From: Hyphomicrobium zavarzinii ATCC 27496
GTDB taxonomy: Bacteria; Pseudomonadota; Alphaproteobacteria; Rhizobiales; Hyphomicrobiaceae
Direction of reading: 5' to 3'
Assembly: GCF_000383415.1 (NCBI RefSeq)
Contig: NZ_KB911263.1
Span: 1-64,000 of the forward strand
Length of the DNA stretch: 64,000 bases
In this document: positions 1 to 64,000 of the stretch, one piece after another
How positions within the stretch are numbered: the stretch's first letter is position 1
Layout: each line of letters starts with the position of its first letter
Program-made: the position numbers and the translations under genes
The notes under the pieces: model-generated
Database searches by the model: none
The model's input: only the letters and a program-made list of their open reading frames with translations
Told to the model about the DNA's origin: nothing

Positions 1-1
1 G

Positions 2-319
2 AGCCTGGGCGCGGGCGTGCGGCTGCTCGCGGTCTATTCGGCCGGGCTCGGCGTTCCGTTCGTTATGGCCGCGGTGGCCATCCGCCCGTTCCTGTCGTTC
101 ATGCACCGCTTCCGCCGCCATCTGGGGCTGATGGAGAAGATCATGGGCCTGCTGCTGGTGCTGACCGGCATCGCCTTCCTCAACGTGTTCGAGTGGTTCA
201 GCATCCAGGCGCTCGGACAATGGCTGATCGAGACGTTCCCGGGCCTAGCCCGCGTCGAGGAGCTGATGACGCCCGAAAAGCTCCAGCACGATCTCCGCAC
301 GCTAACGCCCGGAGGTTGA
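2..319 (+). CDS. ccdA: Cytochrome c biogenesis protein CcdA, C-terminal part (5' end outside window)
   Basis: The reading frame is open from the left edge, so the N-terminus is missing. The visible ~105 residues hold two hydrophobic spans and the CcdA/DsbD-type stretch AVYSAGLGVPFVMAAVAI, followed by FRRHLGLMEKIMGLLLVLTG, which is typical of the last membrane segments of CcdA. CcdA passes electrons from cytoplasmic thioredoxin across the inner membrane to periplasmic thiol proteins used in cytochrome c maturation. The stop lies 4 bases before thiD, so the two may be cotranscribed. The active-site cysteines would lie in the missing part and cannot be checked. Confidence 0.8.
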   Translation, partial: SLGAGVRLLAVYSAGLGVPFVMAAVAIRPFLSFMHRFRRHLGLMEKIMGLLLVLTGIAFLNVFEWFSIQALGQWLIETFPGLARVEELMTPEKLQHDLRTLTPGG

Positions 320-323
320 GGAC

Positions 324-1130
324 GTGGCCACACCCATCGCGCTCACCATCGCCGGCTCCGACAGCTCGGGCGGGGCGGGCATTCAGGCCGATCTCAAGAC
401 CTTCACGGTGCTGGGCGTCTACGGCGCGTCCGTGATCACCGCCATCACCGCGCAGAACACGCGCGGCGTGCAGGGCGTGCTGACGCTGCCGCCCGACATC
501 ATCGCTGCGCAGATGACGTCGGTCGCCTCCGATCTCGCTGTGGGCGCAATAAAAACCGGCATGCTGGCCGATCGCGTGACCGTGGAAACCGTCGCCGAAG
601 GTCTCGCGCGGTTCGCGGGAGTGCCGCTCGTCATCGATCCCGTCATGGTGGCGACCAGCGGCGACGTGCTGCTCGCTCCCGAAGCGATCGACGCCGTGAG
701 AACGCGCCTGTTTCCGCTCGCCGACATCGTGACGCCGAACCTGCGTGAGGCCGCCCGCCTGCTTGAGGCGCCTGTCGCCACCTCCCTCGGCGAGATGGAG
801 GCGCAGGCCCGCCGCATTCTGGCGCTCGGCCCCAAGGCGGTGCTGGTGAAGGGCGGGCACGGGGAGGGGGTGGACGCCACCGACATTCTCGTGAGCCGGG
901 ACGGTCTGAGCCGTCTCACGGCGCCGCGCATCGCCACGCGCAACACCCACGGCACGGGCTGCACGCTGGCAGCCGCCATCGCGGCGCGTCTTGCGCAAAA
1001 AGCCACGCTCGAGACGGCTGTGGCAGATGCGAAAAGCTTCGTCTGGAAGGCGATCGAGGCCGGAAAAACGCTGTCCGTCGGAACGGGTGACGGCCCTGTC
1101 GATCATCTCCATGCAATCCGGAGACAGTAA
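324..1130 (+). CDS. thiD: Hydroxymethylpyrimidine/phosphomethylpyrimidine kinase ThiD
   Basis: ThiD phosphorylates hydroxymethylpyrimidine and then HMP-phosphate to HMP-PP, the pyrimidine half of thiamine. The 268-residue protein starts at a GTG preceded by GGAGG (310-314). It opens with AGSDSSGGAGIQADLKTF, the ThiD substrate and nucleotide-binding signature, and carries the C-terminal ribokinase-family motif NTHGTGCTLAAAIAA, which forms the anion hole and contributes catalytic residues. The length is normal for the family. No other thi gene is nearby, so it may serve either de novo synthesis or salvage. Confidence 0.95.
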   Translation: MATPIALTIAGSDSSGGAGIQADLKTFTVLGVYGASVITAITAQNTRGVQGVLTLPPDIIAAQMTSVASDLAVGAIKTGMLADRVTVETVAEGLARFAGVPLVIDPVMVATSGDVLLAPEAIDAVRTRLFPLADIVTPNLREAARLLEAPVATSLGEMEAQARRILALGPKAVLVKGGHGEGVDATDILVSRDGLSRLTAPRIATRNTHGTGCTLAAAIAARLAQKATLETAVADAKSFVWKAIEAGKTLSVGTGDGPVDHLHAIRRQ

Positions 1131-1503
1131 CTGTTGCGCCGAAGCATCGCCGGACCGGCAATGCGTCGCGCCCATCTTGTCAGTCTCTTTGGGTTCTGCA
1201 ACTCTCCTGCCCGTGCAGCGCCGTCGTCGGGGGGCGATAGAGCAGCGCACATACTACTGACTACACGACTTTGGGGGGAGCTAAGTGGCGATCAGGGACG
1301 CTGCGAAGCTCGGCAAAAAACCGGTCCGGTTCTTCCGGGCCGGTTTTTTCTTGCCCGAAGCGCTCGCGCCCGCCGCAGGCCCCTGATAAAGACGCTCGCG
1401 CCGCCGGACAAACGCAGGCGCCATAATAAGAGCCAAGCCGCGAGATCGGACTGCCGAAATGGGAGGACTTGAGAAGGACGGGCGGGGGAGCAGCCTCCTG
1501 GCG
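1131..1503. other. Intergenic region between thiD and the MFS transporter
   Basis: About 370 bases without a convincing gene, assuming the transporter starts at 1504. It holds the bidirectional terminator at 1315-1349. A 33-codon GTG frame (1285-1386) with GGGGGGAG upstream crosses that terminator and has no recognisable product. No clear promoter could be assigned by eye. Confidence 0.5.
1315..1349 (+). terminator. Intrinsic terminator after thiD, probably bidirectional
   Basis: A 9-bp stem CCGGTCCGG/CCGGGCCGG (one G-T wobble) with a five-base loop is flanked by six A on the left and six T on the right. It can therefore terminate on either strand. It probably ends the ccdA-thiD transcript and insulates the transporter gene. 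Confidence 0.85.
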
Positions 1504-2736
1504 ATGTCGGCGCGCGCCTCCTACAGCCTGCGTCTCGCTGCGTTCTACGGCGCCCTTTTTCTGATCTACGGCGTGCATCTGCCGTATCTCCCCGTCTGGC
1601 TCGACACGCGCGGCCTCACCGCGGGCGAGATCGCCGCCATCACGGCCGCTCCCTTCTTCCTGCGCGTCTTCATAACGCCCACCGTCGCCATCCTGGCCGA
1701 TCGCACCGGCGCTCATCGCAGGATCGTCAACGGGCTCGCCTGGCTCGCGCTCGTGCTCGTGCTGGCCTTGAGCCGGATGGAGAGCTTCTGGGCCATCTTC
1801 CTGCTGGCGGTGCCCTTCGCCATCGCGCTCTCGACCATCATGCCGCTGACCGAGACGATTGCCGTGGCCGGTGTGCGCGCCAAAGGGCTCGACTACGGGC
1901 GTATGCGCCTTTGGGGCTCGATCACGTTCGTGACCGCGGGCTTCGTCGGCGGCTGGCTGATCGATCACGCAGGCGCCGATGCCGTCGTCTATTGTATCAT
2001 CGTCGGCGCGGTCGCGACGGTGGCCATCGCCTCACAGCTTCCGGAAAAGCTGCGGCTCGCGCCCGGCCCGGATCAGGTGCCTGCCGAAACGCTCTCCCAT
2101 CAGGGCGCCATTCGCGGCGGCAGCACGGAGGAGGCGCTCCGTCTCGTCCGCACGCCCGTGTTCCTGGCGTTCCTGCTGGCTGCCGGCGCTGCCCAAGGCG
2201 CGCACGGCATGTTCTACACCTTCGGCGCGCTCACGTGGCACGCCCAGGGCATCTCCACCGCCTGGGTCGGCGCCCTCTGGGCCATCGCCATAGTCGGCGA
2301 GGTGATGCTCTTCGCCTACTCCGGCGACATCGTGCAGCGCTGGGGACCCGTGACGCTGATGGTCAGCGCCACCGCCGCCGCCGTGCTGCGCTGGGCGCTG
2401 ATGAGCTTCAGTCCGTCGCTCCCGGCGCTGATCCCGCTCCAGATGCTCCACACGCTCACCTATGGCGCTTCGCACCTGGGTGCCATGCACTTCATCTCGC
2501 GCGCTGTTCCCGAAAGCGCGCAGGGAACGGCTCAGGCCATGTACGCGACGGTCGCGGCCGGCCTCCTGATGGGCGCGGCCACGCTGACCGCAGGCAGGCT
2601 CTATCCGAGCATCGGCGGCCACGCCTATCTCGCCATGGCCCTCCTCGCGGCAATAGGATTTGCCGCCGCGCTTTACGTGCGTGCAAAATGGCAGGGCGGC
2701 CTGCTGTGGACCAGCCCAGAGGCCGCGAAAGTTTGA
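1504..2736 (+). CDS. MFS transporter of the MFS_1-like / 3-phenylpropionate permease (HcaT-like) type
   Basis: The 410-residue protein has about twelve hydrophobic segments. Its opening LRLAAFYGALFLIYGVHLPY, with PVWLDTRGL and an ADRTGAHRR loop between the second and third helices, is typical of the MFS_1-like group that includes HcaT. The frame extends upstream to ATG 1459, which has no ribosome site. ATG 1504 gives the normal N-terminus. The cytoplasmic loop near residues 195-210 and the second half (GALTWHAQGISTAWVGALWA) also fit the family. The substrate is unknown; aromatic acids or nucleosides are family precedents. The convergent neighbour dgcA ends 11 bases away. Confidence 0.85.
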   Translation: MSARASYSLRLAAFYGALFLIYGVHLPYLPVWLDTRGLTAGEIAAITAAPFFLRVFITPTVAILADRTGAHRRIVNGLAWLALVLVLALSRMESFWAIFLLAVPFAIALSTIMPLTETIAVAGVRAKGLDYGRMRLWGSITFVTAGFVGGWLIDHAGADAVVYCIIVGAVATVAIASQLPEKLRLAPGPDQVPAETLSHQGAIRGGSTEEALRLVRTPVFLAFLLAAGAAQGAHGMFYTFGALTWHAQGISTAWVGALWAIAIVGEVMLFAYSGDIVQRWGPVTLMVSATAAAVLRWALMSFSPSLPALIPLQMLHTLTYGASHLGAMHFISRAVPESAQGTAQAMYATVAAGLLMGAATLTAGRLYPSIGGHAYLAMALLAAIGFAAALYVRAKWQGGLLWTSPEAAKV

Positions 2737-2747
2737 GGCCAGGGGGC

Positions 2748-3734
2748 TCAGCCCCAGAGCTGCGCGGAAGGTGGCTGCAACTTTCCATCCTGGAAGCGCA
2801 CGGGCGGATCGCGGTCGGTCGCGAGCAGCAAAGGTCCGTCGAGGTCCACCCAATCTGCGTCCTGCGCGATCAGAAACGCGGGCGCGACCGCGAGCGAGGT
2901 CGCGACCATCGAGCCAACCATCACCTTGAGCCCAGCCTCCCCTGCCGCCTCCCGCAAGGCGAGCGCTTCGGTGAGCCCGCCCGCCTTGTCGAGCTTGATG
3001 TTGACGGCGTCGTAGCAATGGAGAACGTCCGCCAGATCGGCGCGCGTATGCACGCTTTCGTCGGCGCACACAGGCACGGAGCGCATCAACCCTTCGAGCA
3101 TGGCATCCGCGCCAGCCGGAAGCGGCTGCTCGACGAGCTCGAAATCGGATTCGGCCGCAGCCGCCAGGAACGGCCCCACCATGTCGTCGGTCCAGGACTC
3201 GTTGGCGTCCGCGACGAGCCGCGCGTCCGGTCTCGCCTGGCGTACCGCCGCCATACGATCGATATCGCCAGCGCCGCCAAGCTTGAGCTTCAGAAGCCTG
3301 TGCGCGGTTGCATCCTGCGCAGCGCGCGCCATGGCTGCGGGCGTGTCTAGGCTCAGGGTGAAGCACGTCTCGACACCCGCGAGCGGCGCGCATCCCAGGC
3401 TTGCCGCCACGCTCCTCCCGCTCGCTTTCGCTTCGAAATCCCAGAGCGCGCAGTCGAGCGCGTTGCGCGCCGCGCCCGGAGGCAACGAGGCGGCAAGAAT
3501 GTCCCGGCTCGCGAGCAGGCCAGGGACACGGCTTGCGTCCTCAATGGCGGCCACCACGCTTTCCGGCGTCTCGCCATAGCGCGCATAGGGCGTGCATTCC
3601 CCCCGACCGGTCACCCGCCCGTCGGAAATCGACACCGCGACCACCACCGCATGCGTCTTTGCTCCGCGGGCGATCACGAACGGCACCTTGAGCGCGAAGC
3701 GGTCGACGGAGATGGAAAGGGAGCGAAGAGACAT
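2748..3734 (-). CDS. dgcA: Dipeptide epimerase (L-Ala-D/L-Glu epimerase), enolase superfamily
   Basis: This enzyme converts L-Ala-D-Glu released from murein into L-Ala-L-Glu for reuse. The 328 residues show the muconate-lactonizing subgroup layout: the LLKLKLGG segment with the first catalytic lysine, metal ligands in DANESW, VEQPL and CADES, and the second catalytic lysine in INIKLDKAGGL-like NIKLDKAGGLTEAL. The capping domain occupies roughly the first 110 residues. The start ATG at 3734 begins MSLRSLSISVDRF, the normal family opening. Epimerases of this subgroup vary in dipeptide preference, so L-Ala-D/L-Glu is the likely but not proven substrate. Confidence 0.88.
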   Translation of the reverse strand: MSLRSLSISVDRFALKVPFVIARGAKTHAVVVAVSISDGRVTGRGECTPYARYGETPESVVAAIEDASRVPGLLASRDILAASLPPGAARNALDCALWDFEAKASGRSVAASLGCAPLAGVETCFTLSLDTPAAMARAAQDATAHRLLKLKLGGAGDIDRMAAVRQARPDARLVADANESWTDDMVGPFLAAAAESDFELVEQPLPAGADAMLEGLMRSVPVCADESVHTRADLADVLHCYDAVNIKLDKAGGLTEALALREAAGEAGLKVMVGSMVATSLAVAPAFLIAQDADWVDLDGPLLLATDRDPPVRFQDGKLQPPSAQLWG

Positions 3735-3811
3735 GAAAACCGTGGCGCCTGACTTGCGATCCCAGACGCGCGATCATCGACGCGCAGCATCGATCGCCAG
3801 CGGGAAGGGAG

Positions 3812-6799
3812 CTAAGTGATACGCCCGCTGACGTGCGCGAGGAAGAGATAAACCCGCCCCATGTCCGACAGCAGATGAGCGTTGATCGCCCGGCCGGAGG
3901 GATCGCGCTGCTCCGCGTCGCGCCGGATGTTCTCGAAGTCGACGAGGTAGTGGTTGATCGTCCGCTGCAGGTCCGGATCGGTGCGGTAACGCACGCTGAG
4001 ATCGTCGAAGATGGCGCGGCCTTCCGGCGTATAGATGCTGCGCACCATCACGCCGCGCTGGCCTGCCGCGATGCGCTGCCAGAGCGCGGCCGTCGTCGCC
4101 GGATCGAGTGCACGCGCGATCACGTCGATCTGGCTGTGGAAGGGGACCGGCGCCTGCGGAGGCGCGTGCATGACAGGCGCGGGATGATGGGCTTCGTCAT
4201 CGCGCGACGCGCGCGCCAGAAGATCGCCGAGCGACCACCCATCACGGTTCTCTGCGGCAGGCGCTTGCGAAACGGCGGGACGTGAGAGCGGTGCCTGATA
4301 GGGCGACGGCGGAGGCGGCGCGGCCCGGTAGACGGGATCGGGCGCCGCCGGTGTGGAAAGCGTGCTGAGCGCGCGCGGCCCGGTGTCCGACACGGCGCGT
4401 GCCTCTGCAACATAGCTGCTCGTCAGAGACGGAACGCCGGGTGTGCCGGGCATGGGCGGCTGCGGCGGCGTCACATCCCGCCCGGCGAGCGAGCGCGTCG
4501 TGAGGTTGGAAAGCTGCTCGATGGCGCGGAGCTGGTCCTGAAGCGCGCGCCGCATGGCCTCCGCGTTCTCGCGCGTGGCGGTGGGAAGCCGCTCCATCTG
4601 CTCCTTGAGGCGCACTTGCTCGGCGGCGATATCGGCGGCCGCGCGGCTCGCCCGCTGCCTGACCTCGTCGGAGGTTTGGTCGATCCGGCTCGTGAGCGAG
4701 GAGAGCTGCTCCGAGACCACGTTGGAGATCGACGAGAAGCGCGAGCGAAGCTCGTCGAGCGCGCGCTCGCCCTCCGCGCCGGCTTCGAGGCGGAACCGCT
4801 CCAGATCGTCGAGGGCCGTGCGCTTGGTGGCTTCCGCGCTCGCCCTGAGCTGCTCGGCCGTCGCGCGCGCACGCTGCTCGGCAGTGGCCAGCGTGCCTTC
4901 CATCGACGACGAGAAGCCTTCTACGAAACGGCCGAACTCGTCCGCCTTTCCGGAGAGCCGGTCCATCGTGCTGGAAAGCTCGGCGTGGCGGCCCTGCAGG
5001 GTGGATTCGATCTTGAAGTTGGCGTTCTCGAGCGAGTTGGCGGCGCGCATGATCGCCTGACCCTGGCCCTCGAAACGATTGGTGACGGCGTTGACCTGCG
5101 AGAGCAGGTTCTCCGACACGCGCTTCAGCATCTCGGACTGACCTGCCAGTCCCTCGATGGCCTTGAGCGACTGGCGCGTGATGTTCTCGCTCGTGCGGCG
5201 CACCGAGTTGATGCCGTGCATCAGGCTCTCATCGAGATTGACGGCCTGACGCGAGATCGTCTCGCTGAACGTGCGCGCGTGATTGTCGAGTGCGGAGGTG
5301 AGGGCGCGCGCCTTTTCGGCAACCGCGGTATCGATGGTCATGGTCGAGCGCACGATGGATTCGTCGAACGACTTCAACCGCTGACCGAACGCGGCATCGA
5401 GCGCCTTGGTGCGCTCCACGAGCTGAATGTCGAGCGCCTGCGCGCGATTGCTGATCGAGGTGTCGAGGGCCCGCGCATACTCCTCGAAGACGAGCTGCAA
5501 CTTCTCGGTCCTGTTGCTGAGCGAGGTGTCGAGCGTTGTCACGTAGCTCGCGATCGCGTCCTGAAGCTGGTCCGTGCGTGCACCGAGCGCCATCGCGAGG
5601 CCGGACGTATACCCTTCGAGCATCCCCTGCAGTTGCTCGGTCTTGCTGCCGAGCGCGTGCTCCAGCCGGTCGGTGCTCTGCCCCACTGCGGATTCGAGGG
5701 CGGTGAGGTTGTCGCCCGCGCCCTGGATGATATGCGCGAGCTTGATCTGCTGGTTCGAGAGTTTGTCGATCAGCGAGGGAATATCGGTTCCGAGCGTCTT
5801 CAGCGTCTCTGTGACACGCTCACTGGTGGAGAGCAGAGAGTTGCGCTCACCCGCGAGCTCCTGGATGAGACCGCGGATCTTTCGCTCGTTCTCCTCGTAG
5901 GAGCGTTCGAGCGCGGTGACCTCGTTGTGAACCAGGGCTTCGAGCTCACCCGCGCGTCCGAGCGCGCGCGAGATGGCGTCGTTCATGAAGCCGACCTGAC
6001 GGCGCACAGCCTGCCCGAGAGAGGCGACCGATTGCTCGGCCATACGGTCCGGCTCCGCGAGCCGGATTGCGACCTCTGTCATGGTCGAGGAGCGTAAGCG
6101 CAACTCGTCGGAGCGCCACGCGAGAAGCGCCAGCGCCCACAGCACAGCCACGGGAACGATAATCGCGGTCGCGGTGAGGAACGTCGAAGGCTTCTCGAAC
6201 AGCGAGAGGAAGGTCGCGCCCGCTTCGAGCTCCGCCCGCACGATGACGTAAGAAAACGCGAGGCAGATGACGGTCCAGACAGCGGTCGCGATCGCGGCGT
6301 ACTTGAAAGGCGCCGAAGAAGGCTTCTGCTCGAGCGCGTAGATGAGGCCGCCGATGGAGGGCGCGTCGTCGTTGGCCGCGATCTTTCCGCGGGGAGGTCC
6401 GGCGGGTCGCCGGCGCGCCATGCGCCGCGCCGCGGGCTCGGCCGATTGAGGTGGCTGCTTGTCTCCGCCGGGGCGGTCACCCTTGTCGTTGCCGGAGAGA
6501 GGCGGCATCACGGCCGGAGCAGCCTGCGCGCGGGAAGCCATGTTGGGAAGTGGTGGCGGCAACCTATGGTGCACCGTTGCCGTCGGGGAGCCGAGGTTCG
6601 GCGCGCTCGCGGGCGTGGAGACGAGGGACAGGGCGTCGCTGAGATCGGGGCCCGAGGATTTAGCGCCGGAATTTGCGTTTCCGGCCAGGGGAGGCGGAAT
6701 CAGTGCGGAGGCCGACGCCTGCGACGCGGCCGGAGATGCGGCCACGTCGGGCAGCGCCTTGGCAGCCGCCGCCGAGTCAGATTTCTGTTCCTGAGCCAT
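3812..6799 (-). CDS. Large membrane-anchored coiled-coil protein, resembling growth-pole ring protein GPR/RgsE
   Basis: The ~995-residue protein has a Pro/Ala/Ser-rich N-terminus of about 150 residues ending in a basic RRMARRRPAGPPRG patch. Two transmembrane segments follow (about residues 167-187 and 205-227 from this start). Then come roughly 600 residues of apolipoprotein-like repeated helices with imperfect repeats such as LDTSLSNRTEKLQ and LDTSISNRAQALD. A compact C-terminal domain ends VYLFLAHVSGRIT. This layout and C-terminal domain recall the Hyphomicrobiales polar-growth proteins GPR (Agrobacterium) and RgsE (Sinorhizobium), which are much longer. Homology is from memory. ATG 6799 is chosen because upstream codons look non-coding, but a TTG at 6880 with GGGAG eight bases upstream would add 27 residues. 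Confidence 0.65.
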   Translation of the reverse strand: MAQEQKSDSAAAAKALPDVAASPAASQASASALIPPPLAGNANSGAKSSGPDLSDALSLVSTPASAPNLGSPTATVHHRLPPPLPNMASRAQAAPAVMPPLSGNDKGDRPGGDKQPPQSAEPAARRMARRRPAGPPRGKIAANDDAPSIGGLIYALEQKPSSAPFKYAAIATAVWTVICLAFSYVIVRAELEAGATFLSLFEKPSTFLTATAIIVPVAVLWALALLAWRSDELRLRSSTMTEVAIRLAEPDRMAEQSVASLGQAVRRQVGFMNDAISRALGRAGELEALVHNEVTALERSYEENERKIRGLIQELAGERNSLLSTSERVTETLKTLGTDIPSLIDKLSNQQIKLAHIIQGAGDNLTALESAVGQSTDRLEHALGSKTEQLQGMLEGYTSGLAMALGARTDQLQDAIASYVTTLDTSLSNRTEKLQLVFEEYARALDTSISNRAQALDIQLVERTKALDAAFGQRLKSFDESIVRSTMTIDTAVAEKARALTSALDNHARTFSETISRQAVNLDESLMHGINSVRRTSENITRQSLKAIEGLAGQSEMLKRVSENLLSQVNAVTNRFEGQGQAIMRAANSLENANFKIESTLQGRHAELSSTMDRLSGKADEFGRFVEGFSSSMEGTLATAEQRARATAEQLRASAEATKRTALDDLERFRLEAGAEGERALDELRSRFSSISNVVSEQLSSLTSRIDQTSDEVRQRASRAAADIAAEQVRLKEQMERLPTATRENAEAMRRALQDQLRAIEQLSNLTTRSLAGRDVTPPQPPMPGTPGVPSLTSSYVAEARAVSDTGPRALSTLSTPAAPDPVYRAAPPPPSPYQAPLSRPAVSQAPAAENRDGWSLGDLLARASRDDEAHHPAPVMHAPPQAPVPFHSQIDVIARALDPATTAALWQRIAAGQRGVMVRSIYTPEGRAIFDDLSVRYRTDPDLQRTINHYLVDFENIRRDAEQRDPSGRAINAHLLSDMGRVYLFLAHVSGRIT

Positions 6800-7210
6800 C
6801 AACCCGTCCGAGCCGGTAACCACCGGCAGCCCCACGCCCAGCTCTAAACCATGATACCGCAGTCCGAGGCTTGTGCTCAAACGGGTTTTCTCCCATGAGC
6901 AGGCCCCATCAACGCCCTTTTTTCAGGGTTCGAGCCTCCTCCTAGGCTCTATGCCGAGTAGGCCGTCTTTGGGGCCAAATGAAGTTCGCCCCAACGCCGC
7001 CCAGAACCCGTAGCCTTAAAGAAACCTTTCCCCCAAGAAGCGACTTAGAGATGATTGGTTTACAACTATTTAGCGCGTTACGGGCAGGATGGGCCATGAC
7101 CTGCGGAAGCCCTCGCTTCCGGGGTGCTCGCCCCTGACGCCGCCGGGACCGGCCGAAAGGCGCTTTTTTGATCCACCGATAAATACGTCCCAACGCAGGC
7201 CACGCGGCAG
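6800..7210. promoter_or_regulatory. Divergent intergenic region between the coiled-coil gene and the HPt gene
   Basis: About 410 bases separate two divergent starts, so promoters for both should lie here. The stretch near 7050-7075 is unusually A/T-rich for this genome and is the most likely place for a promoter. A short GAGCC/GGCTC inverted repeat lies near 6930. I could not place -35/-10 boxes with confidence. Confidence 0.4.
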
Positions 7211-7654
7211 ATGACGACCCAAAGACAGAGCGCGACCCACCGTCGCCATGAGCGCTTGGCGCTTGGCCTGGGTGAGCCGTCTCCCGTAATGGCGGGGGAG
7301 GGCGCGGGCCCGATCGACCGCGCGCATCTGGCCCGCTATACGCTCGGCAGCCCGAGCCTGGAGCGGGAAATCCTGGGCCTGTTCCTCGCGCAGCTCCCGC
7401 TCAGCATCGAGCAGCTTCGCTTCGCAGTCACCGACCGCGAATGGCATGTGGCGGCCCATACCATCAAGGGCTCCGCCCGCGCCGTCGGCGCCTGGCAGGT
7501 GAGCCAGATCGCCCTCGAAGCCGAACAGACCTCGGGCGCGACCGACGAGGAGGAGCGCGAGCGGCTGCTCGCCCGCCTGGAAGAGGCATGCGAGCACGTC
7601 CAAAGCTATGTGGAGGAAGCCTTTCCTTCCGAGCCTGCCCGCCCCGGATCGTAA
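7211..7654 (+). CDS. Orphan HPt (histidine phosphotransfer) domain protein
   Basis: The 147-residue protein has a helical HPt domain from about residue 35. The phosphorelay signature is AAHTIKGSARAVGA, with His83 as the phosphate-accepting residue and the usual K-G-S-(A/S) following. There is no kinase or receiver domain in the same protein and no two-component gene next to it, so it is a free-standing phosphotransfer protein. The first ~35 residues look disordered. It is divergent from the coiled-coil membrane protein; a functional link is possible but unproven. Partners cannot be read from the sequence. Confidence 0.8.
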   Translation: MTTQRQSATHRRHERLALGLGEPSPVMAGEGAGPIDRAHLARYTLGSPSLEREILGLFLAQLPLSIEQLRFAVTDREWHVAAHTIKGSARAVGAWQVSQIALEAEQTSGATDEEERERLLARLEEACEHVQSYVEEAFPSEPARPGS

Positions 7655-7813
7655 CCGCACGCTTCCGCATCAGAAAATCTGAAACCGGCGGCTCCGGCCC
7701 GCATCAGACAGGGCGCGGCGTGGCAGAGCTTGAATAAAGCGGACGAGCCCATTAATCCTGCCCGCGACCGTCCCGGGAAACCGGGCGAACATCAGGAATT
7801 GGAGCCGGCCGTA

Positions 7814-9249
<1,436 letters not shown>

Positions 9250-9270
9250 CGAGAACGCGCAGGGCTTTCG

Positions 9271-10164
9271 TCAGCGCCCCGCGATGGAGCGCTCATAGAC
9301 GAGGGCGAGCTTCGCGAAATCGCGCACGGGCACCCGCTCGGCCCGGAGGTCGGGCGCGATACCGGCAGCGTCCAGCAGCTGTTCCGGATTGGGCACCAGC
9401 GTCTTGAGGGAAGCGCGCAGCATCTTGCGGCGCTGACCGAAAGCCGCCGCCGTCACCTTGCCGAGGGTTTTCACGGAGCAGGCGGGCTGCGGATCCGGCC
9501 GCGGCTTGAACACGACCACGGCAGACGAGACCTTGGGCGGCGGCGTGAACGCCTCCGGCTTCAGCGTCAGCGCGATGTGCGCCTCGCTCCGCCACTGCGA
9601 GATGACGGAAAGGCGTCCGTAGTCCTTGGTGCCCGGCTCGGCGACGATACGCTCCGCCACCTCCTTCTGGAACATCAGCACCATGCGATCCCACCACGGC
9701 GGCCACGGCTCCGTTTCGAGCCATCCGATCAGCAGCGACGTAGCCGCGCCATAGGGAAGGTTCGCCGCGATCACCGCTTTTTGCGCGCTGCCACCGAGAA
9801 GCGCACGCCAGTCCGCCTCGAGGGCATCGCCCTCGTGCACGTTCAATTGGCCGGGATAGCGTGCGCTGATCTCGGCCAGCGCGGGAAGGCATCGGGAGTC
9901 GCGTTCGACGGCGATCACGCGCGCCGCGCCTTCGAGCAGCAACCCGCGCGTGAGGCCGCCAGGTCCGGGGCCGACCTCGACGACAGTCCGCCCCTCGACA
10001 GAGCCGCCGGCCCGCGCGATCCGCCGTGTGAGATTGAGATCGAGGATGAAGTTCTGCCCCAGGCTCTTCTTCGCCGCGAGCTCGTGGCGGCGGATCACCT
10101 CACGTAAGGGATCGAGCCCGTCGGGGCTTGCTCCGCTCTTGGTCTCGGCCTGAAGCTCGCTCAT
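9271..10164 (-). CDS. rsmA: 16S rRNA dimethyladenosine transferase RsmA/KsgA
   Basis: RsmA dimethylates two adjacent adenosines in the 3'-terminal hairpin of 16S rRNA late in 30S assembly. The 297-residue protein shows [11 protein letters not shown] at the N-terminus, the SAM-binding [15 protein letters not shown], the acidic VIAVERDSR and the catalytic [11 protein letters not shown]. The C-terminal helical domain follows. The ATG overlaps the pdxA stop as ATGA, so translation is likely coupled. It is the last gene of the lptF-lptG-lptD-surA-pdxA-rsmA minus-strand run. Confidence 0.96.
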
Positions 10165-11237
10165 GAAACGCCTGCGGGAGCGGGGGAGGCCACGCGGCGC
10201 GCAGCAATGGAGCCGGCGAGCTTCAAGGCTTCGACGAGGCTCGACGCGCGTGCCTGTCCGGTGCCCGCGATGGAGAAGGCGGTGCCATGATCCGGCGACG
10301 TCCTGACGAACGGCAAGCCGATGGTGACGTTCACGCCCGTGTCGAACGCCAGCGTCTTGATCGGGATGAGCGCCTGATCGTGATACATTGCGAGCACCGC
10401 GTCGTAGATCTTGCGCGCCGCTGCGTGAAAGAGCGTATCGGCCGGGTGCGGCCCTGTCACAGCAAGCCCCTCTCGCGCGAGCGCGGCGATCGCGGGCGCG
10501 ATGATGCGATCGTCCTCGGTGCCCATCGTGCCTTGCTCGCCTGCGTGCGGATTGAGACCCGTCACCGCAATGCGGGGGCGCACATAGCCGAAATCGTCCC
10601 GCAGCGACCGGTTCAGAATGCGCGCCGTCTCGATGATAGCGTCCGTCGAGATCGCGGCAGGCACATCTTTCAGCGGAATGTGCACGGTGAGGGGGACGAC
10701 CTTGAGCTCGTCCGAAGCCAGAAGCATCACCGGCTTGCTCTGCGCACTTCCGAAATGCTCCCGCGCCAGCGCGCCAAGAAACTCCGTGTGGCCGGGATGC
10801 GGAAAGCCGTGGGCCGTGAGCACGCTCTTTGCGATCGGGTTGGTGACCACCGCCTGTGCCTCGCCGCGCTTGACAGCGAGAACGGCGGTTTCGATAGCGG
10901 CAATGACGGAAGGCGCATTACGTGTATCCGCCTGGCCCGCCATCACGGGAGCCGCGCAGCGCACGGGATGAACGGGAAGGCGGCTCTCGAAGGCGTCGAT
11001 CGCGTCGCTGAGATCGCTGACAATCTCGATGGGAGCGTCGAGGCCGAGGGCAAGCGCACGCGCTGCGAGCGCGTCCGGATCTCCGAGCAGCACGAAGGGC
11101 GTCAAAGCATGACGCGCCCGCTCCGACCAGGCCATGAGCGTGATGTCGAGCCCGATGCCTGCGGGGTCTCCCATCGAAAGCGCGACGAGAGGCACGCGCG
11201 CCGTCGCGGAGCGGTCGCTATGCGCGCCCCGTGCCAT
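10161..11237 (-). CDS. pdxA: 4-hydroxythreonine-4-phosphate dehydrogenase PdxA
   Basis: PdxA oxidises 4-phosphohydroxy-L-threonine in DXP-dependent pyridoxal phosphate synthesis. The 358-residue protein begins with a short tail before [16 protein letters not shown], the family opening. It has HPGHTEFLG, the conserved TGLNPHAGE and the metal-binding [15 protein letters not shown] 11237 overlaps the surA stop as TGATG. The frame stays open further upstream only because it shadows surA. The next gene, rsmA, overlaps by four bases. The order surA-pdxA-rsmA is conserved in Proteobacteria. Confidence 0.96.
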
Positions 11238-12466
11238 CAGCGGATCTCGATGGCCGCGTCCTGCCGCAGGTCCTTGAGATGCTTCTGGGCGAGAACCTCG
11301 AACTCCTTCTGGCGAAGCTCGTTCTGCGCATTCTCGCGGGCCGAGCCCTGCCCGGCTGGCGCCTTGCGTCCGCAGAGCGCCCAAAGCTCGACACTGCCCT
11401 GTCCGACGCTCGCGGGCAGCAGGTCGCCGTCGGTCGCGTTGAGCAGGAGGCTGCGGGTCGGCTCGGGAATCGACGCGGGCTTGCGCATCCCGAGATCCTC
11501 GAACTTGGCACCCGCTGTCGCCGCGGCGAGCGCGGACATGGAGGCGCACCCGCTGTACTGCCGGTGCAGCGCATCAGCCTCAGCGATGCGCTGGGCGATC
11601 TGCGCCTGATCCAGCGAGGAGGGAAGTGGCAGCGTGATGCGCTGGACCTGCAACTCGACCTCGCTCTGAGCCAGCGACGACGTATTCGCGACGAACTGAT
11701 CGACGTCGCGTTCCGTGATCGCGACGAGATGGCCGAAACGGCGGCGGACCACCTCGCGCCAGGAGATCTCGGCGCGGAAGCGGGCCTTCATGGTGTTGAT
11801 GTCGACACCCATGCCCTTCATGTGCTGGGCGAACTGGTCGATCGTCATCTTGTTGCGCTCGGCAATTCCGCCGATGATCCGGTCGACCTCTTTCTCGTCC
11901 GTAACCGCGTTGAGCCGCTTGGCTTCCTGCAGCTTCAGCTTCTCCTCGATCAGCTCATCCTGGGCTTTGCTGCGGGAGCCGGCCACCGCGCCGGAACGTG
12001 CCTCCCGCTTGAGCTGGGCAACCATGTTCGCCTGGAGATCTTTGACGAACTTCGTCTGCAGCGCGCGGGCTTCCTCCTGCGACTGGACGTTGTTCTTCTT
12101 GAGCAGCTCCTTGAAGCGCTCGTTGGTCTTTGGATCCTGCACGATCGATTTCCAGCGTGCCTCGGCCTTCGCCTTGAAATCCTGGCCGCCGCCGCCGCCC
12201 TGGAGCGCGATGAAGGAGGCACGCTGCTCGATCTCGTAGGCCGTGATCGGCTCGTCGTTGACGAGCACCGCGATCGACTGGCCGCCTTTCTGGCGCTGCG
12301 CCTTGCCCGTGCCGCCGGCAGCCGGGTTGGCAAGCTCCGCATTGGCCGTGACCGAGCCTCCCTTCGCCTTGGTTTTGGGCTCCACCGCAGAGGCGGGCAG
12401 GGCGAGGCCTGCGCCAAGCAGGAGCGCGCCGGAGGTCAGAAGGAGGAAACGGGGCAGATTAGGCAT
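11237..12466 (-). CDS. surA: SurA-like periplasmic chaperone (SurA N-terminal domain)
   Basis: The 409-residue protein has a signal peptide (FLLLTSGALLLGAGLALPASA, cleavage after about residue 27) and a SurA N-terminal chaperone domain. That domain starts with IAVLVNDEPITAYEIEQRA and continues through EEKLKLQEAKRLNAVTDEKE. It should escort outer-membrane proteins across the periplasm, which fits its place just downstream of lptD, a known SurA client in other bacteria. The C-terminal ~150 residues do not show a clear parvulin proline-isomerase motif, so the isomerase domain is absent or strongly diverged. The linker after the signal peptide is unusually Lys/Gly/Ala-rich. Confidence 0.85.
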   Translation of the reverse strand: MPNLPRFLLLTSGALLLGAGLALPASAVEPKTKAKGGSVTANAELANPAAGGTGKAQRQKGGQSIAVLVNDEPITAYEIEQRASFIALQGGGGGQDFKAKAEARWKSIVQDPKTNERFKELLKKNNVQSQEEARALQTKFVKDLQANMVAQLKREARSGAVAGSRSKAQDELIEEKLKLQEAKRLNAVTDEKEVDRIIGGIAERNKMTIDQFAQHMKGMGVDINTMKARFRAEISWREVVRRRFGHLVAITERDVDQFVANTSSLAQSEVELQVQRITLPLPSSLDQAQIAQRIAEADALHRQYSGCASMSALAAATAGAKFEDLGMRKPASIPEPTRSLLLNATDGDLLPASVGQGSVELWALCGRKAPAGQGSARENAQNELRQKEFEVLAQKHLKDLRQDAAIEIR

Positions 12467-12632
12467 CGATGCTGTCTCGCCAGCAAAAACGGATCACGGC
12501 GCGACGGAAAGCGCTGACGCTTGGCCAATTCCTCGAAGCGCCGGGAATCCCGACAATAAAGGGTGACCAGCAGAATGCAAAGGTCGCGGACCTTATCCAC
12601 ACCAACCATGGCGTTGGCAAGGCATTGACCGA

Positions 12633-15086
12633 TCAGCGGTTGAGAGCACTGCCCAGCGACGAGGCGTCTTCGCCGCCCATGAAGTCGACCACGTTGGTCT
12701 GGTAGTTGAAGCCGCCGAGGTGCTTGAACTCGAAGCGCAGCATGACGGTCTGATCCGGCTTGATATCGCGATCCGGATCATTGATGAATGTCTCGCTGTA
12801 GGTCGCGCTCAGCATGAAGCATTCGTCGAGATAGGCGATACGGATCGAATCCGTGAGAGTCCTGCCCGCGTCGAGGTCGTAGCGAAGGGCGCCCGACAGC
12901 GTCCAGCGATCGGTGATCCGCAGCGAGGCGAAGCCGAGGATGTCTTCTTGTTGGTCGTACGTCGCAGTGTCGTAATCGTAGACGTCACCGTAAGTGTATG
13001 TGACCTGAGCGACAATCGGCCCATAGTTAAAGGCTGCCGACAAATCCTGCCGTCGCAGGGAGAGGTCGTCCTCGTCGAAACGAGATTGGGAGATCACCCG
13101 GAACACATCTGTTGGCGCGAGGTACAACCCGAGTACGTAGTCAGATTTATTAGTCTCGAGTCCGCTGGCCGAGTTAAAGTCGTTACCCGGCTCATTGTAA
13201 GCGTTAGTGCCAGCGAGATGGAAGCTTTGTCCCGCGAGCACGCGAGCGTAGCCCACCGGACCCTGGAACGTGTACTGGACGCCGACGTTGGCTCGAACGC
13301 CCGTTTCGAGGCGGTCATAGCCCGAGAACTTGGTGCTCTCGAACAGGTTGGTATCGTCGAAGATCAGGCTTTTCGCGTCTTCATCCGGCAGATCATCCTG
13401 ACGAACGCTGGAATTATGAGCCACGATCTGCCCGATCGGCTCGATCACGTGCGAGCTTGCGCCAACGTTCGCAACCCAGGGATAGGACACCGTGGCTCCA
13501 CCCGTCGCGAGACCGCGCAAGAAGGTCTCATCGAGGTCGCCAGCGATCGGGTCCTCATAGTTGATCTGGTAGATGTCGCCACGCAGCTCGCCGAACGGCG
13601 TATAGGTTATGCCGATCGCGTCCGTGAAACGGCGGCGCCATTTCACTTCCGTCACAAAACGATTCATGTCTTGCGAGACAAGATCCGAATTCGGAGGCGC
13701 ATTATCAAGCCGAACATCAGAACGTGACAGGCTCAGCGCGTTGGACCTCCAGCGCAGCTCGCCGCCGAGTACCGGATCCTTGAACACGTAGTTGTGGTCG
13801 ATGATCGGATGAACGAGCGACTCCGACGCGTCGGTGTCGTTCACCAGCAGCCCGCCGAACTGATAGAGCTTCGCGCTGAAATAGTTACGCTCCGACATGC
13901 CCTGCAACCAGACGTCGTTGACGCGGTCGGTCAGCAGGATGCCGTCGAGCTTGTAGTACCGGCGGAACGTGTCGTCGCTTTCGATGATGGCATTCCAGCC
14001 GTAGCTCCACCAGCTCGAAAGCGAGAACTTGCCGCGCGTCTCAACGCTGCCGCGCCAGCCGTCCAGATCTTCATTGCCGGGTCCGAGATCGCTCGCGTCC
14101 TGGTCGATGGCGGCCAGGTTGATCGAGTACTCGCCGTTGGAGAGCTTCTGGCGCCAGTCACCCTGCCACAGCACGCCCTGCTCGGTCATGTAGCGGGGAT
14201 GGAACGTGAAATCGTAATTCGGCGACAGAGCGAAGTAGTACGGAATCTCGACGAACACGCCGAGATCGTTCGAGTTGCCATACGACGGCGCGAGGAAGCC
14301 GCTCTTGCGCTTCACCGACGGATCGGGGTGCTCGAAGTAAGGCAGATAGCCGACCGTGATGCCGTAGAACTTAACCTCGGCATCCTGGTACGAAATGGTC
14401 GCGTTGGCCTGGTCGTGCACGATGCGCTTGGCGCCGATGCACCACAGCGGCGGCACGTTGCCTTCGCTTTTGCAAGCCGTGAAGGTTGCTTCGGCGAACT
14501 CGGTGACGTTGCCCTCGCGCCGCTCGCCCCGCTCCGCGGTGATGCGGGATTCGTCGCTCGTCACCACCGACAGCGACTGCACGAAGCCGTCACGGAAGTC
14601 GTCCGTCAACGTGTAGTTGTCCGCGCGGATGATGTTGCCGTTCGCGTCCTTGAGCTCGACGTTGCCGGAAGCCGTCAGCGTGTTGGCGCCCTGGTCGTAG
14701 ATGACCTGATCGGCCGTAAGAACGTTCTTGTTGTAGTAGATCTCGACGTTGCCGCGCGCGATCACGCGGTTGCCCTTGGTGTCGTAGATCAGCTCGTCGC
14801 CCTGCAGGTAGAGCGGCAGCGTCTTGTCCATCTTCTGCGGCTTGCCGAACACATCGCCCGACTTGCCGAAAGCCGAGGTCTTCGAGGAGGAGGTCACCTC
14901 GTCCTGGAAGCTGTTGGATTTTTTCTGTGCGGAGGCCGGATGGGAGGCGAGCAGCGCCGCAGCTGCCGCGAGCGTAGCCGCCACGCCGGAAAGCACGCGC
15001 AAACGCCCGTGTCCCACTGCCTTGCGGCACGGACACGAGTTGCCCAACTCAGTGCATGTCGCCAGCATTTTGCGCGCAACACGCAT
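12633..15086 (-). CDS. lptD: LPS-assembly outer membrane protein LptD
   Basis: LptD is the outer-membrane beta-barrel that, with LptE, inserts lipopolysaccharide into the outer leaflet. The ~817-residue protein has a signal peptide ending ASHPASA. An LptA-like OstA domain follows, with repeating DTKGNRVIARGNVEIYYN and GANTLTASGNVEL strands (about residues 95-190). Beyond it is a long barrel region rich in alternating aromatic strands. Two cysteines after the OstA domain (TACKSEGNVPPLWC) and one near the C-terminus (DECFML) could form the inter-domain disulfides known in E. coli. ATG 15086 lies three bases after the lptG stop; GTG 15089 is an alternative start. Confidence 0.95.
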   Translation of the reverse strand: MRVARKMLATCTELGNSCPCRKAVGHGRLRVLSGVAATLAAAAALLASHPASAQKKSNSFQDEVTSSSKTSAFGKSGDVFGKPQKMDKTLPLYLQGDELIYDTKGNRVIARGNVEIYYNKNVLTADQVIYDQGANTLTASGNVELKDANGNIIRADNYTLTDDFRDGFVQSLSVVTSDESRITAERGERREGNVTEFAEATFTACKSEGNVPPLWCIGAKRIVHDQANATISYQDAEVKFYGITVGYLPYFEHPDPSVKRKSGFLAPSYGNSNDLGVFVEIPYYFALSPNYDFTFHPRYMTEQGVLWQGDWRQKLSNGEYSINLAAIDQDASDLGPGNEDLDGWRGSVETRGKFSLSSWWSYGWNAIIESDDTFRRYYKLDGILLTDRVNDVWLQGMSERNYFSAKLYQFGGLLVNDTDASESLVHPIIDHNYVFKDPVLGGELRWRSNALSLSRSDVRLDNAPPNSDLVSQDMNRFVTEVKWRRRFTDAIGITYTPFGELRGDIYQINYEDPIAGDLDETFLRGLATGGATVSYPWVANVGASSHVIEPIGQIVAHNSSVRQDDLPDEDAKSLIFDDTNLFESTKFSGYDRLETGVRANVGVQYTFQGPVGYARVLAGQSFHLAGTNAYNEPGNDFNSASGLETNKSDYVLGLYLAPTDVFRVISQSRFDEDDLSLRRQDLSAAFNYGPIVAQVTYTYGDVYDYDTATYDQQEDILGFASLRITDRWTLSGALRYDLDAGRTLTDSIRIAYLDECFMLSATYSETFINDPDRDIKPDQTVMLRFEFKHLGGFNYQTNVVDFMGGEDASSLGSALNR

Positions 15087-15089
15087 CAC

Positions 15090-16184
15090 TCAGCCGTCCT
15101 CCTGGTGCAAGAGCACCGTGACCGAAACAAGAATTGCGAGAACCACCGGAACCCACACCGCCGCCCAGATTGGGGCGAGGCCCGCCGTTCCGATTTGCCT
15201 TGAAATCTCCGTGAAAAGGAAAAATCCAAAGCCCCCGATCATTCCGGTGACGACCATAGTCTGGATCCCACCCGAGCGGAATGACCGCAACGACACAGTG
15301 GCCGCCAAAAAAACCATGGCCACGCAGAGCAGCGGGCGAGTCAGCAGCAACTCATACTGAATGCGCAATTTTGATGCTGAAAGACCCGCCTTTTCCGTCA
15401 CATAAATCAGGTCCGGAAGCTCCCAGAACGAGACCGAGATGACGCTTCCGAGGGCGTCCACGACACGCTCCGGCGTGAGGTAGGTGGACAGCAGATATTT
15501 TCCGAAGGTTTCGGGCTCCCGGCCGACGCGCGAGACGAGGGCACTTTCGAGCACCCAGTACCCTTCCTCGAGCTTCGCCCGGCTGGCGTCGACTCGCTCC
15601 GAGAAGCGCCCGCTTTTATCGTAAACGAACGCCGTAACCGTGGTGAGCTCGGTTCCCCGCCGCCGGGTGCTGCCTGCCGTGAGCACCGATTGCCCGTCGA
15701 GACCGTCCTGGCGCAGCCATGTGCCTGAGGCGCCCTTGCCGAGCAGGCTCGATTCACGCCCGAACGCCTCTGAATACAACTTTTCGGAGCTGTCTCTCGC
15801 CGTAGCCGCCAAAGGGTTGAAAACGGTGGAGCTCAGGATCCCGAGCATCATTGCGACGGCCGCGCCCGGACGCAGGAACTGCCAGACCGACATGCCGCCC
15901 GCGCGCATCACCGCGAGCTCGCTCTTGCGCGCCAGCATCAGCAGTGCACTGATCGAACCCACCAGCACCGCGAACGGAAGCAGGATTTCCGTGTAGGCCG
16001 GCAGCCGCAGCGCCGTGATCCAGGCGAGAAGCCAGGCCGGCACGCTGCCGTATTTGCCGGCTTGGCGCAAAAGCTCAACGAAATCGATCATGAAAATCAG
16101 GACCGTGCAGAGCCCGAACACCGCGAAGATCGCGATCAGGAAGCGCATCCCGATGTAGACGGAGAGCGTGGAGACCCCGGGCAT
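15090..16184 (-). CDS. lptG: LPS export ABC transporter permease LptG
   Basis: The 364-residue protein has the LptF/LptG arrangement. Three N-terminal membrane segments start near YIGMRFLIAIFAVFGLCTVL, a periplasmic beta-jellyroll occupies about residues 135-265, and three C-terminal membrane segments end near the stop. LptG pairs with LptF and the LptB ATPase to extract LPS from the inner membrane. It lies six bases after lptF and abuts lptD, an arrangement typical of alphaproteobacteria. lptB is not in the window. Confidence 0.93.
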   Translation of the reverse strand: MPGVSTLSVYIGMRFLIAIFAVFGLCTVLIFMIDFVELLRQAGKYGSVPAWLLAWITALRLPAYTEILLPFAVLVGSISALLMLARKSELAVMRAGGMSVWQFLRPGAAVAMMLGILSSTVFNPLAATARDSSEKLYSEAFGRESSLLGKGASGTWLRQDGLDGQSVLTAGSTRRRGTELTTVTAFVYDKSGRFSERVDASRAKLEEGYWVLESALVSRVGREPETFGKYLLSTYLTPERVVDALGSVISVSFWELPDLIYVTEKAGLSASKLRIQYELLLTRPLLCVAMVFLAATVSLRSFRSGGIQTMVVTGMIGGFGFFLFTEISRQIGTAGLAPIWAAVWVPVVLAILVSVTVLLHQEDG

Positions 16185-16190
16185 CGGCCG

Positions 16191-17402
16191 CTAGCTCCTG
16201 GACCCGGCAGGCGCGGCGACGCCCCGCCGGCGGGAGAAGCGCTGCATAAGGCTCGCCCAAAGCTCCGCCGCGCTCTCGGAAATCTTGTCCAGCATCGCGT
16301 TGCCCCGCGAGGGCCGCGTCCCGCGCGCGATCAGGAACAGCGAAACGCAAATCGCCGTGAGCGGAATGAGGTAGAGCACGGGCACGAAGCTCGCGTGCAG
16401 CACCACGATGTTGTTCACCGCCAGCCCCGATAGCCGCAGTCCCACGCCCGCCAGGAAGCAGAAGCCCATTCGGGCATGACGGTTCTGTCGCGTGCTTTGC
16501 GCCTGGCCGACGAGCGCGATCGCCAGCAACACGAAGGCGAGCGGGTAGAGCGCGCTCGAAAAGCGCTCATGCAACTCGGCCCTGAAGCGGCCGGGCTCGG
16601 CTTTGTAGGCCGAGCTGTTGGGGTCGGGATTGACCAGCTCGTCGTAGTAGCGCTCGCGCGGCTTGAGATCCGCAGGTCCTGCCGTCTTGGCTTCGAAACG
16701 GTCGAGATCGACCGCGTACTTGTCGAACTCGATGATCTGTGTCGGCTCGGAGATCCCGCCCTCACGGCGCAGAATATGCCCGTTGGTCATGAACAGATAG
16801 GACTCGCCCTTGTCCTTCAGGATGAGGCCTTTTTCGGCGAGATAGGACTGCACTTCCTTGGAATTGCGGGCGTCGTGCATCACGAGGCCTTGCAGCGTCC
16901 CATCGAGCGAGCGCTCGCGGATATGAAACGTCAAACCGCGCTCGGGGCTCGAAAAGCGGCCCGGCTGGATCACCTGGGTCAGGAGATCGGTGCGGACGTC
17001 CATCACGATTTCGCGCAGAAGCCTGAGGCTCCACGGCATGGCCACGTGGTTCACGTAGGAGATGAAGGCCACGACGATCAGCGCCAGCGTCGCCAACGGC
17101 TTGACGATGGTCCACGCCGTGGCGCCCGACGCCGTCAGCACAATGATCTCGCTGTCGCTGTTGAGGCGATTGAGCGTGTGGATCACCGTGATCAGCAGCG
17201 CGAACGGCGTGATCACGGCGACGAAGTTGGGAAGGCCCAGCGTCGTCATGGTGACGAGCGTCAGCGCGCTCTGGCCAAGGCTGGTCACGACGTTGAGTTC
17301 GCGCAGCGCGAGCGAGATCCACACGATGCCGGTCAGCGATAGCAGCACCAGCAAAAGCGCGCTCAGCGTCTGCCGAAAAACATATCGTGAGAAAATCGTC
17401 AT
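16191..17402 (-). CDS. lptF: LPS export ABC transporter permease LptF
   Basis: The ~403-residue protein starts MTIFSRYVFRQTLSALLLVL and has the six-helix LptF/G fold with a periplasmic jellyroll domain between helices three and four. The motif RELNVVTSLGQSALTLVTMT and the segment NSDSEIIVLTASGATAW, which forms the cytoplasmic coupling helix that docks LptB, identify it. The frame runs upstream to 17585, but ATG 17402 is the family start. It is the first gene of the lptF-lptG-lptD-surA-pdxA-rsmA run, so the main promoter should lie just upstream. Confidence 0.93.
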   Translation of the reverse strand: MTIFSRYVFRQTLSALLLVLLSLTGIVWISLALRELNVVTSLGQSALTLVTMTTLGLPNFVAVITPFALLITVIHTLNRLNSDSEIIVLTASGATAWTIVKPLATLALIVVAFISYVNHVAMPWSLRLLREIVMDVRTDLLTQVIQPGRFSSPERGLTFHIRERSLDGTLQGLVMHDARNSKEVQSYLAEKGLILKDKGESYLFMTNGHILRREGGISEPTQIIEFDKYAVDLDRFEAKTAGPADLKPRERYYDELVNPDPNSSAYKAEPGRFRAELHERFSSALYPLAFVLLAIALVGQAQSTRQNRHARMGFCFLAGVGLRLSGLAVNNIVVLHASFVPVLYLIPLTAICVSLFLIARGTRPSRGNAMLDKISESAAELWASLMQRFSRRRGVAAPAGSRS

Positions 17403-18083
17403 CTGACGGTGATCACGCTGAGCTTCGAGTGAGACGACGTCGAGGAACCGGCCATCGAAGCCGAAGGGCGAAGACTGCCGCCGAGGACGGCGCCACGGCC
17501 GCGCACGGCGATATCTTGAGCACCCGCCCGCAAAACTCGAACCCCCGTCGTCGAAGCGGTACGCACTTAACCACCGTCGTTCCATGTGACAATGGCGGAA
17601 TTTCGGCTCTAATCCAAGCCTCTAGCCCCATTGATGCAATGCGGAAACAACCCCTGCTGCGTCCGCGGAGCCCCGCCAAACCTAACCCTATCAGCAGATT
17701 AATGTGTGGGGCTGACTTTTGGAGCGTCCGCGGCTTGCACTTCCCCCGCAAGCGTCTAATTTCCACAGCGAAGATCGAAAACGCCTGCCCATTGTTCGAG
17801 CATGGCCGCGGCTTGAAGCCGGCGGCGGGCTGAAGCCCGATCGTGCCGCCGGCCCCTGATCGCAGCAGTTTGATCCGATCCTGGGCGTATAGGATGCTCT
17901 AATCGTTGTCTGCTGAGCATGAGACGCGCCCACGCACCGGGCCATCCGGGGCCTGCTCGAAACCCGTCTCCGGCCCAGCAGATACCCCGAACACGCCGGA
18001 CCCGCTCCGCGGGCAGGTCCGGACCCGCCGCAACGATCCCCTGTTCTCACGAACCCCATGTCCTCGAGGAGCACCACCCACCG
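17403..18083. promoter_or_regulatory. Divergent intergenic region between lptF and pepA
   Basis: About 680 bases with no credible gene. The two flanking genes diverge, so both promoters must be here, with the lpt operon promoter near its left side. I could not assign -35/-10 boxes. The length is unusual for this compact segment, so a small RNA or long leader is possible but not visible. Confidence 0.4.
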
Positions 18084-19643
18084 ATGACTACGCCGCTTGA
18101 AATCACCTTCGCCCGTCTCGATGCCGCCCATGCCGCAACGTCGGCCGTGTTCGTCGGCCAGGATCTCGCGCTGTCGCCCGCGATCCAGAACCTCAACAAG
18201 CGGAGCGACGGGCAGATCCTCAAGGCCGCGGAAGCGGCCGAGTTCAAAGGCAAGAAGAACACCTCGATCGAGATCCTCGCCCCGCAGAAGCTCGACATCC
18301 AGCGCCTCATCGTGATCGGCGCGGGCAAGGCGGGCGACCACGGCGACAGCGATTGGGCAAGCCTCGGCGGTTATGCCCTCGGCCAGATCTCGGCGCGCAA
18401 AGTCGCGGAGGCGAGCCTTTTCGCCGAAGTCTCGGGTGCCGACATCAAGCCCGAGGCGGTGGCCGCGAACCTCGCCTTTGGCGCGCTGCTCCGCCACTAC
18501 TCCTTCAAGAAGTACCTGACCAAGAAGACCGGAGGCGAGGAGGGGGCTGCCAACGGCAACGGAAATGCCGACCAGAAGCCCGCCAAGGACGGCCTCGTCC
18601 ACCTCACCATTCACTGCGCCGATCCCGACAAGGCCCGCGCGGCGTTCGAAGCCAAGCGCGCGGTCGCCACGGGCGTGCACTTCGCCCGCGATCTCGTCAA
18701 TGAGCCCGCCAACGTGCTCGGCCCGGTCGAGTTCGCCGACCGCGTGAAGGAGCTCGAGCGCATCGGCCTCGAGGTCGAGATCCTCGACGACGTGACGCTG
18801 AAAGAGCTCGGCATGAATACGCTGCTGTCCGTTGCGCAGGGCAGCGTTCGCCCCGCACGCGTCGCCATCATGCAGTGGAATGGCGCGAAGTCGAAACGCG
18901 CCAAGCCGCTCGCCTTCGTCGGCAAGGGCGTCGTGTTCGACACCGGCGGCATCTCCATCAAGCCGGCCGCCGGCATGGAGGATATGAAGGGCGACATGGG
19001 CGGCGCCGCCGCTGTCGTCGGCCTCATGTACGCGCTCGCCGAGCGCAAGGCGCCCGTCAACGCCATCGGCGCCATCGGCATCGTCGAGAACATGCCCTCG
19101 GGCTCCGCCATCCGCCCGGGCGACATCGTTGTCTCGCTCTCGGGTCAGACGGTCGAGAACCTCAACACCGACGCCGAAGGCCGCCTCGTGCTGGCCGATG
19201 TGCTCTGGTACGTGCAGGAGCGCTTCAAGCCGCGCTTCGTCATCGACCTCGCGACGCTCACCGGCGCCATCATGGTGGCGCTCGGCAAGGATTTCGCCGG
19301 CCTCTTCTCCAACGACGACAAGCTGGCCGACCAGCTCATCGCCGCCTCGAAGACGACGGGCGAGAAGGTCTGGCGGATGCCGCTCGACAAGTCCTACGAC
19401 AAGCTCATGGACAGCAAGAACGCGGATGTGAAGAACATGGGTGGCCGCTGGGGCGGCGCCTGCACAGCGGCCGCGTTCCTCAATCGCTTCATCAAGAAGG
19501 ACGTGCCTTGGGCGCATCTCGATATCGCGGGCACCGCGATGGACGCGCCGAAGAACGAGATCAACACGAGCTGGGGATCGGGCTGGGGCGTCCAGCTCCT
19601 CGACCGCTTCATCGCCGACAACTTCGAGAAGCCCGAGAAGTAA
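18084..19643 (+). CDS. pepA: Leucyl (cytosol) aminopeptidase PepA
   Basis: This M17-family hexameric metallopeptidase removes N-terminal residues in the cytoplasm. The 519-residue protein carries the metal-binding [19 protein letters not shown] and the M17 signature [12 protein letters not shown], plus [13 protein letters not shown]. The N-terminal domain is less conserved. The frame is open from 17919, but [12 protein letters not shown] at ATG 18084 fits the family and has GAGGAG upstream. PepA proteins can also bind DNA as regulators; nothing here shows that role. Confidence 0.94.
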
Positions 19644-19654
19644 GGGCGGAACGC

Positions 19655-19694
19655 AAAAAGCCAGCGAGCCGGCCGATGGGCTTGGCTCGCTGGC
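19655..19694 (-). terminator. Intrinsic terminator read on the minus strand
   Basis: A perfect 11-bp stem GCCAGCGAGCC/GGCTCGCTGGC with a 13-base loop is followed on the minus strand by five T. It should end the minus-strand transcript of the membrane-protein gene at 19892. On the plus strand it lacks a T-run but could weakly stop pepA readthrough. Confidence 0.8.
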
Positions 19695-19750
19695 GCCACT
19701 GAATGAACCATTAAGACACTGTTCTAAGGTCGCTCCATCTCGTTATTTTC

Positions 19751-19766
19751 CATAATATATATTATG
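19751..19766. repeat. 16-bp perfect A/T palindrome in a convergent intergenic gap
   Basis: CATAATATATATTATG reads identically on both strands. It lies between the 3' ends of pepA and the membrane-protein gene, in a short A/T-rich patch that stands out in this GC-rich segment. It has no known assignment. Confidence 0.6.
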
Positions 19767-19891
19767 CGAATTGAGGATGGGCGCGGCAGCCATGGGATGG
19801 GCGCTGCTTTGGGCCTCAAGACGAGCCGGAAAGCTCCCCCGGAAAGTTCCACTGCGATAGCCGGGCGCGAAGCTCCACCCCGCCCAGCCGC

Positions 19892-20647
19892 TCACGGCAG
19901 CCGTTCCTCGGCTGCCCGCACGCACGCTGCGATCACCGCCGCATAAACGGCGGCGACGAAACCGGTCAGCACGTTCACGCTGACCACGATGCCGACCACC
20001 CGCGCCCACTCCTCGCTCATCACCGCCCGCAAGAGCGTGACGATGAAATCGTCGAACGCCTGCTTGAGCTGGAAGAAGAGCTCGCTCACCTGGCTGACAG
20101 ACGGCTTCTGTGGAAGCTCCCAGACGAGCTTCCACCCGATCTCACCTACGCTGGTCGCGTGCAGCACACCGACCGCCGCCAGCATCGCGAGGCCAGCGGA
20201 GAATGCGAGCCCCAGCGGCGGCGCCAGCCTGAAGTAGCCCCAGCGCCAGGGCTGAGCCCTGAGCGACACCGAGAGCGCCCTGAGCGCTGCCGACCCCGCA
20301 TAGGTCGTAACGCCGAAGACGACGGCCACCCAGAACAGCCGTGTGCTGTCGGTGCCTGCGAAGGTGAACAGCGCGGCGAGCCCGGCCAGCACCCCCTTCA
20401 TCAGCGCTTCCACAAAGCCGACCAGCCCGACGAGGAGGATACGCGGAGACCGCGCGCCCTCGAAATAGAACGGCAGCTCGAACGAAAGACGCTTGATCTC
20501 GAGCCGGAGGCCCAGGGCGAAGCTCAGCGCCGCGGTGAGCGCCGCAAACAGGAACGGGTGTACGTAGCCAAGCCAAGCGACGGCCGCGACCGCACCGATC
20601 TCGGCCGCCATGATCAGTCCGTTGAGGAGGATGCGAATGACGATCAT
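19892..20647 (-). CDS. Uncharacterised multipass membrane protein
   Basis: The 251-residue protein starts MIVIRILLNGLIMAAEIGAV and has about six hydrophobic segments, with a soluble loop near residues 185-215 (SEIGWKL-like VGEIGWKLVWELPQ and SQVSELFFQLKQAFDDF). I do not recognise the family. The frame is open upstream to 20728, but ATG 20647 directly precedes the first membrane segment. It ends with the terminator at 19655-19694 and appears monocistronic. Function unknown. Confidence 0.65.
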   Translation of the reverse strand: MIVIRILLNGLIMAAEIGAVAAVAWLGYVHPFLFAALTAALSFALGLRLEIKRLSFELPFYFEGARSPRILLVGLVGFVEALMKGVLAGLAALFTFAGTDSTRLFWVAVVFGVTTYAGSAALRALSVSLRAQPWRWGYFRLAPPLGLAFSAGLAMLAAVGVLHATSVGEIGWKLVWELPQKPSVSQVSELFFQLKQAFDDFIVTLLRAVMSEEWARVVGIVVSVNVLTGFVAAVYAAVIAACVRAAEERLP

Positions 20648-20777
20648 GAGAGGCAGGCGGCGCTCCGAAACACGCCTCCGGAAGGACAGGCGGCCAAAAC
20701 CGCTCGTACAGGCTCGGAAGCACCGCAAGATGTAACGCGAAGCTGCGCGTCAAGACAACGGAACGAGCGCCGTGCCC

Positions 20778-21350
20778 TCAATCGAGAAGCGAGACTGTGC
20801 TCTCCGGGCGGCAGTGCGCATCGCCCGAGCGCGCGAGCGTGGCGTTGAACGGGAAGGTGCGGCGGAACATGCGGAACTCCCCGCCCGTATCGCCAGTAAT
20901 GTGAAGCTGCGTCTTGGGCTCGTCACCGGACCAGTTGATCAGGCTCACCTCCACGACATAGGGCTCCGTGCCTTGAGCCAGCTCGAGCTTGCCCTTGAAA
21001 AGCGTGTTGCCGCTGATGGCGCTCCGCTCGCCCGCGTCGAGTTTGAGCGCTGTGCTGCCGCACTTTCTACCGGCGTCCAGCACCTCCACCCCGCACCAGC
21101 CGGCGGCGCATCGCGCCACATCGAGGGTAAGCGTGCATGGCTTCTCCGCGCAGTCCTTCGTCCGCGCAAGCTCGTAGCTTCGTCCTTCCCAGCGTCCCGA
21201 GATATCGATCACAGCGTCGCCGCCGGATGGAGGGCTTGCGGCGTCTCCGGCGAGCGCCGCGCCCGCCGCAGCCAGAACACAAAGTACGGCAAAGCTTGAA
21301 GCAGTCCCACGCGACACGATACGACCGGCCCGGGTTTTCAAACTCACCAT
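20778..21350 (-). CDS. Secreted protein of unknown function, DUF2147-like size
   Basis: The 190-residue protein has a basic N-terminus, a hydrophobic core SSFAVLCVLAAAGAALA and a cleavage site near residue 34, so it is exported. The mature part begins DISGRWEGRSYELAR and has four cysteines placed as DCAEKPC and RCAAGWC, probably two disulfides. It then has beta-rich sequence through GEFRMFRRTFPF. The layout (GRW opening, Cys pairs, small beta domain) recalls small periplasmic DUF2147-like proteins, but I do not recognise it firmly. Its ATG overlaps the ATG of the divergent gene on the other strand. Confidence 0.65.
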   Translation of the reverse strand: MVSLKTRAGRIVSRGTASSFAVLCVLAAAGAALAGDAASPPSGGDAVIDISGRWEGRSYELARTKDCAEKPCTLTLDVARCAAGWCGVEVLDAGRKCGSTALKLDAGERSAISGNTLFKGKLELAQGTEPYVVEVSLINWSGDEPKTQLHITGDTGGEFRMFRRTFPFNATLARSGDAHCRPESTVSLLD

Positions 21351-22041
21351 GACGCGCCTTGCAGCCTCCGAAAAATTGATCACGGTTCCGATCAAATCAG
21401 CCCGCCCGGGCAAATTTGTGTCGCGGCTCGCCGTGTTCCTGGCTGCCGCCGTTCTGGTCGCTCTCGCCGTGCCAACCGGCGTCGTAGCCGTGATCGAAGG
21501 CGTGGGTGCCCTGCCGCTTCCTTTCAACCTGCATCTGGTGAACGAAAAGCTACCGGGCATCTTCCAGATCCACATGCTCGCCTCCGGCGCGGCGCTGGTG
21601 CTGATGCCGGCCGTGATCGCGTTGCGCCGCTACCGTTCCTGGCATCGCCCGCTGGGACGCCTCACGGCCATGCTCGTGATCGCGGGCGCGCTCACCTCCT
21701 TTCCGGTCGCTTACGAAAGCACCTCCGTCCTCCCGGCCCGCATCGGTTTTGCCGCACAAGGGCTCGTCTGGCTCGCACTCATTGCCGAAGGTGTCCGCGC
21801 CATCCGCGCCAAGGACTATGCCCGCCACGCCACGCTGATGCTGGCCATGGCCGCGGTCGCCTCCGGCGCCATCTGGGTGCGCCTCACGACGGCGGCCGTC
21901 ACTTCCTGGGACCTGCCGTTCGATCCCGTGTACGCGTGCGCCACGTGGCTTGGATGGCTGATCCCCCTGGCGCTCGTTCTTGCGTTGGCCCCTGCCCCGC
22001 TTCTTCCGCGCAAAATGCGCCAGCCGGCACTCGCCACATAG
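21349..22041 (+). CDS. DUF2306-type multipass membrane protein
   Basis: The ~230-residue protein has about seven hydrophobic segments. IHMLASGAALVLMPAVIALR is followed by WHRPLGRL, and later YARHATLMLAMAAVASGAIW. These paired His/Arg motifs at helix ends are characteristic of DUF2306 membrane proteins, whose function is unknown. ATG 21349 overlaps the divergent start at 21350. A later start such as GTG near 21418 would still include all membrane segments, so the exact start is uncertain. Confidence 0.7.
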   Translation: MTRLAASEKLITVPIKSARPGKFVSRLAVFLAAAVLVALAVPTGVVAVIEGVGALPLPFNLHLVNEKLPGIFQIHMLASGAALVLMPAVIALRRYRSWHRPLGRLTAMLVIAGALTSFPVAYESTSVLPARIGFAAQGLVWLALIAEGVRAIRAKDYARHATLMLAMAAVASGAIWVRLTTAAVTSWDLPFDPVYACATWLGWLIPLALVLALAPAPLLPRKMRQPALAT

Positions 22042-22093
22042 CACCCGCTCCGTTAGGGTCGGCCCGAGTTCAGAGGCTGACAAGAACGTTCCA

Positions 22094-23002
22094 ATGACAC
22101 CTTCGAAAGACATCGCGCGCCTCCTCGAGATCATGGCCGCGCTCCGTACGCCCGTGACGGGATGCCCGTGGGATCTCGAGCAGACGTTCGAAACCATCGC
22201 GCCTTACACCATTGAGGAGGCTTACGAGGTCGCGGACGCCATCGCGCGCCGCGACCTGCCGGACCTCAAGGACGAGCTGGGCGATCTTCTGCTGCAGGTC
22301 GCCTATCACGCACGCATGGCCGAGGAGCAGAGCGCGTTCGCATTCGGCGACGTCGTCGAGGCCATCACCGCGAAGATGATCCGCCGCCATCCGCACGTAT
22401 TCGGCACCGAGGAGGAGCGCGCTGCCGGTGCCGCGCCCGGCTTCTGGACCAGGATCAAGGCCGAGGAGCGCGACGCGAAAGCGAAAGAGCGTGCTGCCTT
22501 GCCGGCTTCGCGCGAGCCGCGCTCTGCGGAGGCCCTCCCAACCGGCCGGCGTGGAGAGGGCCAGCTTGCCGATGTCTCGCTCGGTCTTCCGGCCCTGATG
22601 CGCGCCGTCAAGTTGCAGGACAAAGCAGCTAAGGTCGGATTCGACTGGCCGTCTCTGGCCCCCGTCTTCGACAAGATGCACGAGGAAATGGCGGAGCTGG
22701 AGGAGGTGGCCGGGCCCGCCGATCCGCGCGCGTCTGCACCCGATCGCAGCCCGGCGCTGACGGCGAAGATCGAGGAGGAGTTGGGCGATCTCCTCTTCGT
22801 GATGGCGAACGTGGCGCGTCACCTCAAGATCGATCCCGAGGCCGCCCTCCGCGCGGCAAACGACAAATTCACCCGCCGCTTCCGCCACATCGAGCAACGC
22901 CTGGCCGAGCAGAGCCGTACGCCGGAAAGCTCGACGCTCGCCGAGATGGATGCCCTCTGGGACGAAGCCAAGGCGCTGGAGCGCACGCCGGACCCATCCT
23001 GA
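22094..23002 (+). CDS. mazG: Nucleoside triphosphate pyrophosphohydrolase MazG
   Basis: MazG hydrolyses (d)NTPs to NMP and pyrophosphate. The 302-residue protein has two MazG domains. The first starts LLEIMAALRTPVTGCPWDLE with metal-binding EEAYEVADAI and ELGDLLLQVAYHARMAEE. The second has KVGFDWPSL and EEELGDLLFVMANVARHL. It is longer than the E. coli protein because of a ~35-residue insertion between the domains (around residues 130-170). The frame is open upstream, but ATG 22094 gives MTPSKDIARLLE. It ends convergent with the FAD monooxygenase. Confidence 0.93.
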   Translation: MTPSKDIARLLEIMAALRTPVTGCPWDLEQTFETIAPYTIEEAYEVADAIARRDLPDLKDELGDLLLQVAYHARMAEEQSAFAFGDVVEAITAKMIRRHPHVFGTEEERAAGAAPGFWTRIKAEERDAKAKERAALPASREPRSAEALPTGRRGEGQLADVSLGLPALMRAVKLQDKAAKVGFDWPSLAPVFDKMHEEMAELEEVAGPADPRASAPDRSPALTAKIEEELGDLLFVMANVARHLKIDPEAALRAANDKFTRRFRHIEQRLAEQSRTPESSTLAEMDALWDEAKALERTPDPS

Positions 23003-23018
23003 TCGGAAGAAGCCCGCT

Positions 23019-24248
23019 CTATCCCTTTGCGTGGCGGATGAATTCGGCGACGTGCTCGCGGCGCACGCCGAGACCGAGCACGCGCGCCGGAATGCGACGT
23101 AGAACCGGAAAACGCTGCATCAGGCGCAGCGCGAACGGCGGCGTTGGCTTCTCCTTCAACCGCAGCGTCGGCCCTATGATGTTGTTCTGCGCGGCAACCT
23201 GGATCGCCTGGATGACACGCGTCGGAAACATCCGGCGCGTCTGTACAGCTTCGAGATCGGACACGCTCACCGTTCCCTCCCGCAGCGGACGCGCGAGCTG
23301 GTTGGCCGCCGCCACCGCGTCCTGCACCGCGAGGTTCACGCCCACGCCGCCGATCGGACTCATGGCGTGGGCCGCGTCCCCTATGGCGAGAAAGCCGGGC
23401 CGGTACCAGGTCTTGAGCCGGTCCACCCGCACCGTCAGCAGCTTCACGTCGTCCCACGAGCGGATCGCCTTCAGGCGTTCCCGGTCGAAGGGACCGGCTT
23501 CGAAAATCAAGTCGCGGAAGGCTTCGATGCCCTTGGCTTGGATGTTGCCGAGCGCGCCTTTGGGAATGACGTAGGCGCACTGCCAATAGTCGCCGCGAAA
23601 GAGCTGCACGAGAATGTAACCGGCCCCGAACCGCCCCATGGTCTGATCGGAATCGTCCGGATGGGCCGGAACCTTGAACCAGAGCGCATCCATTGGCGCG
23701 CCGAGATCCTCGACGGTGAGCCCCGCCCTGTCACGGAGCACCGAGCCGCGCCCGTCCGCTGCGATCACGACATCGGCGAGAATGTCCCGAGAGGTGCCGT
23801 CGTCTCCCCTCGCCCGCACGCCGACGACGGTTCCGTCGGCCTCGATGACATCGGTGGCCTCGGTTTTCATCAGAACGTCGAAGCCCGGATAGCGCTTCCC
23901 CTCCTCCGCCAGGAAGTTGAGAAAATCCCATTGCGGCATGAGCGCGATGTACTTCGCCCGCACCGGCAAATGGGTGAAATCCGCGATCGCGACGGGCGTA
24001 TCGCCGACGAGCCCGGTAAGCTTCTCCACCTTCTGGTGCGGAAGTTTCAGAAACCGGTCGAGCAACCCCAGCTCGTCCATGATGTCGAGCGTCGAGGGAT
24101 GCACGGTATCGCCGCGAAAATCGCGCAGGAAATCCCCGTGCTTCTCGAGCACGATCACCTGCACGCCGGCACGCGCGAGAAGATAGCCCGCCATCAGACC
24201 CGCCGGCCCTCCGCCAGCAATGCAGCACTCGGTCTTGAAGGTCGTCAT
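23019..24248 (-). CDS. FAD-dependent aromatic-ring-type monooxygenase
   Basis: The 409-residue flavoprotein has the N-terminal FAD motif CCIAGGGPAGLMAGYLLARA, the NADPH-interacting VVIAADGRGSVLRDRAGL near residue 165 and the C-terminal GFLAIGDAAHAMSPIGGVGV. This is the PHBH/UbiH class of single-component hydroxylases. The segment FRGDTVHPSTLDIMDELGLL is typical of FAD-oxidoreductases close to PobA and polyketide hydroxylases. The substrate cannot be read from the sequence. It is the downstream neighbour of hflX on the same strand, 91 bases away, and may have its own promoter. Confidence 0.82.
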   Translation of the reverse strand: MTTFKTECCIAGGGPAGLMAGYLLARAGVQVIVLEKHGDFLRDFRGDTVHPSTLDIMDELGLLDRFLKLPHQKVEKLTGLVGDTPVAIADFTHLPVRAKYIALMPQWDFLNFLAEEGKRYPGFDVLMKTEATDVIEADGTVVGVRARGDDGTSRDILADVVIAADGRGSVLRDRAGLTVEDLGAPMDALWFKVPAHPDDSDQTMGRFGAGYILVQLFRGDYWQCAYVIPKGALGNIQAKGIEAFRDLIFEAGPFDRERLKAIRSWDDVKLLTVRVDRLKTWYRPGFLAIGDAAHAMSPIGGVGVNLAVQDAVAAANQLARPLREGTVSVSDLEAVQTRRMFPTRVIQAIQVAAQNNIIGPTLRLKEKPTPPFALRLMQRFPVLRRIPARVLGLGVRREHVAEFIRHAKG

Positions 24249-24339
24249 GGACGCGCGCCTCCGGTCCGCCTCCGGGATTGCGCAGTGTACTCCCTTTCAA
24301 CGTGGACGGGGAGTGGCGGGCCCTACGCGCGAGACGGTC

Positions 24340-25755
24340 TCACGGCAGCGGGAGCCCGGCGCGCTTCAACTCGTGCATCAGCCTGAGCTTCTTCTCGGAC
24401 GCGATCCGCACGCGCGCGGTCACGGTTCCTTCCTCGTCGCTCGCCTGTTCGAGCACGTCCCCATGCTCGTGCAGCCAGGCGATCAGACGGCCTTCTTTGG
24501 CGGGAACGGTCACGGTCATGATCTCGTCGCCCTGCCCAAGACGTGAGTCGATCCGGTCGAGCAGCTGGTCGAGGCCTTGTCCGGTCACCGCCGAGATCAT
24601 GACCGGCTGCGGCGTGCGGAAGCGGGCTGCGGCCATCGCTTCGTCGCGGGCGTCGGGAGACAGGAGATCGATCTTGTTCCAAACCTCCAGGATAGATCCG
24701 TCGGCAGCGACGGTGTCGACGCCGAGATCCTTGAGCACCTGCTCGACGTCCTGCGCTTGAGCTTCCGTTTCCGCATGCGCGATGTCGCGCACGTGCAGGA
24801 TGAGATCAGCCTCGATCACCTCTTCGAGCGTAGCGCGGAACGCGGCCACGAGTTGTGTCGGCAGGTCGGAAATGAAGCCGACCGTATCCGACAGAATGAT
24901 CCGGCGGCCGGAGCGCAGCCGCACCTCACGCATGGTGGGATCGAGCGTTGCGAACACCTGGTCCATCGCCAGCACACCCGCGCCGGCCACGCGGTTGAAC
25001 AGCGTCGACTTGCCGGCGTTCGTGTAGCCCACGATGGCAACGATCGGATACGGCACCTTCCGCCGTCCCTTGCGATGCAATTCGCGCGTGCGCACCACGC
25101 CTTCGAGCTCACGGCGGATCGCGATGATCCGCTCGTCGAGCATACGGCGGTCGAGCTCGATCTGCGCTTCGCCGGGGCCGCCGAGAAAGCCGCGCCCGCC
25201 GCGCTGGCGCTCGAGATGGGTCCAGGCACGGACGAGACGGCCCTTCTGATAGGTGAGATGCGCCAGCTCCACCTGCAGGCGGCCTTCCCGCGTCCGCGCG
25301 CGCCGGCCGAAGATTTCGAGAATGAGTCCCGTGCGATCCAGCACCTTCGCATTCCAGGCGCGTTCGAGATTGCGCTGCTGCACCGGGCTGATGGCGTGAT
25401 CGACGATCACGAGCCCAACGGCCTTCTCGGCCACGAGCTCTTTGATCTCTTCCACCTTGCCCGATCCGAACAGCGTCCCCGGCTTCGGCTCCGCGATGGT
25501 GACGAGCCTGGCGTCGATCACATCGAGATCGATCGCCTCGGCAAGCCCCTTGGCTTCGGCGAGACGGTCCTCGGGCGAATGAAGCGAAGGCGCACGCTCG
25601 GCCCTGGAGCCGCCTCCCTCGAACGAGGCCGTGCGCAAACGCGCGAGCACAGGAACGAGCACCAGCGTCCGCATTGCGTCCGCCTGTGTCGTAGCCTGAT
25701 CCTTGGAACCCTGCTCTTTAGGGTTATGCGCTGCCGGATTTGATCCCGGCTTCAT
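24340..25755 (-). CDS. hflX: Ribosome-associated GTPase HflX
   Basis: HflX binds 50S subunits and rescues or splits stalled ribosomes under stress. The 471-residue protein has the HflX N-terminal domain with FGSGKVEEI and DHAISPVQQRNLE, and a basic coiled linker GRRARTREGRLQVELAHL. Its GTPase domain has P-loop GYTNAGKSTLFN, G3 DTVGFISDLP and G4-like NKID. The first ~45 residues are low-complexity and may reflect a start placed too far upstream. hfq lies 21 bases upstream on the same strand, the conserved hfq-hflX pair. Confidence 0.94.
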   Translation of the reverse strand: MKPGSNPAAHNPKEQGSKDQATTQADAMRTLVLVPVLARLRTASFEGGGSRAERAPSLHSPEDRLAEAKGLAEAIDLDVIDARLVTIAEPKPGTLFGSGKVEEIKELVAEKAVGLVIVDHAISPVQQRNLERAWNAKVLDRTGLILEIFGRRARTREGRLQVELAHLTYQKGRLVRAWTHLERQRGGRGFLGGPGEAQIELDRRMLDERIIAIRRELEGVVRTRELHRKGRRKVPYPIVAIVGYTNAGKSTLFNRVAGAGVLAMDQVFATLDPTMREVRLRSGRRIILSDTVGFISDLPTQLVAAFRATLEEVIEADLILHVRDIAHAETEAQAQDVEQVLKDLGVDTVAADGSILEVWNKIDLLSPDARDEAMAAARFRTPQPVMISAVTGQGLDQLLDRIDSRLGQGDEIMTVTVPAKEGRLIAWLHEHGDVLEQASDEEGTVTARVRIASEKKLRLMHELKRAGLPLP

Positions 25756-25776
25756 CGTGCGGTCGATGGGACGTGC

Positions 25777-26028
25777 TCACCCTTGCTGACCGTCTGTCTC
25801 CGCTTCCATGAGATGGACCGGAGCACCCGGCATGATGGTCGATATCGCATGCTTATAAACGAGCTGCGAGTGACCGTCGCGGCGCAAGAGGACGCAAAAA
25901 TTATCGAACCACGTCACGATGCCCTGTAGCTTGACACCGTTGACGAGAAAAATGGTGAGAGGCGTTTTGCTCTTGCGAACGTGATTGAGAAACGTGTCCT
26001 GAAGGTTCTGAGCGCGATCTGCGGCCAT
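25777..26028 (-). CDS. hfq: RNA chaperone Hfq
   Basis: Hfq forms a hexameric ring that pairs small RNAs with mRNAs. The 83-residue protein has the Sm1 segment [20 protein letters not shown] with [15 protein letters not shown], and the Sm2 motif [12 protein letters not shown], whose YKH contributes to the RNA-binding pore. The short acidic tail is typical of alphaproteobacteria. The frame continues upstream, but ATG 26028 begins [13 protein letters not shown] and has AGAGG nine bases before it. It leads the hfq-hflX operon. Confidence 0.97.
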
Positions 26029-26222
26029 AGTTTGTTGCCTCTTCTTTTTTAGCCTCTTCGTGGACTTTGATCTTGGGCGTCGGTTGATAGCTCCGTCGTC
26101 ACCCAACAAGCCATGGGCACGCCGAGCAACTCGTGACTCGGGAGCACCTAACATATCTTGATTGCAGGACAATAAGCGCGAGAACCGGCACGGACAACAC
26201 GTAGAATTGATCTCAGTCGCAC

Positions 26223-27086
26223 TCAGCGGGAAAATTCGACAGCCTGATGAAACTTTGAGCGCAGACGACGTGTCAGATCTCCAGGATAACCGTTGCCAAT
26301 GGACACTCCATTGATCCTCACAACGGGCATTACGGTGCCGGAAGCTGACGTAATGAACGCCTCTCGCGCCGAAATTGCTTCGTCAACGGAGAAGGGGCGC
26401 TCTACGAGCGGGATATTTTCCCGACTGAGGACGTCAAGAAGTGATCTGCGCGTGACGCCGGGCAGGATTGCATTTCCGGTGGGTCTCGTGATGAGCGTGC
26501 CAGCCTTGTCGACGATCCAGGCGTTGCTGGAAGCCCCCTCCGTAATGAAACCGTCGGAATCGACCAGCCACGCTTCCTGAGCGCCATCGGCCGCCGCGGC
26601 TTCCTTGGCGAGCACGGCGGGCAGCAGCATGACCGTCTTGATGTCGCAACGTCCCCAGCGGATGTCCGGCATGGTCTTCACGGCGATGCCGCCTTCCGCC
26701 CGGGCTTCCCGCTTGGTGCCGTCGACGCGGCGAGCGAGGCACACCACCGTCGGGCTCGTCGCGCCAGCCGCCGGAAAAGGAAAATCGCGGGGCGCGGTCC
26801 CGCGCGTCACCTGCAGATAGACGAGGCCCGTCTCCACGCGATTGCGCCGGATGACCTCGCGCAGAATAAGCCCCAGGGCCCGGCGGGACATCGGCAGCGG
26901 AATACGCAGTTCACCGAGCGAGCGCTCGAGGCGGTCCATGTGGCGCGTCTCGTCGACGAGACGTCCGCCGTTCACCTCGCACACCTCGTAGATCGCATCG
27001 GCAAACTGGAAGCCCCGATCCTCCACGTGAACGCCGGCCTCGGCATAGGGAAGATACCGCCCATTGACGTAGACGACGCGCGTCAT
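26223..27086 (-). CDS. dat: D-amino-acid transaminase (class IV PLP aminotransferase)
   Basis: The 287-residue protein is a fold-type IV PLP enzyme. It starts [20 protein letters not shown] and has the PLP lysine in [13 protein letters not shown] and the phosphate-binding [15 protein letters not shown] rather than the RCxxK variants of branched-chain enzymes favours D-alanine transaminase, which makes D-Glu or D-Ala for peptidoglycan. Branched-chain or 4-amino-4-deoxychorismate activity cannot be excluded. Its place between ntrX and hfq is the normal order in Hyphomicrobiales. Confidence 0.87.
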
Positions 27087-27139
27087 GCCCTGCCCCTTGA
27101 ATGAGATGTCGAACGCCGCGCTCCCCACTCGCCCGGAAG

Positions 27140-27350
27140 CGATTTGCATTCGCTTCCGACCCCTCCCCGGCGGGGAGAGGCGATAAAATAACGCCGCCTA
27201 TTCACCTCTCCCGAAGGATGCATTCGCATAGCTCTGTCCATGTCTGATGCAGCAGCGTGACCGGATCCCGACCTCCGTCGGGATGACGTTTATAGTGGGT
27301 CGACCGATCGCCGAAATTCGACGTCACACCGGCGAAGGCCGGTGCCCAGA
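27140..27350. repeat. Cluster of dispersed intergenic hairpin repeats
   Basis: The gap between dat and ntrX holds three hairpin units. One is an inverted GGGGAGAGG/CCTCTCCC pair around 27145-27215, flanked by two copies of TGCATTCGC. The second is ATCCCGA/TCGGGAT at 27265-27284. The third is CACCGGC/GCCGGTG at 27327-27344 within GTCACACCGGCGAAGGCCGG. Sequences of this kind are dispersed intergenic repeats in many Proteobacterial genomes. No gene is present. Confidence 0.7.
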
Positions 27351-27426
27351 CACGTCTCAAAGATTACGCCAAGGTATCCCTCTTGAGAAAAATAGATGTG
27401 TAGGCGGGCAAGGCGGAACGCTCGCC

Positions 27427-28824
27427 TCAGCCGATCTTCATCTCGGCGCCGCGCTGATCCGACGAGACTCCGAGCGCGCGCAGCTTGCGATGCAGCGCCG
27501 AGCGCTCCATGCCGACGAACTCTGCCGTGCGCGAGATGTTGCCGCCGAAGCGGTTGATCTGCGCCAGCAGGTATTCACGCTCGAAGATCTCGCGCGCCTC
27601 GCGCAGCGGCAGCGACATCAGATGCTCCGCACCGCCGTTCACCGGCAGCGGCACGTTGGAGCCGATCTCCTCCGGAAGCATGTCCGCCGTGATCACCGCG
27701 CCGGGATCGCCGCCCGCGAGGATCATCAGGCGCTCGATGTTGTTACGAAGCTCGCGCACGTTGCCCGGCCACTCGTGCGCCTGCAGAACAGCGATCGCAT
27801 CCTCGCCGATGCGGCGCGGCGAAAGCCCGGACGCCTGCGAAAGCTGAGTGACGAAATACTGGATGAGGTCGGGAATGTCCTCGCGCCGCTCCGCGAGGCT
27901 CGGCACCCGAAGCGGCACCACGTTGAGGCGATGATAGAGGTCCTCGCGGAAACGGCCCTCACTCATGTCGCGCTCGATGTCGCGGCTGGTCGAGGAGACG
28001 ATGCGGACATCGACCGAGACCTTCTGCGCGCCGCCGATGCGCTGGAATTTCTGCTCGACCAGCACGCGCAGCACCTTGCCCTGCGTCTCGAGCGGCATGT
28101 CCGCCACTTCGTCGATGTAGAGCGTGCCGACATGCGCTTCCTCGAGCGCGCCGACCTTGCGCGGCCCGCCCGAGCGATCCTCGGTGCCGAACAGCTCCTC
28201 CTCCACGCGATCCGGCGCCATCGAGGCCGCATTGAGCACGATGAACGGCCCGTCCGCACGATGCGATTTCTGGTGCAGGAGCCGCGCAGCCAGCTCCTTG
28301 CCGGCGCCCGAGGCGCCACGGATCAGAATGCGGCTGTTGGTCGGTGCAAGACGATCGATCGCGCTCTTGAGCTGGTTGATCGCCGGCGACTTGCCGATCA
28401 TTTCCGCCGAGACCGTCGAGCGCTCCTTGAGCTCGCGCACCTCGCGCTTGAGCTGCGAGGCTTCGAGCGCGCGCAGCGTCACGAGCACGAGGCGGTCCGC
28501 CTTGAACGGCTTCTCGATGTAATCGTAAGCGCCTCGCTTGATCGCCGTGACGGCCGTCTCGACGTTGCCGTGTCCGGAGATGATGACGACCGGCAGGTCC
28601 GGATAGGTGCGCTTGATCACCGACAGCACTTCGAGGCCGTCGAGCCTGCTGCCCTGCAGCCAGATATCGAGAATGACGAGCTGAGGACGGCGCTCCTCGA
28701 TGATGCGCAGCGCCTCGTCGCTGTCACGGGCGAGCCGCGTGCGATGTCCCTCGTCCTCGAGAATGCCCGCGACCAGTTCTCGGATATCCGCCTCGTCATC
28801 GACGATCAGGATGTCTGCAGCCAT
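27427..28824 (-). CDS. ntrX: Nitrogen/redox response regulator NtrX
   Basis: The 465-residue protein has a receiver domain (acidic DD at 9-10, phospho-acceptor Asp53 in LVILDIWLQG, Lys in YIEKPFK), an AAA+ domain (Walker A GASGAGKELAARLL, Walker B GTLYIDEVADM) and a C-terminal Fis-type helix-turn-helix (GGNISRTAEFVGMERSALHR). The GAFTGA loop that contacts sigma-54 is missing; the equivalent stretch reads FGTEDRSGGPRKVGALEE. That is usual for alphaproteobacterial NtrX and points to regulation other than classic sigma-54 activation. ntrY lies immediately upstream. Confidence 0.95.
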   Translation of the reverse strand: MAADILIVDDEADIRELVAGILEDEGHRTRLARDSDEALRIIEERRPQLVILDIWLQGSRLDGLEVLSVIKRTYPDLPVVIISGHGNVETAVTAIKRGAYDYIEKPFKADRLVLVTLRALEASQLKREVRELKERSTVSAEMIGKSPAINQLKSAIDRLAPTNSRILIRGASGAGKELAARLLHQKSHRADGPFIVLNAASMAPDRVEEELFGTEDRSGGPRKVGALEEAHVGTLYIDEVADMPLETQGKVLRVLVEQKFQRIGGAQKVSVDVRIVSSTSRDIERDMSEGRFREDLYHRLNVVPLRVPSLAERREDIPDLIQYFVTQLSQASGLSPRRIGEDAIAVLQAHEWPGNVRELRNNIERLMILAGGDPGAVITADMLPEEIGSNVPLPVNGGAEHLMSLPLREAREIFEREYLLAQINRFGGNISRTAEFVGMERSALHRKLRALGVSSDQRGAEMKIG

Positions 28825-28856
28825 CTCTCAACTCCTCAAAGCAATCTTTGTTCGCG

Positions 28857-31151
28857 TCAAATCTCTCGGCCCCCGGCCGCGCGCTTGGGCTCGATCTCCT
28901 CCGCTTGCGACCCGGCCTGAGGTGTCAGGATCGAAAGCGGAAGCGAGAGCGTCACGCGCGCGCCGGAGCTGCGTGTCGGGGTCACGGGGGCGTCATCCAG
29001 GATGAGCTGCCCGCCGTGCTGTTCGATAATTTTCTGTACGATGGCGAGCCCAAGGCCCGTGCCCTTGTGGCCCTTGGTGGTCACATAGGGCTCGAGCAGG
29101 CGGGAGCGGTTGGTCTTCGGAAGGCCTGGACCGTTGTCCGACACCTCGATCGCCACCATCGTGTTATCGATGCGCACTTCCACGTCTACCCGTCCCTGGC
29201 GTCCGGGCTCCGCATCCGCCGCGGTCTCCACCGCCTCGGTTGCGTTCTTCACGAGGTTGGTCACCGCCTGCGTGAGAAGCCGGCGGTCGAAGGAGGCGAG
29301 AAGCGGCCGCTCGGGAAGCTTGAGGCCGTAGACCACGCCGCCGTGGCTTTCCCGGAACAGGATCACGGAATCCTGCACCGCGTCCTTGAGATCGTTGTTC
29401 TCCATGACGGGCTTCGGAATGCGCGCGAACGAGGCGAACTCGTCCACCATCGTCTTGATGTCGCCCGCCTGCCGTTCGATGGTCGCGGTGAGCTTGTCGA
29501 ACGTCTCGCGGTCGTCGACGATCACCTTGCCGTACTTGCGCCGGATGCGCTCGGCCGAAAGAATGATCGGCGTGAGCGGGTTCTTGATCTCGTGCGCGAT
29601 GCGCCGCGCCACGTCCGCCCAGGCCGACGTGCGTTGCGCCGAAACGAGCTCGGTGATGTCGTCGAACGTCATGACCGAGCCCACGTCGCCCGGCCCCGCC
29701 CGCTCGCGCGTGACACGCACCGCGAACGTGCGCTCGTCGTCGCCGATGGTGACCGAAATCTCCTGAGCTCCGCGCACCTTGAGGCCCTGCTCGTCACGCC
29801 GTTCGAGCGCGGGCGCGAACATCGGCAACGCCTCGACGAGCTTCTTTCCGACGACGGCGGCCTCGGTGGTGGCAAGAAGCTCCTCGGCCGCGCGCGAGAC
29901 GAGTGTGATGCGATCCTGGCTGTCGAGGCCGATCACGCCAGCCGACACACCCGACAGCACCGCCTCCATGAAACGGCGCCGGTCCAGAAGCTGCTCGTTG
30001 GCCATCACGAGCGCGTCGCGCTGGTGTTTCAGCTCCCGCGTCATCGTGTTGAAAGTTGTAGAGAGGCGGCGGAGATCGCCCTCGCCGCGCCGCTCGGGCA
30101 GTTCCACGGCCAGGTTGCCGCGCGAGACCTGTTGCGCGGCCGCGATCAGGCGGCGAATGGGGGAAACGAACCGGCTCGCGAACCAGAGGCCGACCCAGAT
30201 GGCGGCCAGCAGCGCCGTCATCGAGATCATCGTGTAGATGAGGCCGTGCGCGAACTTGAGACCGCCGCGCGCCGCACGCAGCCGGTTGTACTCGTCGACG
30301 CTCTGCGCCGTTCGCTGCAAATGCCCTACGACCTTCGGGCTCAGAAGCCGCGAGACATAGAGGAAACGGTCCGGATAGCGGCTGAGCTTCGCGACGCCCG
30401 ATACCTGCGCGGTGCCGGAGGGCGTGAACAGCGCCACTTGCCCGTTCTTCGCTTGAGCCAGATACGGATAAGGCACCGGCGTGAACGGCTGAGCCTGATC
30501 CTCGAGCGCGGCGATGACGGGATCGCCGTTGGCATCGATCACATAGGCTGCGGGAATGTCGCGCAGACCCGCCTGCGCGATGATGTGCTGCCGGAATTCG
30601 GGCGAGTCCGCCGGAATATGGTCGGCCGCGGAATCGACGTCGCGAACCATGTTCGCGAGATCCGTGCGCAGAAGCTGTCCGTGCTCGTCGACGTAGGCCT
30701 GCGCCACCTCCACCGAGTTGTTGATGATGGCGCGGGTTCGCGTCGAGAACCAGCTATCGAGCGAGCGCGAGAACGTGGTGGTGGCCGCGACTGCGAGCAG
30801 CATCGCGGGCAGCGCCGCGATGATCGAGAACAGCAGCACGATGCGCACGTGCAGACGGGCGCCCGCGAGCTTGGCGCGCCACGCGCGCCACATGCCGTAG
30901 CCCTGCCACGCGATCACCGCGATCATTGCGGCGATCAGAATGAGATTGATGAGCAGCGCACCGAGCACGATGTCGTCGCGCGGCGCGACAGGCGTGAGAC
31001 CCGTCAGGATGAGATAGGTCGCAAGCGCCGAGATGAGCGAAAGGACGACGACGACGAGTCCCGTCCAGAACGCGCGGTCGGTGAGGTCCAGGAGCGGAGA
31101 CGCAGCACCGTCCGTCCACTCGGCCTCGCTCGTGGTGCCTCTACCGCCCAT
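28857..31151 (-). CDS. ntrY: Nitrogen regulation sensor histidine kinase NtrY
   Basis: The 764-residue membrane kinase has three to four N-terminal membrane segments within ~120 residues, a periplasmic region to about residue 290, and a further membrane segment. A HAMP domain (RLIAAAQQVSRGNLAVELPE), a PAS domain (VIGLDSQDRITLVSRAAEEL) and the kinase core with H-box [15 protein letters not shown]-box, DNGPGLP and GTGLGLAIVQKI follow. It pairs with NtrX 32 bases downstream. The frame extends to 31250, but ATG 31151 fits the family. About 470 bases separate it from ntrC, so ntrYX may have its own promoter. Confidence 0.95.
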   Translation of the reverse strand: MGGRGTTSEAEWTDGAASPLLDLTDRAFWTGLVVVVLSLISALATYLILTGLTPVAPRDDIVLGALLINLILIAAMIAVIAWQGYGMWRAWRAKLAGARLHVRIVLLFSIIAALPAMLLAVAATTTFSRSLDSWFSTRTRAIINNSVEVAQAYVDEHGQLLRTDLANMVRDVDSAADHIPADSPEFRQHIIAQAGLRDIPAAYVIDANGDPVIAALEDQAQPFTPVPYPYLAQAKNGQVALFTPSGTAQVSGVAKLSRYPDRFLYVSRLLSPKVVGHLQRTAQSVDEYNRLRAARGGLKFAHGLIYTMISMTALLAAIWVGLWFASRFVSPIRRLIAAAQQVSRGNLAVELPERRGEGDLRRLSTTFNTMTRELKHQRDALVMANEQLLDRRRFMEAVLSGVSAGVIGLDSQDRITLVSRAAEELLATTEAAVVGKKLVEALPMFAPALERRDEQGLKVRGAQEISVTIGDDERTFAVRVTRERAGPGDVGSVMTFDDITELVSAQRTSAWADVARRIAHEIKNPLTPIILSAERIRRKYGKVIVDDRETFDKLTATIERQAGDIKTMVDEFASFARIPKPVMENNDLKDAVQDSVILFRESHGGVVYGLKLPERPLLASFDRRLLTQAVTNLVKNATEAVETAADAEPGRQGRVDVEVRIDNTMVAIEVSDNGPGLPKTNRSRLLEPYVTTKGHKGTGLGLAIVQKIIEQHGGQLILDDAPVTPTRSSGARVTLSLPLSILTPQAGSQAEEIEPKRAAGGREI

Positions 31152-31620
31152 TCTACCTTCCGTTACTGCTGTGCACACGAACTCTGCGCGAGTGTTACTC
31201 TCCGACCACGAACATTCGCGGCGGACGCAGCATTCTTGCCATTTCGGCAACGGCCCTGACGTGTGCCGGGCACAAGTGACACTGTAACTGTGACATTCCT
31301 GCGACGCAATTGGTGCGACTTAACGACTTGTGTGCAAGCCTGCAACGCGTCCTGTTGCGAAACGCGTTGCATAGGCGATGGCATGGAGCCACGGACTCGA
31401 GCCTGGGCCTGCACGAGACCATGCCTTGTTGCGACCGTCGCATTTCCGGCATCGCCCACAAACTGAACGTCATGCCGGCATCATGGCGAAGCCGTGCTCC
31501 GCACGGACCCGGCACCCATGCAAGCTTTAGCCCGCGCTTCTTTTTGGAGGGTCGCAGCGCAGACGGACACGTCCAGGCGCAGGCCCGCGTCTGGACACGA
31601 GAGGAGAAGGCCCCGCCCCC
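31152..31620. promoter_or_regulatory. Intergenic region between ntrC and ntrY
   Basis: About 470 bases without a gene. It holds the 10-bp inverted repeat at 31341-31371, a GTGACACTGTAACTGTGAC repeat-like motif near 31275-31295, and a dispersed-repeat-like stretch around 31470-31525 (CATGCCGGCATCATGGCGAA and GTGC/GCAC). It probably contains the ntrYX promoter. No -35/-10 boxes could be assigned. Confidence 0.5.
31341..31371. repeat. 10-bp perfect inverted repeat with 11-base spacer between ntrC and ntrY
   Basis: TGCAACGCGT and ACGCGTTGCA are exact reverse complements separated by 11 bases. There is no T-run, so it is not an obvious terminator. It may be an operator for ntrYX or an mRNA hairpin after ntrC. 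Confidence 0.6.
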
Positions 31621-33069
<1,449 letters not shown>

Positions 33070-33074
33070 CGGGG

Positions 33075-34247
33075 TCAACCTCTCCTGTCGTTAGCGGGAA
33101 CGGGCCGCGGAACGGCGCCATCTTTTCGTGTGCGGTCTTGCATCGGCAGGAGAACGCGAAACACCGTACGCTTGGCCTCGCTGTCGCATTCGATGATGCC
33201 GCCGTGATCGCCGATGATCTTGGCGACGAGCGCGAGGCCGAGACCCGTGCCGTTATGCTTGGTGGTGACGAAGGGATCGAAGAGATGCGGCTTCATGTGG
33301 TCGGGAACGCCCGAGCCGTTGTCCTCGATCTGGATCATGAGAGGCAGGCTGATGCGGGCATCCGTTCCTGGAACCGAAAGCCGCACGCCCGGCCGGAACG
33401 AGGTCTGCATGATGATGCGCCCCTGCCCGTCCTCGTTGTCGCCGATCGCTTCCGCAGCATTCTTGAGAAGGTTCAGGAACGCCTGCACCAGCTTGTCGCG
33501 ATTGCCGGGAATGGGCGGCAGCGAGGGATCGTAATCCTCGATGATGCGCACGCCGCGCGCGAAGCCCGATTCCCCGAGCCTGCGCACATGATTGAGAACG
33601 TCGTGAATGTTGACCGGCTCCTTGGTGAGCGGCCGCTCGTCGCCGAACACCTCCATCCGGTTCACGAGATTGCGGATGCGCTCCGTCTCCGAGCAGATGA
33701 GCTGCGACAGCACACGGTCTTCGTCCGAGAGGTTCTGCTCGAGAAGCTGCGCCGCGCCCTTGATGCCTGACAGCGGGTTCTTGATCTCGTGCGCGAGCAC
33801 GGCCGCCATGCCCGAGACCGACCGCGCCGCCGCCCGGTGCGTGAGCTGCCGCTCGATCATCTGCGCCATGGAGCGCTGCTGAAGCATGATGACGATGAGA
33901 TGAGCGCCCTCGCTCATCGGACCGGCGTAGACGTCGACCAGCTTGGGCGCCGCGAACTTCGGGCTCGCCATCTCGACGCCGTACTCGTTGACCGTCGACC
34001 CGCCTTCCCGCACCTGCTGGACGAGGGCGAGCAGCGGACAGCCGAAGGCGACGAGGTCGTCGAGCTTGAAGCGCGTGAGCATCGTGGTGCTGGTGGAGAG
34101 AAACGATTCAGCCGCCGCGTTGCCGTAAACGATCCGGTTGTCGTCCGTGATCACGAGGATCGGATGGGGCAGCGCCGCGAGCAGCAGATCGTGCTCCACG
34201 ATGGGCCCAGGAAACGGAATGGTACGCTCGGCAGCGATCTTGCTCAC
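33075..34247 (-). CDS. ntrB: Nitrogen regulation sensor histidine kinase NtrB
   Basis: NtrB is the cytoplasmic kinase/phosphatase that, with PII protein, controls NtrC. The 390-residue protein has an N-terminal PAS domain ([20 protein letters not shown]), H-box [20 protein letters not shown] with phospho-His153, N-box [22 protein letters not shown] and [12 protein letters not shown]. No membrane segment is present. The start is GTG 34247, overlapping the dusB stop as GTGA, so translation is coupled. The dusB-ntrB-ntrC order is conserved in alphaproteobacteria. Confidence 0.96.
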
Positions 34248-35254
34248 GCAGCTCTCTCCAAAACCTCGACCTCCGGCGCATCTCCGTAGAAGGCATCGAG
34301 CAGCTCCAGCACGCGCACGGAGTTCGTTTCCGTGCAGAGCCGCTGCCGCCACGCCTTGAGCGAGCTGGCTCGATGGCCGCTCGTCTCGAGATACCAGCCG
34401 ATGTGCTTACGGGCGTTACGCAGCCCGATGAATTCGCCGTAGTGGGCGAGCATGGCTTCCACATGCGCCCGCGCGATCCGCCCCTGCTCCGCGAGCGGGG
34501 GAGCGGCCGTCTCGGTGTCGGCGGCGAGCGCGGACGCGATCCGCCCGAGAAGCCAGGGCGCGCCGTAGGCCGCCCGCCCGATCATCACGCCATCCGCGCC
34601 GGACTGAGAGAGCGCCGTGCGCGCATCCTCGACCGTGCCGATGTCTCCATTGACGATGACCGGAATGGAAACCGCCTCTTTCACGGGGCGGACGGCCGAC
34701 CAGTCGGCCTTACCTTTGAAGAATTGCTGACGCGTGCGCCCGTGCACGGTGAGGAGCTGAACGCCCGCCGCCTCGGCGCGACGCGCAAGCTCGGGCGCAT
34801 TGCGAGACCGGTCGTCCCAGCCGAGCCGCATCTTGAGCGTCACCGGCACTTTCACGGCGGCAACGACTGCCTCGATGAGGCCCAGCGCGTGATCGAGATC
34901 CCGCATCAGGGCGGAGCCCGACGCCTTGCCCGTCACCTCGCGCGCCGGGCAGCCCATGTTGATGTCGACGATATGCGCGCCCTTCGCCTCCGCGATCCGC
35001 GCCCCTTCCGCCATCCAGCGGGTGTCACAGCCAACGAGTTGCATCACAAAGGGAGTGAGATCACCACCCTCGGCACGACGAAGCACGTCGGCCCGGCTTT
35101 GCACCAGCTCCGCGCTCGCCACCATTTCAGAAACGACGAGTCCGGCGCCGAACCCGTGGGCGAGCTGCCGGAACGGCAAATCGCTGACGCCCGTCATGGG
35201 AGCCAGAAACACATTGTTTGCAATGGGTTGATTGCCGATTTTGAGTGAAGTCAA
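34244..35254 (-). CDS. dusB: tRNA-dihydrouridine synthase DusB (NifR3 family)
   Basis: DusB reduces uridine to dihydrouridine in the tRNA D-loop with FMN and NADPH. The 336-residue protein has [23 protein letters not shown], the catalytic cysteine in [20 protein letters not shown], the MRLGWD motif and [12 protein letters not shown]. It is the first gene of dusB-ntrB-ntrC. The start appears to be TTG 35254, since no better-placed ATG or GTG precedes the conserved core. It is divergent from ispDF, with about 175 bases between them for both promoters. Confidence 0.94.
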
Positions 35255-35429
35255 AGCCGAGTATCCCGCTTTTGCCTATATCTTGATCACTTCTACTCGG
35301 TGCCTTGGATTTAGGCACACTATGCTGCCCGCCACGATTGTGCAAGCGCGAAGCGCAGCCGGGAGATTGCCCAATTGCCGCGCCGCGGGCTAAGTGCCCT
35401 CGACTTGAAACCATCCGGAAGTGAGATCC

Positions 35430-36611
35430 GTGACAGCAGCAGCCTTGATCGTAGCCGCCGGCCGCGGCGCCCGAGCGGCCCGGGACGGGCTGGCGCCTAA
35501 GCAATATGCACCCCTCGCCGGCCGCCCGGTTCTTGCGCACGCCATCGCGGCCTTTGAGGCCTGCCCCGGCATTTCCAGCATCACGGTGGTCATTCATCCC
35601 GACGACCGCGACCTCTACGCGGCGTCTGCGCCGAAGAGCGCCAGCAAGCTGAAGCCCCCGGTGCCCGGCGGCGCCACCCGCCAGGACTCCGTCCGCCTCG
35701 GGCTGGCGTCTCTCGAACGCGAGGCACCGAGACACGTGCTGATTCACGACGCGGCCCGCCCCTTCGTCGCGCCCGAGACGATTGCCCGCGTGCTGGCCGC
35801 GCTCGAGACCCATGAGGGCGCACTTGCCGCCGAGCCCTTGGCCGACACCTTGAAGCGCGACCGGGGAGACGGCACCGTCTCCGAGACCGTTCCGCGCGCT
35901 GGCCTCTGGAAGGCGCAAACCCCGCAGGGGTTCCGCTACGCTCCTATTCTCGCCGCTCACGGCCGCGCAGCCGCCCAAGGGCGCACCGACTTCACTGACG
36001 ACGCCGCCATTGCCGAATGGGCGGGCATCGCCGTCACGCTCGTCGAAAGCCCGAGCCGCAACTTCAAGCTCACGACCCAAGAGGACCTGATCATGGCCGA
36101 ACAGCTTCTCCGACCCGAAGCGCCCCTCTGGGAACCCCGCACCGGAACCGGCTTCGACGTCCACGCCTTCTGCGAGGGCGATCACGTCTGGCTCGGCGGC
36201 GTGCGCATCCCCCACGATCGCGGCCTTCTGGGCCACTCGGATGCCGACGCCCCGCTCCACGCCCTCACAGACGCCCTGCTGGGAGCCATCGGAGACGGCG
36301 ACATCGGCCAGCACTTTCCGCCGTCGGACCCCGCCTGGAAGGGCGCGCGCTCGCGCGTATTCGTCGAGGACGCCGCCGCCCGCATTGCCAAGCGCGGCGG
36401 ACGCATCACCAACGTCGACGTCACGATTCTCTGCGAGGCGCCGCGCATCGGCCCCCACCGCGACGCGATCCGCAACGCCATCGCGGACATGCTCGGCATC
36501 GCGCTGACACGTGTGGCCGTAAAAGCAACGACCACAGAGCAGCTCGGCTTTACGGGCCGCAAGGAGGGCATCGCAGCCCTCGCCTCGGCTACGGTGTTGC
36601 TTCCGGCTTGA
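35430..36611 (+). CDS. ispDF: Bifunctional IspD/IspF enzyme of the MEP isoprenoid pathway
   Basis: The protein fuses IspD (makes CDP-methylerythritol from MEP and CTP) to IspF (makes methylerythritol cyclodiphosphate). The N-terminal IspD domain has ALIVAAGRGARAARD, PLAGRPVLAHAI, IHDAARPF and KAQTPQGFRY. From about residue 230 the IspF domain has GTGFDVHAF, GLLGHSDADAPLHALTDALL with zinc-binding Asp/His, GDGDIGQHFPP and KATTTEQLGFTGRKEG. The fusion is common in alphaproteobacteria. GTG 35430 is preferred, with GGAAGTGAG upstream; GTG 35421 would add three residues. Confidence 0.96.
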   Translation: MTAAALIVAAGRGARAARDGLAPKQYAPLAGRPVLAHAIAAFEACPGISSITVVIHPDDRDLYAASAPKSASKLKPPVPGGATRQDSVRLGLASLEREAPRHVLIHDAARPFVAPETIARVLAALETHEGALAAEPLADTLKRDRGDGTVSETVPRAGLWKAQTPQGFRYAPILAAHGRAAAQGRTDFTDDAAIAEWAGIAVTLVESPSRNFKLTTQEDLIMAEQLLRPEAPLWEPRTGTGFDVHAFCEGDHVWLGGVRIPHDRGLLGHSDADAPLHALTDALLGAIGDGDIGQHFPPSDPAWKGARSRVFVEDAAARIAKRGGRITNVDVTILCEAPRIGPHRDAIRNAIADMLGIALTRVAVKATTTEQLGFTGRKEGIAALASATVLLPA

Positions 36612-36728
36612 TAAAGCCCGCCTTATCCTCAGCCCAATTCCAAGCGCGCGTTGACCCCCCCGCCAGAATCGCGGCATCACCGGGACAGGTGGTTGTATGA
36701 CCAAAAGCGATCCCGGGGGGCCAACTCC

Positions 36729-37223
36729 ATGAACCTGATGCACACTCTTGAGCGTCCCGCGACGGGCGACACCGGCGGCGCCAATATTTCCGACATCGCC
36801 GAGACCACGGCGGCGACGTGCTTGGCGACCCGCGTTCGCCAGCTCTCGCGCATCATCACGCGTCTCTATGACGACGCCATGCGCCCGCTGGGCATTACCG
36901 CCAGCCAGTACACGCTGCTCGCGCAGCTCGCCTCGCGCGACGGCATCACGGCCGTCGAGATCGGCCACGAGCTGGACATCGAGAAGTCGACGCTCTCGCG
37001 CAACCTGAAGCGCCTTCTCGCACTCAGCATGATCATCATGGATCCGCCCGCAGGCCGCCGCGGCCGCGGATTGCACCTGACGCCCAAGGGCCAGGCCGTG
37101 CTCAAGGACGCTTACCCCGTCTGGCAGGCTGCGCAGGCCCGCTCGGTTGCCGTCATGGGCGTCGAAACGCGCGCCAAGCTCGACGAGCTGCTGCGTCTCG
37201 CCGAAAAGCTGATCGCCGAATAG
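36729..37223 (+). CDS. MarR family transcriptional regulator
   Basis: The 164-residue protein has a winged-helix MarR domain from about residue 35. RPLGITASQYTLLAQLASRD leads into the recognition region ELDIEKSTLSRNLKRL and the wing DPPAGRRGRGLHLTPKG, followed by a dimerisation helix. ATG 36729 has a G-rich ribosome site (GGGGGG). Its genes and ligand are unknown. It lies alone between ispDF and the CinA-like gene and ends at a strong terminator, so it is probably a single-gene transcript. Confidence 0.88.
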   Translation: MNLMHTLERPATGDTGGANISDIAETTAATCLATRVRQLSRIITRLYDDAMRPLGITASQYTLLAQLASRDGITAVEIGHELDIEKSTLSRNLKRLLALSMIIMDPPAGRRGRGLHLTPKGQAVLKDAYPVWQAAQARSVAVMGVETRAKLDELLRLAEKLIAE

Positions 37224-37267
37224 GCCGCGCGTTCCGTTGCGGACATCCCAACGATTTGACTAGTCTC

Positions 37268-37304
37268 AACGAGGCGCCCCACAAGGAGCGCCTCGTTTTC
37301 TTTG
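37268..37304 (+). terminator. Intrinsic terminator after the MarR gene
   Basis: A perfect 10-bp stem AACGAGGCGC/GCGCCTCGTT with a ten-base loop is followed by a T-rich tract (TTCTTT). It ends the MarR transcript and separates it from the CinA-like gene. Confidence 0.85.
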
Positions 37305-37332
37305 GCGGATGCCGGACGGAAAAGAGGCTGCC

Positions 37333-37827
37333 ATGTTCACGCCGGAGCTTGTCACCGAAGCGGAGCGTCTGCTCGCCGGGCTGAGAGCGCGCCGCTGGAA
37401 ACTGGCGACTGCGGAAAGCTGCACCGGCGGGCTGATCGCAGGCCTCTTCACGGAGATCGCGGGCAGCTCCGACGTTTTCGAGCGCGGCTTCGTCACCTAC
37501 TCCAATGCCGCAAAGATCGGCGATCTCGGCGTCGACTTCGACACCCTCTATCGCCACGGCGCAGTGAGCGCCGAGGTGGCGAGGGAAATGGCGGCCGGCG
37601 CCCTGCGCGCCTCCGCCGCCGATGCCGCCGTCGCCGTGACGGGGATCGCGGGGCCTGCGGGAGGATCAGCGGAGAAACCGGTCGGCCTCGTCCATATCGG
37701 ACTCGCGCTTCGCGGCAAGCCTGCCCTAAGCCGCGAATTCCGCTTTGGAAATCTGGGCCGCTCGGAAATCCGGCTGCAGACAGTCACCGAGGCGCTGGCC
37801 ATGCTGGCTCGTGGTCTTGCGGCTTGA
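37333..37827 (+). CDS. pncC: CinA C-terminal domain protein, nicotinamide-nucleotide amidase
   Basis: The 164-residue stand-alone CinA C-terminal domain deamidates NMN to NaMN in NAD recycling. It shows KLATAESCTGGLIAGLFTEI with the catalytic serine, FVTYSNAAKIGDLGV, SAEVAREMAAGAL and AVTGIAGPAGGSAEKPVGLV. The length equals that of E. coli PncC. ATG 37333 has AGAGG six bases upstream; the earlier in-frame start at 37309 is less likely. In relatives the gene lies near ispDF and the COQ10/lipA genes, as here. Confidence 0.93.
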   Translation: MFTPELVTEAERLLAGLRARRWKLATAESCTGGLIAGLFTEIAGSSDVFERGFVTYSNAAKIGDLGVDFDTLYRHGAVSAEVAREMAAGALRASAADAAVAVTGIAGPAGGSAEKPVGLVHIGLALRGKPALSREFRFGNLGRSEIRLQTVTEALAMLARGLAA

Positions 37828-37970
37828 GGAGAAGGCGGGAAGCGGGAAAAATGTAGCGAGATGGCAACCGCTAGGCGCCCGACTTCGTATATGCTCGTGA
37901 GAAAGTCCGAACGCCGCGCGCCGCGGCTTGGTCTCGGCCTGCTATCCGTGACGCAACGTTGAGGTGCGCC

Positions 37971-38771
37971 TTGCAAAGCCTCCGCCGACCCCTTTTTCTG
38001 ACGGCAATCCTCGCCGTGATGGCCAGCATCGCGCCCCTCAACGCAGCAGATCTGACCGCCCGGCAGGTGACGGAGCAGCTCTACAAAGCCGCTCCCGACA
38101 GCGGCATCGATTTCAGCGGCCGCAATCTCGAGGGTCTCGACTTGGCGGGGCTCGGCTTCAAGAAGGCGCGCATGGCGGAAGCGGACTTGTTCGGCGCCGA
38201 TCTCAGCGGCGCGGATCTGACCGACGTGGATCTCAGCAAGGCCCGTCTCGACCGCATCATCGCCATCGGAACGCGCTTCGACCGCGCAAACCTTGCTGGA
38301 GCGAGCCTCCTGCGCCCCACGACCACCTCGTCTTTCGAAGGCAGCAGAGGCGAGGCCCCGAGCTTCTCCGGCGCCGATCTCACCAAGGCCCGCATGTTCG
38401 GTATCTTCAGCGGCGGCAATTTCGCAGGCGCCAAGATGACCGGCGTCTCGCTCGCGCCCTTCAACAACACCGGTTTCATCGAGATGCTGTGGCGCTCGAA
38501 GCTCGAGTCCGCCGACCTGGGGGGCACTGACCTCTCCGGCGCCGATCTCACCCATGTCTCGCTACGCTTCGCCAACCTCAAGGGCGCCAACCTCAAGGGC
38601 GCCATCTTGCAGAACGCCGACCTGTCCCACGCCGATCTCACGGGGGCGGACCTTACCGGCGCCAATCTCAGCCACGCCGATCTCGACAGCACCAAGCTCA
38701 CCGGTGTCAAAGGTCTCGATACGGCGTCCGGCATGGCCACGGCGCTGAACCGCGAAAAAGCCATCAACTGA
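37971..38771 (+). CDS. Exported pentapeptide-repeat protein
   Basis: The ~266-residue protein has an N-terminal signal sequence (RRPLFLTAILAVMASIAPLN, cleavage near AAD) and two blocks of A(D/N)LxX repeats. Examples are ADLFGADLSGADLTDVDLSK and later GANLKGAILQNADLSHADL. These would form a right-handed quadrilateral beta-helix in the periplasm. A ~60-residue non-repeat stretch (about residues 105-165) separates the blocks. The start is probably TTG 37971 with GAGG eight bases upstream; TTG 37959 is the other choice. Function unknown. Confidence 0.75.
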   Translation: MQSLRRPLFLTAILAVMASIAPLNAADLTARQVTEQLYKAAPDSGIDFSGRNLEGLDLAGLGFKKARMAEADLFGADLSGADLTDVDLSKARLDRIIAIGTRFDRANLAGASLLRPTTTSSFEGSRGEAPSFSGADLTKARMFGIFSGGNFAGAKMTGVSLAPFNNTGFIEMLWRSKLESADLGGTDLSGADLTHVSLRFANLKGANLKGAILQNADLSHADLTGADLTGANLSHADLDSTKLTGVKGLDTASGMATALNREKAIN

Positions 38772-38792
38772 CCTGCGATCCGAAAGCTACAC

Positions 38793-39245
38793 TCAAGCGG
38801 ACGCGGGCGATCCGTAGAGCTTGCGCGCCCGCCCCTCGAACGCGTCCGTGTAGCTGCGCACGGCTTTGTCGAACGCCGCGCCCACGATCAGCGACAGCAT
38901 CGCCGAGCGAAACGCGTAATCGATCGAGAAGTGCACGTCAGCGCCTCCGTCCGCCGGGGTGAAGCGCCACTCGTTCTGGAGATGGCTGAAGGGCCCGTCG
39001 AGGTGGCGCACCCGGATGAGGCTCGCCGCCCGATCGAGCGTCACGTGCGTCGTAAAGCGTTCGGTGATCGATTTGTAGCCCACCGTCATGGTGGCCGTGA
39101 GCTCATCGCCGCTCGCGCTGCGCTCAAGCACGGTCAGCCCCTCGCAGAGCGGCAGGAACTCCGGATAGCGCTCGACGTCGGCGACCACGTCGAACATCTG
39201 CTCGGGCGTAAAGGAAACGCGCCGGACGGTGCGGAAACTCGGCAA
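38793..39245 (-). CDS. COQ10/RatA-like START-domain protein
   Basis: The ~150-residue protein has the polyketide cyclase/START fold of COQ10 and RatA. The core is LPSFRTVRRVSFTPEQMFDV followed by VADVERYPEFLPLCEG. It also has GYKSITERFTTHVTLDR and LIVGAAFDKAVRSYTDAFE. COQ10 proteins bind ubiquinone and support respiration. The name RatA implies a toxin role that is not supported here. The start is probably TTG 39245, with GAGG upstream and matching the family N-terminus; the frame runs on to ATG 39305. It lies 71 bases downstream of lipA on the same strand, the conserved order. Confidence 0.88.
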   Translation of the reverse strand: MPSFRTVRRVSFTPEQMFDVVADVERYPEFLPLCEGLTVLERSASGDELTATMTVGYKSITERFTTHVTLDRAASLIRVRHLDGPFSHLQNEWRFTPADGGADVHFSIDYAFRSAMLSLIVGAAFDKAVRSYTDAFEGRARKLYGSPASA

Positions 39246-39316
39246 AGGCAAACCTCGCAAATCCCGAGACCATGATCCCGGCCGCGCCGGCGCCATCGCC
39301 CGCATAAAAGTTGCAG

Positions 39317-40273
39317 CTACGCGGTGCGCGCAGCCTTGAGGCGGCGGAAGTCGTCGCCCGCGTGATAGGACGAGCGCGTCATGGGGCTCGCCGCCACGAC
39401 CAGGAAGCCCTTGGCGAGCGCGATCCTCTTGAGATCTGCGAACTCGTCGGGCGGCACGTAGCGCTTCACCTCGGCATGCTTGGCCGATGGTGCCAGATAC
39501 TGCCCGATGGTGAGAAAATCAACGTTGGCGCTGCGCAGGTCATCCATCACCTGCAGGATCTCGTCGCGCGTCTCTCCAAGGCCGACCATGAGGCCCGACT
39601 TGGTGAACAGGGTCGGATCGATCTCCTTTGCGCGCTGCAGGAGACGCAGCGAATGGAAGTAGCGCGCACCGGGCCGGATCCGCACGTAGAGCCCCGGCAC
39701 GGTTTCGAGGTTATGGTTCAGCACATCCGGCCGCGCGCGCACCACCACGTCGAGAGCGCCGTCCTTGCGCAGGAAGTCCGGGATCAGAACCTCGATGCTG
39801 GTCTGCGGTGCGCGAGCCCTCACCTCTCCGATCACATCGCGGAAATGCGCGGCCCCGCCGTCAGGAAGATCGTCACGATCGACCGACGTGATCACCACGT
39901 GCTCGAGCCCCAGTGCCGACACCGCATCCGCGACGCGCACGGGCTCGCCAGTATCGAGCGGGCGCGGCAGGCCCGTCGCCACGTTGCAGAACGCGCACGC
40001 GCGTGTGCAGATCTCCCCCATGATCATCATGGTGGCGTGCTTCTTCTGCCAGCACTCGCCGATGTTAGGGCAGCCCGCCTCCTCGCACACCGTCGCGAGG
40101 CCATGCTCGCGCACGATCTTGCGCGTCGACAAAAACCCGTCGGAGGATGGGGCGCGGACGCGAATCCACGGCGGCTTGGGCAGCATCGGCCGATCGGGCC
40201 GGTGCGCCTTTTCTGGATGGCGCGGACGCGAGCCGTCGCCTGGAGACATCCGCTTATCGATGAGAGTGACCAT
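39317..40273 (-). CDS. lipA: Lipoyl synthase LipA
   Basis: LipA is a radical-SAM enzyme that inserts two sulfurs into octanoyl groups on lipoyl domains. The 318-residue protein has both cluster motifs: the auxiliary one in [16 protein letters not shown] and the radical-SAM one in [26 protein letters not shown], the metal-independent HNLETVP and the C-terminal RSSYHAGD complete the family pattern. In related genomes lipA follows the pdh/lpd genes, its substrates. Here the complete pdh operon is absent from that place. Confidence 0.97.
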
Positions 40274-40395
40274 GCCGATCCCGTCCGAGCCGGATTCGCG
40301 TTTTCCGCGAGCTTAAAGCGGAAAGCGCCGCGATGCGAGCGATAGCACCCGCTTCACGGCGCCCACCATAGTACATCCGTGCATGACGCGGCGGA

Positions 40396-40683
40396 TCAGC
40401 GCCCGCCGAGGAAGCGCGCCACGATGACGACGATCAGCGCGCCCACAGTCGAAACGACGATCTGGTTGCCGTAGGGCACGATCGCATCGAAGTCGTAGGG
40501 AAGGGTCAGAAGGCCGGCCGACACGAGGTATCCGCCGAGCACGGCGCCGATCAGGCCGACCAGGAGGTTGCGGATGAGCCCGCCGCCACCGAGCAGAAGC
40601 CCGGCGAGCCAGCCTGCGACCAGGCCGTTCAGGATCATGATGATCCAGACCTTGTTGTCGGTTGCGAATTGTACGTAATCCAT
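40396..40683 (-). CDS. Small GlsB/YeaQ/YmgE-type membrane protein (transglycosylase-associated family)
   Basis: The 95-residue protein has three hydrophobic segments, with the glycine-zipper pattern LNGLVAGWLAGLLLGGGG and LIGAVLGGYL that defines the transglycosylase-associated (GlsB/YeaQ/YmgE) family. The name is historical; these proteins are stress-associated membrane proteins of uncertain role. ATG 40683 begins MDYVQFATDNKVW. No neighbour suggests a function. Confidence 0.82.
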   Translation of the reverse strand: MDYVQFATDNKVWIIMILNGLVAGWLAGLLLGGGGLIRNLLVGLIGAVLGGYLVSAGLLTLPYDFDAIVPYGNQIVVSTVGALIVVIVARFLGGR

Positions 40684-40895
40684 CAAAAGCTCCCCATCAG
40701 CGAACCACGCGTGCCGGGTCGTTGTGCCCGTCCATCTCCGGGTTGCTGCGGCGCGAGATTAGAGCGCTTCCCGGTAGCTGGGAACCCGTATTCCGAGCGC
40801 GTATCCGGCCGAAAAAGAACGCGTAGAGACGCCCCCGCGTTATCCACGCGAGCTTTCAGGCAAGCCGCCACAAACGAGAGCGAGCGAGCCCGTGG

Positions 40896-41195
40896 CTAAA
40901 CGTGACAGCGAGCGCCGAGGTAGTCGTTGAGGAGGCGATTGTAGAGATCGGCGTCGGCCTTCTGCTGGCCGCTGAGCTTTTTGCCGGAGGCTTCGGCCTG
41001 AACAGACGACGGAACGCCCTTCGCGTCGAGGCGATTGAGCTGCTGCTTGATGGACCCGCAGCTCTCGCCGTTCGCCAGCGCCTTGCCGCTGGGACCGTTT
41101 CCGCTTCCCGACGCGCAACCGCCGACCGCGACCGCCGCTCCCAACGCACCGAGCAAAACGACACGCACTGCGCCGCCGCGCATCATCGCAGTCAT
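40896..41195 (-). CDS. Small putative lipoprotein, paralogue of the one at 41494
   Basis: The ~99-residue protein has a hydrophobic segment (VRVVLLGALGAAVAVGGC) ending in a lipobox-like VGGC, followed by SGSG. The mature part has SCGSIKQQLNRLDAKGVPSS, then a Lys/Ala-rich stretch with GKKLSGQQKADADLYNR and a final cysteine three residues from the end. The two cysteines (SCGS, ARCHV) could form a disulfide. The pattern matches the protein at 41494-41967. ATG 41195 has GAGAGG upstream; ATG 41219 is also possible. Unknown function. Confidence 0.65.
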   Translation of the reverse strand: MTAMMRGGAVRVVLLGALGAAVAVGGCASGSGNGPSGKALANGESCGSIKQQLNRLDAKGVPSSVQAEASGKKLSGQQKADADLYNRLLNDYLGARCHV

Positions 41196-41493
41196 GGATT
41201 GGAAGCCCTCTCGAAGCATTTAATCGACGCGGTACGTTAAGATTTTCGACGGAGCTGTTGAACCCCTGGCCGCTCTAATCAAGGCTTTCGCGCAAAAGTG
41301 TGGCCAGGATGCAGCAGTGGCCGCAATCCCGGTTCAAAAGTCGAAAACTCTTCCTACGAAAGCCGGAATTCCCCCGCTTGCAGCCGACACAGAAGGCGCA
41401 TCCGGCACGGGGGACCGGATACGCTCAGAGCCTGGAAGGTCAAACCCGGAAAGCCGCCAGCACGGGGCCGTGCGGACGGCGATTCGTACCAGC

Positions 41494-41967
41494 TTACTGC
41501 TGCTGCTGAACGACCGGCGGAGCGATGTTGGCTCGCGGCGTGTTGGCAGAGACCACCTGGGCGGAGTTCGCTGCCGGAATGCCCGGCGTGACCTGCGCCG
41601 TCGTCTGGACGACGGGCTTCGGCCCGAACGCGGAGCACTTGGCCTGGAATTCGGCGTTCGCCTTGTCGAGTTCGGCCGCCTGGGCCAGCGAAGCGCGCTT
41701 GACGGCAACCGTGGAGGTTTTGCCCACCGACGCCTTCTCCAGCCGATCGGTCACGCCTTCCTTGCGCAGCATGTCGATGCGCTGGGAGAGCGAGTAGCAG
41801 GCCGGATCGACCTTCGGCGCGGCAGCAACTACCGGAGTCGCGCCGGCATTCGTGCCGATGGATTGGGTGGTGAGCGACGTGCCGAGAATGCCGCCATCCG
41901 ACGAGCATCCGGCAAGCAGTGTCGCGCCCAGTGCAGCAAAGACGAGAGTTGCTGACGATTTGAACAT
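41494..41967 (-). CDS. Putative lipoprotein, paralogue of the one at 40896
   Basis: The 157-residue protein has a clear lipoprotein signal, FAALGATLLAGC, with cysteine at position 21. The mature domain has ACYSLSQRIDMLRKEGVTDR, a central VGKTSTVAVKRASLAQAAEL and FQAKCSAFGP, then a Pro/Ala/Gln-rich tail ending VVQQQQ. The spacing Cys-x3-Q-x2-L-x4-GV ... GK ... Cys matches the shorter lipoprotein at 40896-41195, so the two are paralogues. GGGGGAC precedes the ATG. Unknown function; location inferred as a lipid-anchored envelope protein. Confidence 0.75.
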   Translation of the reverse strand: MFKSSATLVFAALGATLLAGCSSDGGILGTSLTTQSIGTNAGATPVVAAAPKVDPACYSLSQRIDMLRKEGVTDRLEKASVGKTSTVAVKRASLAQAAELDKANAEFQAKCSAFGPKPVVQTTAQVTPGIPAANSAQVVSANTPRANIAPPVVQQQQ

Positions 41968-42308
41968 GATGTCCCCCGTGACGTACTGCTATGGCATGTG
42001 TTGCCTGTACGTGCTCTTGGTCTACGTTCGAGTCCGAGCCCGTCACAAGAAGCCCCCCATAAAATGCCCGTGCATTGAGCAAATTGACAGGGTCGAATCT
42101 GTGGAAACACAGCCCACGTGGCGATCCGGCCACAAGGTTCCGCAAGGCGTTGCAAGTAAAACCGAAATATTGAACGGCTCGCGGACTGAAATCCGCGAAT
42201 CAGCACATGGCGAACACATGGAGCCCAGGGCCGGGCCTGCCTGGATGCATCGAAAAACGGCTGAACCTGCGCGCGCTCCGGTCGAAGCCCGAGGCGACGT
42301 GCGCCACC
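41968..42308. other. Intergenic region upstream of the lipoprotein gene
   Basis: About 340 bases without a gene, between the E1beta stop and the lipoprotein start on the same strand. It likely holds the lipoprotein promoter near its left side. I see no convincing terminator or sigma-54 element. Confidence 0.4.
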
Positions 42309-43634
42309 TTAGCGGGGCCGCCCAAGCAGCTCGAGGGCCGCTTTCACCACCTGCTCCGCGCCGGGAAGCGCGGCAGCCTGCAACTCTCCCGCGTACGGCA
42401 TCGGAACTGCCGCGCCGGCAAGGCGAACGGGCGCGCACTTGAGAGATGCGAACGAGCGGCTGGCGATGGAGGCCACCAGCTCCGCGCCGATGCCGCCATC
42501 CCCCCAGCCCTGCTCGAGCGTCATGAGGCGCCCGGTCCGCGCCACTGAGGCGGCCACCGCGTCACGGTCGAGCGGGCGCACGCACATGAGGTCGATGACC
42601 TCGGCCTCGATCCCCTCCGCACTCAACCGGCCGGCCGCTTCCAGCGCGCCGAAAACCGCGTGACCGATGGCGGCGATCGTAAGATCCGAACCGGCGCGTG
42701 CGATCCGCGCGGCGCCGAGCGCGCCACCTTCTGCGACATCGCCTTGCTCGCGCGTCGCATAGAGCTGGTCGTGCTCAAGCAGCGCAACGGGACCGGGATC
42801 GCGGATCGCCTGGGAGAGCAGCGCATAAGCCGCACACGGCGTCGCAGGTTGCGCGACCTTGAGCCCCGGAATGTGCGCGAGCTGCGCGGCGACACAGCGC
42901 GCATCCTGCCCCGTCATCCCAGGCACGAACCCGTTCGGCCCGCGGAACACGATGGGCACCGGCAGCTTGCCGCCCGAGAGATAGAAGGTCTCCGCAGCGC
43001 TTGCGAGATAGGCGCCGAGGGAGTCGATCGAGCGCCCCCAATGAGAAAGCTCCACCACGGGCTTGAGGCCGGCCATCGCCGCGCCCACCGCAACGCCGAA
43101 CAAGGCGTCCTCGATGGGGGGAACGGAGACGACGCGCGACGGACCGAACTCGTCGAGCAGCCCCTGCGCCACCTTGGGCGCGCCCCGGTTCTGCGCAACG
43201 TCCACGCCAATCAGGAACACGTCGGGATCGCGACGCATCTCTGCGGCGAGCGCATCGCGCAAAGCCTCGCGATAGCTGCGGCCCGCCGTCTCGGCCGAAC
43301 GAGGCGGCGCCGGCGCGAGATCCGGCAGCGGATCGAGAGACGCGAACCCTAGCGGCTGAGCGAGCCCCCGCGCTGACAGGGGTTTTTGCTGCACGCCCGC
43401 CAGCACGATCGCGATCGGCGTGTTGACCTTCACGCCCTCTGTCCCTGCGGGAACCAGGATGCGCTCGACGTGGCCTTCGTCCTCGGCCTCGATCTCGAGC
43501 GTGGCGGTCGGCGTGGCGATTTCCACCAGAACGTCGCCCGCGGCCACCTGCTGCCCTTCCGCGACATGCCAGCGCGAAATCTTGCCGTCCGTCATGGAGG
43601 GCGTCACGATCGGCATGAGGATTTCTCGACGCAT
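42309..43634 (-). CDS. Pyruvate dehydrogenase E1 beta-like protein with a lipoyl-type N-terminal domain lacking the lipoyl lysine
   Basis: The 441-residue protein has an N-terminal biotinyl/lipoyl-type domain (residues 1-75), a linker, then the transketolase-type E1 beta fold with AVGAAMAGLKPVVEL, FYLSGGKLPVPIVFRGPNG and the C-terminal domain. The domain turn reads EIATPTATLEIE where active domains have EIETDKATME, so the lysine that carries lipoate is Thr43. The Glu in PPIEDALFG equivalent to the cofactor-contacting Glu of E1beta is kept. ATG 43634 has GAGGAGCG upstream, directly after the E1alpha stop. No E2 or E3 gene follows, unlike the usual pdhABC arrangement. Function is doubtful. Confidence 0.85.
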   Translation of the reverse strand: MRREILMPIVTPSMTDGKISRWHVAEGQQVAAGDVLVEIATPTATLEIEAEDEGHVERILVPAGTEGVKVNTPIAIVLAGVQQKPLSARGLAQPLGFASLDPLPDLAPAPPRSAETAGRSYREALRDALAAEMRRDPDVFLIGVDVAQNRGAPKVAQGLLDEFGPSRVVSVPPIEDALFGVAVGAAMAGLKPVVELSHWGRSIDSLGAYLASAAETFYLSGGKLPVPIVFRGPNGFVPGMTGQDARCVAAQLAHIPGLKVAQPATPCAAYALLSQAIRDPGPVALLEHDQLYATREQGDVAEGGALGAARIARAGSDLTIAAIGHAVFGALEAAGRLSAEGIEAEVIDLMCVRPLDRDAVAASVARTGRLMTLEQGWGDGGIGAELVASIASRSFASLKCAPVRLAGAAVPMPYAGELQAAALPGAEQVVKAALELLGRPR

Positions 43635-43642
43635 TTCGCTCC

Positions 43643-44632
43643 TCAAGCCCCAGTTGCCGCGAAGAGATCGGCCGCCTCCGGAACGGGCTCCGCACGCGCG
43701 GCGAGTGCTGCAGAAACCACGGACTCCTTCACCTCCTTCTCAAGCGCCTTGAGCGCGCGCTCATTGAGGATGCCCGACGCCAGAATGCGCCCGCGGGCCC
43801 TCGAGACCGGATCGGCCTCCTCGAGCCTCCGCTCGGACGCGCCCGCGCGCGCCGGCACGCCGCCATGCCCGCGATAGCGATAAGTCAGCATTTCGAGAAT
43901 GGTCGGCCCGTCCCCGTCGCGCGCCCGCGCAATGGCCTGCCGGGCCGCAACGATCACGCGCCGCACGTCGATGCCGTCCACCTGATGACCGGGAATGGCG
44001 ACCGGCGTCCCGCTTTCGGCAAGCGCCGAGGGAAGCTGGCCCAGCACGATGCTGGCGCCCGGCGCGGCGGTGTTGTTGTCGATGATGAAAACGATCGGCA
44101 GCGCCCACTGCGCGGCGATCTTGTAGGCTTCGAGCACGCGCCCGCGCGCAGCCGCGCCGTCGCCGAAGAAGCAGAGCGTCACATCATCCCCGCCGCGATA
44201 GCGCGAGGCAAATGCGAGTCCGGCGCCGAGCGGCGCAGCAAGCCCTGCCGTGCCATGACCGCCGAAAAAATGATGCTCCGGCGCGAACATGCGCACGGTG
44301 CCGCCCTTCCCCTGCGCGAGACCCGTCTTGCGGCCCAGAAGCTCGGCCAGCACGAGACGGGGGTCTACGCCGCGCGCCAGAAGCGCGCCATGGGTGCGAT
44401 AGCTCGTGATCACGGGATCGGTCGCGCGTGCGGCCATCATCGTGCCGACGATCGAAGCCTCCTGCCCGATGCACAGCGGGCATACGCCATGAATGGCCTG
44501 CAAGGCGTAAAGCTGTCCGGCCTTTTCCTCGAAACGGCGAATGAGCAGCATGCTGCGGTAAGCCGCGATCTCTTCGTCCGGAGAGAACATGATGTCCTCC
44601 GCGCCAACCGGACCAAGGGGGCTTCCCGTCAT
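43643..44632 (-). CDS. Pyruvate dehydrogenase E1 alpha-like protein with altered active-site residues
   Basis: The 329-residue protein has the E1alpha fold: GQEASIVGTMMA, SYRTHGALLARG, GKGGTVRMFAPE, GLAAPLGAGLAFA, and the thiamine-diphosphate motif GDGAAARG...DNN (157-159 and 185-187). Several key positions differ from working E1alpha. The motif normally HLxxGQEA reads PLCIGQEA (Pro52). The Tyr two after the NN pair is Ala189. The HGHS phosphorylation-loop serine is Gly257. AAGAGGAGCGG precedes the ATG. It may act on another 2-oxo acid, be a pseudoenzyme, or use a changed chemistry. Paired with the E1beta gene 8 bases downstream. Confidence 0.85.
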   Translation of the reverse strand: MTGSPLGPVGAEDIMFSPDEEIAAYRSMLLIRRFEEKAGQLYALQAIHGVCPLCIGQEASIVGTMMAARATDPVITSYRTHGALLARGVDPRLVLAELLGRKTGLAQGKGGTVRMFAPEHHFFGGHGTAGLAAPLGAGLAFASRYRGGDDVTLCFFGDGAAARGRVLEAYKIAAQWALPIVFIIDNNTAAPGASIVLGQLPSALAESGTPVAIPGHQVDGIDVRRVIVAARQAIARARDGDGPTILEMLTYRYRGHGGVPARAGASERRLEEADPVSRARGRILASGILNERALKALEKEVKESVVSAALAARAEPVPEAADLFAATGA

Positions 44633-44879
44633 CTCCGCTCCTCTTGTTGACGATTGGAAGATCTCGCAGGCCGAGATACGCCGCCCGGGCCAGCCCCGAG
44701 AGTGCCATCGAACAGCGAAACTTACACGACGAGCCCGTCGCGAGGCCAGCGCCCCTCATGCTGCGCCGCAGCGAAATGGCCCACCAGGATAGTCGTGTAA
44801 ACGCGCCTGCCTGAATGACAACTATGGCGCCATCGCGCCAGTCCCGTCCGCGCGGAAAACCCCCACTTCCCCACAGGCT

Positions 44880-45209
44880 TCACCCGGAGGGAGCAGACTC
44901 CAGCACGACGCGATCGCGAGGATGGGCGAACCCAAGCACCTCGCGGGCAATCTCTTCGACGAAATCGGGATCGGGGAGATCGGGGCGGAGCAGAGCGACA
45001 TCGCGCTCCAGTTTGGCGCGCACAGCCTCGAGGCTCTGGATCTCGAACTGCAGAGCGCTTTCACGCTCCGCAAGTCGGTCTCGCGCCTCGAGGCCATGCC
45101 GGCCTTTTAGGGTGTGATAGGCGAAATAAGCCGTCAATCCTAGGCAGAGAAGCAACACCAGCGCCTGCCGCGACTTGGCTCGCCGATCATATATTGGCTG
45201 ACGCAGCAC
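44880..45209 (-). CDS. ftsB: Septum formation initiator family protein FtsB/DivIC
   Basis: The 109-residue protein has a short cytoplasmic tail, one membrane segment (LVLLLCLGLTAYFAYHTL), a coiled-coil (LAERESALQFEIQSLEAVRA) and a small C-terminal domain PDFVEEIAREVLGFAHPRD. This is the FtsB/DivIC layout. FtsB links FtsL and FtsQ in the divisome. It lies between eno and the E1alpha gene, the conserved alphaproteobacterial location. Confidence 0.9.
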   Translation of the reverse strand: MLRQPIYDRRAKSRQALVLLLCLGLTAYFAYHTLKGRHGLEARDRLAERESALQFEIQSLEAVRAKLERDVALLRPDLPDPDFVEEIAREVLGFAHPRDRVVLESAPSG

Positions 45210-45311
45210 GGATGTTCGACGTTACGCGTTATGAGAACCGGGAACGACGTAACCATACCGCCGAGCCGATTAAAACGAGGTAAAGCGCCGTCCTGATTTT
45301 GCCGAAACCGG

Positions 45312-47458
<2,147 letters not shown>

Positions 47459-47613
47459 TTATGAGAGGATCTTAGGAGTTGCATGGGCCGTGAGGCACCA
47501 TGACGGGATCGGAGCGGGTTTTAGCTGGGTTCGCACGGCGCGGAAAGACCCCAATGGGTAGGCGGACCTACCCCGCTCCCGCGATACTTTGACGACATAG
47601 GAGCTGAAAACCG

Positions 47614-47976
47614 ATGCCGGACCAACAGACCTACCATGGCTCCTGCCACTGCGGCGCCGTGCGCTACGAGGCCAAAAGCGACCCCATTACGCAGGCCATG
47701 AGCTGCAACTGCTCGATGTGCCGCCGCAAGGGCACCCTCCTCGCGTTCATCCCGGCGGCCGATTTCACACTTGAAACGGGCGAGAGCGCACTCGCCGACT
47801 ACCAGTTCAACAGACAGATGATTCATCATCTCTTCTGCCGCACCTGCGGCGTCACGAGCTTCGCCCGCGGCGTGATGCCGGACGGCACGCCGATGGTGGC
47901 GCTCAACGTGCGCTGCATCGACGAGATCGATCCCGATACCCTCACCATCAAACGCGTCGACGGAAAGAGCTTCTGA
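47614..47976 (+). CDS. GFA/CENP-V family zinc protein
   Basis: The 120-residue protein has the GFA fold with zinc ligands in [22 protein letters not shown] and FCRTCGV. Family names refer to formaldehyde-glutathione adduct formation, but most members have no proven activity. It overlaps the queC start by one base (TGATG), so the two are probably cotranscribed. A link with queuosine synthesis is unlikely and the pairing may be fortuitous. Confidence 0.88.
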
Positions 47977-48692
47977 TGTCCGCTGGCGGTGCACTGGTTC
48001 TCTTCTCCGGCGGACAGGACAGTACGGTCTGCCTGGCCTGGGCGCTCGACCGCTATCCGCATGTCGAAACGCTCGGCTTCGCCTATGGGCAGCGCCACGC
48101 CGTGGAGCTCACCCAGCGCCATGTCGTGCGGGACGCGCTTCGCGAGAGCTTCCCGTCCTGGGCTCCGCGCCTGGGCCCCGATCACGAGATCGCGCTTCCC
48201 GAACTCGGACGCATCAGTGAGACCGCGCTGACGCGCGAGACCGAAATCGAGATGACGAAGGCCGGCCTGCCGTCGACGTTCGTTCCCGGCCGCAATCTTC
48301 TGTTCCTCGTTTACGCGGCAGCCCTCGCCTACAGGCGCGGCCTCACGACCCTCGTCGCAGGCATGTGCGAGACCGACTATTCCGGATATCCCGATTGCCG
48401 CAACGACACCATCCGCGCGCAGGAGCAGGCCATCGCGCTCGGGCTCGACAAGCCATTCCGGATCGAGACGCCCCTGATGTACGTCGACAAGGCGGGAACC
48501 TGGGCGATGGCCGAGACGCTCGGCGGCGCGGCCCTGGTCGACCTCGTCCGTGAAAAAACCCACACGTGCTATCTCGGCGACCGCACGCACCGTCACGATT
48601 GGGGCTGGGGCTGCGGCACCTGCCCCGCGTGCGAGCTGCGCGCGAGAGGATGGGAAATCTGGAACGCCGCCAAGGCACACCCTTCGCGCTGA
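47976..48692 (+). CDS. queC: 7-cyano-7-deazaguanine synthase QueC
   Basis: QueC converts 7-carboxy-7-deazaguanine to preQ0 with ATP and ammonia in queuosine synthesis. The 238-residue protein has the P-loop [32 protein letters not shown] and the zinc-binding C-x14-C-x2-C-x2-C segment (CYLGDRTH ... CGTCPAC). The zinc loop is longer than the C-x8-C of E. coli. It begins the queC/yhhQ/queE/queD/queF island. The ATG overlaps the GFA stop. Confidence 0.95.
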
Positions 48693-48837
48693 CCGAGACC
48701 GCTCCGCCCGCTTGCGCGCCAAGGCTACCGGTCGGTTAACGGCGCGATGATCCTGTACACAGGGGGTCCTTCCCTTCCCCCAGATGCGCTCCTACCTTAG
48801 AGGCACCCCCACCAATGAACCCGACGGAGCCTCCCCC

Positions 48838-49380
48838 ATGGCCGAATCCAAAGCCGACCTCAAGAAAGCAGCAGAGCGCCGTAAAGCCCCGCTCGCCACC
48901 CCGACCGACCTCGGCGACAACGCCGTGCGCGACCTCACCGGCGCTCTCAACGAGCTCCTGGCCGACGTCTTCGCGCTCTACCTCAAGACCAAGAATTTTC
49001 ACTGGCACGTGAGCGGCCCGCACTTCCGCGACTACCATCTGCTGCTCGACGAGCACGGCGACCAGATCTTCGCTATGACGGACCCCATCGCCGAGCGCGT
49101 GCGCAAGCTGGGAGGCACGACCCTTCGCTCCATCGGACACATCGCCCGCCTGCAGCACGTGAAGGACAACGATGCCGATTACGTGGACGCGCTCGACATG
49201 CTGGCCGAACTGCGTGACGACAACAAGGATCTCGTGGCGCGCATGCGCTCCGTCCACGAGCTGACCGACGAGCATCGCGACTTCGCGACCTCGAGCCTCC
49301 TCGACGTCTGGATCGACGAGACCGAGCGCCGTCACTGGTTCCTGTTCGAAGCGAGCCGCCCTTCGGTCGAGGGTCACTGA
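48838..49380 (+). CDS. dps: Dps family DNA-protecting ferroxidase
   Basis: Dps forms dodecamers that bind DNA and oxidise iron with H2O2. The 180-residue protein has NFHWHVSGPHFRDYHLLLDE, with the His/Asp ferroxidase ligands, followed by HGDQIFAMTDPIAERVRKLG and the C-terminal WIDETERRHWFLFE. A Lys-rich N-terminal tail (ADLKKAAERRK) could bind DNA. ATG 48838 has GGAGCC upstream; the frame is open earlier. It sits inside the queuosine island but is not functionally related. Confidence 0.92.
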   Translation: MAESKADLKKAAERRKAPLATPTDLGDNAVRDLTGALNELLADVFALYLKTKNFHWHVSGPHFRDYHLLLDEHGDQIFAMTDPIAERVRKLGGTTLRSIGHIARLQHVKDNDADYVDALDMLAELRDDNKDLVARMRSVHELTDEHRDFATSSLLDVWIDETERRHWFLFEASRPSVEGH

Positions 49381-49459
49381 AGATTAGGTGGTAGGCAACG
49401 GGGCAGCAGGCAGCTCGCGCATCTGCTGCTGTCGGCTGCCAGTTGGCTGCTGCCTCTCC

Positions 49460-50170
49460 TCAAGCCTCCAGCTTGAACGGATTGAAGTCCGTCGTGCGGT
49501 CGTAATAGTCCTCCTGCTCCGCCTCCTTGAGGAACGCCACGACCTTGTAGGTCACGGGCGTGAAGGCGATCTCCACCAGCGTTTTGGTCACGAACTGCGT
49601 GAGCATCACCAGCGGCAGCGCCTCGTTCGGAATGATGCCCGTCCCGTAGAACGCGAGTGGATAGAACAGCGCGCTGTCGATCGCCTCGCCTGCGATCGTC
49701 GAGCCGATGGTGCGCATCCACAAATGCCGTCCGCCCTGCGCGACCTTCATCTTCGCGAGCACGAACGAGTTGACGAACTCGCCGCAGAAATAGGCGACCA
49801 TCGAGGCCGCCACCACGCGCCACGCGTTGCCGAACGCGATCTCGTAGGCAGTCTGATGCGGCCAGAACGGCGCGGGCGGCAACGCCACCACCACGGTCGC
49901 CATGAACGATGCGAAGGCGAGCGCCGCAAAGCCGGTCCAGATCGCCTCGCGTGCCCGCGCGTAGCCGTAGACCTCGGTGAGCACGTCGCCGAAGATGTAG
50001 GAGACTGGAAAGAACAGAACGCCCGCGCCAAAAACGTAAGGACCCACTCCGGGCACCTCGACCTGCGCGATCTTGGCCGGGCCGATCAGGTTCGAGCAGA
50101 TGAGAACGGTGACGAACGCCGCCATCACCAGATCGTAATAGCGATAGGATCGCCGCGTCGCAGCGCTCAT
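49460..50170 (-). CDS. yhhQ: Queuosine precursor transporter, YhhQ/DUF165 family
   Basis: This 236-residue membrane protein belongs to the YhhQ family, which imports queuosine precursors such as preQ0 or preQ1. It has about six membrane segments, the family motif FPVSYIFGDVLTEVYGYARA near residue 55, and later YFCGEFVNSFVLAKMK and GSTIAGEAIDSALFYPLAFY. It is opposite in direction to queC and queE but lies inside the same island. Together with queC/E/F it suggests both synthesis and salvage of queuosine. Confidence 0.92.
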   Translation of the reverse strand: MSAATRRSYRYYDLVMAAFVTVLICSNLIGPAKIAQVEVPGVGPYVFGAGVLFFPVSYIFGDVLTEVYGYARAREAIWTGFAALAFASFMATVVVALPPAPFWPHQTAYEIAFGNAWRVVAASMVAYFCGEFVNSFVLAKMKVAQGGRHLWMRTIGSTIAGEAIDSALFYPLAFYGTGIIPNEALPLVMLTQFVTKTLVEIAFTPVTYKVVAFLKEAEQEDYYDRTTDFNPFKLEA

Positions 50171-50204
50171 GCTCCCTCCCCCGACTGCGCGCCCCCGCGC
50201 GCCC

Positions 50205-50429
50205 TCAGTCGAGCGCTGCGACCGTAACCAGGGGCGGTGATCCGGGCTCGGCGGCCTTTCTTGCCCTATCGAGCGTCGCCACGCGCTGATCGAAATCCAA
50301 TCTCAGAAAATCATTCAGCGCTGCATCGCTCACCGCGAAATGGCCGCACCTCTTGCAGCCCACGATGAGACCATCGAATTCGCCGGAGGAGAGATCCTCC
50401 GCTTCCGCTCCGCAGACAGGGCACTGCAT
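50205..50429 (-). CDS. Small zinc-ribbon protein of unknown function
   Basis: The 74-residue protein has two CxxC pairs, MQCPVCGAEAED and GCKRCGHFAVS, forming a zinc ribbon. A short C-terminal helical region (LRLDFDQRVATLDRARKAAE) follows. ATG 50429 has AAAGGA five bases upstream; the frame is open further but without a good start. It is on the same strand as yhhQ, upstream of it by 34 bases, and may share its transcript. No specific function is recognised. Confidence 0.7.
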   Translation of the reverse strand: MQCPVCGAEAEDLSSGEFDGLIVGCKRCGHFAVSDAALNDFLRLDFDQRVATLDRARKAAEPGSPPLVTVAALD

Positions 50430-50657
50430 GCTGGTCCTTTCTTCGCTCCGCGAGACCGGAGTAGGTGCGGCCCAAAGGCCGGACGCGCCTCGGTCCCGGT
50501 GAAAAACCCGGAGCGACTGCGTCTTCATGAGACCCGAAGAGGCTCCAGATTTACCGGAAACGCCTGAAGCGGGATACGGGTCCTGCCCGCCGCTTCGCCC
50601 GGCCGGGCTACGATGTGCCGCTTGACACCGGCTTGCGACGTTTTACGGATCAGGCCC

Positions 50658-51287
50658 ATGTATTCCGTCAAAGAGATCTTCTACACGCTGCAGGGCGAGG
50701 GGACGAACGCCGGCCGCGCCGCTGTGTTCTGCCGGTTCACCGGCTGTAATCTCTGGTCGGGACGGGAAGCGGACCGCGCGGCGGCCGCCTGTACCTTCTG
50801 CGACACGGATTTTGTGGGCACGGACGGCGAAGGCGGCGGCAAGTTTCGCGACGCTCAGCACCTCGCAGCCGCCATCCTCGCCGCTTGGCAAGGCGGCCCC
50901 GCCGAGCGTTTCGTGGTGCTCACGGGAGGCGAGCCCGCGCTCCAGGTCGATGCTCCGCTTCTCAATGCGTTGCATCTCCACGGATTTACCATCGCCATCG
51001 AGACCAACGGCTCCCTGCCCCTGCCCGAAGGGATCGACTGGATCTGCGTCAGCCCCAAGTCCGGCACCGAGATCCGCCAGACCTCCGGCGACGAGCTGAA
51101 GCTCGTTTACCCTCAGCCCGGGCTTGCGCCGGAAAGCCTGCTCAGCCTCGATTTTCCCCGGCGCTTCCTGAGCCCTATGGACGGCCCTCGCCTCGCGGAG
51201 AACACGGCCGCTGCCGTGACCTACGTCAAAGCCAACCCCGCCTGGCGACTCTCGGTCCAGACCCACAAGCGGATCGGAATTCCCTAG
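50658..51287 (+). CDS. queE: 7-carboxy-7-deazaguanine synthase QueE
   Basis: QueE is a radical-SAM enzyme that contracts 6-carboxytetrahydropterin to 7-carboxy-7-deazaguanine. The 209-residue protein begins MYSVKEIFYTLQGEG and has a C-x14-C-x2-C cluster motif (GCNLWSG ... ACTFCDTD) instead of the usual C-x3-C-x2-C. This variant occurs in a known QueE subgroup. The downstream VVLTGGEPALQVDAPLLNAL and AIETNGSLPLPEG bind SAM and substrate. ATG 50658 is preferred over the upstream extension. It is followed by queD and queF. Confidence 0.94.
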   Translation: MYSVKEIFYTLQGEGTNAGRAAVFCRFTGCNLWSGREADRAAAACTFCDTDFVGTDGEGGGKFRDAQHLAAAILAAWQGGPAERFVVLTGGEPALQVDAPLLNALHLHGFTIAIETNGSLPLPEGIDWICVSPKSGTEIRQTSGDELKLVYPQPGLAPESLLSLDFPRRFLSPMDGPRLAENTAAAVTYVKANPAWRLSVQTHKRIGIP

Positions 51288-51402
51288 CGGGCTGTTCCCG
51301 GCCAATTGCCGAACATGCGCCACCCGCCATCCGACGCTTTGGGCTCGACACCGATTGCCGCGCCTGCTGGCGTTTAACGCCAAAATCCCCTATGTCACCG
51401 AC

Positions 51403-51795
51403 ATGCGCATCTATAAGGAATTCCTGTTCGAGGCAGCGCATTACCTGCCGTCGGCACCCCTAGGCCATCCGAACTCCCGGATTCATGGCCACTCGTTCCG
51501 CGCGCGCGTCGTCATCGACGGCGAGCCCAATCCGGAAACCGGCCTCGTTTTCCATTTCGACGATCTTGCCGCCGCCATCGCCGAAGCACACGATGCGCTC
51601 GATCATCGTCTGCTGAACGAGGTGGAGGGGCTCGAGTTTCCGACCCTCGAGCGCATTTCGATCTGGCTCTGGAACAGGCTCCAGAACCGCGTTCCCGGCC
51701 TCGCGGAAATTCACGTTTCGCGCGATAGCTGCAACGAAGGCTGCATCTATACGGGCACGCCCGCCTCGCACCCGGCCGCCCTCGCCGCCGAATAG
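51403..51795 (+). CDS. queD: 6-carboxytetrahydropterin synthase QueD-like protein lacking the active-site cysteine
   Basis: QueD makes 6-carboxytetrahydropterin from dihydroneopterin triphosphate. The 130-residue protein has the zinc ligands His13, His28 and His30 (AAHYLP and RIHGHSF) and the downstream [11 protein letters not shown] with [11 protein letters not shown]. The catalytic cysteine of the C-x3-H-x-H motif is Asn24 (PNSRIHGH). Two cysteines occur in the C-terminal [10 protein letters not shown]. Activity may therefore be altered or the protein may use another nucleophile. ATG 51403 fits the family; the frame opens at TTG 51355. Confidence 0.85.
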
Positions 51796-51815
51796 AAAAC
51801 GCAGAGAGCGCGCAC

Positions 51816-52277
51816 ATGACCGCCGAGACGACGGGCATCACACTTCTGGGCGGATCGTCCGCCATTCCGGAAAGCCCCGACAAGGCGCTGCTGGAGCGTG
51901 TCGCCAATCCGCATTCCGACACCGCCTACGTCGCGCGCTTCACGGCGCCTGAGTTTACCTCGCTCTGCCCCGTGACCGGCCAGCCGGACTTCGCCCATCT
52001 GGTGATCGACTACGTGCCCGGCGCCTGGCTCGTGGAGAGCAAGTCGCTCAAGCTCTACCTCGCCTCGTTCCGCAACCACGGCGCCTTCCACGAGGATTGC
52101 ACGGTCGCCATCGGCAAGCGCCTCGCCGCGCTGCTCGAGCCGCGCTTCTTGCGTATCGGCGGATACTGGTATCCGCGCGGCGGCATTCCGATCGACGTGT
52201 TCTGGCAGACGGGCGAGCTGCCGAAGGACGTCTGGCTTCCAGACCAGGGCGTCGCGCCCTATCGCGGACGCGGCTGA
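51816..52277 (+). CDS. queF: NADPH-dependent 7-cyano-7-deazaguanine reductase QueF
   Basis: QueF reduces the nitrile of preQ0 to the aminomethyl group of preQ1. The 153-residue type-I protein has the nucleophilic Cys51 in [12 protein letters not shown] with Asp58 as the general acid, the NADPH-binding [16 protein letters not shown], and [11 protein letters not shown]. Length and motifs match the short unimodular form found in B. subtilis. It follows queD by 20 bases, so queE-queD-queF form one transcript. Confidence 0.97.
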
Positions 52278-52310
52278 GCACCTGCCTCTGCCGGGGCCGA
52301 GAAGCGAGCC

Positions 52311-53441
52311 TCAAGCGCGTGTCTGCTCCGGCTCGGCAACCGTCATGTCGTTGCCGCGCCAGGTGAAGCCGTCACCAGTCCAGCCCTTGAGCCACACCAG
52401 CGGCAGCACGAGATCGCGCACCAGCCAGGCGACCGGAGAGACGGCGCTTACATGCCAGCCCGCTCCGCGCGCGAGCAGTGCTTCCACACCGAACCAAAGG
52501 GCGGCCATGAGCGCCGCCGCCGAGATGCTGTCGATCTCCAGAACCGGCGCAGCGAGCGCCGCCGATATCACCGGCAGCACGCTCCCTGTCAGAAGCTCGG
52601 GCATGTAGCAGAGCGGAAACGTCGCGCGGCGCAGCCTCGCCCAGCGGATCTGCCGGTCGAGCACCTGCTGCTTGCTGCGCGGGCCGAGCGGCTGCTCGAA
52701 AGGCGCGTCCACGAGGCGGACCCTGAGTCCTTCCGCTCGCACCACTTTCGTCGCCGCCGCATCCTCCGCGATCTCGACGCCGAGCGCGCGGATGCCGCCC
52801 GCCGCGTCCAGCAGGTCCTTCCGCCACAGCATCGATTTGCCTTGCGCGAACCCGAAACCGGCCGTGTCGGCCGCGAGTTGCCAGCGCGCCTGATACGTGT
52901 TGAGGAACGCGCATTCGACCTCAGACCAGAACCCGGACGGACGGCTGCCGATCGGCGGCGAGCAGACGAGCCCCGTATCTGAGCGCATCCCAGCCATGAG
53001 CTGATGCACATAGTCCGCCGGCATCAGCACGTTGCTGTCCGCGATGACGATCCAGCGATGGCGCGCCGCGACCCAGCCCTTGATGATGTTGTTGAGCTTC
53101 GGGTTCGGCGTGCTCTTGTCGTCGCCGATGAGCAGACGGGCCGAGACGTGCGGGTATTCGGCCATGAGCTGGCGCACCAGCGGAACGGCCGCATCGCGCT
53201 CCCGCGCCGAGCAGAACACGAGATCGAGATCGGGATGCGCGAGCTCGAACGTCGAGCGCAGCGTCAGCTCGTCATAAGGATCGAGCCCGCAAACCGGTCG
53301 AATGATCGAGACCGGCGGAAGCGAGCGCGGCGGTTGGGCGGGAGCAGCATGTTGTCTCACGCGCCAGAGCGACATCGCCGCCGAAGCGATATGGACGAGC
53401 GTCGCCAGCGTGCAGAACACAAGGGCAGCCCATTCGATCAC
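52311..53441 (-). CDS. GT21-type glycosyltransferase (ceramide glucosyltransferase/HpnI-like)
   Basis: The 376-residue protein has an N-terminal membrane anchor, a GT-A domain with the conserved aspartates in LLIGDDKSTPNPKLNN and VIADSNVLMP, GVEIAEDAAATKVV, and the processive motif as RQIRWARLRR. Three to four C-terminal membrane segments follow. This is the GT21 family, which includes ceramide glucosyltransferases and HpnI, which adds N-acetylglucosamine to bacteriohopanetetrol. The choice between the two is not decided by sequence here. No other hpn or sphingolipid gene is close. Confidence 0.83.
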   Translation of the reverse strand: MIEWAALVFCTLATLVHIASAAMSLWRVRQHAAPAQPPRSLPPVSIIRPVCGLDPYDELTLRSTFELAHPDLDLVFCSARERDAAVPLVRQLMAEYPHVSARLLIGDDKSTPNPKLNNIIKGWVAARHRWIVIADSNVLMPADYVHQLMAGMRSDTGLVCSPPIGSRPSGFWSEVECAFLNTYQARWQLAADTAGFGFAQGKSMLWRKDLLDAAGGIRALGVEIAEDAAATKVVRAEGLRVRLVDAPFEQPLGPRSKQQVLDRQIRWARLRRATFPLCYMPELLTGSVLPVISAALAAPVLEIDSISAAALMAALWFGVEALLARGAGWHVSAVSPVAWLVRDLVLPLVWLKGWTGDGFTWRGNDMTVAEPEQTRA

Positions 53442-53826
53442 GGTCCCGCAAGCTCCTCGTCACCGCCGACATTCCATCGCGTGCTTTCGGGGATTCACGT
53501 TACAGGCCGATGACAGGGCAACGACACGCTCGCGTGCGAGCGCGCAAAAAAAAGGGGACGCCAGCAGCGCCCCCTTGTTCAAGTTCGTGGGAGAAGTGTG
53601 TCCAGAGCGTCGAGTGACAATCAAAGGACTGAGCGATCTAACCGTGCCGGACGCGAGGCCGTCAACGATCTATGCCCTTCATCTGCGGCGCCATTTCGCC
53701 GCGTACGCCTGTCATATATCCGAAATAATAGAGAGCGCTCTCAGCATGCCGACAGTCCGCAGCCTGCAAGCGCGGATTTGCTGATAAGCAATGCTGGCTT
53801 CACCGGATGCGCAGAGAACCCAACCC
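53442..53826. other. Intergenic region with a strong minus-strand terminator and possible small RNA
   Basis: About 385 bases between the GT21 gene start and the gene at 53827-54120, both on the minus strand. The terminator at 53546-53576 closes a transcript entering from the right. The 250 bases between that terminator and the upstream gene's stop contain no convincing minus-strand coding frame, so they are a long 3' UTR or a small RNA gene. The GT21 promoter should lie between 53442 and 53545. Confidence 0.5.
53546..53576 (-). terminator. Strong intrinsic terminator on the minus strand
   Basis: On the minus strand AAGGGGGCGC pairs with GCGTCCCCTT (one G-T wobble) around a five-base loop, followed by a run of T. 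Eight A precede the stem on the plus strand. It lies 250 bases past the stop of the gene at 53827-54120 and upstream of the GT21 start. Confidence 0.88.
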
Positions 53827-54120
53827 TCAGGCGTGCGCAGTGCTATGATCGCTGATCAGGAGAAGGAACGGCAGCGGCCGGTCATCCTTCTCGGGGATGA
53901 GGGAGCCGATGGCCGTCACGATGCCCCGCTCCTTGTTCTTCATCACGCCGTTGACTTCCCAATCCGCGTGCGTCTTGAGCACCTCGCGCTCGACATGCTC
54001 GAAAAAGACGCTGACGATCTCGTCGGCCGTCTGGCCCATCAGGTTGTCCGGACCTTCGAAGGCATACGAGCCCTCACCGTTCGTCTCGCCGTCCAGCATG
54101 CGGGCAAAATAAGTGGCCAT
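53827..54120 (-). CDS. Small conserved hypothetical protein
   Basis: The 97-residue acidic protein begins MATYFARMLDGETNGEGSYA and has FEGPDNLMGQTADEIVSVFF, predicted as mixed helix and strand. No motif was recognised. ATG 54120 has a very strong site, GGAGGGGAC, and the frame further upstream has no good start. The region on the minus strand toward the left holds only a terminator, so this gene is probably the last in its transcript. Function unknown. Confidence 0.72.
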   Translation of the reverse strand: MATYFARMLDGETNGEGSYAFEGPDNLMGQTADEIVSVFFEHVEREVLKTHADWEVNGVMKNKERGIVTAIGSLIPEKDDRPLPFLLLISDHSTAHA

Positions 54121-54220
54121 GTCCCCTCCAAGTCGCGATGGAGGGCCCTTGTCCGTCACTTGAATGACGGGCGGATGACAGCAGGCAGACTTGCCTTCCG
54201 CGAAGGCGGATCGCGCGGGC

Positions 54221-54472
54221 TCAGCCGGCGAACTCGAGGCCGAGCCGGCGCAGCGCCTCACGGCCGAGAGGACGATGTGCGGGACGATCGAGAAGACGAT
54301 TGAGACCACGCACCGTGCGCGAAAGCTTGAACGACCTGCGCAGCCTGTGCAGCAACTCGATCCGTTCGGCTTCGCTGGTCTCGACGATCACGCGCGCGAC
54401 GGCCACGGATTCGATTTCGGAGGGTACTTCGTCGAGTGCTTCTGCTTCCGTCTCGGAATTGCCGGTACGCAT
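54221..54472 (-). CDS. Small hypothetical protein
   Basis: The 83-residue protein has an acidic first half (ETEAEALDEVPSEIESVAVA) and a basic second half (LHRLRRSFKLSRTVRGLNRL and PLGREALRRLGL). The charge split and helical prediction suggest a small adaptor or nucleic-acid-binding protein, but there is no recognised family. The codon pattern looks coding. It lies just upstream of the gene at 53827 on the same strand. Function unknown. Confidence 0.55.
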   Translation of the reverse strand: MRTGNSETEAEALDEVPSEIESVAVARVIVETSEAERIELLHRLRRSFKLSRTVRGLNRLLDRPAHRPLGREALRRLGLEFAG

Positions 54473-54677
54473 GATGACCCCACTCCCACAATTGCGGCAA
54501 CGTCCTCGCTTATTAGCACCACAAAAGCCTTGCGAGAACCGGGAGCATAAGCCCCGAACTCCAGCAACGGCGGGCTTGATGCACGCTCCGACGCTGCCCC
54601 GAAGACGCCAAAAAACTGAGAAGATACGCCACTATGCTCCGCCCCGACCGACGGAATCACAAACCGGGAGCGGCAAA

Positions 54678-54926
54678 ATGTCAGCCACCTTCGAAGATCT
54701 CGAAACAGGCGACGTCCTCGAAATCAAATACCGCCTGTGGCGTGCCACCGGTGCGGGCGAAGATGTGGTGGAGCGGTGGATCAGTGCGCAGGTGATCGCG
54801 TGCGAGCCGGGCACGTGGCCCCTGGTGCGGCTCGCAGACGGTCAGCCGACGGAAATACGCCCCTTCATGACGTGGCGGCGCATCGCGAGAAGCGAACGGC
54901 GCAAGACGGTTGGCCTCGCCGCCTGA
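54678..54926 (+). CDS. Small hypothetical protein
   Basis: The 82-residue protein begins MSATFEDLETGDVLEIKYRL and contains ERWISAQVIACEPGTWPLVR and RLADGQPTEIRPFMTWR. It looks like a compact beta-rich domain. ATG 54678 has GGGAG upstream; the frame is open for over 100 codons earlier without a good start. No family recognised. It stands alone on the plus strand. Confidence 0.65.
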   Translation: MSATFEDLETGDVLEIKYRLWRATGAGEDVVERWISAQVIACEPGTWPLVRLADGQPTEIRPFMTWRRIARSERRKTVGLAA

Positions 54927-54950
54927 TCGTATCTCCTCGGCGAACCCGCC

Positions 54951-55250
54951 TCAGGATTGCGCGGCTGCGCGAGGGGTGGCCGGGTTTGTCTCGGCGGCGG
55001 CCACGAGCACCGGACGCTTAGGTGCGGCCTGCGGCTTGCGGGCCGGTGCCTTCGCGGCAGGAGGCTTGCCCTTGGCAGGCTTGCTGCTCGCCTTTGCGGC
55101 CGCAGGCTTTCCGGCGCGGCCGGACTGTGGTGCGGCCTGCTGTTTGCCGAGCGACCTGATTTCGGCCTTGAGATTCCCGATCTCCGCCAGAATGAGATCG
55201 AGCTTCTCGTTCTTTCCGAGCTTACGGCCTTTGCCAGACTTCTTAGCCAT
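54951..55250 (-). CDS. Small Lys/Ala/Pro-rich protein with an N-terminal coiled coil
   Basis: The ~99-residue protein starts MAKKSGKGRKLGKNEKLDLI, has a short coiled coil (LILAEIGNLKAEIRSLGKQQ), then a histone-H1-like tail with AAAKASSKPAKGKPPAAKAP repeats. Such tails bind DNA or RNA in other bacteria. ATG 55250 has GAGGT nine bases upstream; ATG 55259 would add three residues. Function unknown; a nucleoid-associated role is inference only. Confidence 0.65.
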   Translation of the reverse strand: MAKKSGKGRKLGKNEKLDLILAEIGNLKAEIRSLGKQQAAPQSGRAGKPAAAKASSKPAKGKPPAAKAPARKPQAAPKRPVLVAAAETNPATPRAAAQS

Positions 55251-55455
55251 GGAACTCATACCTCGATGAAACGCCCGAAGTTTCAGCTTCGCACGTTTTC
55301 CGCGATCAAACGAGAGCCACCCCCTCTCATGCTTGCTGGCGCCTCAAAAAGAAGGCGACGGAACGCCCGGGCTTGCTCCGTTGGAATACGGAGAGCGGCG
55401 CGAAGGCGCAGCGCATCCGGCACGCCGGAGGCGTGCTCCGGTGACGGGAGCAGTT

Positions 55456-55695
55456 ATGATCGTATCGGTAAGAGACGAGTTGATCATGGCCTTGGCGGAC
55501 GGCGAATTGGAGCCCTCCGTCGAGGAGCATGTGCGCGAGGCGATCCGGCAGGACGATGCCGTGCGGCACAAGTACGAGATCTACCGCGTCACCCGCGTCC
55601 TTCTTTCGAAGGCGTTCAACGGGATACTGGATGAGCCGGTGCCGGAGCGGCTGACACGGGCGATCATGAAGCCCAAGCGGCCACGGCGCCGTTAA
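55456..55695 (+). CDS. Small anti-sigma-factor-like protein
   Basis: The 79-residue protein starts MIVSVRDELIMALADGELEP and continues with HVREAIRQDDAVRHKYEIYR, an all-helical domain like the N-terminal cytoplasmic part of anti-sigma factors (DxLxAxxDGEL...). It lacks the zinc-binding HxxxCxxC motif and has no membrane segment or sigma gene nearby. GGGAG precedes ATG 55456. It may be a stand-alone regulator or a non-functional relative; the assignment is tentative. Confidence 0.6.
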   Translation: MIVSVRDELIMALADGELEPSVEEHVREAIRQDDAVRHKYEIYRVTRVLLSKAFNGILDEPVPERLTRAIMKPKRPRRR

Positions 55696-55707
55696 CCAAG
55701 CCCCCGT

Positions 55708-56445
55708 CTATGACAATCCGGCCGCCTGCCGGAACGAAACGATTGCCGCCGCAGTCTCCTCCGGCCGCTCCACCTGCCACCAGTGCCCGCACCCCTCAAA
55801 GCACGCGACACGCGCGCCCGTTGCCTCGCCGATGCGCTCGGCAAACCGAGGCTCCGCGTAGGGATCCGTCTCGCCCCACAGTACGAGACCTGGCACGCGA
55901 TCCCGGATGCCGGCAAGCTCTGGCCCCCACGTCGCGAACACGTCCCGGCCCGACCGGTAGAGACCGAGGATCGACTCTTTCATGCGCAGGTCGATGTTGG
56001 CCGCCGTCACCCGCGCGTCGGTTTCCGAAAGGCCCGCCAGGCGCAGCATGTCCACGGCAATATCGGGCGTAAGCCGGTCCATCGCTTTTTCTCCCGCGCC
56101 CGGCGTCTGCCAGAGCCGCGCAGTCGGATGCCACGCGTAATCCGCGGAAAAGGGCGCCCCGCCCCCGGCCCAGCTTCGGATCAGATCCGGCCGCAGCGTC
56201 AGCACACGCAACATCAGGATGGAGCCCCAGTCGTGCGCCACCACGTCGAGCGGACCTGGAATTGCCTCGAGCGCGTCGATGATCCAGGCAAGATAGCGCT
56301 CCTTGGTCGGCTCGAACCCAGCAGGCCAGCCACACCCGAAGCCGGGAAGATCGAGGGCAACGACGTGCTCGTCCGGGAGCAGCGGCAAAAGACGGTCCCA
56401 CACCCGCGCCGTGTCTGGAACCCCGTGAATGAGCACCGTCGTCAT
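55708..56445 (-). CDS. Alpha/beta hydrolase with aspartate nucleophile (epoxide hydrolase/haloalkane dehalogenase-like)
   Basis: The 245-residue protein begins MTTVLIHGVPDTARVWDRLL, with the oxyanion HGVPD. The nucleophile elbow VVAHDWGSILML has Asp72 where lipases have Ser. The acid is Asp in WGETDPYAEP and the base is the His in GCGHWWQVERPEE. An Asp nucleophile is the mark of epoxide hydrolases and haloalkane or fluoroacetate dehalogenases. The substrate is unknown. ATG 56445 is preferred; the frame runs on to 56589. It is divergent from the formyltransferase gene. Confidence 0.83.
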   Translation of the reverse strand: MTTVLIHGVPDTARVWDRLLPLLPDEHVVALDLPGFGCGWPAGFEPTKERYLAWIIDALEAIPGPLDVVAHDWGSILMLRVLTLRPDLIRSWAGGGAPFSADYAWHPTARLWQTPGAGEKAMDRLTPDIAVDMLRLAGLSETDARVTAANIDLRMKESILGLYRSGRDVFATWGPELAGIRDRVPGLVLWGETDPYAEPRFAERIGEATGARVACFEGCGHWWQVERPEETAAAIVSFRQAAGLS

Positions 56446-56601
56446 GCATCCCTCCCCGCTCCGAGCGAGCGTTCGCGCTGCCTTAGCATGGCCGTCAGCC
56501 CTGCAAGAGGCCCTGAGTTCACTGAAAGTTAGGCCGCTCCCGCCATGCTGTGCCGAGCGCTCCCCAGCCGGAGTGGAAACAGGGAACACCCCGCGTCACA
56601 C

Positions 56602-57393
56602 ATGGTCAGCCACGCCGAGCCCGATTCCAAGCCGCCTCGCATCGTGGTGCTCACCGCCCAAGGCGCGCTGAGCCGGATCGTCGTCAACGGACTCGCAGCC
56701 CGCCTCGGCCCCCTGACCGTGATTTCCGAGCAGCCGGAAAGCAAAGGCGAGATCCTCCGCAGACGCATCCGCCTGCTCGGCCCCGTCCGCGCGGCGGGCC
56801 AGGTCGCCCTGAGCTTCGCCCTTCGCCTCGATCCGAAGCGCAAGGCCCGATACCAGCGCGTTCTCGAGACCCATCGCCTCGACGCGAGCCCCGACAATCC
56901 CGCGGTGACGCTGCATAGCGTGCCGTCCGTCAACTCCGACGCGTGCCGCGATCTATTGACGAAACTCGCCCCCGCCGTGGTCGCCGTCTACGGAACCCGC
57001 CTGCTGAAGCGGGCGACACTCCAGGCCGTCGATGCCCCGTTCATCAACTACCACGCGGGTATCACCCCGAAGTACCGCGGCCAGGATCCCGGCTACTGGG
57101 CACTCGCCACGGGAGACGCCGGAAATGCGGGCGTGACCATCCATCTCGTCGACGAAGGGGTGGACACCGGCGCCGTGCTCTATCAGGCGCAAGTCACTTT
57201 CGATCCCCGCGATACCATCGCCACCTACCAGTACGTCCAGGCCGCGACCGCCCTGCCCCTTTTCGTCCGCGCCATCGAGGATGCCCTTGCCGGGCGCCTC
57301 ACCCCCCGGCGGGTCGATCTGCCGAGCCAGAAGTGGTTTCCGCCGACGCTCTGGGGATACCTCGCCACCGGCCTCACCCGCGGCGTCTGGTAA
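56602..57393 (+). CDS. Formyltransferase-family protein
   Basis: The 263-residue protein has the folate-dependent formyltransferase signature INYHAGITPKYRGQDPGYWA, with Asn-x-His and Arg-Gly-x-x-P-like residues, and later TIHLVDEGVDTGAVLYQ. The N-terminal part is divergent and the C-terminal domain short. It lacks the domain of methionyl-tRNA formyltransferase and resembles sugar or amino-sugar N-formyltransferases. Substrate unknown. ATG 56602 begins MVSHAEPDSKPPRIVVLTAQ; ribosome site weak. Confidence 0.8.
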   Translation: MVSHAEPDSKPPRIVVLTAQGALSRIVVNGLAARLGPLTVISEQPESKGEILRRRIRLLGPVRAAGQVALSFALRLDPKRKARYQRVLETHRLDASPDNPAVTLHSVPSVNSDACRDLLTKLAPAVVAVYGTRLLKRATLQAVDAPFINYHAGITPKYRGQDPGYWALATGDAGNAGVTIHLVDEGVDTGAVLYQAQVTFDPRDTIATYQYVQAATALPLFVRAIEDALAGRLTPRRVDLPSQKWFPPTLWGYLATGLTRGVW

Positions 57394-57543
57394 GCGGGCT
57401 CCATAAATCTGATTTTCCAAATCAGGAATTGCGCCATTTTCGCCGCCCTCGCCGGGTGTGAAGCGCGACCTTTGCGCACGGTCAAAGCCCCCGTCTGCCC
57501 CCCTCGCTATAGGGTCGGAGTTTCACCAAAACAGGTGCCTCCA

Positions 57544-57777
57544 ATGGCACATACGCCGAAGTTGCAGACACACAAGGCCGATAGCCGGATGAAAGCTGTG
57601 CCGCGCAAGGAACTCGCTGAGCAGGTCTACGAAGAAATGCGTGCCCTCTACGGCAACGATCGCTATCGCCCCTGGACGGAGCTCGGGCCGCTGACGCGGA
57701 GCCGATTCCTGATGATTGTGGCCGACATGGAGAACATCGGCCTCATCGATCCGCTCTATCCCGAGCACAATCCCTAG
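57544..57777 (+). CDS. Small conserved hypothetical protein
   Basis: The 77-residue protein begins MAHTPKLQTHKADSRMKAVP and has ELAEQVYEEMRALYGNDRYR and LGPLTRSRFLMIVADMENIG. It is helix-rich and basic. ATG 57544 has AGGTG upstream. The frame before it contains no good start. No family recognised; the sequence conservation pattern (MENIGLIDPLYPEHNP at the C-terminus) suggests a real gene. It lies just before tRNA-Gln. Confidence 0.65.
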   Translation: MAHTPKLQTHKADSRMKAVPRKELAEQVYEEMRALYGNDRYRPWTELGPLTRSRFLMIVADMENIGLIDPLYPEHNP

Positions 57778-57846
57778 AGACGCGATCCACGTGCCGAATC
57801 CGCCAGAAAACAGCGTGAAATCGGCTTCAACCTGGGCATTTGGAGA

Positions 57847-57921
57847 TGGCTGGGACGGGAGGGTTCGAACCTCCGAATGGCGGAATCAAAATCCGCTGCC
57901 TTACCACTTGGCTACGTCCCA
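57847..57921 (-). tRNA. tRNA-Gln (anticodon TTG)
   Basis: On the minus strand the sequence folds into a full cloverleaf: acceptor TGGGACG pairs with CGTCCCA, and the anticodon stem GCGGA/TCCGC encloses loop TTTTGAT with TTG. The T-arm is GAGGG TTCGAAC CCTCC-like, and a CCA end is encoded. The TTG anticodon reads CAA glutamine codons. Confidence 0.95.
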
Positions 57922-58117
57922 TTATCCGGCAGCCTTCGGCATCATAGGCCGGGAGCTGGGCGCCGCACCATAGTGACACCGCCGCGCGACGGCAATCCTC
58001 GGAGAGTGGAAAATCACATGCGGGATCAGCTTGCCCTCCGGGGGACGTGTCGCTATAAAGCCGCCTCGCGCTTCGCCACCCACCCGGGCTGACGAGGCGC
58101 AACCCTCATGCGACGTC

Positions 58118-58169
58118 TAGAGCACGTTGGGTTTTGATTGCACCAATCAAAGCCACGAAACACGCTCTA
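58118..58169. repeat. Imperfect palindromic intergenic element
   Basis: TAGAGC at 58118-58123 and GCTCTA at 58164-58169 bound an imperfect inverted repeat with TTTGATTG and CAATCAAA near its centre. Short palindromes of this style are dispersed in alphaproteobacterial intergenic regions. It lies between tRNA-Gln and tRNA-Pro. Function unknown. Confidence 0.65.
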
Positions 58170-58241
58170 CTTCATGAGTTTAGGCAGACGCACCGCGAAC
58201 CCCCAGGGTTGGCGCGCATCGGTCTAGGACACACGGTCGGG

Positions 58242-58318
58242 CGGAGCGTAGCGCAGCCTGGTAGCGCACTTGCTTCGGGAGCAAGGGGTCGGGAGTTCGA
58301 ATCTCCCCGCTCCGACCA
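58242..58318 (+). tRNA. tRNA-Pro (anticodon CGG)
   Basis: A full 77-base cloverleaf with acceptor CGGAGCG/CGCTCCG, D-arm GCGCAGCCTGGTAGCGC, anticodon stem CTTGC/GCAAG with loop TTCGGGA (anticodon CGG), T-arm with GTTCGAATC and an encoded CCA. It reads CCG proline codons. Confidence 0.96.
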
Positions 58319-58394
58319 GTGTCCCTAGTCGCACGGGACGAATCCGGCGACGCGCCCTTCACGGGCACCCACTTCTCACGGACGAGCCGTAACG

Positions 58395-58424
58395 AAAAAG
58401 CCGGGCGGCCTGACGCCACCCGGC
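58395..58424 (-). terminator. Intrinsic terminator after the phasin gene
   Basis: A 10-bp stem GCCGGGCGGC/GCCACCCGGC (one mismatch) with a five-base loop is followed by five T on the minus strand. It ends the phasin transcript. Confidence 0.8.
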
Positions 58425-58446
58425 CGAACGTAACGCGGGAAGCCGA

Positions 58447-58821
58447 CTACTTCTTCTGCAGACCCTGCATGGCCTCGCCGACCAGACGGCCGAGTTCCTG
58501 CGCCTGCAGTGCGTAAGCCTGCATCTGCGCCTGGGCGAAACGGCTCTGGTGCGCGAGCACCTCCTGAATGTCCTTGGCGCTGGCGAGGTCGCTCGCGAGC
58601 GCGAAAGCGGCTTCGGCGTTCTGCTTGGCGAACTTCGTCGCGCGGTCCTGCACGACGCGGAAGCCACTGGAAACGTCGTTGGCCGGCAGCGATTTCGTCC
58701 AGAAGCTCATCGCCTGGGTCATGGCATCCATGAACTGACCATAGGCCGCCCGGGCCTGGTCGACGTTCTTCTCAGCCAGATCGCGCATCTGTTGAGGGAT
58801 TTCGAACGGGTTTTGTGACAT
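58447..58821 (-). CDS. Phasin family protein
   Basis: The 124-residue all-helical protein starts MSQNPFEIPQQMRDLAEKNV and has EKNVDQARAAYGQFMDAMTQ, typical of phasins, which coat polyhydroxyalkanoate granules. It has long amphipathic helices and no cysteine. GGAG precedes the start. Whether PHA is made here cannot be seen from this window; phasin-like proteins may also act as general stress proteins. Confidence 0.87.
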   Translation of the reverse strand: MSQNPFEIPQQMRDLAEKNVDQARAAYGQFMDAMTQAMSFWTKSLPANDVSSGFRVVQDRATKFAKQNAEAAFALASDLASAKDIQEVLAHQSRFAQAQMQAYALQAQELGRLVGEAMQGLQKK

Positions 58822-58933
58822 GAGCTTCTCCGGCTTTATTGCTGAACTTGGGGGTGACTGTATTGGTAGCGCCTATCGCGCTTCACGCATACTGGCTTCT
58901 TGTGACTCCTTGCATGAAAAGCCAGCACTCAAA

Positions 58934-59851
58934 TTACTCCGGCAGCGGGATAAACTCTTGTCCGTCCGTCGGAACCGGGGCGAAACGCCGAGCTTTCCAG
59001 TCTGCTTTTGCCGCATCGATCCGGTCTTTGGAGGAGGAGACGAAATTCCACCAGATATGGCGCGGCCCATCCATCGGCTCGCCGCCGACCAGCATCAGGC
59101 GCGCCATCGAGGTCGCGAGGATCGAGATCCGGTCGCCCGGCCGGAACACCAGGAGCCGTCCCGCCCCGAACTGCTGCCCCGCCACGTCGATCTCGCCCGA
59201 AACCACGTAGACCGCACGCTCGTCGTAGTCGGCATCGAGCGGGAGCACCGCGCCCGGCGCCAGTGTCGCTTCCGCGTAGAAGCAGGGCTGGGGAAACTCG
59301 GCCGGCGACTGCGCGCCATAGAGCGAGCCCATGATGAGCCGCACTGTCTTGCCCTCGCCCGAGATGCGCGGAAGGGACGGCGCGTCGTAGTGCGCGAACG
59401 TCGGCTCGCCTTCCTCGTGCGATTTCGGCAGCGCGGCCCACGCCTGGATGCCGAACAGCCGCGGCCCCTTGGCCCGCTCTTCAGGGCTCGCACGCTCCGA
59501 ATGCACGATGCCGCGCCCCGCCGACATCAGATTGAGCTCGCCTGGGCGGATCGGCAGCTCCGTGCCGAGGCTGTCACGATGCATGATCTCGCCGTCGAAC
59601 AGATAGGTCACTGTGGCGAGACCGATATGAGGATGCGGACGAACGTCGATGCCGGTCCCGATCAGAAACTCGGCCGGGCCCATCTGGTCGAAGAAGATGA
59701 ACGGCCCCACCATCTGCTTTGCGGCGGCGGGAAGCGCGCGACGCACCTCGAAGCCGCCGAGATCGCGCACCCGCGGCACCACGATATGCTCGATCGCATC
59801 GCAAGAAGCCGCGTCGCCAGGCTTCGGATCGTCACAAGGCTGCCAGCTCAT
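58934..59851 (-). CDS. Pirin family bicupin protein
   Basis: The 305-residue protein has the two-cupin pirin fold. The N-terminal metal site is in [20 protein letters not shown] with HPHIG and His, and [13 protein letters not shown]. The second cupin is [20 protein letters not shown]. Pirins bind iron or other metals; some have quercetinase activity, others are regulatory. The role here is unknown. It is divergent from the AtzG-like gene. Confidence 0.88.
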
Positions 59852-60006
59852 TGCGTTCTCCTTCGCCCGAGGGGCAAGCGGCGATTGGGACCATAGGGGC
59901 GTTCTCCGACAGTCCCGTGACCCAACTTCGCCTTTGCCAGACTATCCACACACCATTACCGTGCATGAAAGATAAGGATTTCTGCCCGAGGATCACAAGA
60001 CACCCC

Positions 60007-60201
60007 ATGGCAACCGACGATACCGCGGACTTGATCGACAAGGCCGCAGCCAATCTGGGGCTCACCATCGCGCCCGAATGGAAGCCCAACGTGCAAATGT
60101 TCTTTGAGGTTGCACGCGGCATGGCCCGCATGATCGAGAGCACGAACGCGGTCACGGCCGCCGAAGCCGCCCCCGTCTTCACGCCAAGATCATCGGAATG
60201 A
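60007..60201 (+). CDS. atzG: DUF4089/AtzG-like small subunit
   Basis: The 64-residue helical protein begins MATDDTADLIDKAAANLGLT and carries PNVQMFFEVARGMARMIEST, the DUF4089 pattern of AtzG, the partner of AtzE. AtzG wraps AtzE as GatC wraps GatA. Its stop overlaps the AtzE start as ATGA, so both are made together. A start at 59965 (MKDKDF) is possible but ATG 60007 gives the usual length. Confidence 0.8.
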   Translation: MATDDTADLIDKAAANLGLTIAPEWKPNVQMFFEVARGMARMIESTNAVTAAEAAPVFTPRSSE

Positions 60202-61580
60202 GCACTTTGCACAGCTTTGCCTCAGCCCGCACGATCGCGAACGCCGTCTTGCGCGGAGAAACCTCGGCAGAGGAGATCACCCGCGCCGCGCTCGATCGCG
60301 TGGCGGAGCAGGATGGAGCGATCGGCGCCTTCACCGACATCACCGCCGAGCGCGCTCTCGAGGAAGCGAAGGCGGTGGACCGCGCTCGCGCTGCGGGCGC
60401 GGCGCTGGGACCGCTCGCCGGCGTCCCCTATGCCGTCAAGAACCTCTACGGCGTGACCGGACTTGCCACCCGCGCAGGATCGAAGATCAACGCCGCCGAT
60501 CCGCCGGCACATGCAGACGCGCTGCTCGTTTCGCGCATGAAAGCCGCAGGCGCCGTGCTTCTCGGCGCCCTCAACATGGGCGAGTACGCCTACGACTTCA
60601 CGGGCGAGAACGCCCACTATGGCCCCTCCCGCAATCCGCTCGATCCCACCCGCATGACCGGAGGATCGTCAGGCGGCTCGGCGGCGGCGGTCGCGGCGGG
60701 CTTCGTGCCCGTGTCTCTCGGCTCCGACACCAACGGCTCCATCCGCGTGCCAGCCGCCTTCTGCGGCCTCTATGGGTTGAAACCCACCTACGGCCGCCTG
60801 CCGCGCACCGGAACCTTCCCTTTCTGCGACAGCCTCGATCATCTGGGACCGTTCGCGCGATCGGTCGAGGATCTCGCACTCACCTACGATGCGCTGCAGG
60901 GTCACGATGCGTCCGATCCGGTGTGTGCACGCCGCCCGGTGCAGAAGACGTCGCCCGAGATCGCGAAGGGCGGAGACGGCTTGCGCATCGCCGTTGCGGG
61001 CGGCTATTTCCGTAACGATGCCGAGCCCGGTGCGCTGGCCGCGCTCGATTGGGCGGCGAAAACCGTCGGCGCGGTCGACGAGATCGACGTCCCCCAGGTG
61101 GCCGAGGCGCGCGCCGCCGCATTCCTCATCACCAATGCGGAAGGAAGCGCCCTGCACCTCGAGCGCCTCCGCAAGCGTCCCGCGGATTTCGATCCCGACA
61201 CCCGCGACCGCTTCATCGCGGGCGCCATGATTCCGGCCTCCTGGTACGTCTCGGCCCAGCGCTTCCGCCGCATTTTCGAGAGCACGATGGCGGAGCTGTT
61301 CGAACGCTACGACATCATCCTCGCCCCCTCCGCGCCATGCCGCGCGCCGAAGCTCGGCCAGAAGACCATCGTGCTCGGAGGCCGCGAGGTGCCGCTGCGC
61401 GCCAACATGGGGATCTACACGCAGCCGATCTCGTTCGTAGGCCTGCCCGTGGCAGCCGTTCCCGTGCGCGAGAGCGATGAGCTTCCCTACGGCATTCAGG
61501 TGATCGCCAAGCCGTGGCATGAGCACCATTGCCTGCGCATCGCAGCCGTTCTGGAGAAGGCCAGCGCCGCACGCGGCTAG
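60198..61580 (+). CDS. atzE: AtzE-type amidohydrolase (1-carboxybiuret hydrolase family)
   Basis: The 460-residue amidase-signature protein has the triad Lys81 ([11 protein letters not shown]), cis-Ser157 ([15 protein letters not shown]) and nucleophile Ser181 ([14 protein letters not shown]), at the same 76- and 24-residue spacing as in AtzE. With AtzG it should be an AtzE/AtzG heterotetramer. In Pseudomonas the enzyme hydrolyses 1-carboxybiuret from cyanuric acid breakdown. No other atz gene is nearby, so the substrate may differ. Its stop shares CTAG with the stop of the convergent AraC gene. Confidence 0.87.
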
Positions 61581-62401
61581 GACGCGCGGCGCACCTTCCG
61601 CAAGCTCGGAGACGCCGGCGCGCCGAACGTCAGGCGGAATTGCCGCGCAAAGTGCGCTTGATCCGCGAAACCCGCCGCATGGGCGGCTTCCGTGAAGGTG
61701 CTGCCAGCCACGATCTCGCCGATCGCCGCACGCAGCCTCTGCCACACACGGAAACGCCGGAACGGCACACCAACCTCCTCGGCGAAGAGATGCTGGAACC
61801 GGGAGGACGAGAGCCCGACGCTGCGCGCCACGTCGGCGGCGGGCATCGCGTCCTGTGCGCGCTCGGACAGCAGCACGACGGCACGCGCGACGCGTCCATC
61901 GAGCGGGCGCTTGGCGCGCGGCTTCGAGAACGCGATGAGACTGTCGAGCGCGTCGCCGACGGCTCCCGCCCCCGACGATGTTTCGTAGAGATCGCGGAGG
62001 AGTGCGATCTCGCCATCATCACCGATCAGCGCGCCCCGCTCGTCGCAGGCCCCACGCACCAGCGGAGCGAGCGCATGAGCTCCCGCCTCGTTCGGTTCGA
62101 GATAGAGCACCGCGATGGGCGAGCCGCCCACATCGAGCTCGTAGGAGACCCCCGCCGGCACGACTGCTGTCCGGCAGCGTATCCATGCGCCGCCAGCGAC
62201 CCGCAGTCCGAACGCTTCGTAGAGACCGGCGAGATAGACTGGCACGCTATGGGCATGCGGCGCATTGTAGGTGAGCGGTCCCACGAACAGCCCGCGGCCC
62301 CGATCCAGATGCCAGATCGGAAGGAAAGCACCGGAAGCTGTCGCAGCACGTTCGTACAAGCGCCTGGGGTCCCCGATCGCTAGCCTCTCCCGATCGCGCA
62401 T
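61577..62401 (-). CDS. AraC family transcriptional regulator
   Basis: The 274-residue protein has a cupin-like N-terminal effector domain (FVGPLTYNAPHAHSVPVYLA) and a C-terminal AraC DNA-binding domain with two helix-turn-helix motifs, PAADVARSVGLSSSRFQHLF and TFTEAAHAAGFADQAHFARQ. It diverges from the exported metallo-beta-lactamase-fold gene 23 bases away, a likely target. ATG 62401 is preferred; the frame continues to 62533. Confidence 0.87.
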   Translation of the reverse strand: MRDRERLAIGDPRRLYERAATASGAFLPIWHLDRGRGLFVGPLTYNAPHAHSVPVYLAGLYEAFGLRVAGGAWIRCRTAVVPAGVSYELDVGGSPIAVLYLEPNEAGAHALAPLVRGACDERGALIGDDGEIALLRDLYETSSGAGAVGDALDSLIAFSKPRAKRPLDGRVARAVVLLSERAQDAMPAADVARSVGLSSSRFQHLFAEEVGVPFRRFRVWQRLRAAIGEIVAGSTFTEAAHAAGFADQAHFARQFRLTFGAPASPSLRKVRRAS

Positions 62402-62424
62402 AGCAATTCGGAGAGACGACCTCA

Positions 62425-63423
62425 ATGTCCATCGCAGATTTCCGCCCGAGCCGCAGGCAAATGCTGGGCTCCGCGGCTCTCCTCGCCGCCGCGCCCTTGG
62501 GGCTCGACGCCGTGCTCTCGCCCGCCGGTGCAAAGGCCGGCAAGCTCGGTCCGTGGCAGCCGAGGCACTGGCGCTACAAAGTGGGCGGTTTCGAGATGAC
62601 CGTGATCGCGGACAGCGAGGTCTTCATCGACGGCCCTTATCCCATCATCGGCGCCAACGCCAACGAAGCCGACGTCCGCAAGCTGATGCGGGAGAACCTG
62701 CTGCCCGAAGGGCGCTATCAGCCCGGCTTCACGCCCACCCTCATCAATACCGGCCGCGAGGTCGTGCTGTTCGACACCGGAAACGGCGAGAACGGCTTCG
62801 TGCCTCGCCCCAACGGCGGCTGGCTCGCAGCCGGCCTCGCGCCCGCGGGCTTCAAGCCCGAGGACATCGACGTGGTGGTGTTGAGCCACGGCCACCCCGA
62901 TCACGTTGGCGGCCTCATGGAAGGCGGCAAGCCGCTTTTTCCGAATGCGCGGTATGTCATCGGCCAGGTCGAGTACGACTTCTGGGCCCCGGAAGGAAAG
63001 CACACGGGCGATCTCGAAAAATTCGCAGCCGTGTTCCGCACGAACACCAAGGCGATCGCCGGCAAATTCACGTTCCTGAAGCCCGGTGACGACGTCGTGC
63101 CGGGTATCCGCGCCGTCGAAGCCTACGGCCATACGCCCGGCCACCTGAACTTCCACATCGAGAGCGAAGGACAGGCCATCTATTTCTGGGGCGATTGCGC
63201 CCACCATCAGGTGGCGTCACTGGCCGAGCCCGGCTGGCACTGTGTTTTCGACAGCGACAAAGAACAGGCCGCAAAGACCCGCAAGCGCGTCTACGACATG
63301 CTCGCGACGGAGCGCATTCCCGTCATCGGCTATCATATGCCGTTCCCCTCCGTCGGCTACATCGAGCGGCGCGGAAACACGGCGTACAGCTGGCTGGCGC
63401 ACACCTACCAGCTCAATCCCTGA
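62425..63423 (+). CDS. Exported metallo-beta-lactamase-fold hydrolase (Tat signal)
   Basis: The 332-residue protein has a Tat-type signal with RRQML in PSRRQMLGSAALLAAAPLGL and a cleavage near PAGAKA. The MBL fold has LFDTGNGENG and SHGHPDHVGG (HxHxDH), then a metal His in GHTPGHLNFH and Asp in WGDCAHH. The fold matches AHL-lactonase-like and related hydrolases. A quorum-quenching role is possible but unproven. GGAGAGA precedes the ATG. It lies next to the divergent AraC regulator. Confidence 0.85.
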   Translation: MSIADFRPSRRQMLGSAALLAAAPLGLDAVLSPAGAKAGKLGPWQPRHWRYKVGGFEMTVIADSEVFIDGPYPIIGANANEADVRKLMRENLLPEGRYQPGFTPTLINTGREVVLFDTGNGENGFVPRPNGGWLAAGLAPAGFKPEDIDVVVLSHGHPDHVGGLMEGGKPLFPNARYVIGQVEYDFWAPEGKHTGDLEKFAAVFRTNTKAIAGKFTFLKPGDDVVPGIRAVEAYGHTPGHLNFHIESEGQAIYFWGDCAHHQVASLAEPGWHCVFDSDKEQAAKTRKRVYDMLATERIPVIGYHMPFPSVGYIERRGNTAYSWLAHTYQLNP

Positions 63424-63432
63424 TCTGCGAAA

Positions 63433-63471
63433 CGGCGCCCGGAAATAAGCAAGCGACCGGGCGCCGCCTTT
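63433..63471 (+). terminator. Hairpin after the exported MBL-fold gene, weak terminator
   Basis: A perfect 10-bp stem CGGCGCCCGG/CCGGGCGCCG with a 14-base loop lies nine bases after the stop, followed only by CCTTT. It may be a weak intrinsic terminator. Confidence 0.5.
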
Positions 63472-63525
63472 GCGGCACGCCCGGGATCGACTAACGTCGG
63501 CCGCTTGAGCAACCTCCGGACGCCG

Positions 63526-64000
63526 ATGTCGCACGAGCTGTCATTCAAGACGACCATGAATTTCGCGTATGGCGAGCCCGCGCCGGTGAGCCCTGGGATC
63601 GTGCGTGTCGTCGCCAACAATCCGAGCCCGTTAACCTTCAAGGGCACGAACACCTATCTGGTCGGCATGACCGAGCTCGCGATCATCGACCCGGGTCCGC
63701 TCGACGACACTCATCTGGCTGCCATTCTGAAAGCGGCGGCCGGCCGTCCCATCCGCCAGATCCTGGTTACGCACGCCCATCGCGATCACGTGGACGGCGC
63801 GGCCGCCCTGCAGGCCGCGACCGGCGCGCCGATCATGGGGCTGGGACGCGATCTGATCGCCGCCGAAGGTCCCTCCGTCAATCCGCAGGGCGCCGAGTTC
63901 ATCGACTATGTTTTCACGCCCGACGTGAAGCTCGCCCACGGCGACATGATCAACGAGAAGGAATGGAGGATCGAAGCCATCCACACGCCTGGCCACGCTC
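63526..64000 (+). CDS. Metallo-beta-lactamase-fold hydrolase, LACTB2-like (3' end outside window)
   Basis: The reading frame starts at ATG 63526 (MSHELSFKTTMNFAYGEPAP) and runs off the right edge after 158 codons. It has TFKGTNTYLVG, AIIDPGPLDDTHL, the metal-binding THAHRDHVDGAA and the next ligand motif beginning HTPGHA. This arrangement is that of the LACTB2/YcbL-like branch of the fold. No signal peptide is seen, so it is probably cytoplasmic. The function and length cannot be finished from this window. Confidence 0.82.
   Translation, partial: MSHELSFKTTMNFAYGEPAPVSPGIVRVVANNPSPLTFKGTNTYLVGMTELAIIDPGPLDDTHLAAILKAAAGRPIRQILVTHAHRDHVDGAAALQAATGAPIMGLGRDLIAAEGPSVNPQGAEFIDYVFTPDVKLAHGDMINEKEWRIEAIHTPGHA

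Follow-up and report, generated by a model that had tools for sequence, protein, structure and literature searches.

The pyruvate dehydrogenase (PDH) complex is a textbook complex, in which side roles of E1 are hard to separate from E1 chemistry. In the heterotetrameric PDH of alphaproteobacteria (PdhA-PdhB-PdhC-Lpd; Zymomonas/Sinorhizobium type) a lipoyl domain is carried on E1beta. In the active site of related E1 enzymes, beta His128 acts in lipoyl acylation and beta Met81 supports the ThDP conformation. Across the titles and abstract openings that made up the literature searched, with subscription papers mostly outside it, neither a lysine-less PdhB nor an E1 pseudoenzyme is named. Hyphomicrobium is stated to be without pyruvate dehydrogenase activity in a passage of PMC10602745 that cites Harder et al. 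1975. The LbpA lipoate-binding proteins of Hyphomicrobium denitrificans are lipoylated and act in sulfur oxidation (eLife 2018, PMC6067878); the passages of that paper on these proteins hold no discussion of PdhAB. Here, we describe a PdhA-PdhB pair of Hyphomicrobium zavarzinii that is an orphan E1 and, judged by its sequence, probably catalytically dead. The reading that we find fairly probable is an E1 pseudoenzyme that selection has maintained, its lipoyl-type domain serving as a structural or docking module.

The window, that is, the whole stretch of DNA analysed, comprises 64,000 nucleotides of H. zavarzinii ATCC 27496 (contig NZ_KB911263.1, positions 1 to 64,000). The features of interest are as follows.

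46133..47422, minus strand: eno, which we take from its sequence to be enolase.
44880..45209, minus strand: ftsB-like gene, presumably so from the operon order of alphaproteobacteria.
43643..44632, minus strand: E1alpha-like protein, 329 aa (Pfam, PDB matches, residue comparison).
42309..43634, minus strand: E1beta-like protein, 441 aa (Pfam, PDB matches, residue comparison).
43395..43634, minus strand: lipoyl-type domain of E1beta, residues 1-80, without the lysine (Pfam PF00364, 5.4e-13; genus conservation).
43506..43508, minus strand: lipoyl-lysine position of the beta-turn, codon ACC, Thr43 (sequence reading, genus alignment, HMMER).
41494..41967, minus strand: lp1, small lipoprotein-like ORF, located between E2 and Lpd in relatives; no Pfam match.
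40896..41219, minus strand: lp2, small lipoprotein-like ORF with the same ancestral place as lp1; no Pfam match.
40396..40686, minus strand: conserved 96 aa ORF, an operon member also in relatives (Transgly_assoc match weak, below the cut-off).
39317..40273, minus strand: lipA-like lipoyl synthase (Pfam Radical_SAM), presumably lipA, judged by operon order and sequence.
38793..39305, minus strand: putative Coq10-like protein (Pfam Polyketide_cyc).

The start of E1beta is placed at the ATG at 43634, inferred from a GAGGAG-like stretch ahead of it; the longest ORF begins at a TTG at 43646. Pfam Biotin_lipoyl (PF00364) matches residues 8-80 counted from the TTG, equal to 4-76 counted from the ATG, and this confirms the N-terminal lipoyl-type domain proposed in an earlier first-pass annotation of this DNA. 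Two transketolase-type domains lie C-terminal to it, and the Pfam matches of PdhAB are to E1_dh and to the transketolase-type Pyr and C domains (7e-64, 1.3e-26 and 9.4e-32). Numbered from the ATG, the minus-strand codon 43508-43506 reads ACC and encodes Thr43 inside EIATPTATLEIE. HMMER aligns ATPTAT of the window over ETDKAT-type turns of solved E2 lipoyl domains, with PTA placed over DKA; hence, Thr43 occupies the position of the lipoyl lysine, and sequence and alignment agree with the first-pass claim that threonine replaces it. A different lysine, which by that annotation would refute the claim, was sought in the turn by sequence and by alignment to E2 lipoyl domains; EIATPTATLEIE contains none, and an alternative lysine in the turn was rejected.

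The E1beta search, run over 103 family genomes with that of the window among them, returned the protein in each of the seven other members of the genus at 64-75% identity to the window, in two pieces in G065. Frames of E1beta are open in these seven genomes (66-74% identity), as are those of E1alpha (69-79% identity). The turn lysine is missing in 8/8 genus genomes, with Thr in seven and Ser in one (G067). Since genomes of eight different species agree that there is no lysine, a sequencing or assembly error at 43506-43508 was rejected, and its probability is practically negligible. At sequence level, the first-pass view that lipoate cannot be attached to this domain in the usual manner thus holds throughout the genus. 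It had also asked for clade homologues that lack the lysine and keep the fold: judged by sequence, the lysine is absent in all eight and the domain is kept, at a mean identity of 82% over 28 pairs, which makes it the best conserved part of E1beta. AlphaFold2, with only seven sequences in the alignment, reached a mean pLDDT of 69 for E1alpha and 58 for E1beta, with values below 50 across most of the lipoyl-type domain, too low to inform on its fold. The proposed structural or docking role is still something that we infer.

Lysine loss recurs outside the genus. Among the 103 family genomes, the E1beta locus was read in 51, and 15 of these are without the lysine. It is present in 35 (identified by motif in 33, and by eye in G087 and G032), and G038 is unreadable. 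Seven lysine-less genomes lie beyond the genus (G014, G076, G077, G092, G093, G094 and G095). Class-wide, an exact DNA pattern with the lysine codon matched in 227 of 385 genomes and the same pattern with a second codon base other than A in 0 of 385; the pattern is strict, and the window's own turn escapes it, as further diverged turns would. When genus E1alpha was compared with 297 genomes of the order, the window scored 653 bits and any other drawn genome at most 394 (G063-G069 were outside the draw). The turns of individual relatives vary further. E1beta of G092 (L124) reads EIEADRSTMEIEA, with Arg at the lysine position, and the E2-like frame that follows reads EIETETATMEIEA, which has no lysine either. 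In G075 and G078 (L111 4437-5936; L140) the E2 lipoyl turn EVETATATMEVEA is without lysine, yet the E1beta lysine is kept; no Lpd was seen at either locus, and G075 carries an additional E1beta and E2 on another contig.

Changes in E1 extend well beyond the turn. Thirteen active-site positions, chosen from human E1 for their roles there, were scored; they are invariant in the lysine-keepers that were long enough (31 E1alpha, 32 E1beta), bar one gap in three columns. Seven of the 13 are changed in the window, and the same seven in all eight genus members. Human alpha His63, Asn171 and Ser264 correspond to Pro52, Ala162 and Gly257 in the window, and human beta Met81, Phe85, Gln88 and His128 to Ser197, Arg201, Asp204 and Asp244, while alpha Asp167 and Asn196 are retained as Asp158 and Asn187 and beta Glu59 as Glu175. 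Across the genus, Pro replaces alpha His63 in 8/8 and Gly replaces Ser264, while A, S, V or G stands at Asn171; in E1beta, the Phe85 position holds R or A, the Gln88 position D or E and the His128 position D (7) or G (1), and the Met81 position reads Ser, Pro, Pro, Asp, Thr, Gly, Ala and Ala. Retained in 8/8 are alpha Tyr89, Arg90 and His263, the Mg-ThDP anchor (alpha Asp167 and Asn196) and, at beta 59, an acidic side chain (E in three, D in five). In each of the 15 lysine-less genomes, two or more of the 13 are lost. G093 is intermediate: it retains 11 of 13, so that its E1 keeps most of the pocket, and the lysine is absent from both E1beta and the adjoining E2 (L109 9653-10906), where the DHR motif has become DQR (DQRAIDAA).

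These kept residues count against a pure scaffold, which would need none of them, and the anchor leaves room for a lipoate-independent ThDP enzyme. Such a neofunctionalised PdhAB would bind Mg-ThDP and catalyse a reaction without a lipoyl group (non-oxidative decarboxylation or carboligation), its losses being confined to residues that serve reductive acylation and transfer to E2. The retention of alpha Asp167, Asn196, Tyr89, Arg90 and His263 and of the acid at beta 59 is what this predicts, as is the loss of beta His128, the residue ascribed to lipoyl acylation. However, the beta Met81 site varies across the eight genomes, so that pocket is not conserved, beta Phe85 and Gln88 are lost as well, and the metal ligand Asp167 is gone in lysine-less G076, G094 and G095. 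We therefore regard a new ThDP enzyme as unlikely, and the maintained pseudoenzyme remains our preferred reading.

The partners of E1 are also missing from the locus. Intact relatives (G037, G033 and G039) have the order eno, ftsB, E1alpha, E1beta, E2, lp1, lp2, Lpd, a 95-residue ORF, lipA and coq10. E2 and Lpd are absent from the locus in 8/8 genus genomes, and in the window lp1 and lp2, which lie between them in relatives, are still in place. Outside the lipoyl domain, queries with E2 and Lpd returned only chance-level matches in the window (E of at least 0.043 fully outside E1beta, and one of 0.031 straddling the E1beta end) and at the loci of seven relatives matched the E1beta lipoyl domain alone; remnants of either gene above chance were found neither in the window nor in these seven. 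The remaining order is kept in the genus as far as contigs extend, with the exception of G069, which has no lipA between the 95-residue ORF and coq10 (L057, about 6685-6747) and carries a 70% identical lipA on another contig (G069:C24:32718-33659). G068 has a second lipA-like gene, 68% identical, in addition to its operon copy. The 96 aa ORF (40396-40686) is 77-95% identical across the genus and precedes lipA in most loci.

A different departure is seen in the lysine-keeping genus g10 (L061, L062, L112, L116, L117, L133, L136 and L142), where the match of the PDH-operon E2 sets in at about the E3-binding part, with no lipoyl turn in 8/8 genomes read; the E1beta lipoyl domain may thus be the only one in the g10 complex. 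At L116 (9348-10398; G036), E1alpha matches fall in two overlapping frames, a frameshift or assembly error.

Despite these losses, the PdhAB sequence appears to be maintained by selection. Within the genus (28 pairs), dN/dS is lowest in the lipoyl domain, at about 0.12, and rises through E1alpha (0.20) and the E1beta core (0.24) to the linker (0.54); g10 (4 genomes, 6 pairs) gives 0.09, 0.12 and 0.067 for the first three of these. All are rough figures because synonymous differences are large, at about 0.5 of sites. Relative to g10, the E1beta core is relaxed, but constraint on the lysine-less domain comes close to that on a working domain. Third-position differences are about two to three times the first-position ones, the linker excepted. 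Under slow decay, the two genes would be functionless relics, left by an enzyme that was replaced, on which selection has relaxed; this accounts for the core value of 0.24 against 0.067, and in the AceE-carrying genera g7 and g11 many genomes, among them G015, G017 and G042-G045, show no full-length PdhB match. Relics would, however, hardly keep open frames in seven other genus genomes, a lipoyl domain at 0.12 or such a third-position excess outside the linker, and E2 and Lpd have vanished on either side of the retained genes with no recognisable remnant. Decay thus seems distinctly unlikely when set beside a pseudoenzyme under maintenance.

Pyruvate oxidation has another candidate in this genome, since a homodimeric AceE-AceF-Lpd is encoded elsewhere. 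The AceF turn reads ESDKAAMEVPA, with the lysine present. Just two E2 catalytic domains occur in the window's genome, this AceF in its aceE-aceF-lpd cluster and one beside a 988-residue E1, which we take to be oxoglutarate dehydrogenase. A second, intact PdhABC was not found in the genome; the E1 pairs L005 and L006 were rejected as such because their E1beta has no N-terminal lipoyl domain. At L051 (5953-9207 on C1 of the same genome), an E1alpha-E1beta pair is followed by a lipoyl domain (TTKSAVEIE, lysine present) fused to hexapeptide repeats, standing where the usual E2 would be. Given an AceF with its turn lysine, E1alpha-beta might still feed AceF or SucB in trans, its own lysine-less domain serving just to position it. 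This is very improbable: beta His128 and alpha His63 are lost in 8/8 genomes along with other pocket residues, and AceF adjoins its own AceE. The finding is in fact larger than the first-pass annotation had stated, as the whole enzyme is altered: besides the lysine, it is without E2, E3 and several active-site residues, and the genome encodes AceE-AceF-Lpd.

AceE was found in 8/8 genus genomes and in 12 of the 15 lysine-less genomes, against 6 of the 35 lysine-keepers; it was not found in lysine-less G014 (100% complete), G077 (94%) and G092 (54%). Tree-based pairing of AceE with lysine loss gave a median p of 1 in a test without power. Because AceE also occurs in keepers and was not found in three of the lysine-less genomes, it is not shown to be the sole cause of the loss; takeover by AceEF is likely a permissive step and not a proven cause.

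On a tree of 26 genomes built from five neighbouring proteins, at least four changes of the lysine state are required. The AU test rejected a single loss in one clade (p-AU 3.9e-5), a result weakened because the lysine-less group was defined with the data already in view, and 5 of the 26 rows are less than half filled (lysine-less G064 and G092 were too short and were left out). G014 is the sister of the genus on this tree and may share its loss. On the tree of the E1 proteins themselves, the lysine-less genomes are strung together on long branches, a grouping that we read, as a candidate only, as long-branch attraction. That the family turned its E1 heterotetramer, several times independently after AceEF takeover, into a non-catalytic sensor or docker with a lysine-less lipoyl binding module is a possibility that we put forward tentatively.

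On our preferred reading, the course of events would have been that AceEF-Lpd took over pyruvate oxidation first, that PdhAB next lost acyl transfer and afterwards its active site, and that selection retained the heterotetramer in a non-catalytic role as scaffold, sensor or regulator. The lysine-less lipoyl-type domain would be a structural or docking module, possibly for partners that normally recognise lipoyl domains. Loss of E1 chemistry would also bear on the old puzzle that Hyphomicrobium is reported, in the statement of PMC10602745, to be without pyruvate dehydrogenase activity. In one genus and, on this tree, several related lineages, E1 chemistry has apparently been removed and the protein kept; hence, a suspected non-catalytic role of E1 becomes directly testable by deletion. 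Conserved, intact genes after such losses point to a new, non-standard job for PDH E1, and if the conversion was indeed repeated, PDH E1 has a non-catalytic duty that outlives its chemistry.

Compared with known systems, the window PdhAB shares its domain order and operon place with the alphaproteobacterial PdhA-PdhB-PdhC-Lpd, and lysine-keeping relatives with full-length matches are about 46-51% identical to it. In contrast to that complex, it is without the lipoyl lysine, E2, E3 and some active-site residues. Human PDH E1 (1ni4, 3exe) is among the best solved relatives (1ni4_B 7.6e-71, 1ni4_A 2.1e-68), and its His63, Asn171 and Ser264 (alpha) and Met81, Phe85, Gln88 and His128 (beta) are all replaced in the window; the human E1beta match starts only at window residue 121 and so covers no lipoyl domain. 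E2 lipoyl domains (PDB 3crk, 1fyc and 1lab) match the window domain across residues 4-78 or 5-74 and have a DKA turn, whereas the window has PTA and hence no attachment site. LbpA (PMC6067878) is lipoylated and serves sulfur oxidation, and nothing in our analysis ties it to the window PdhB; both are unusual uses of lipoyl-type proteins in Hyphomicrobium.
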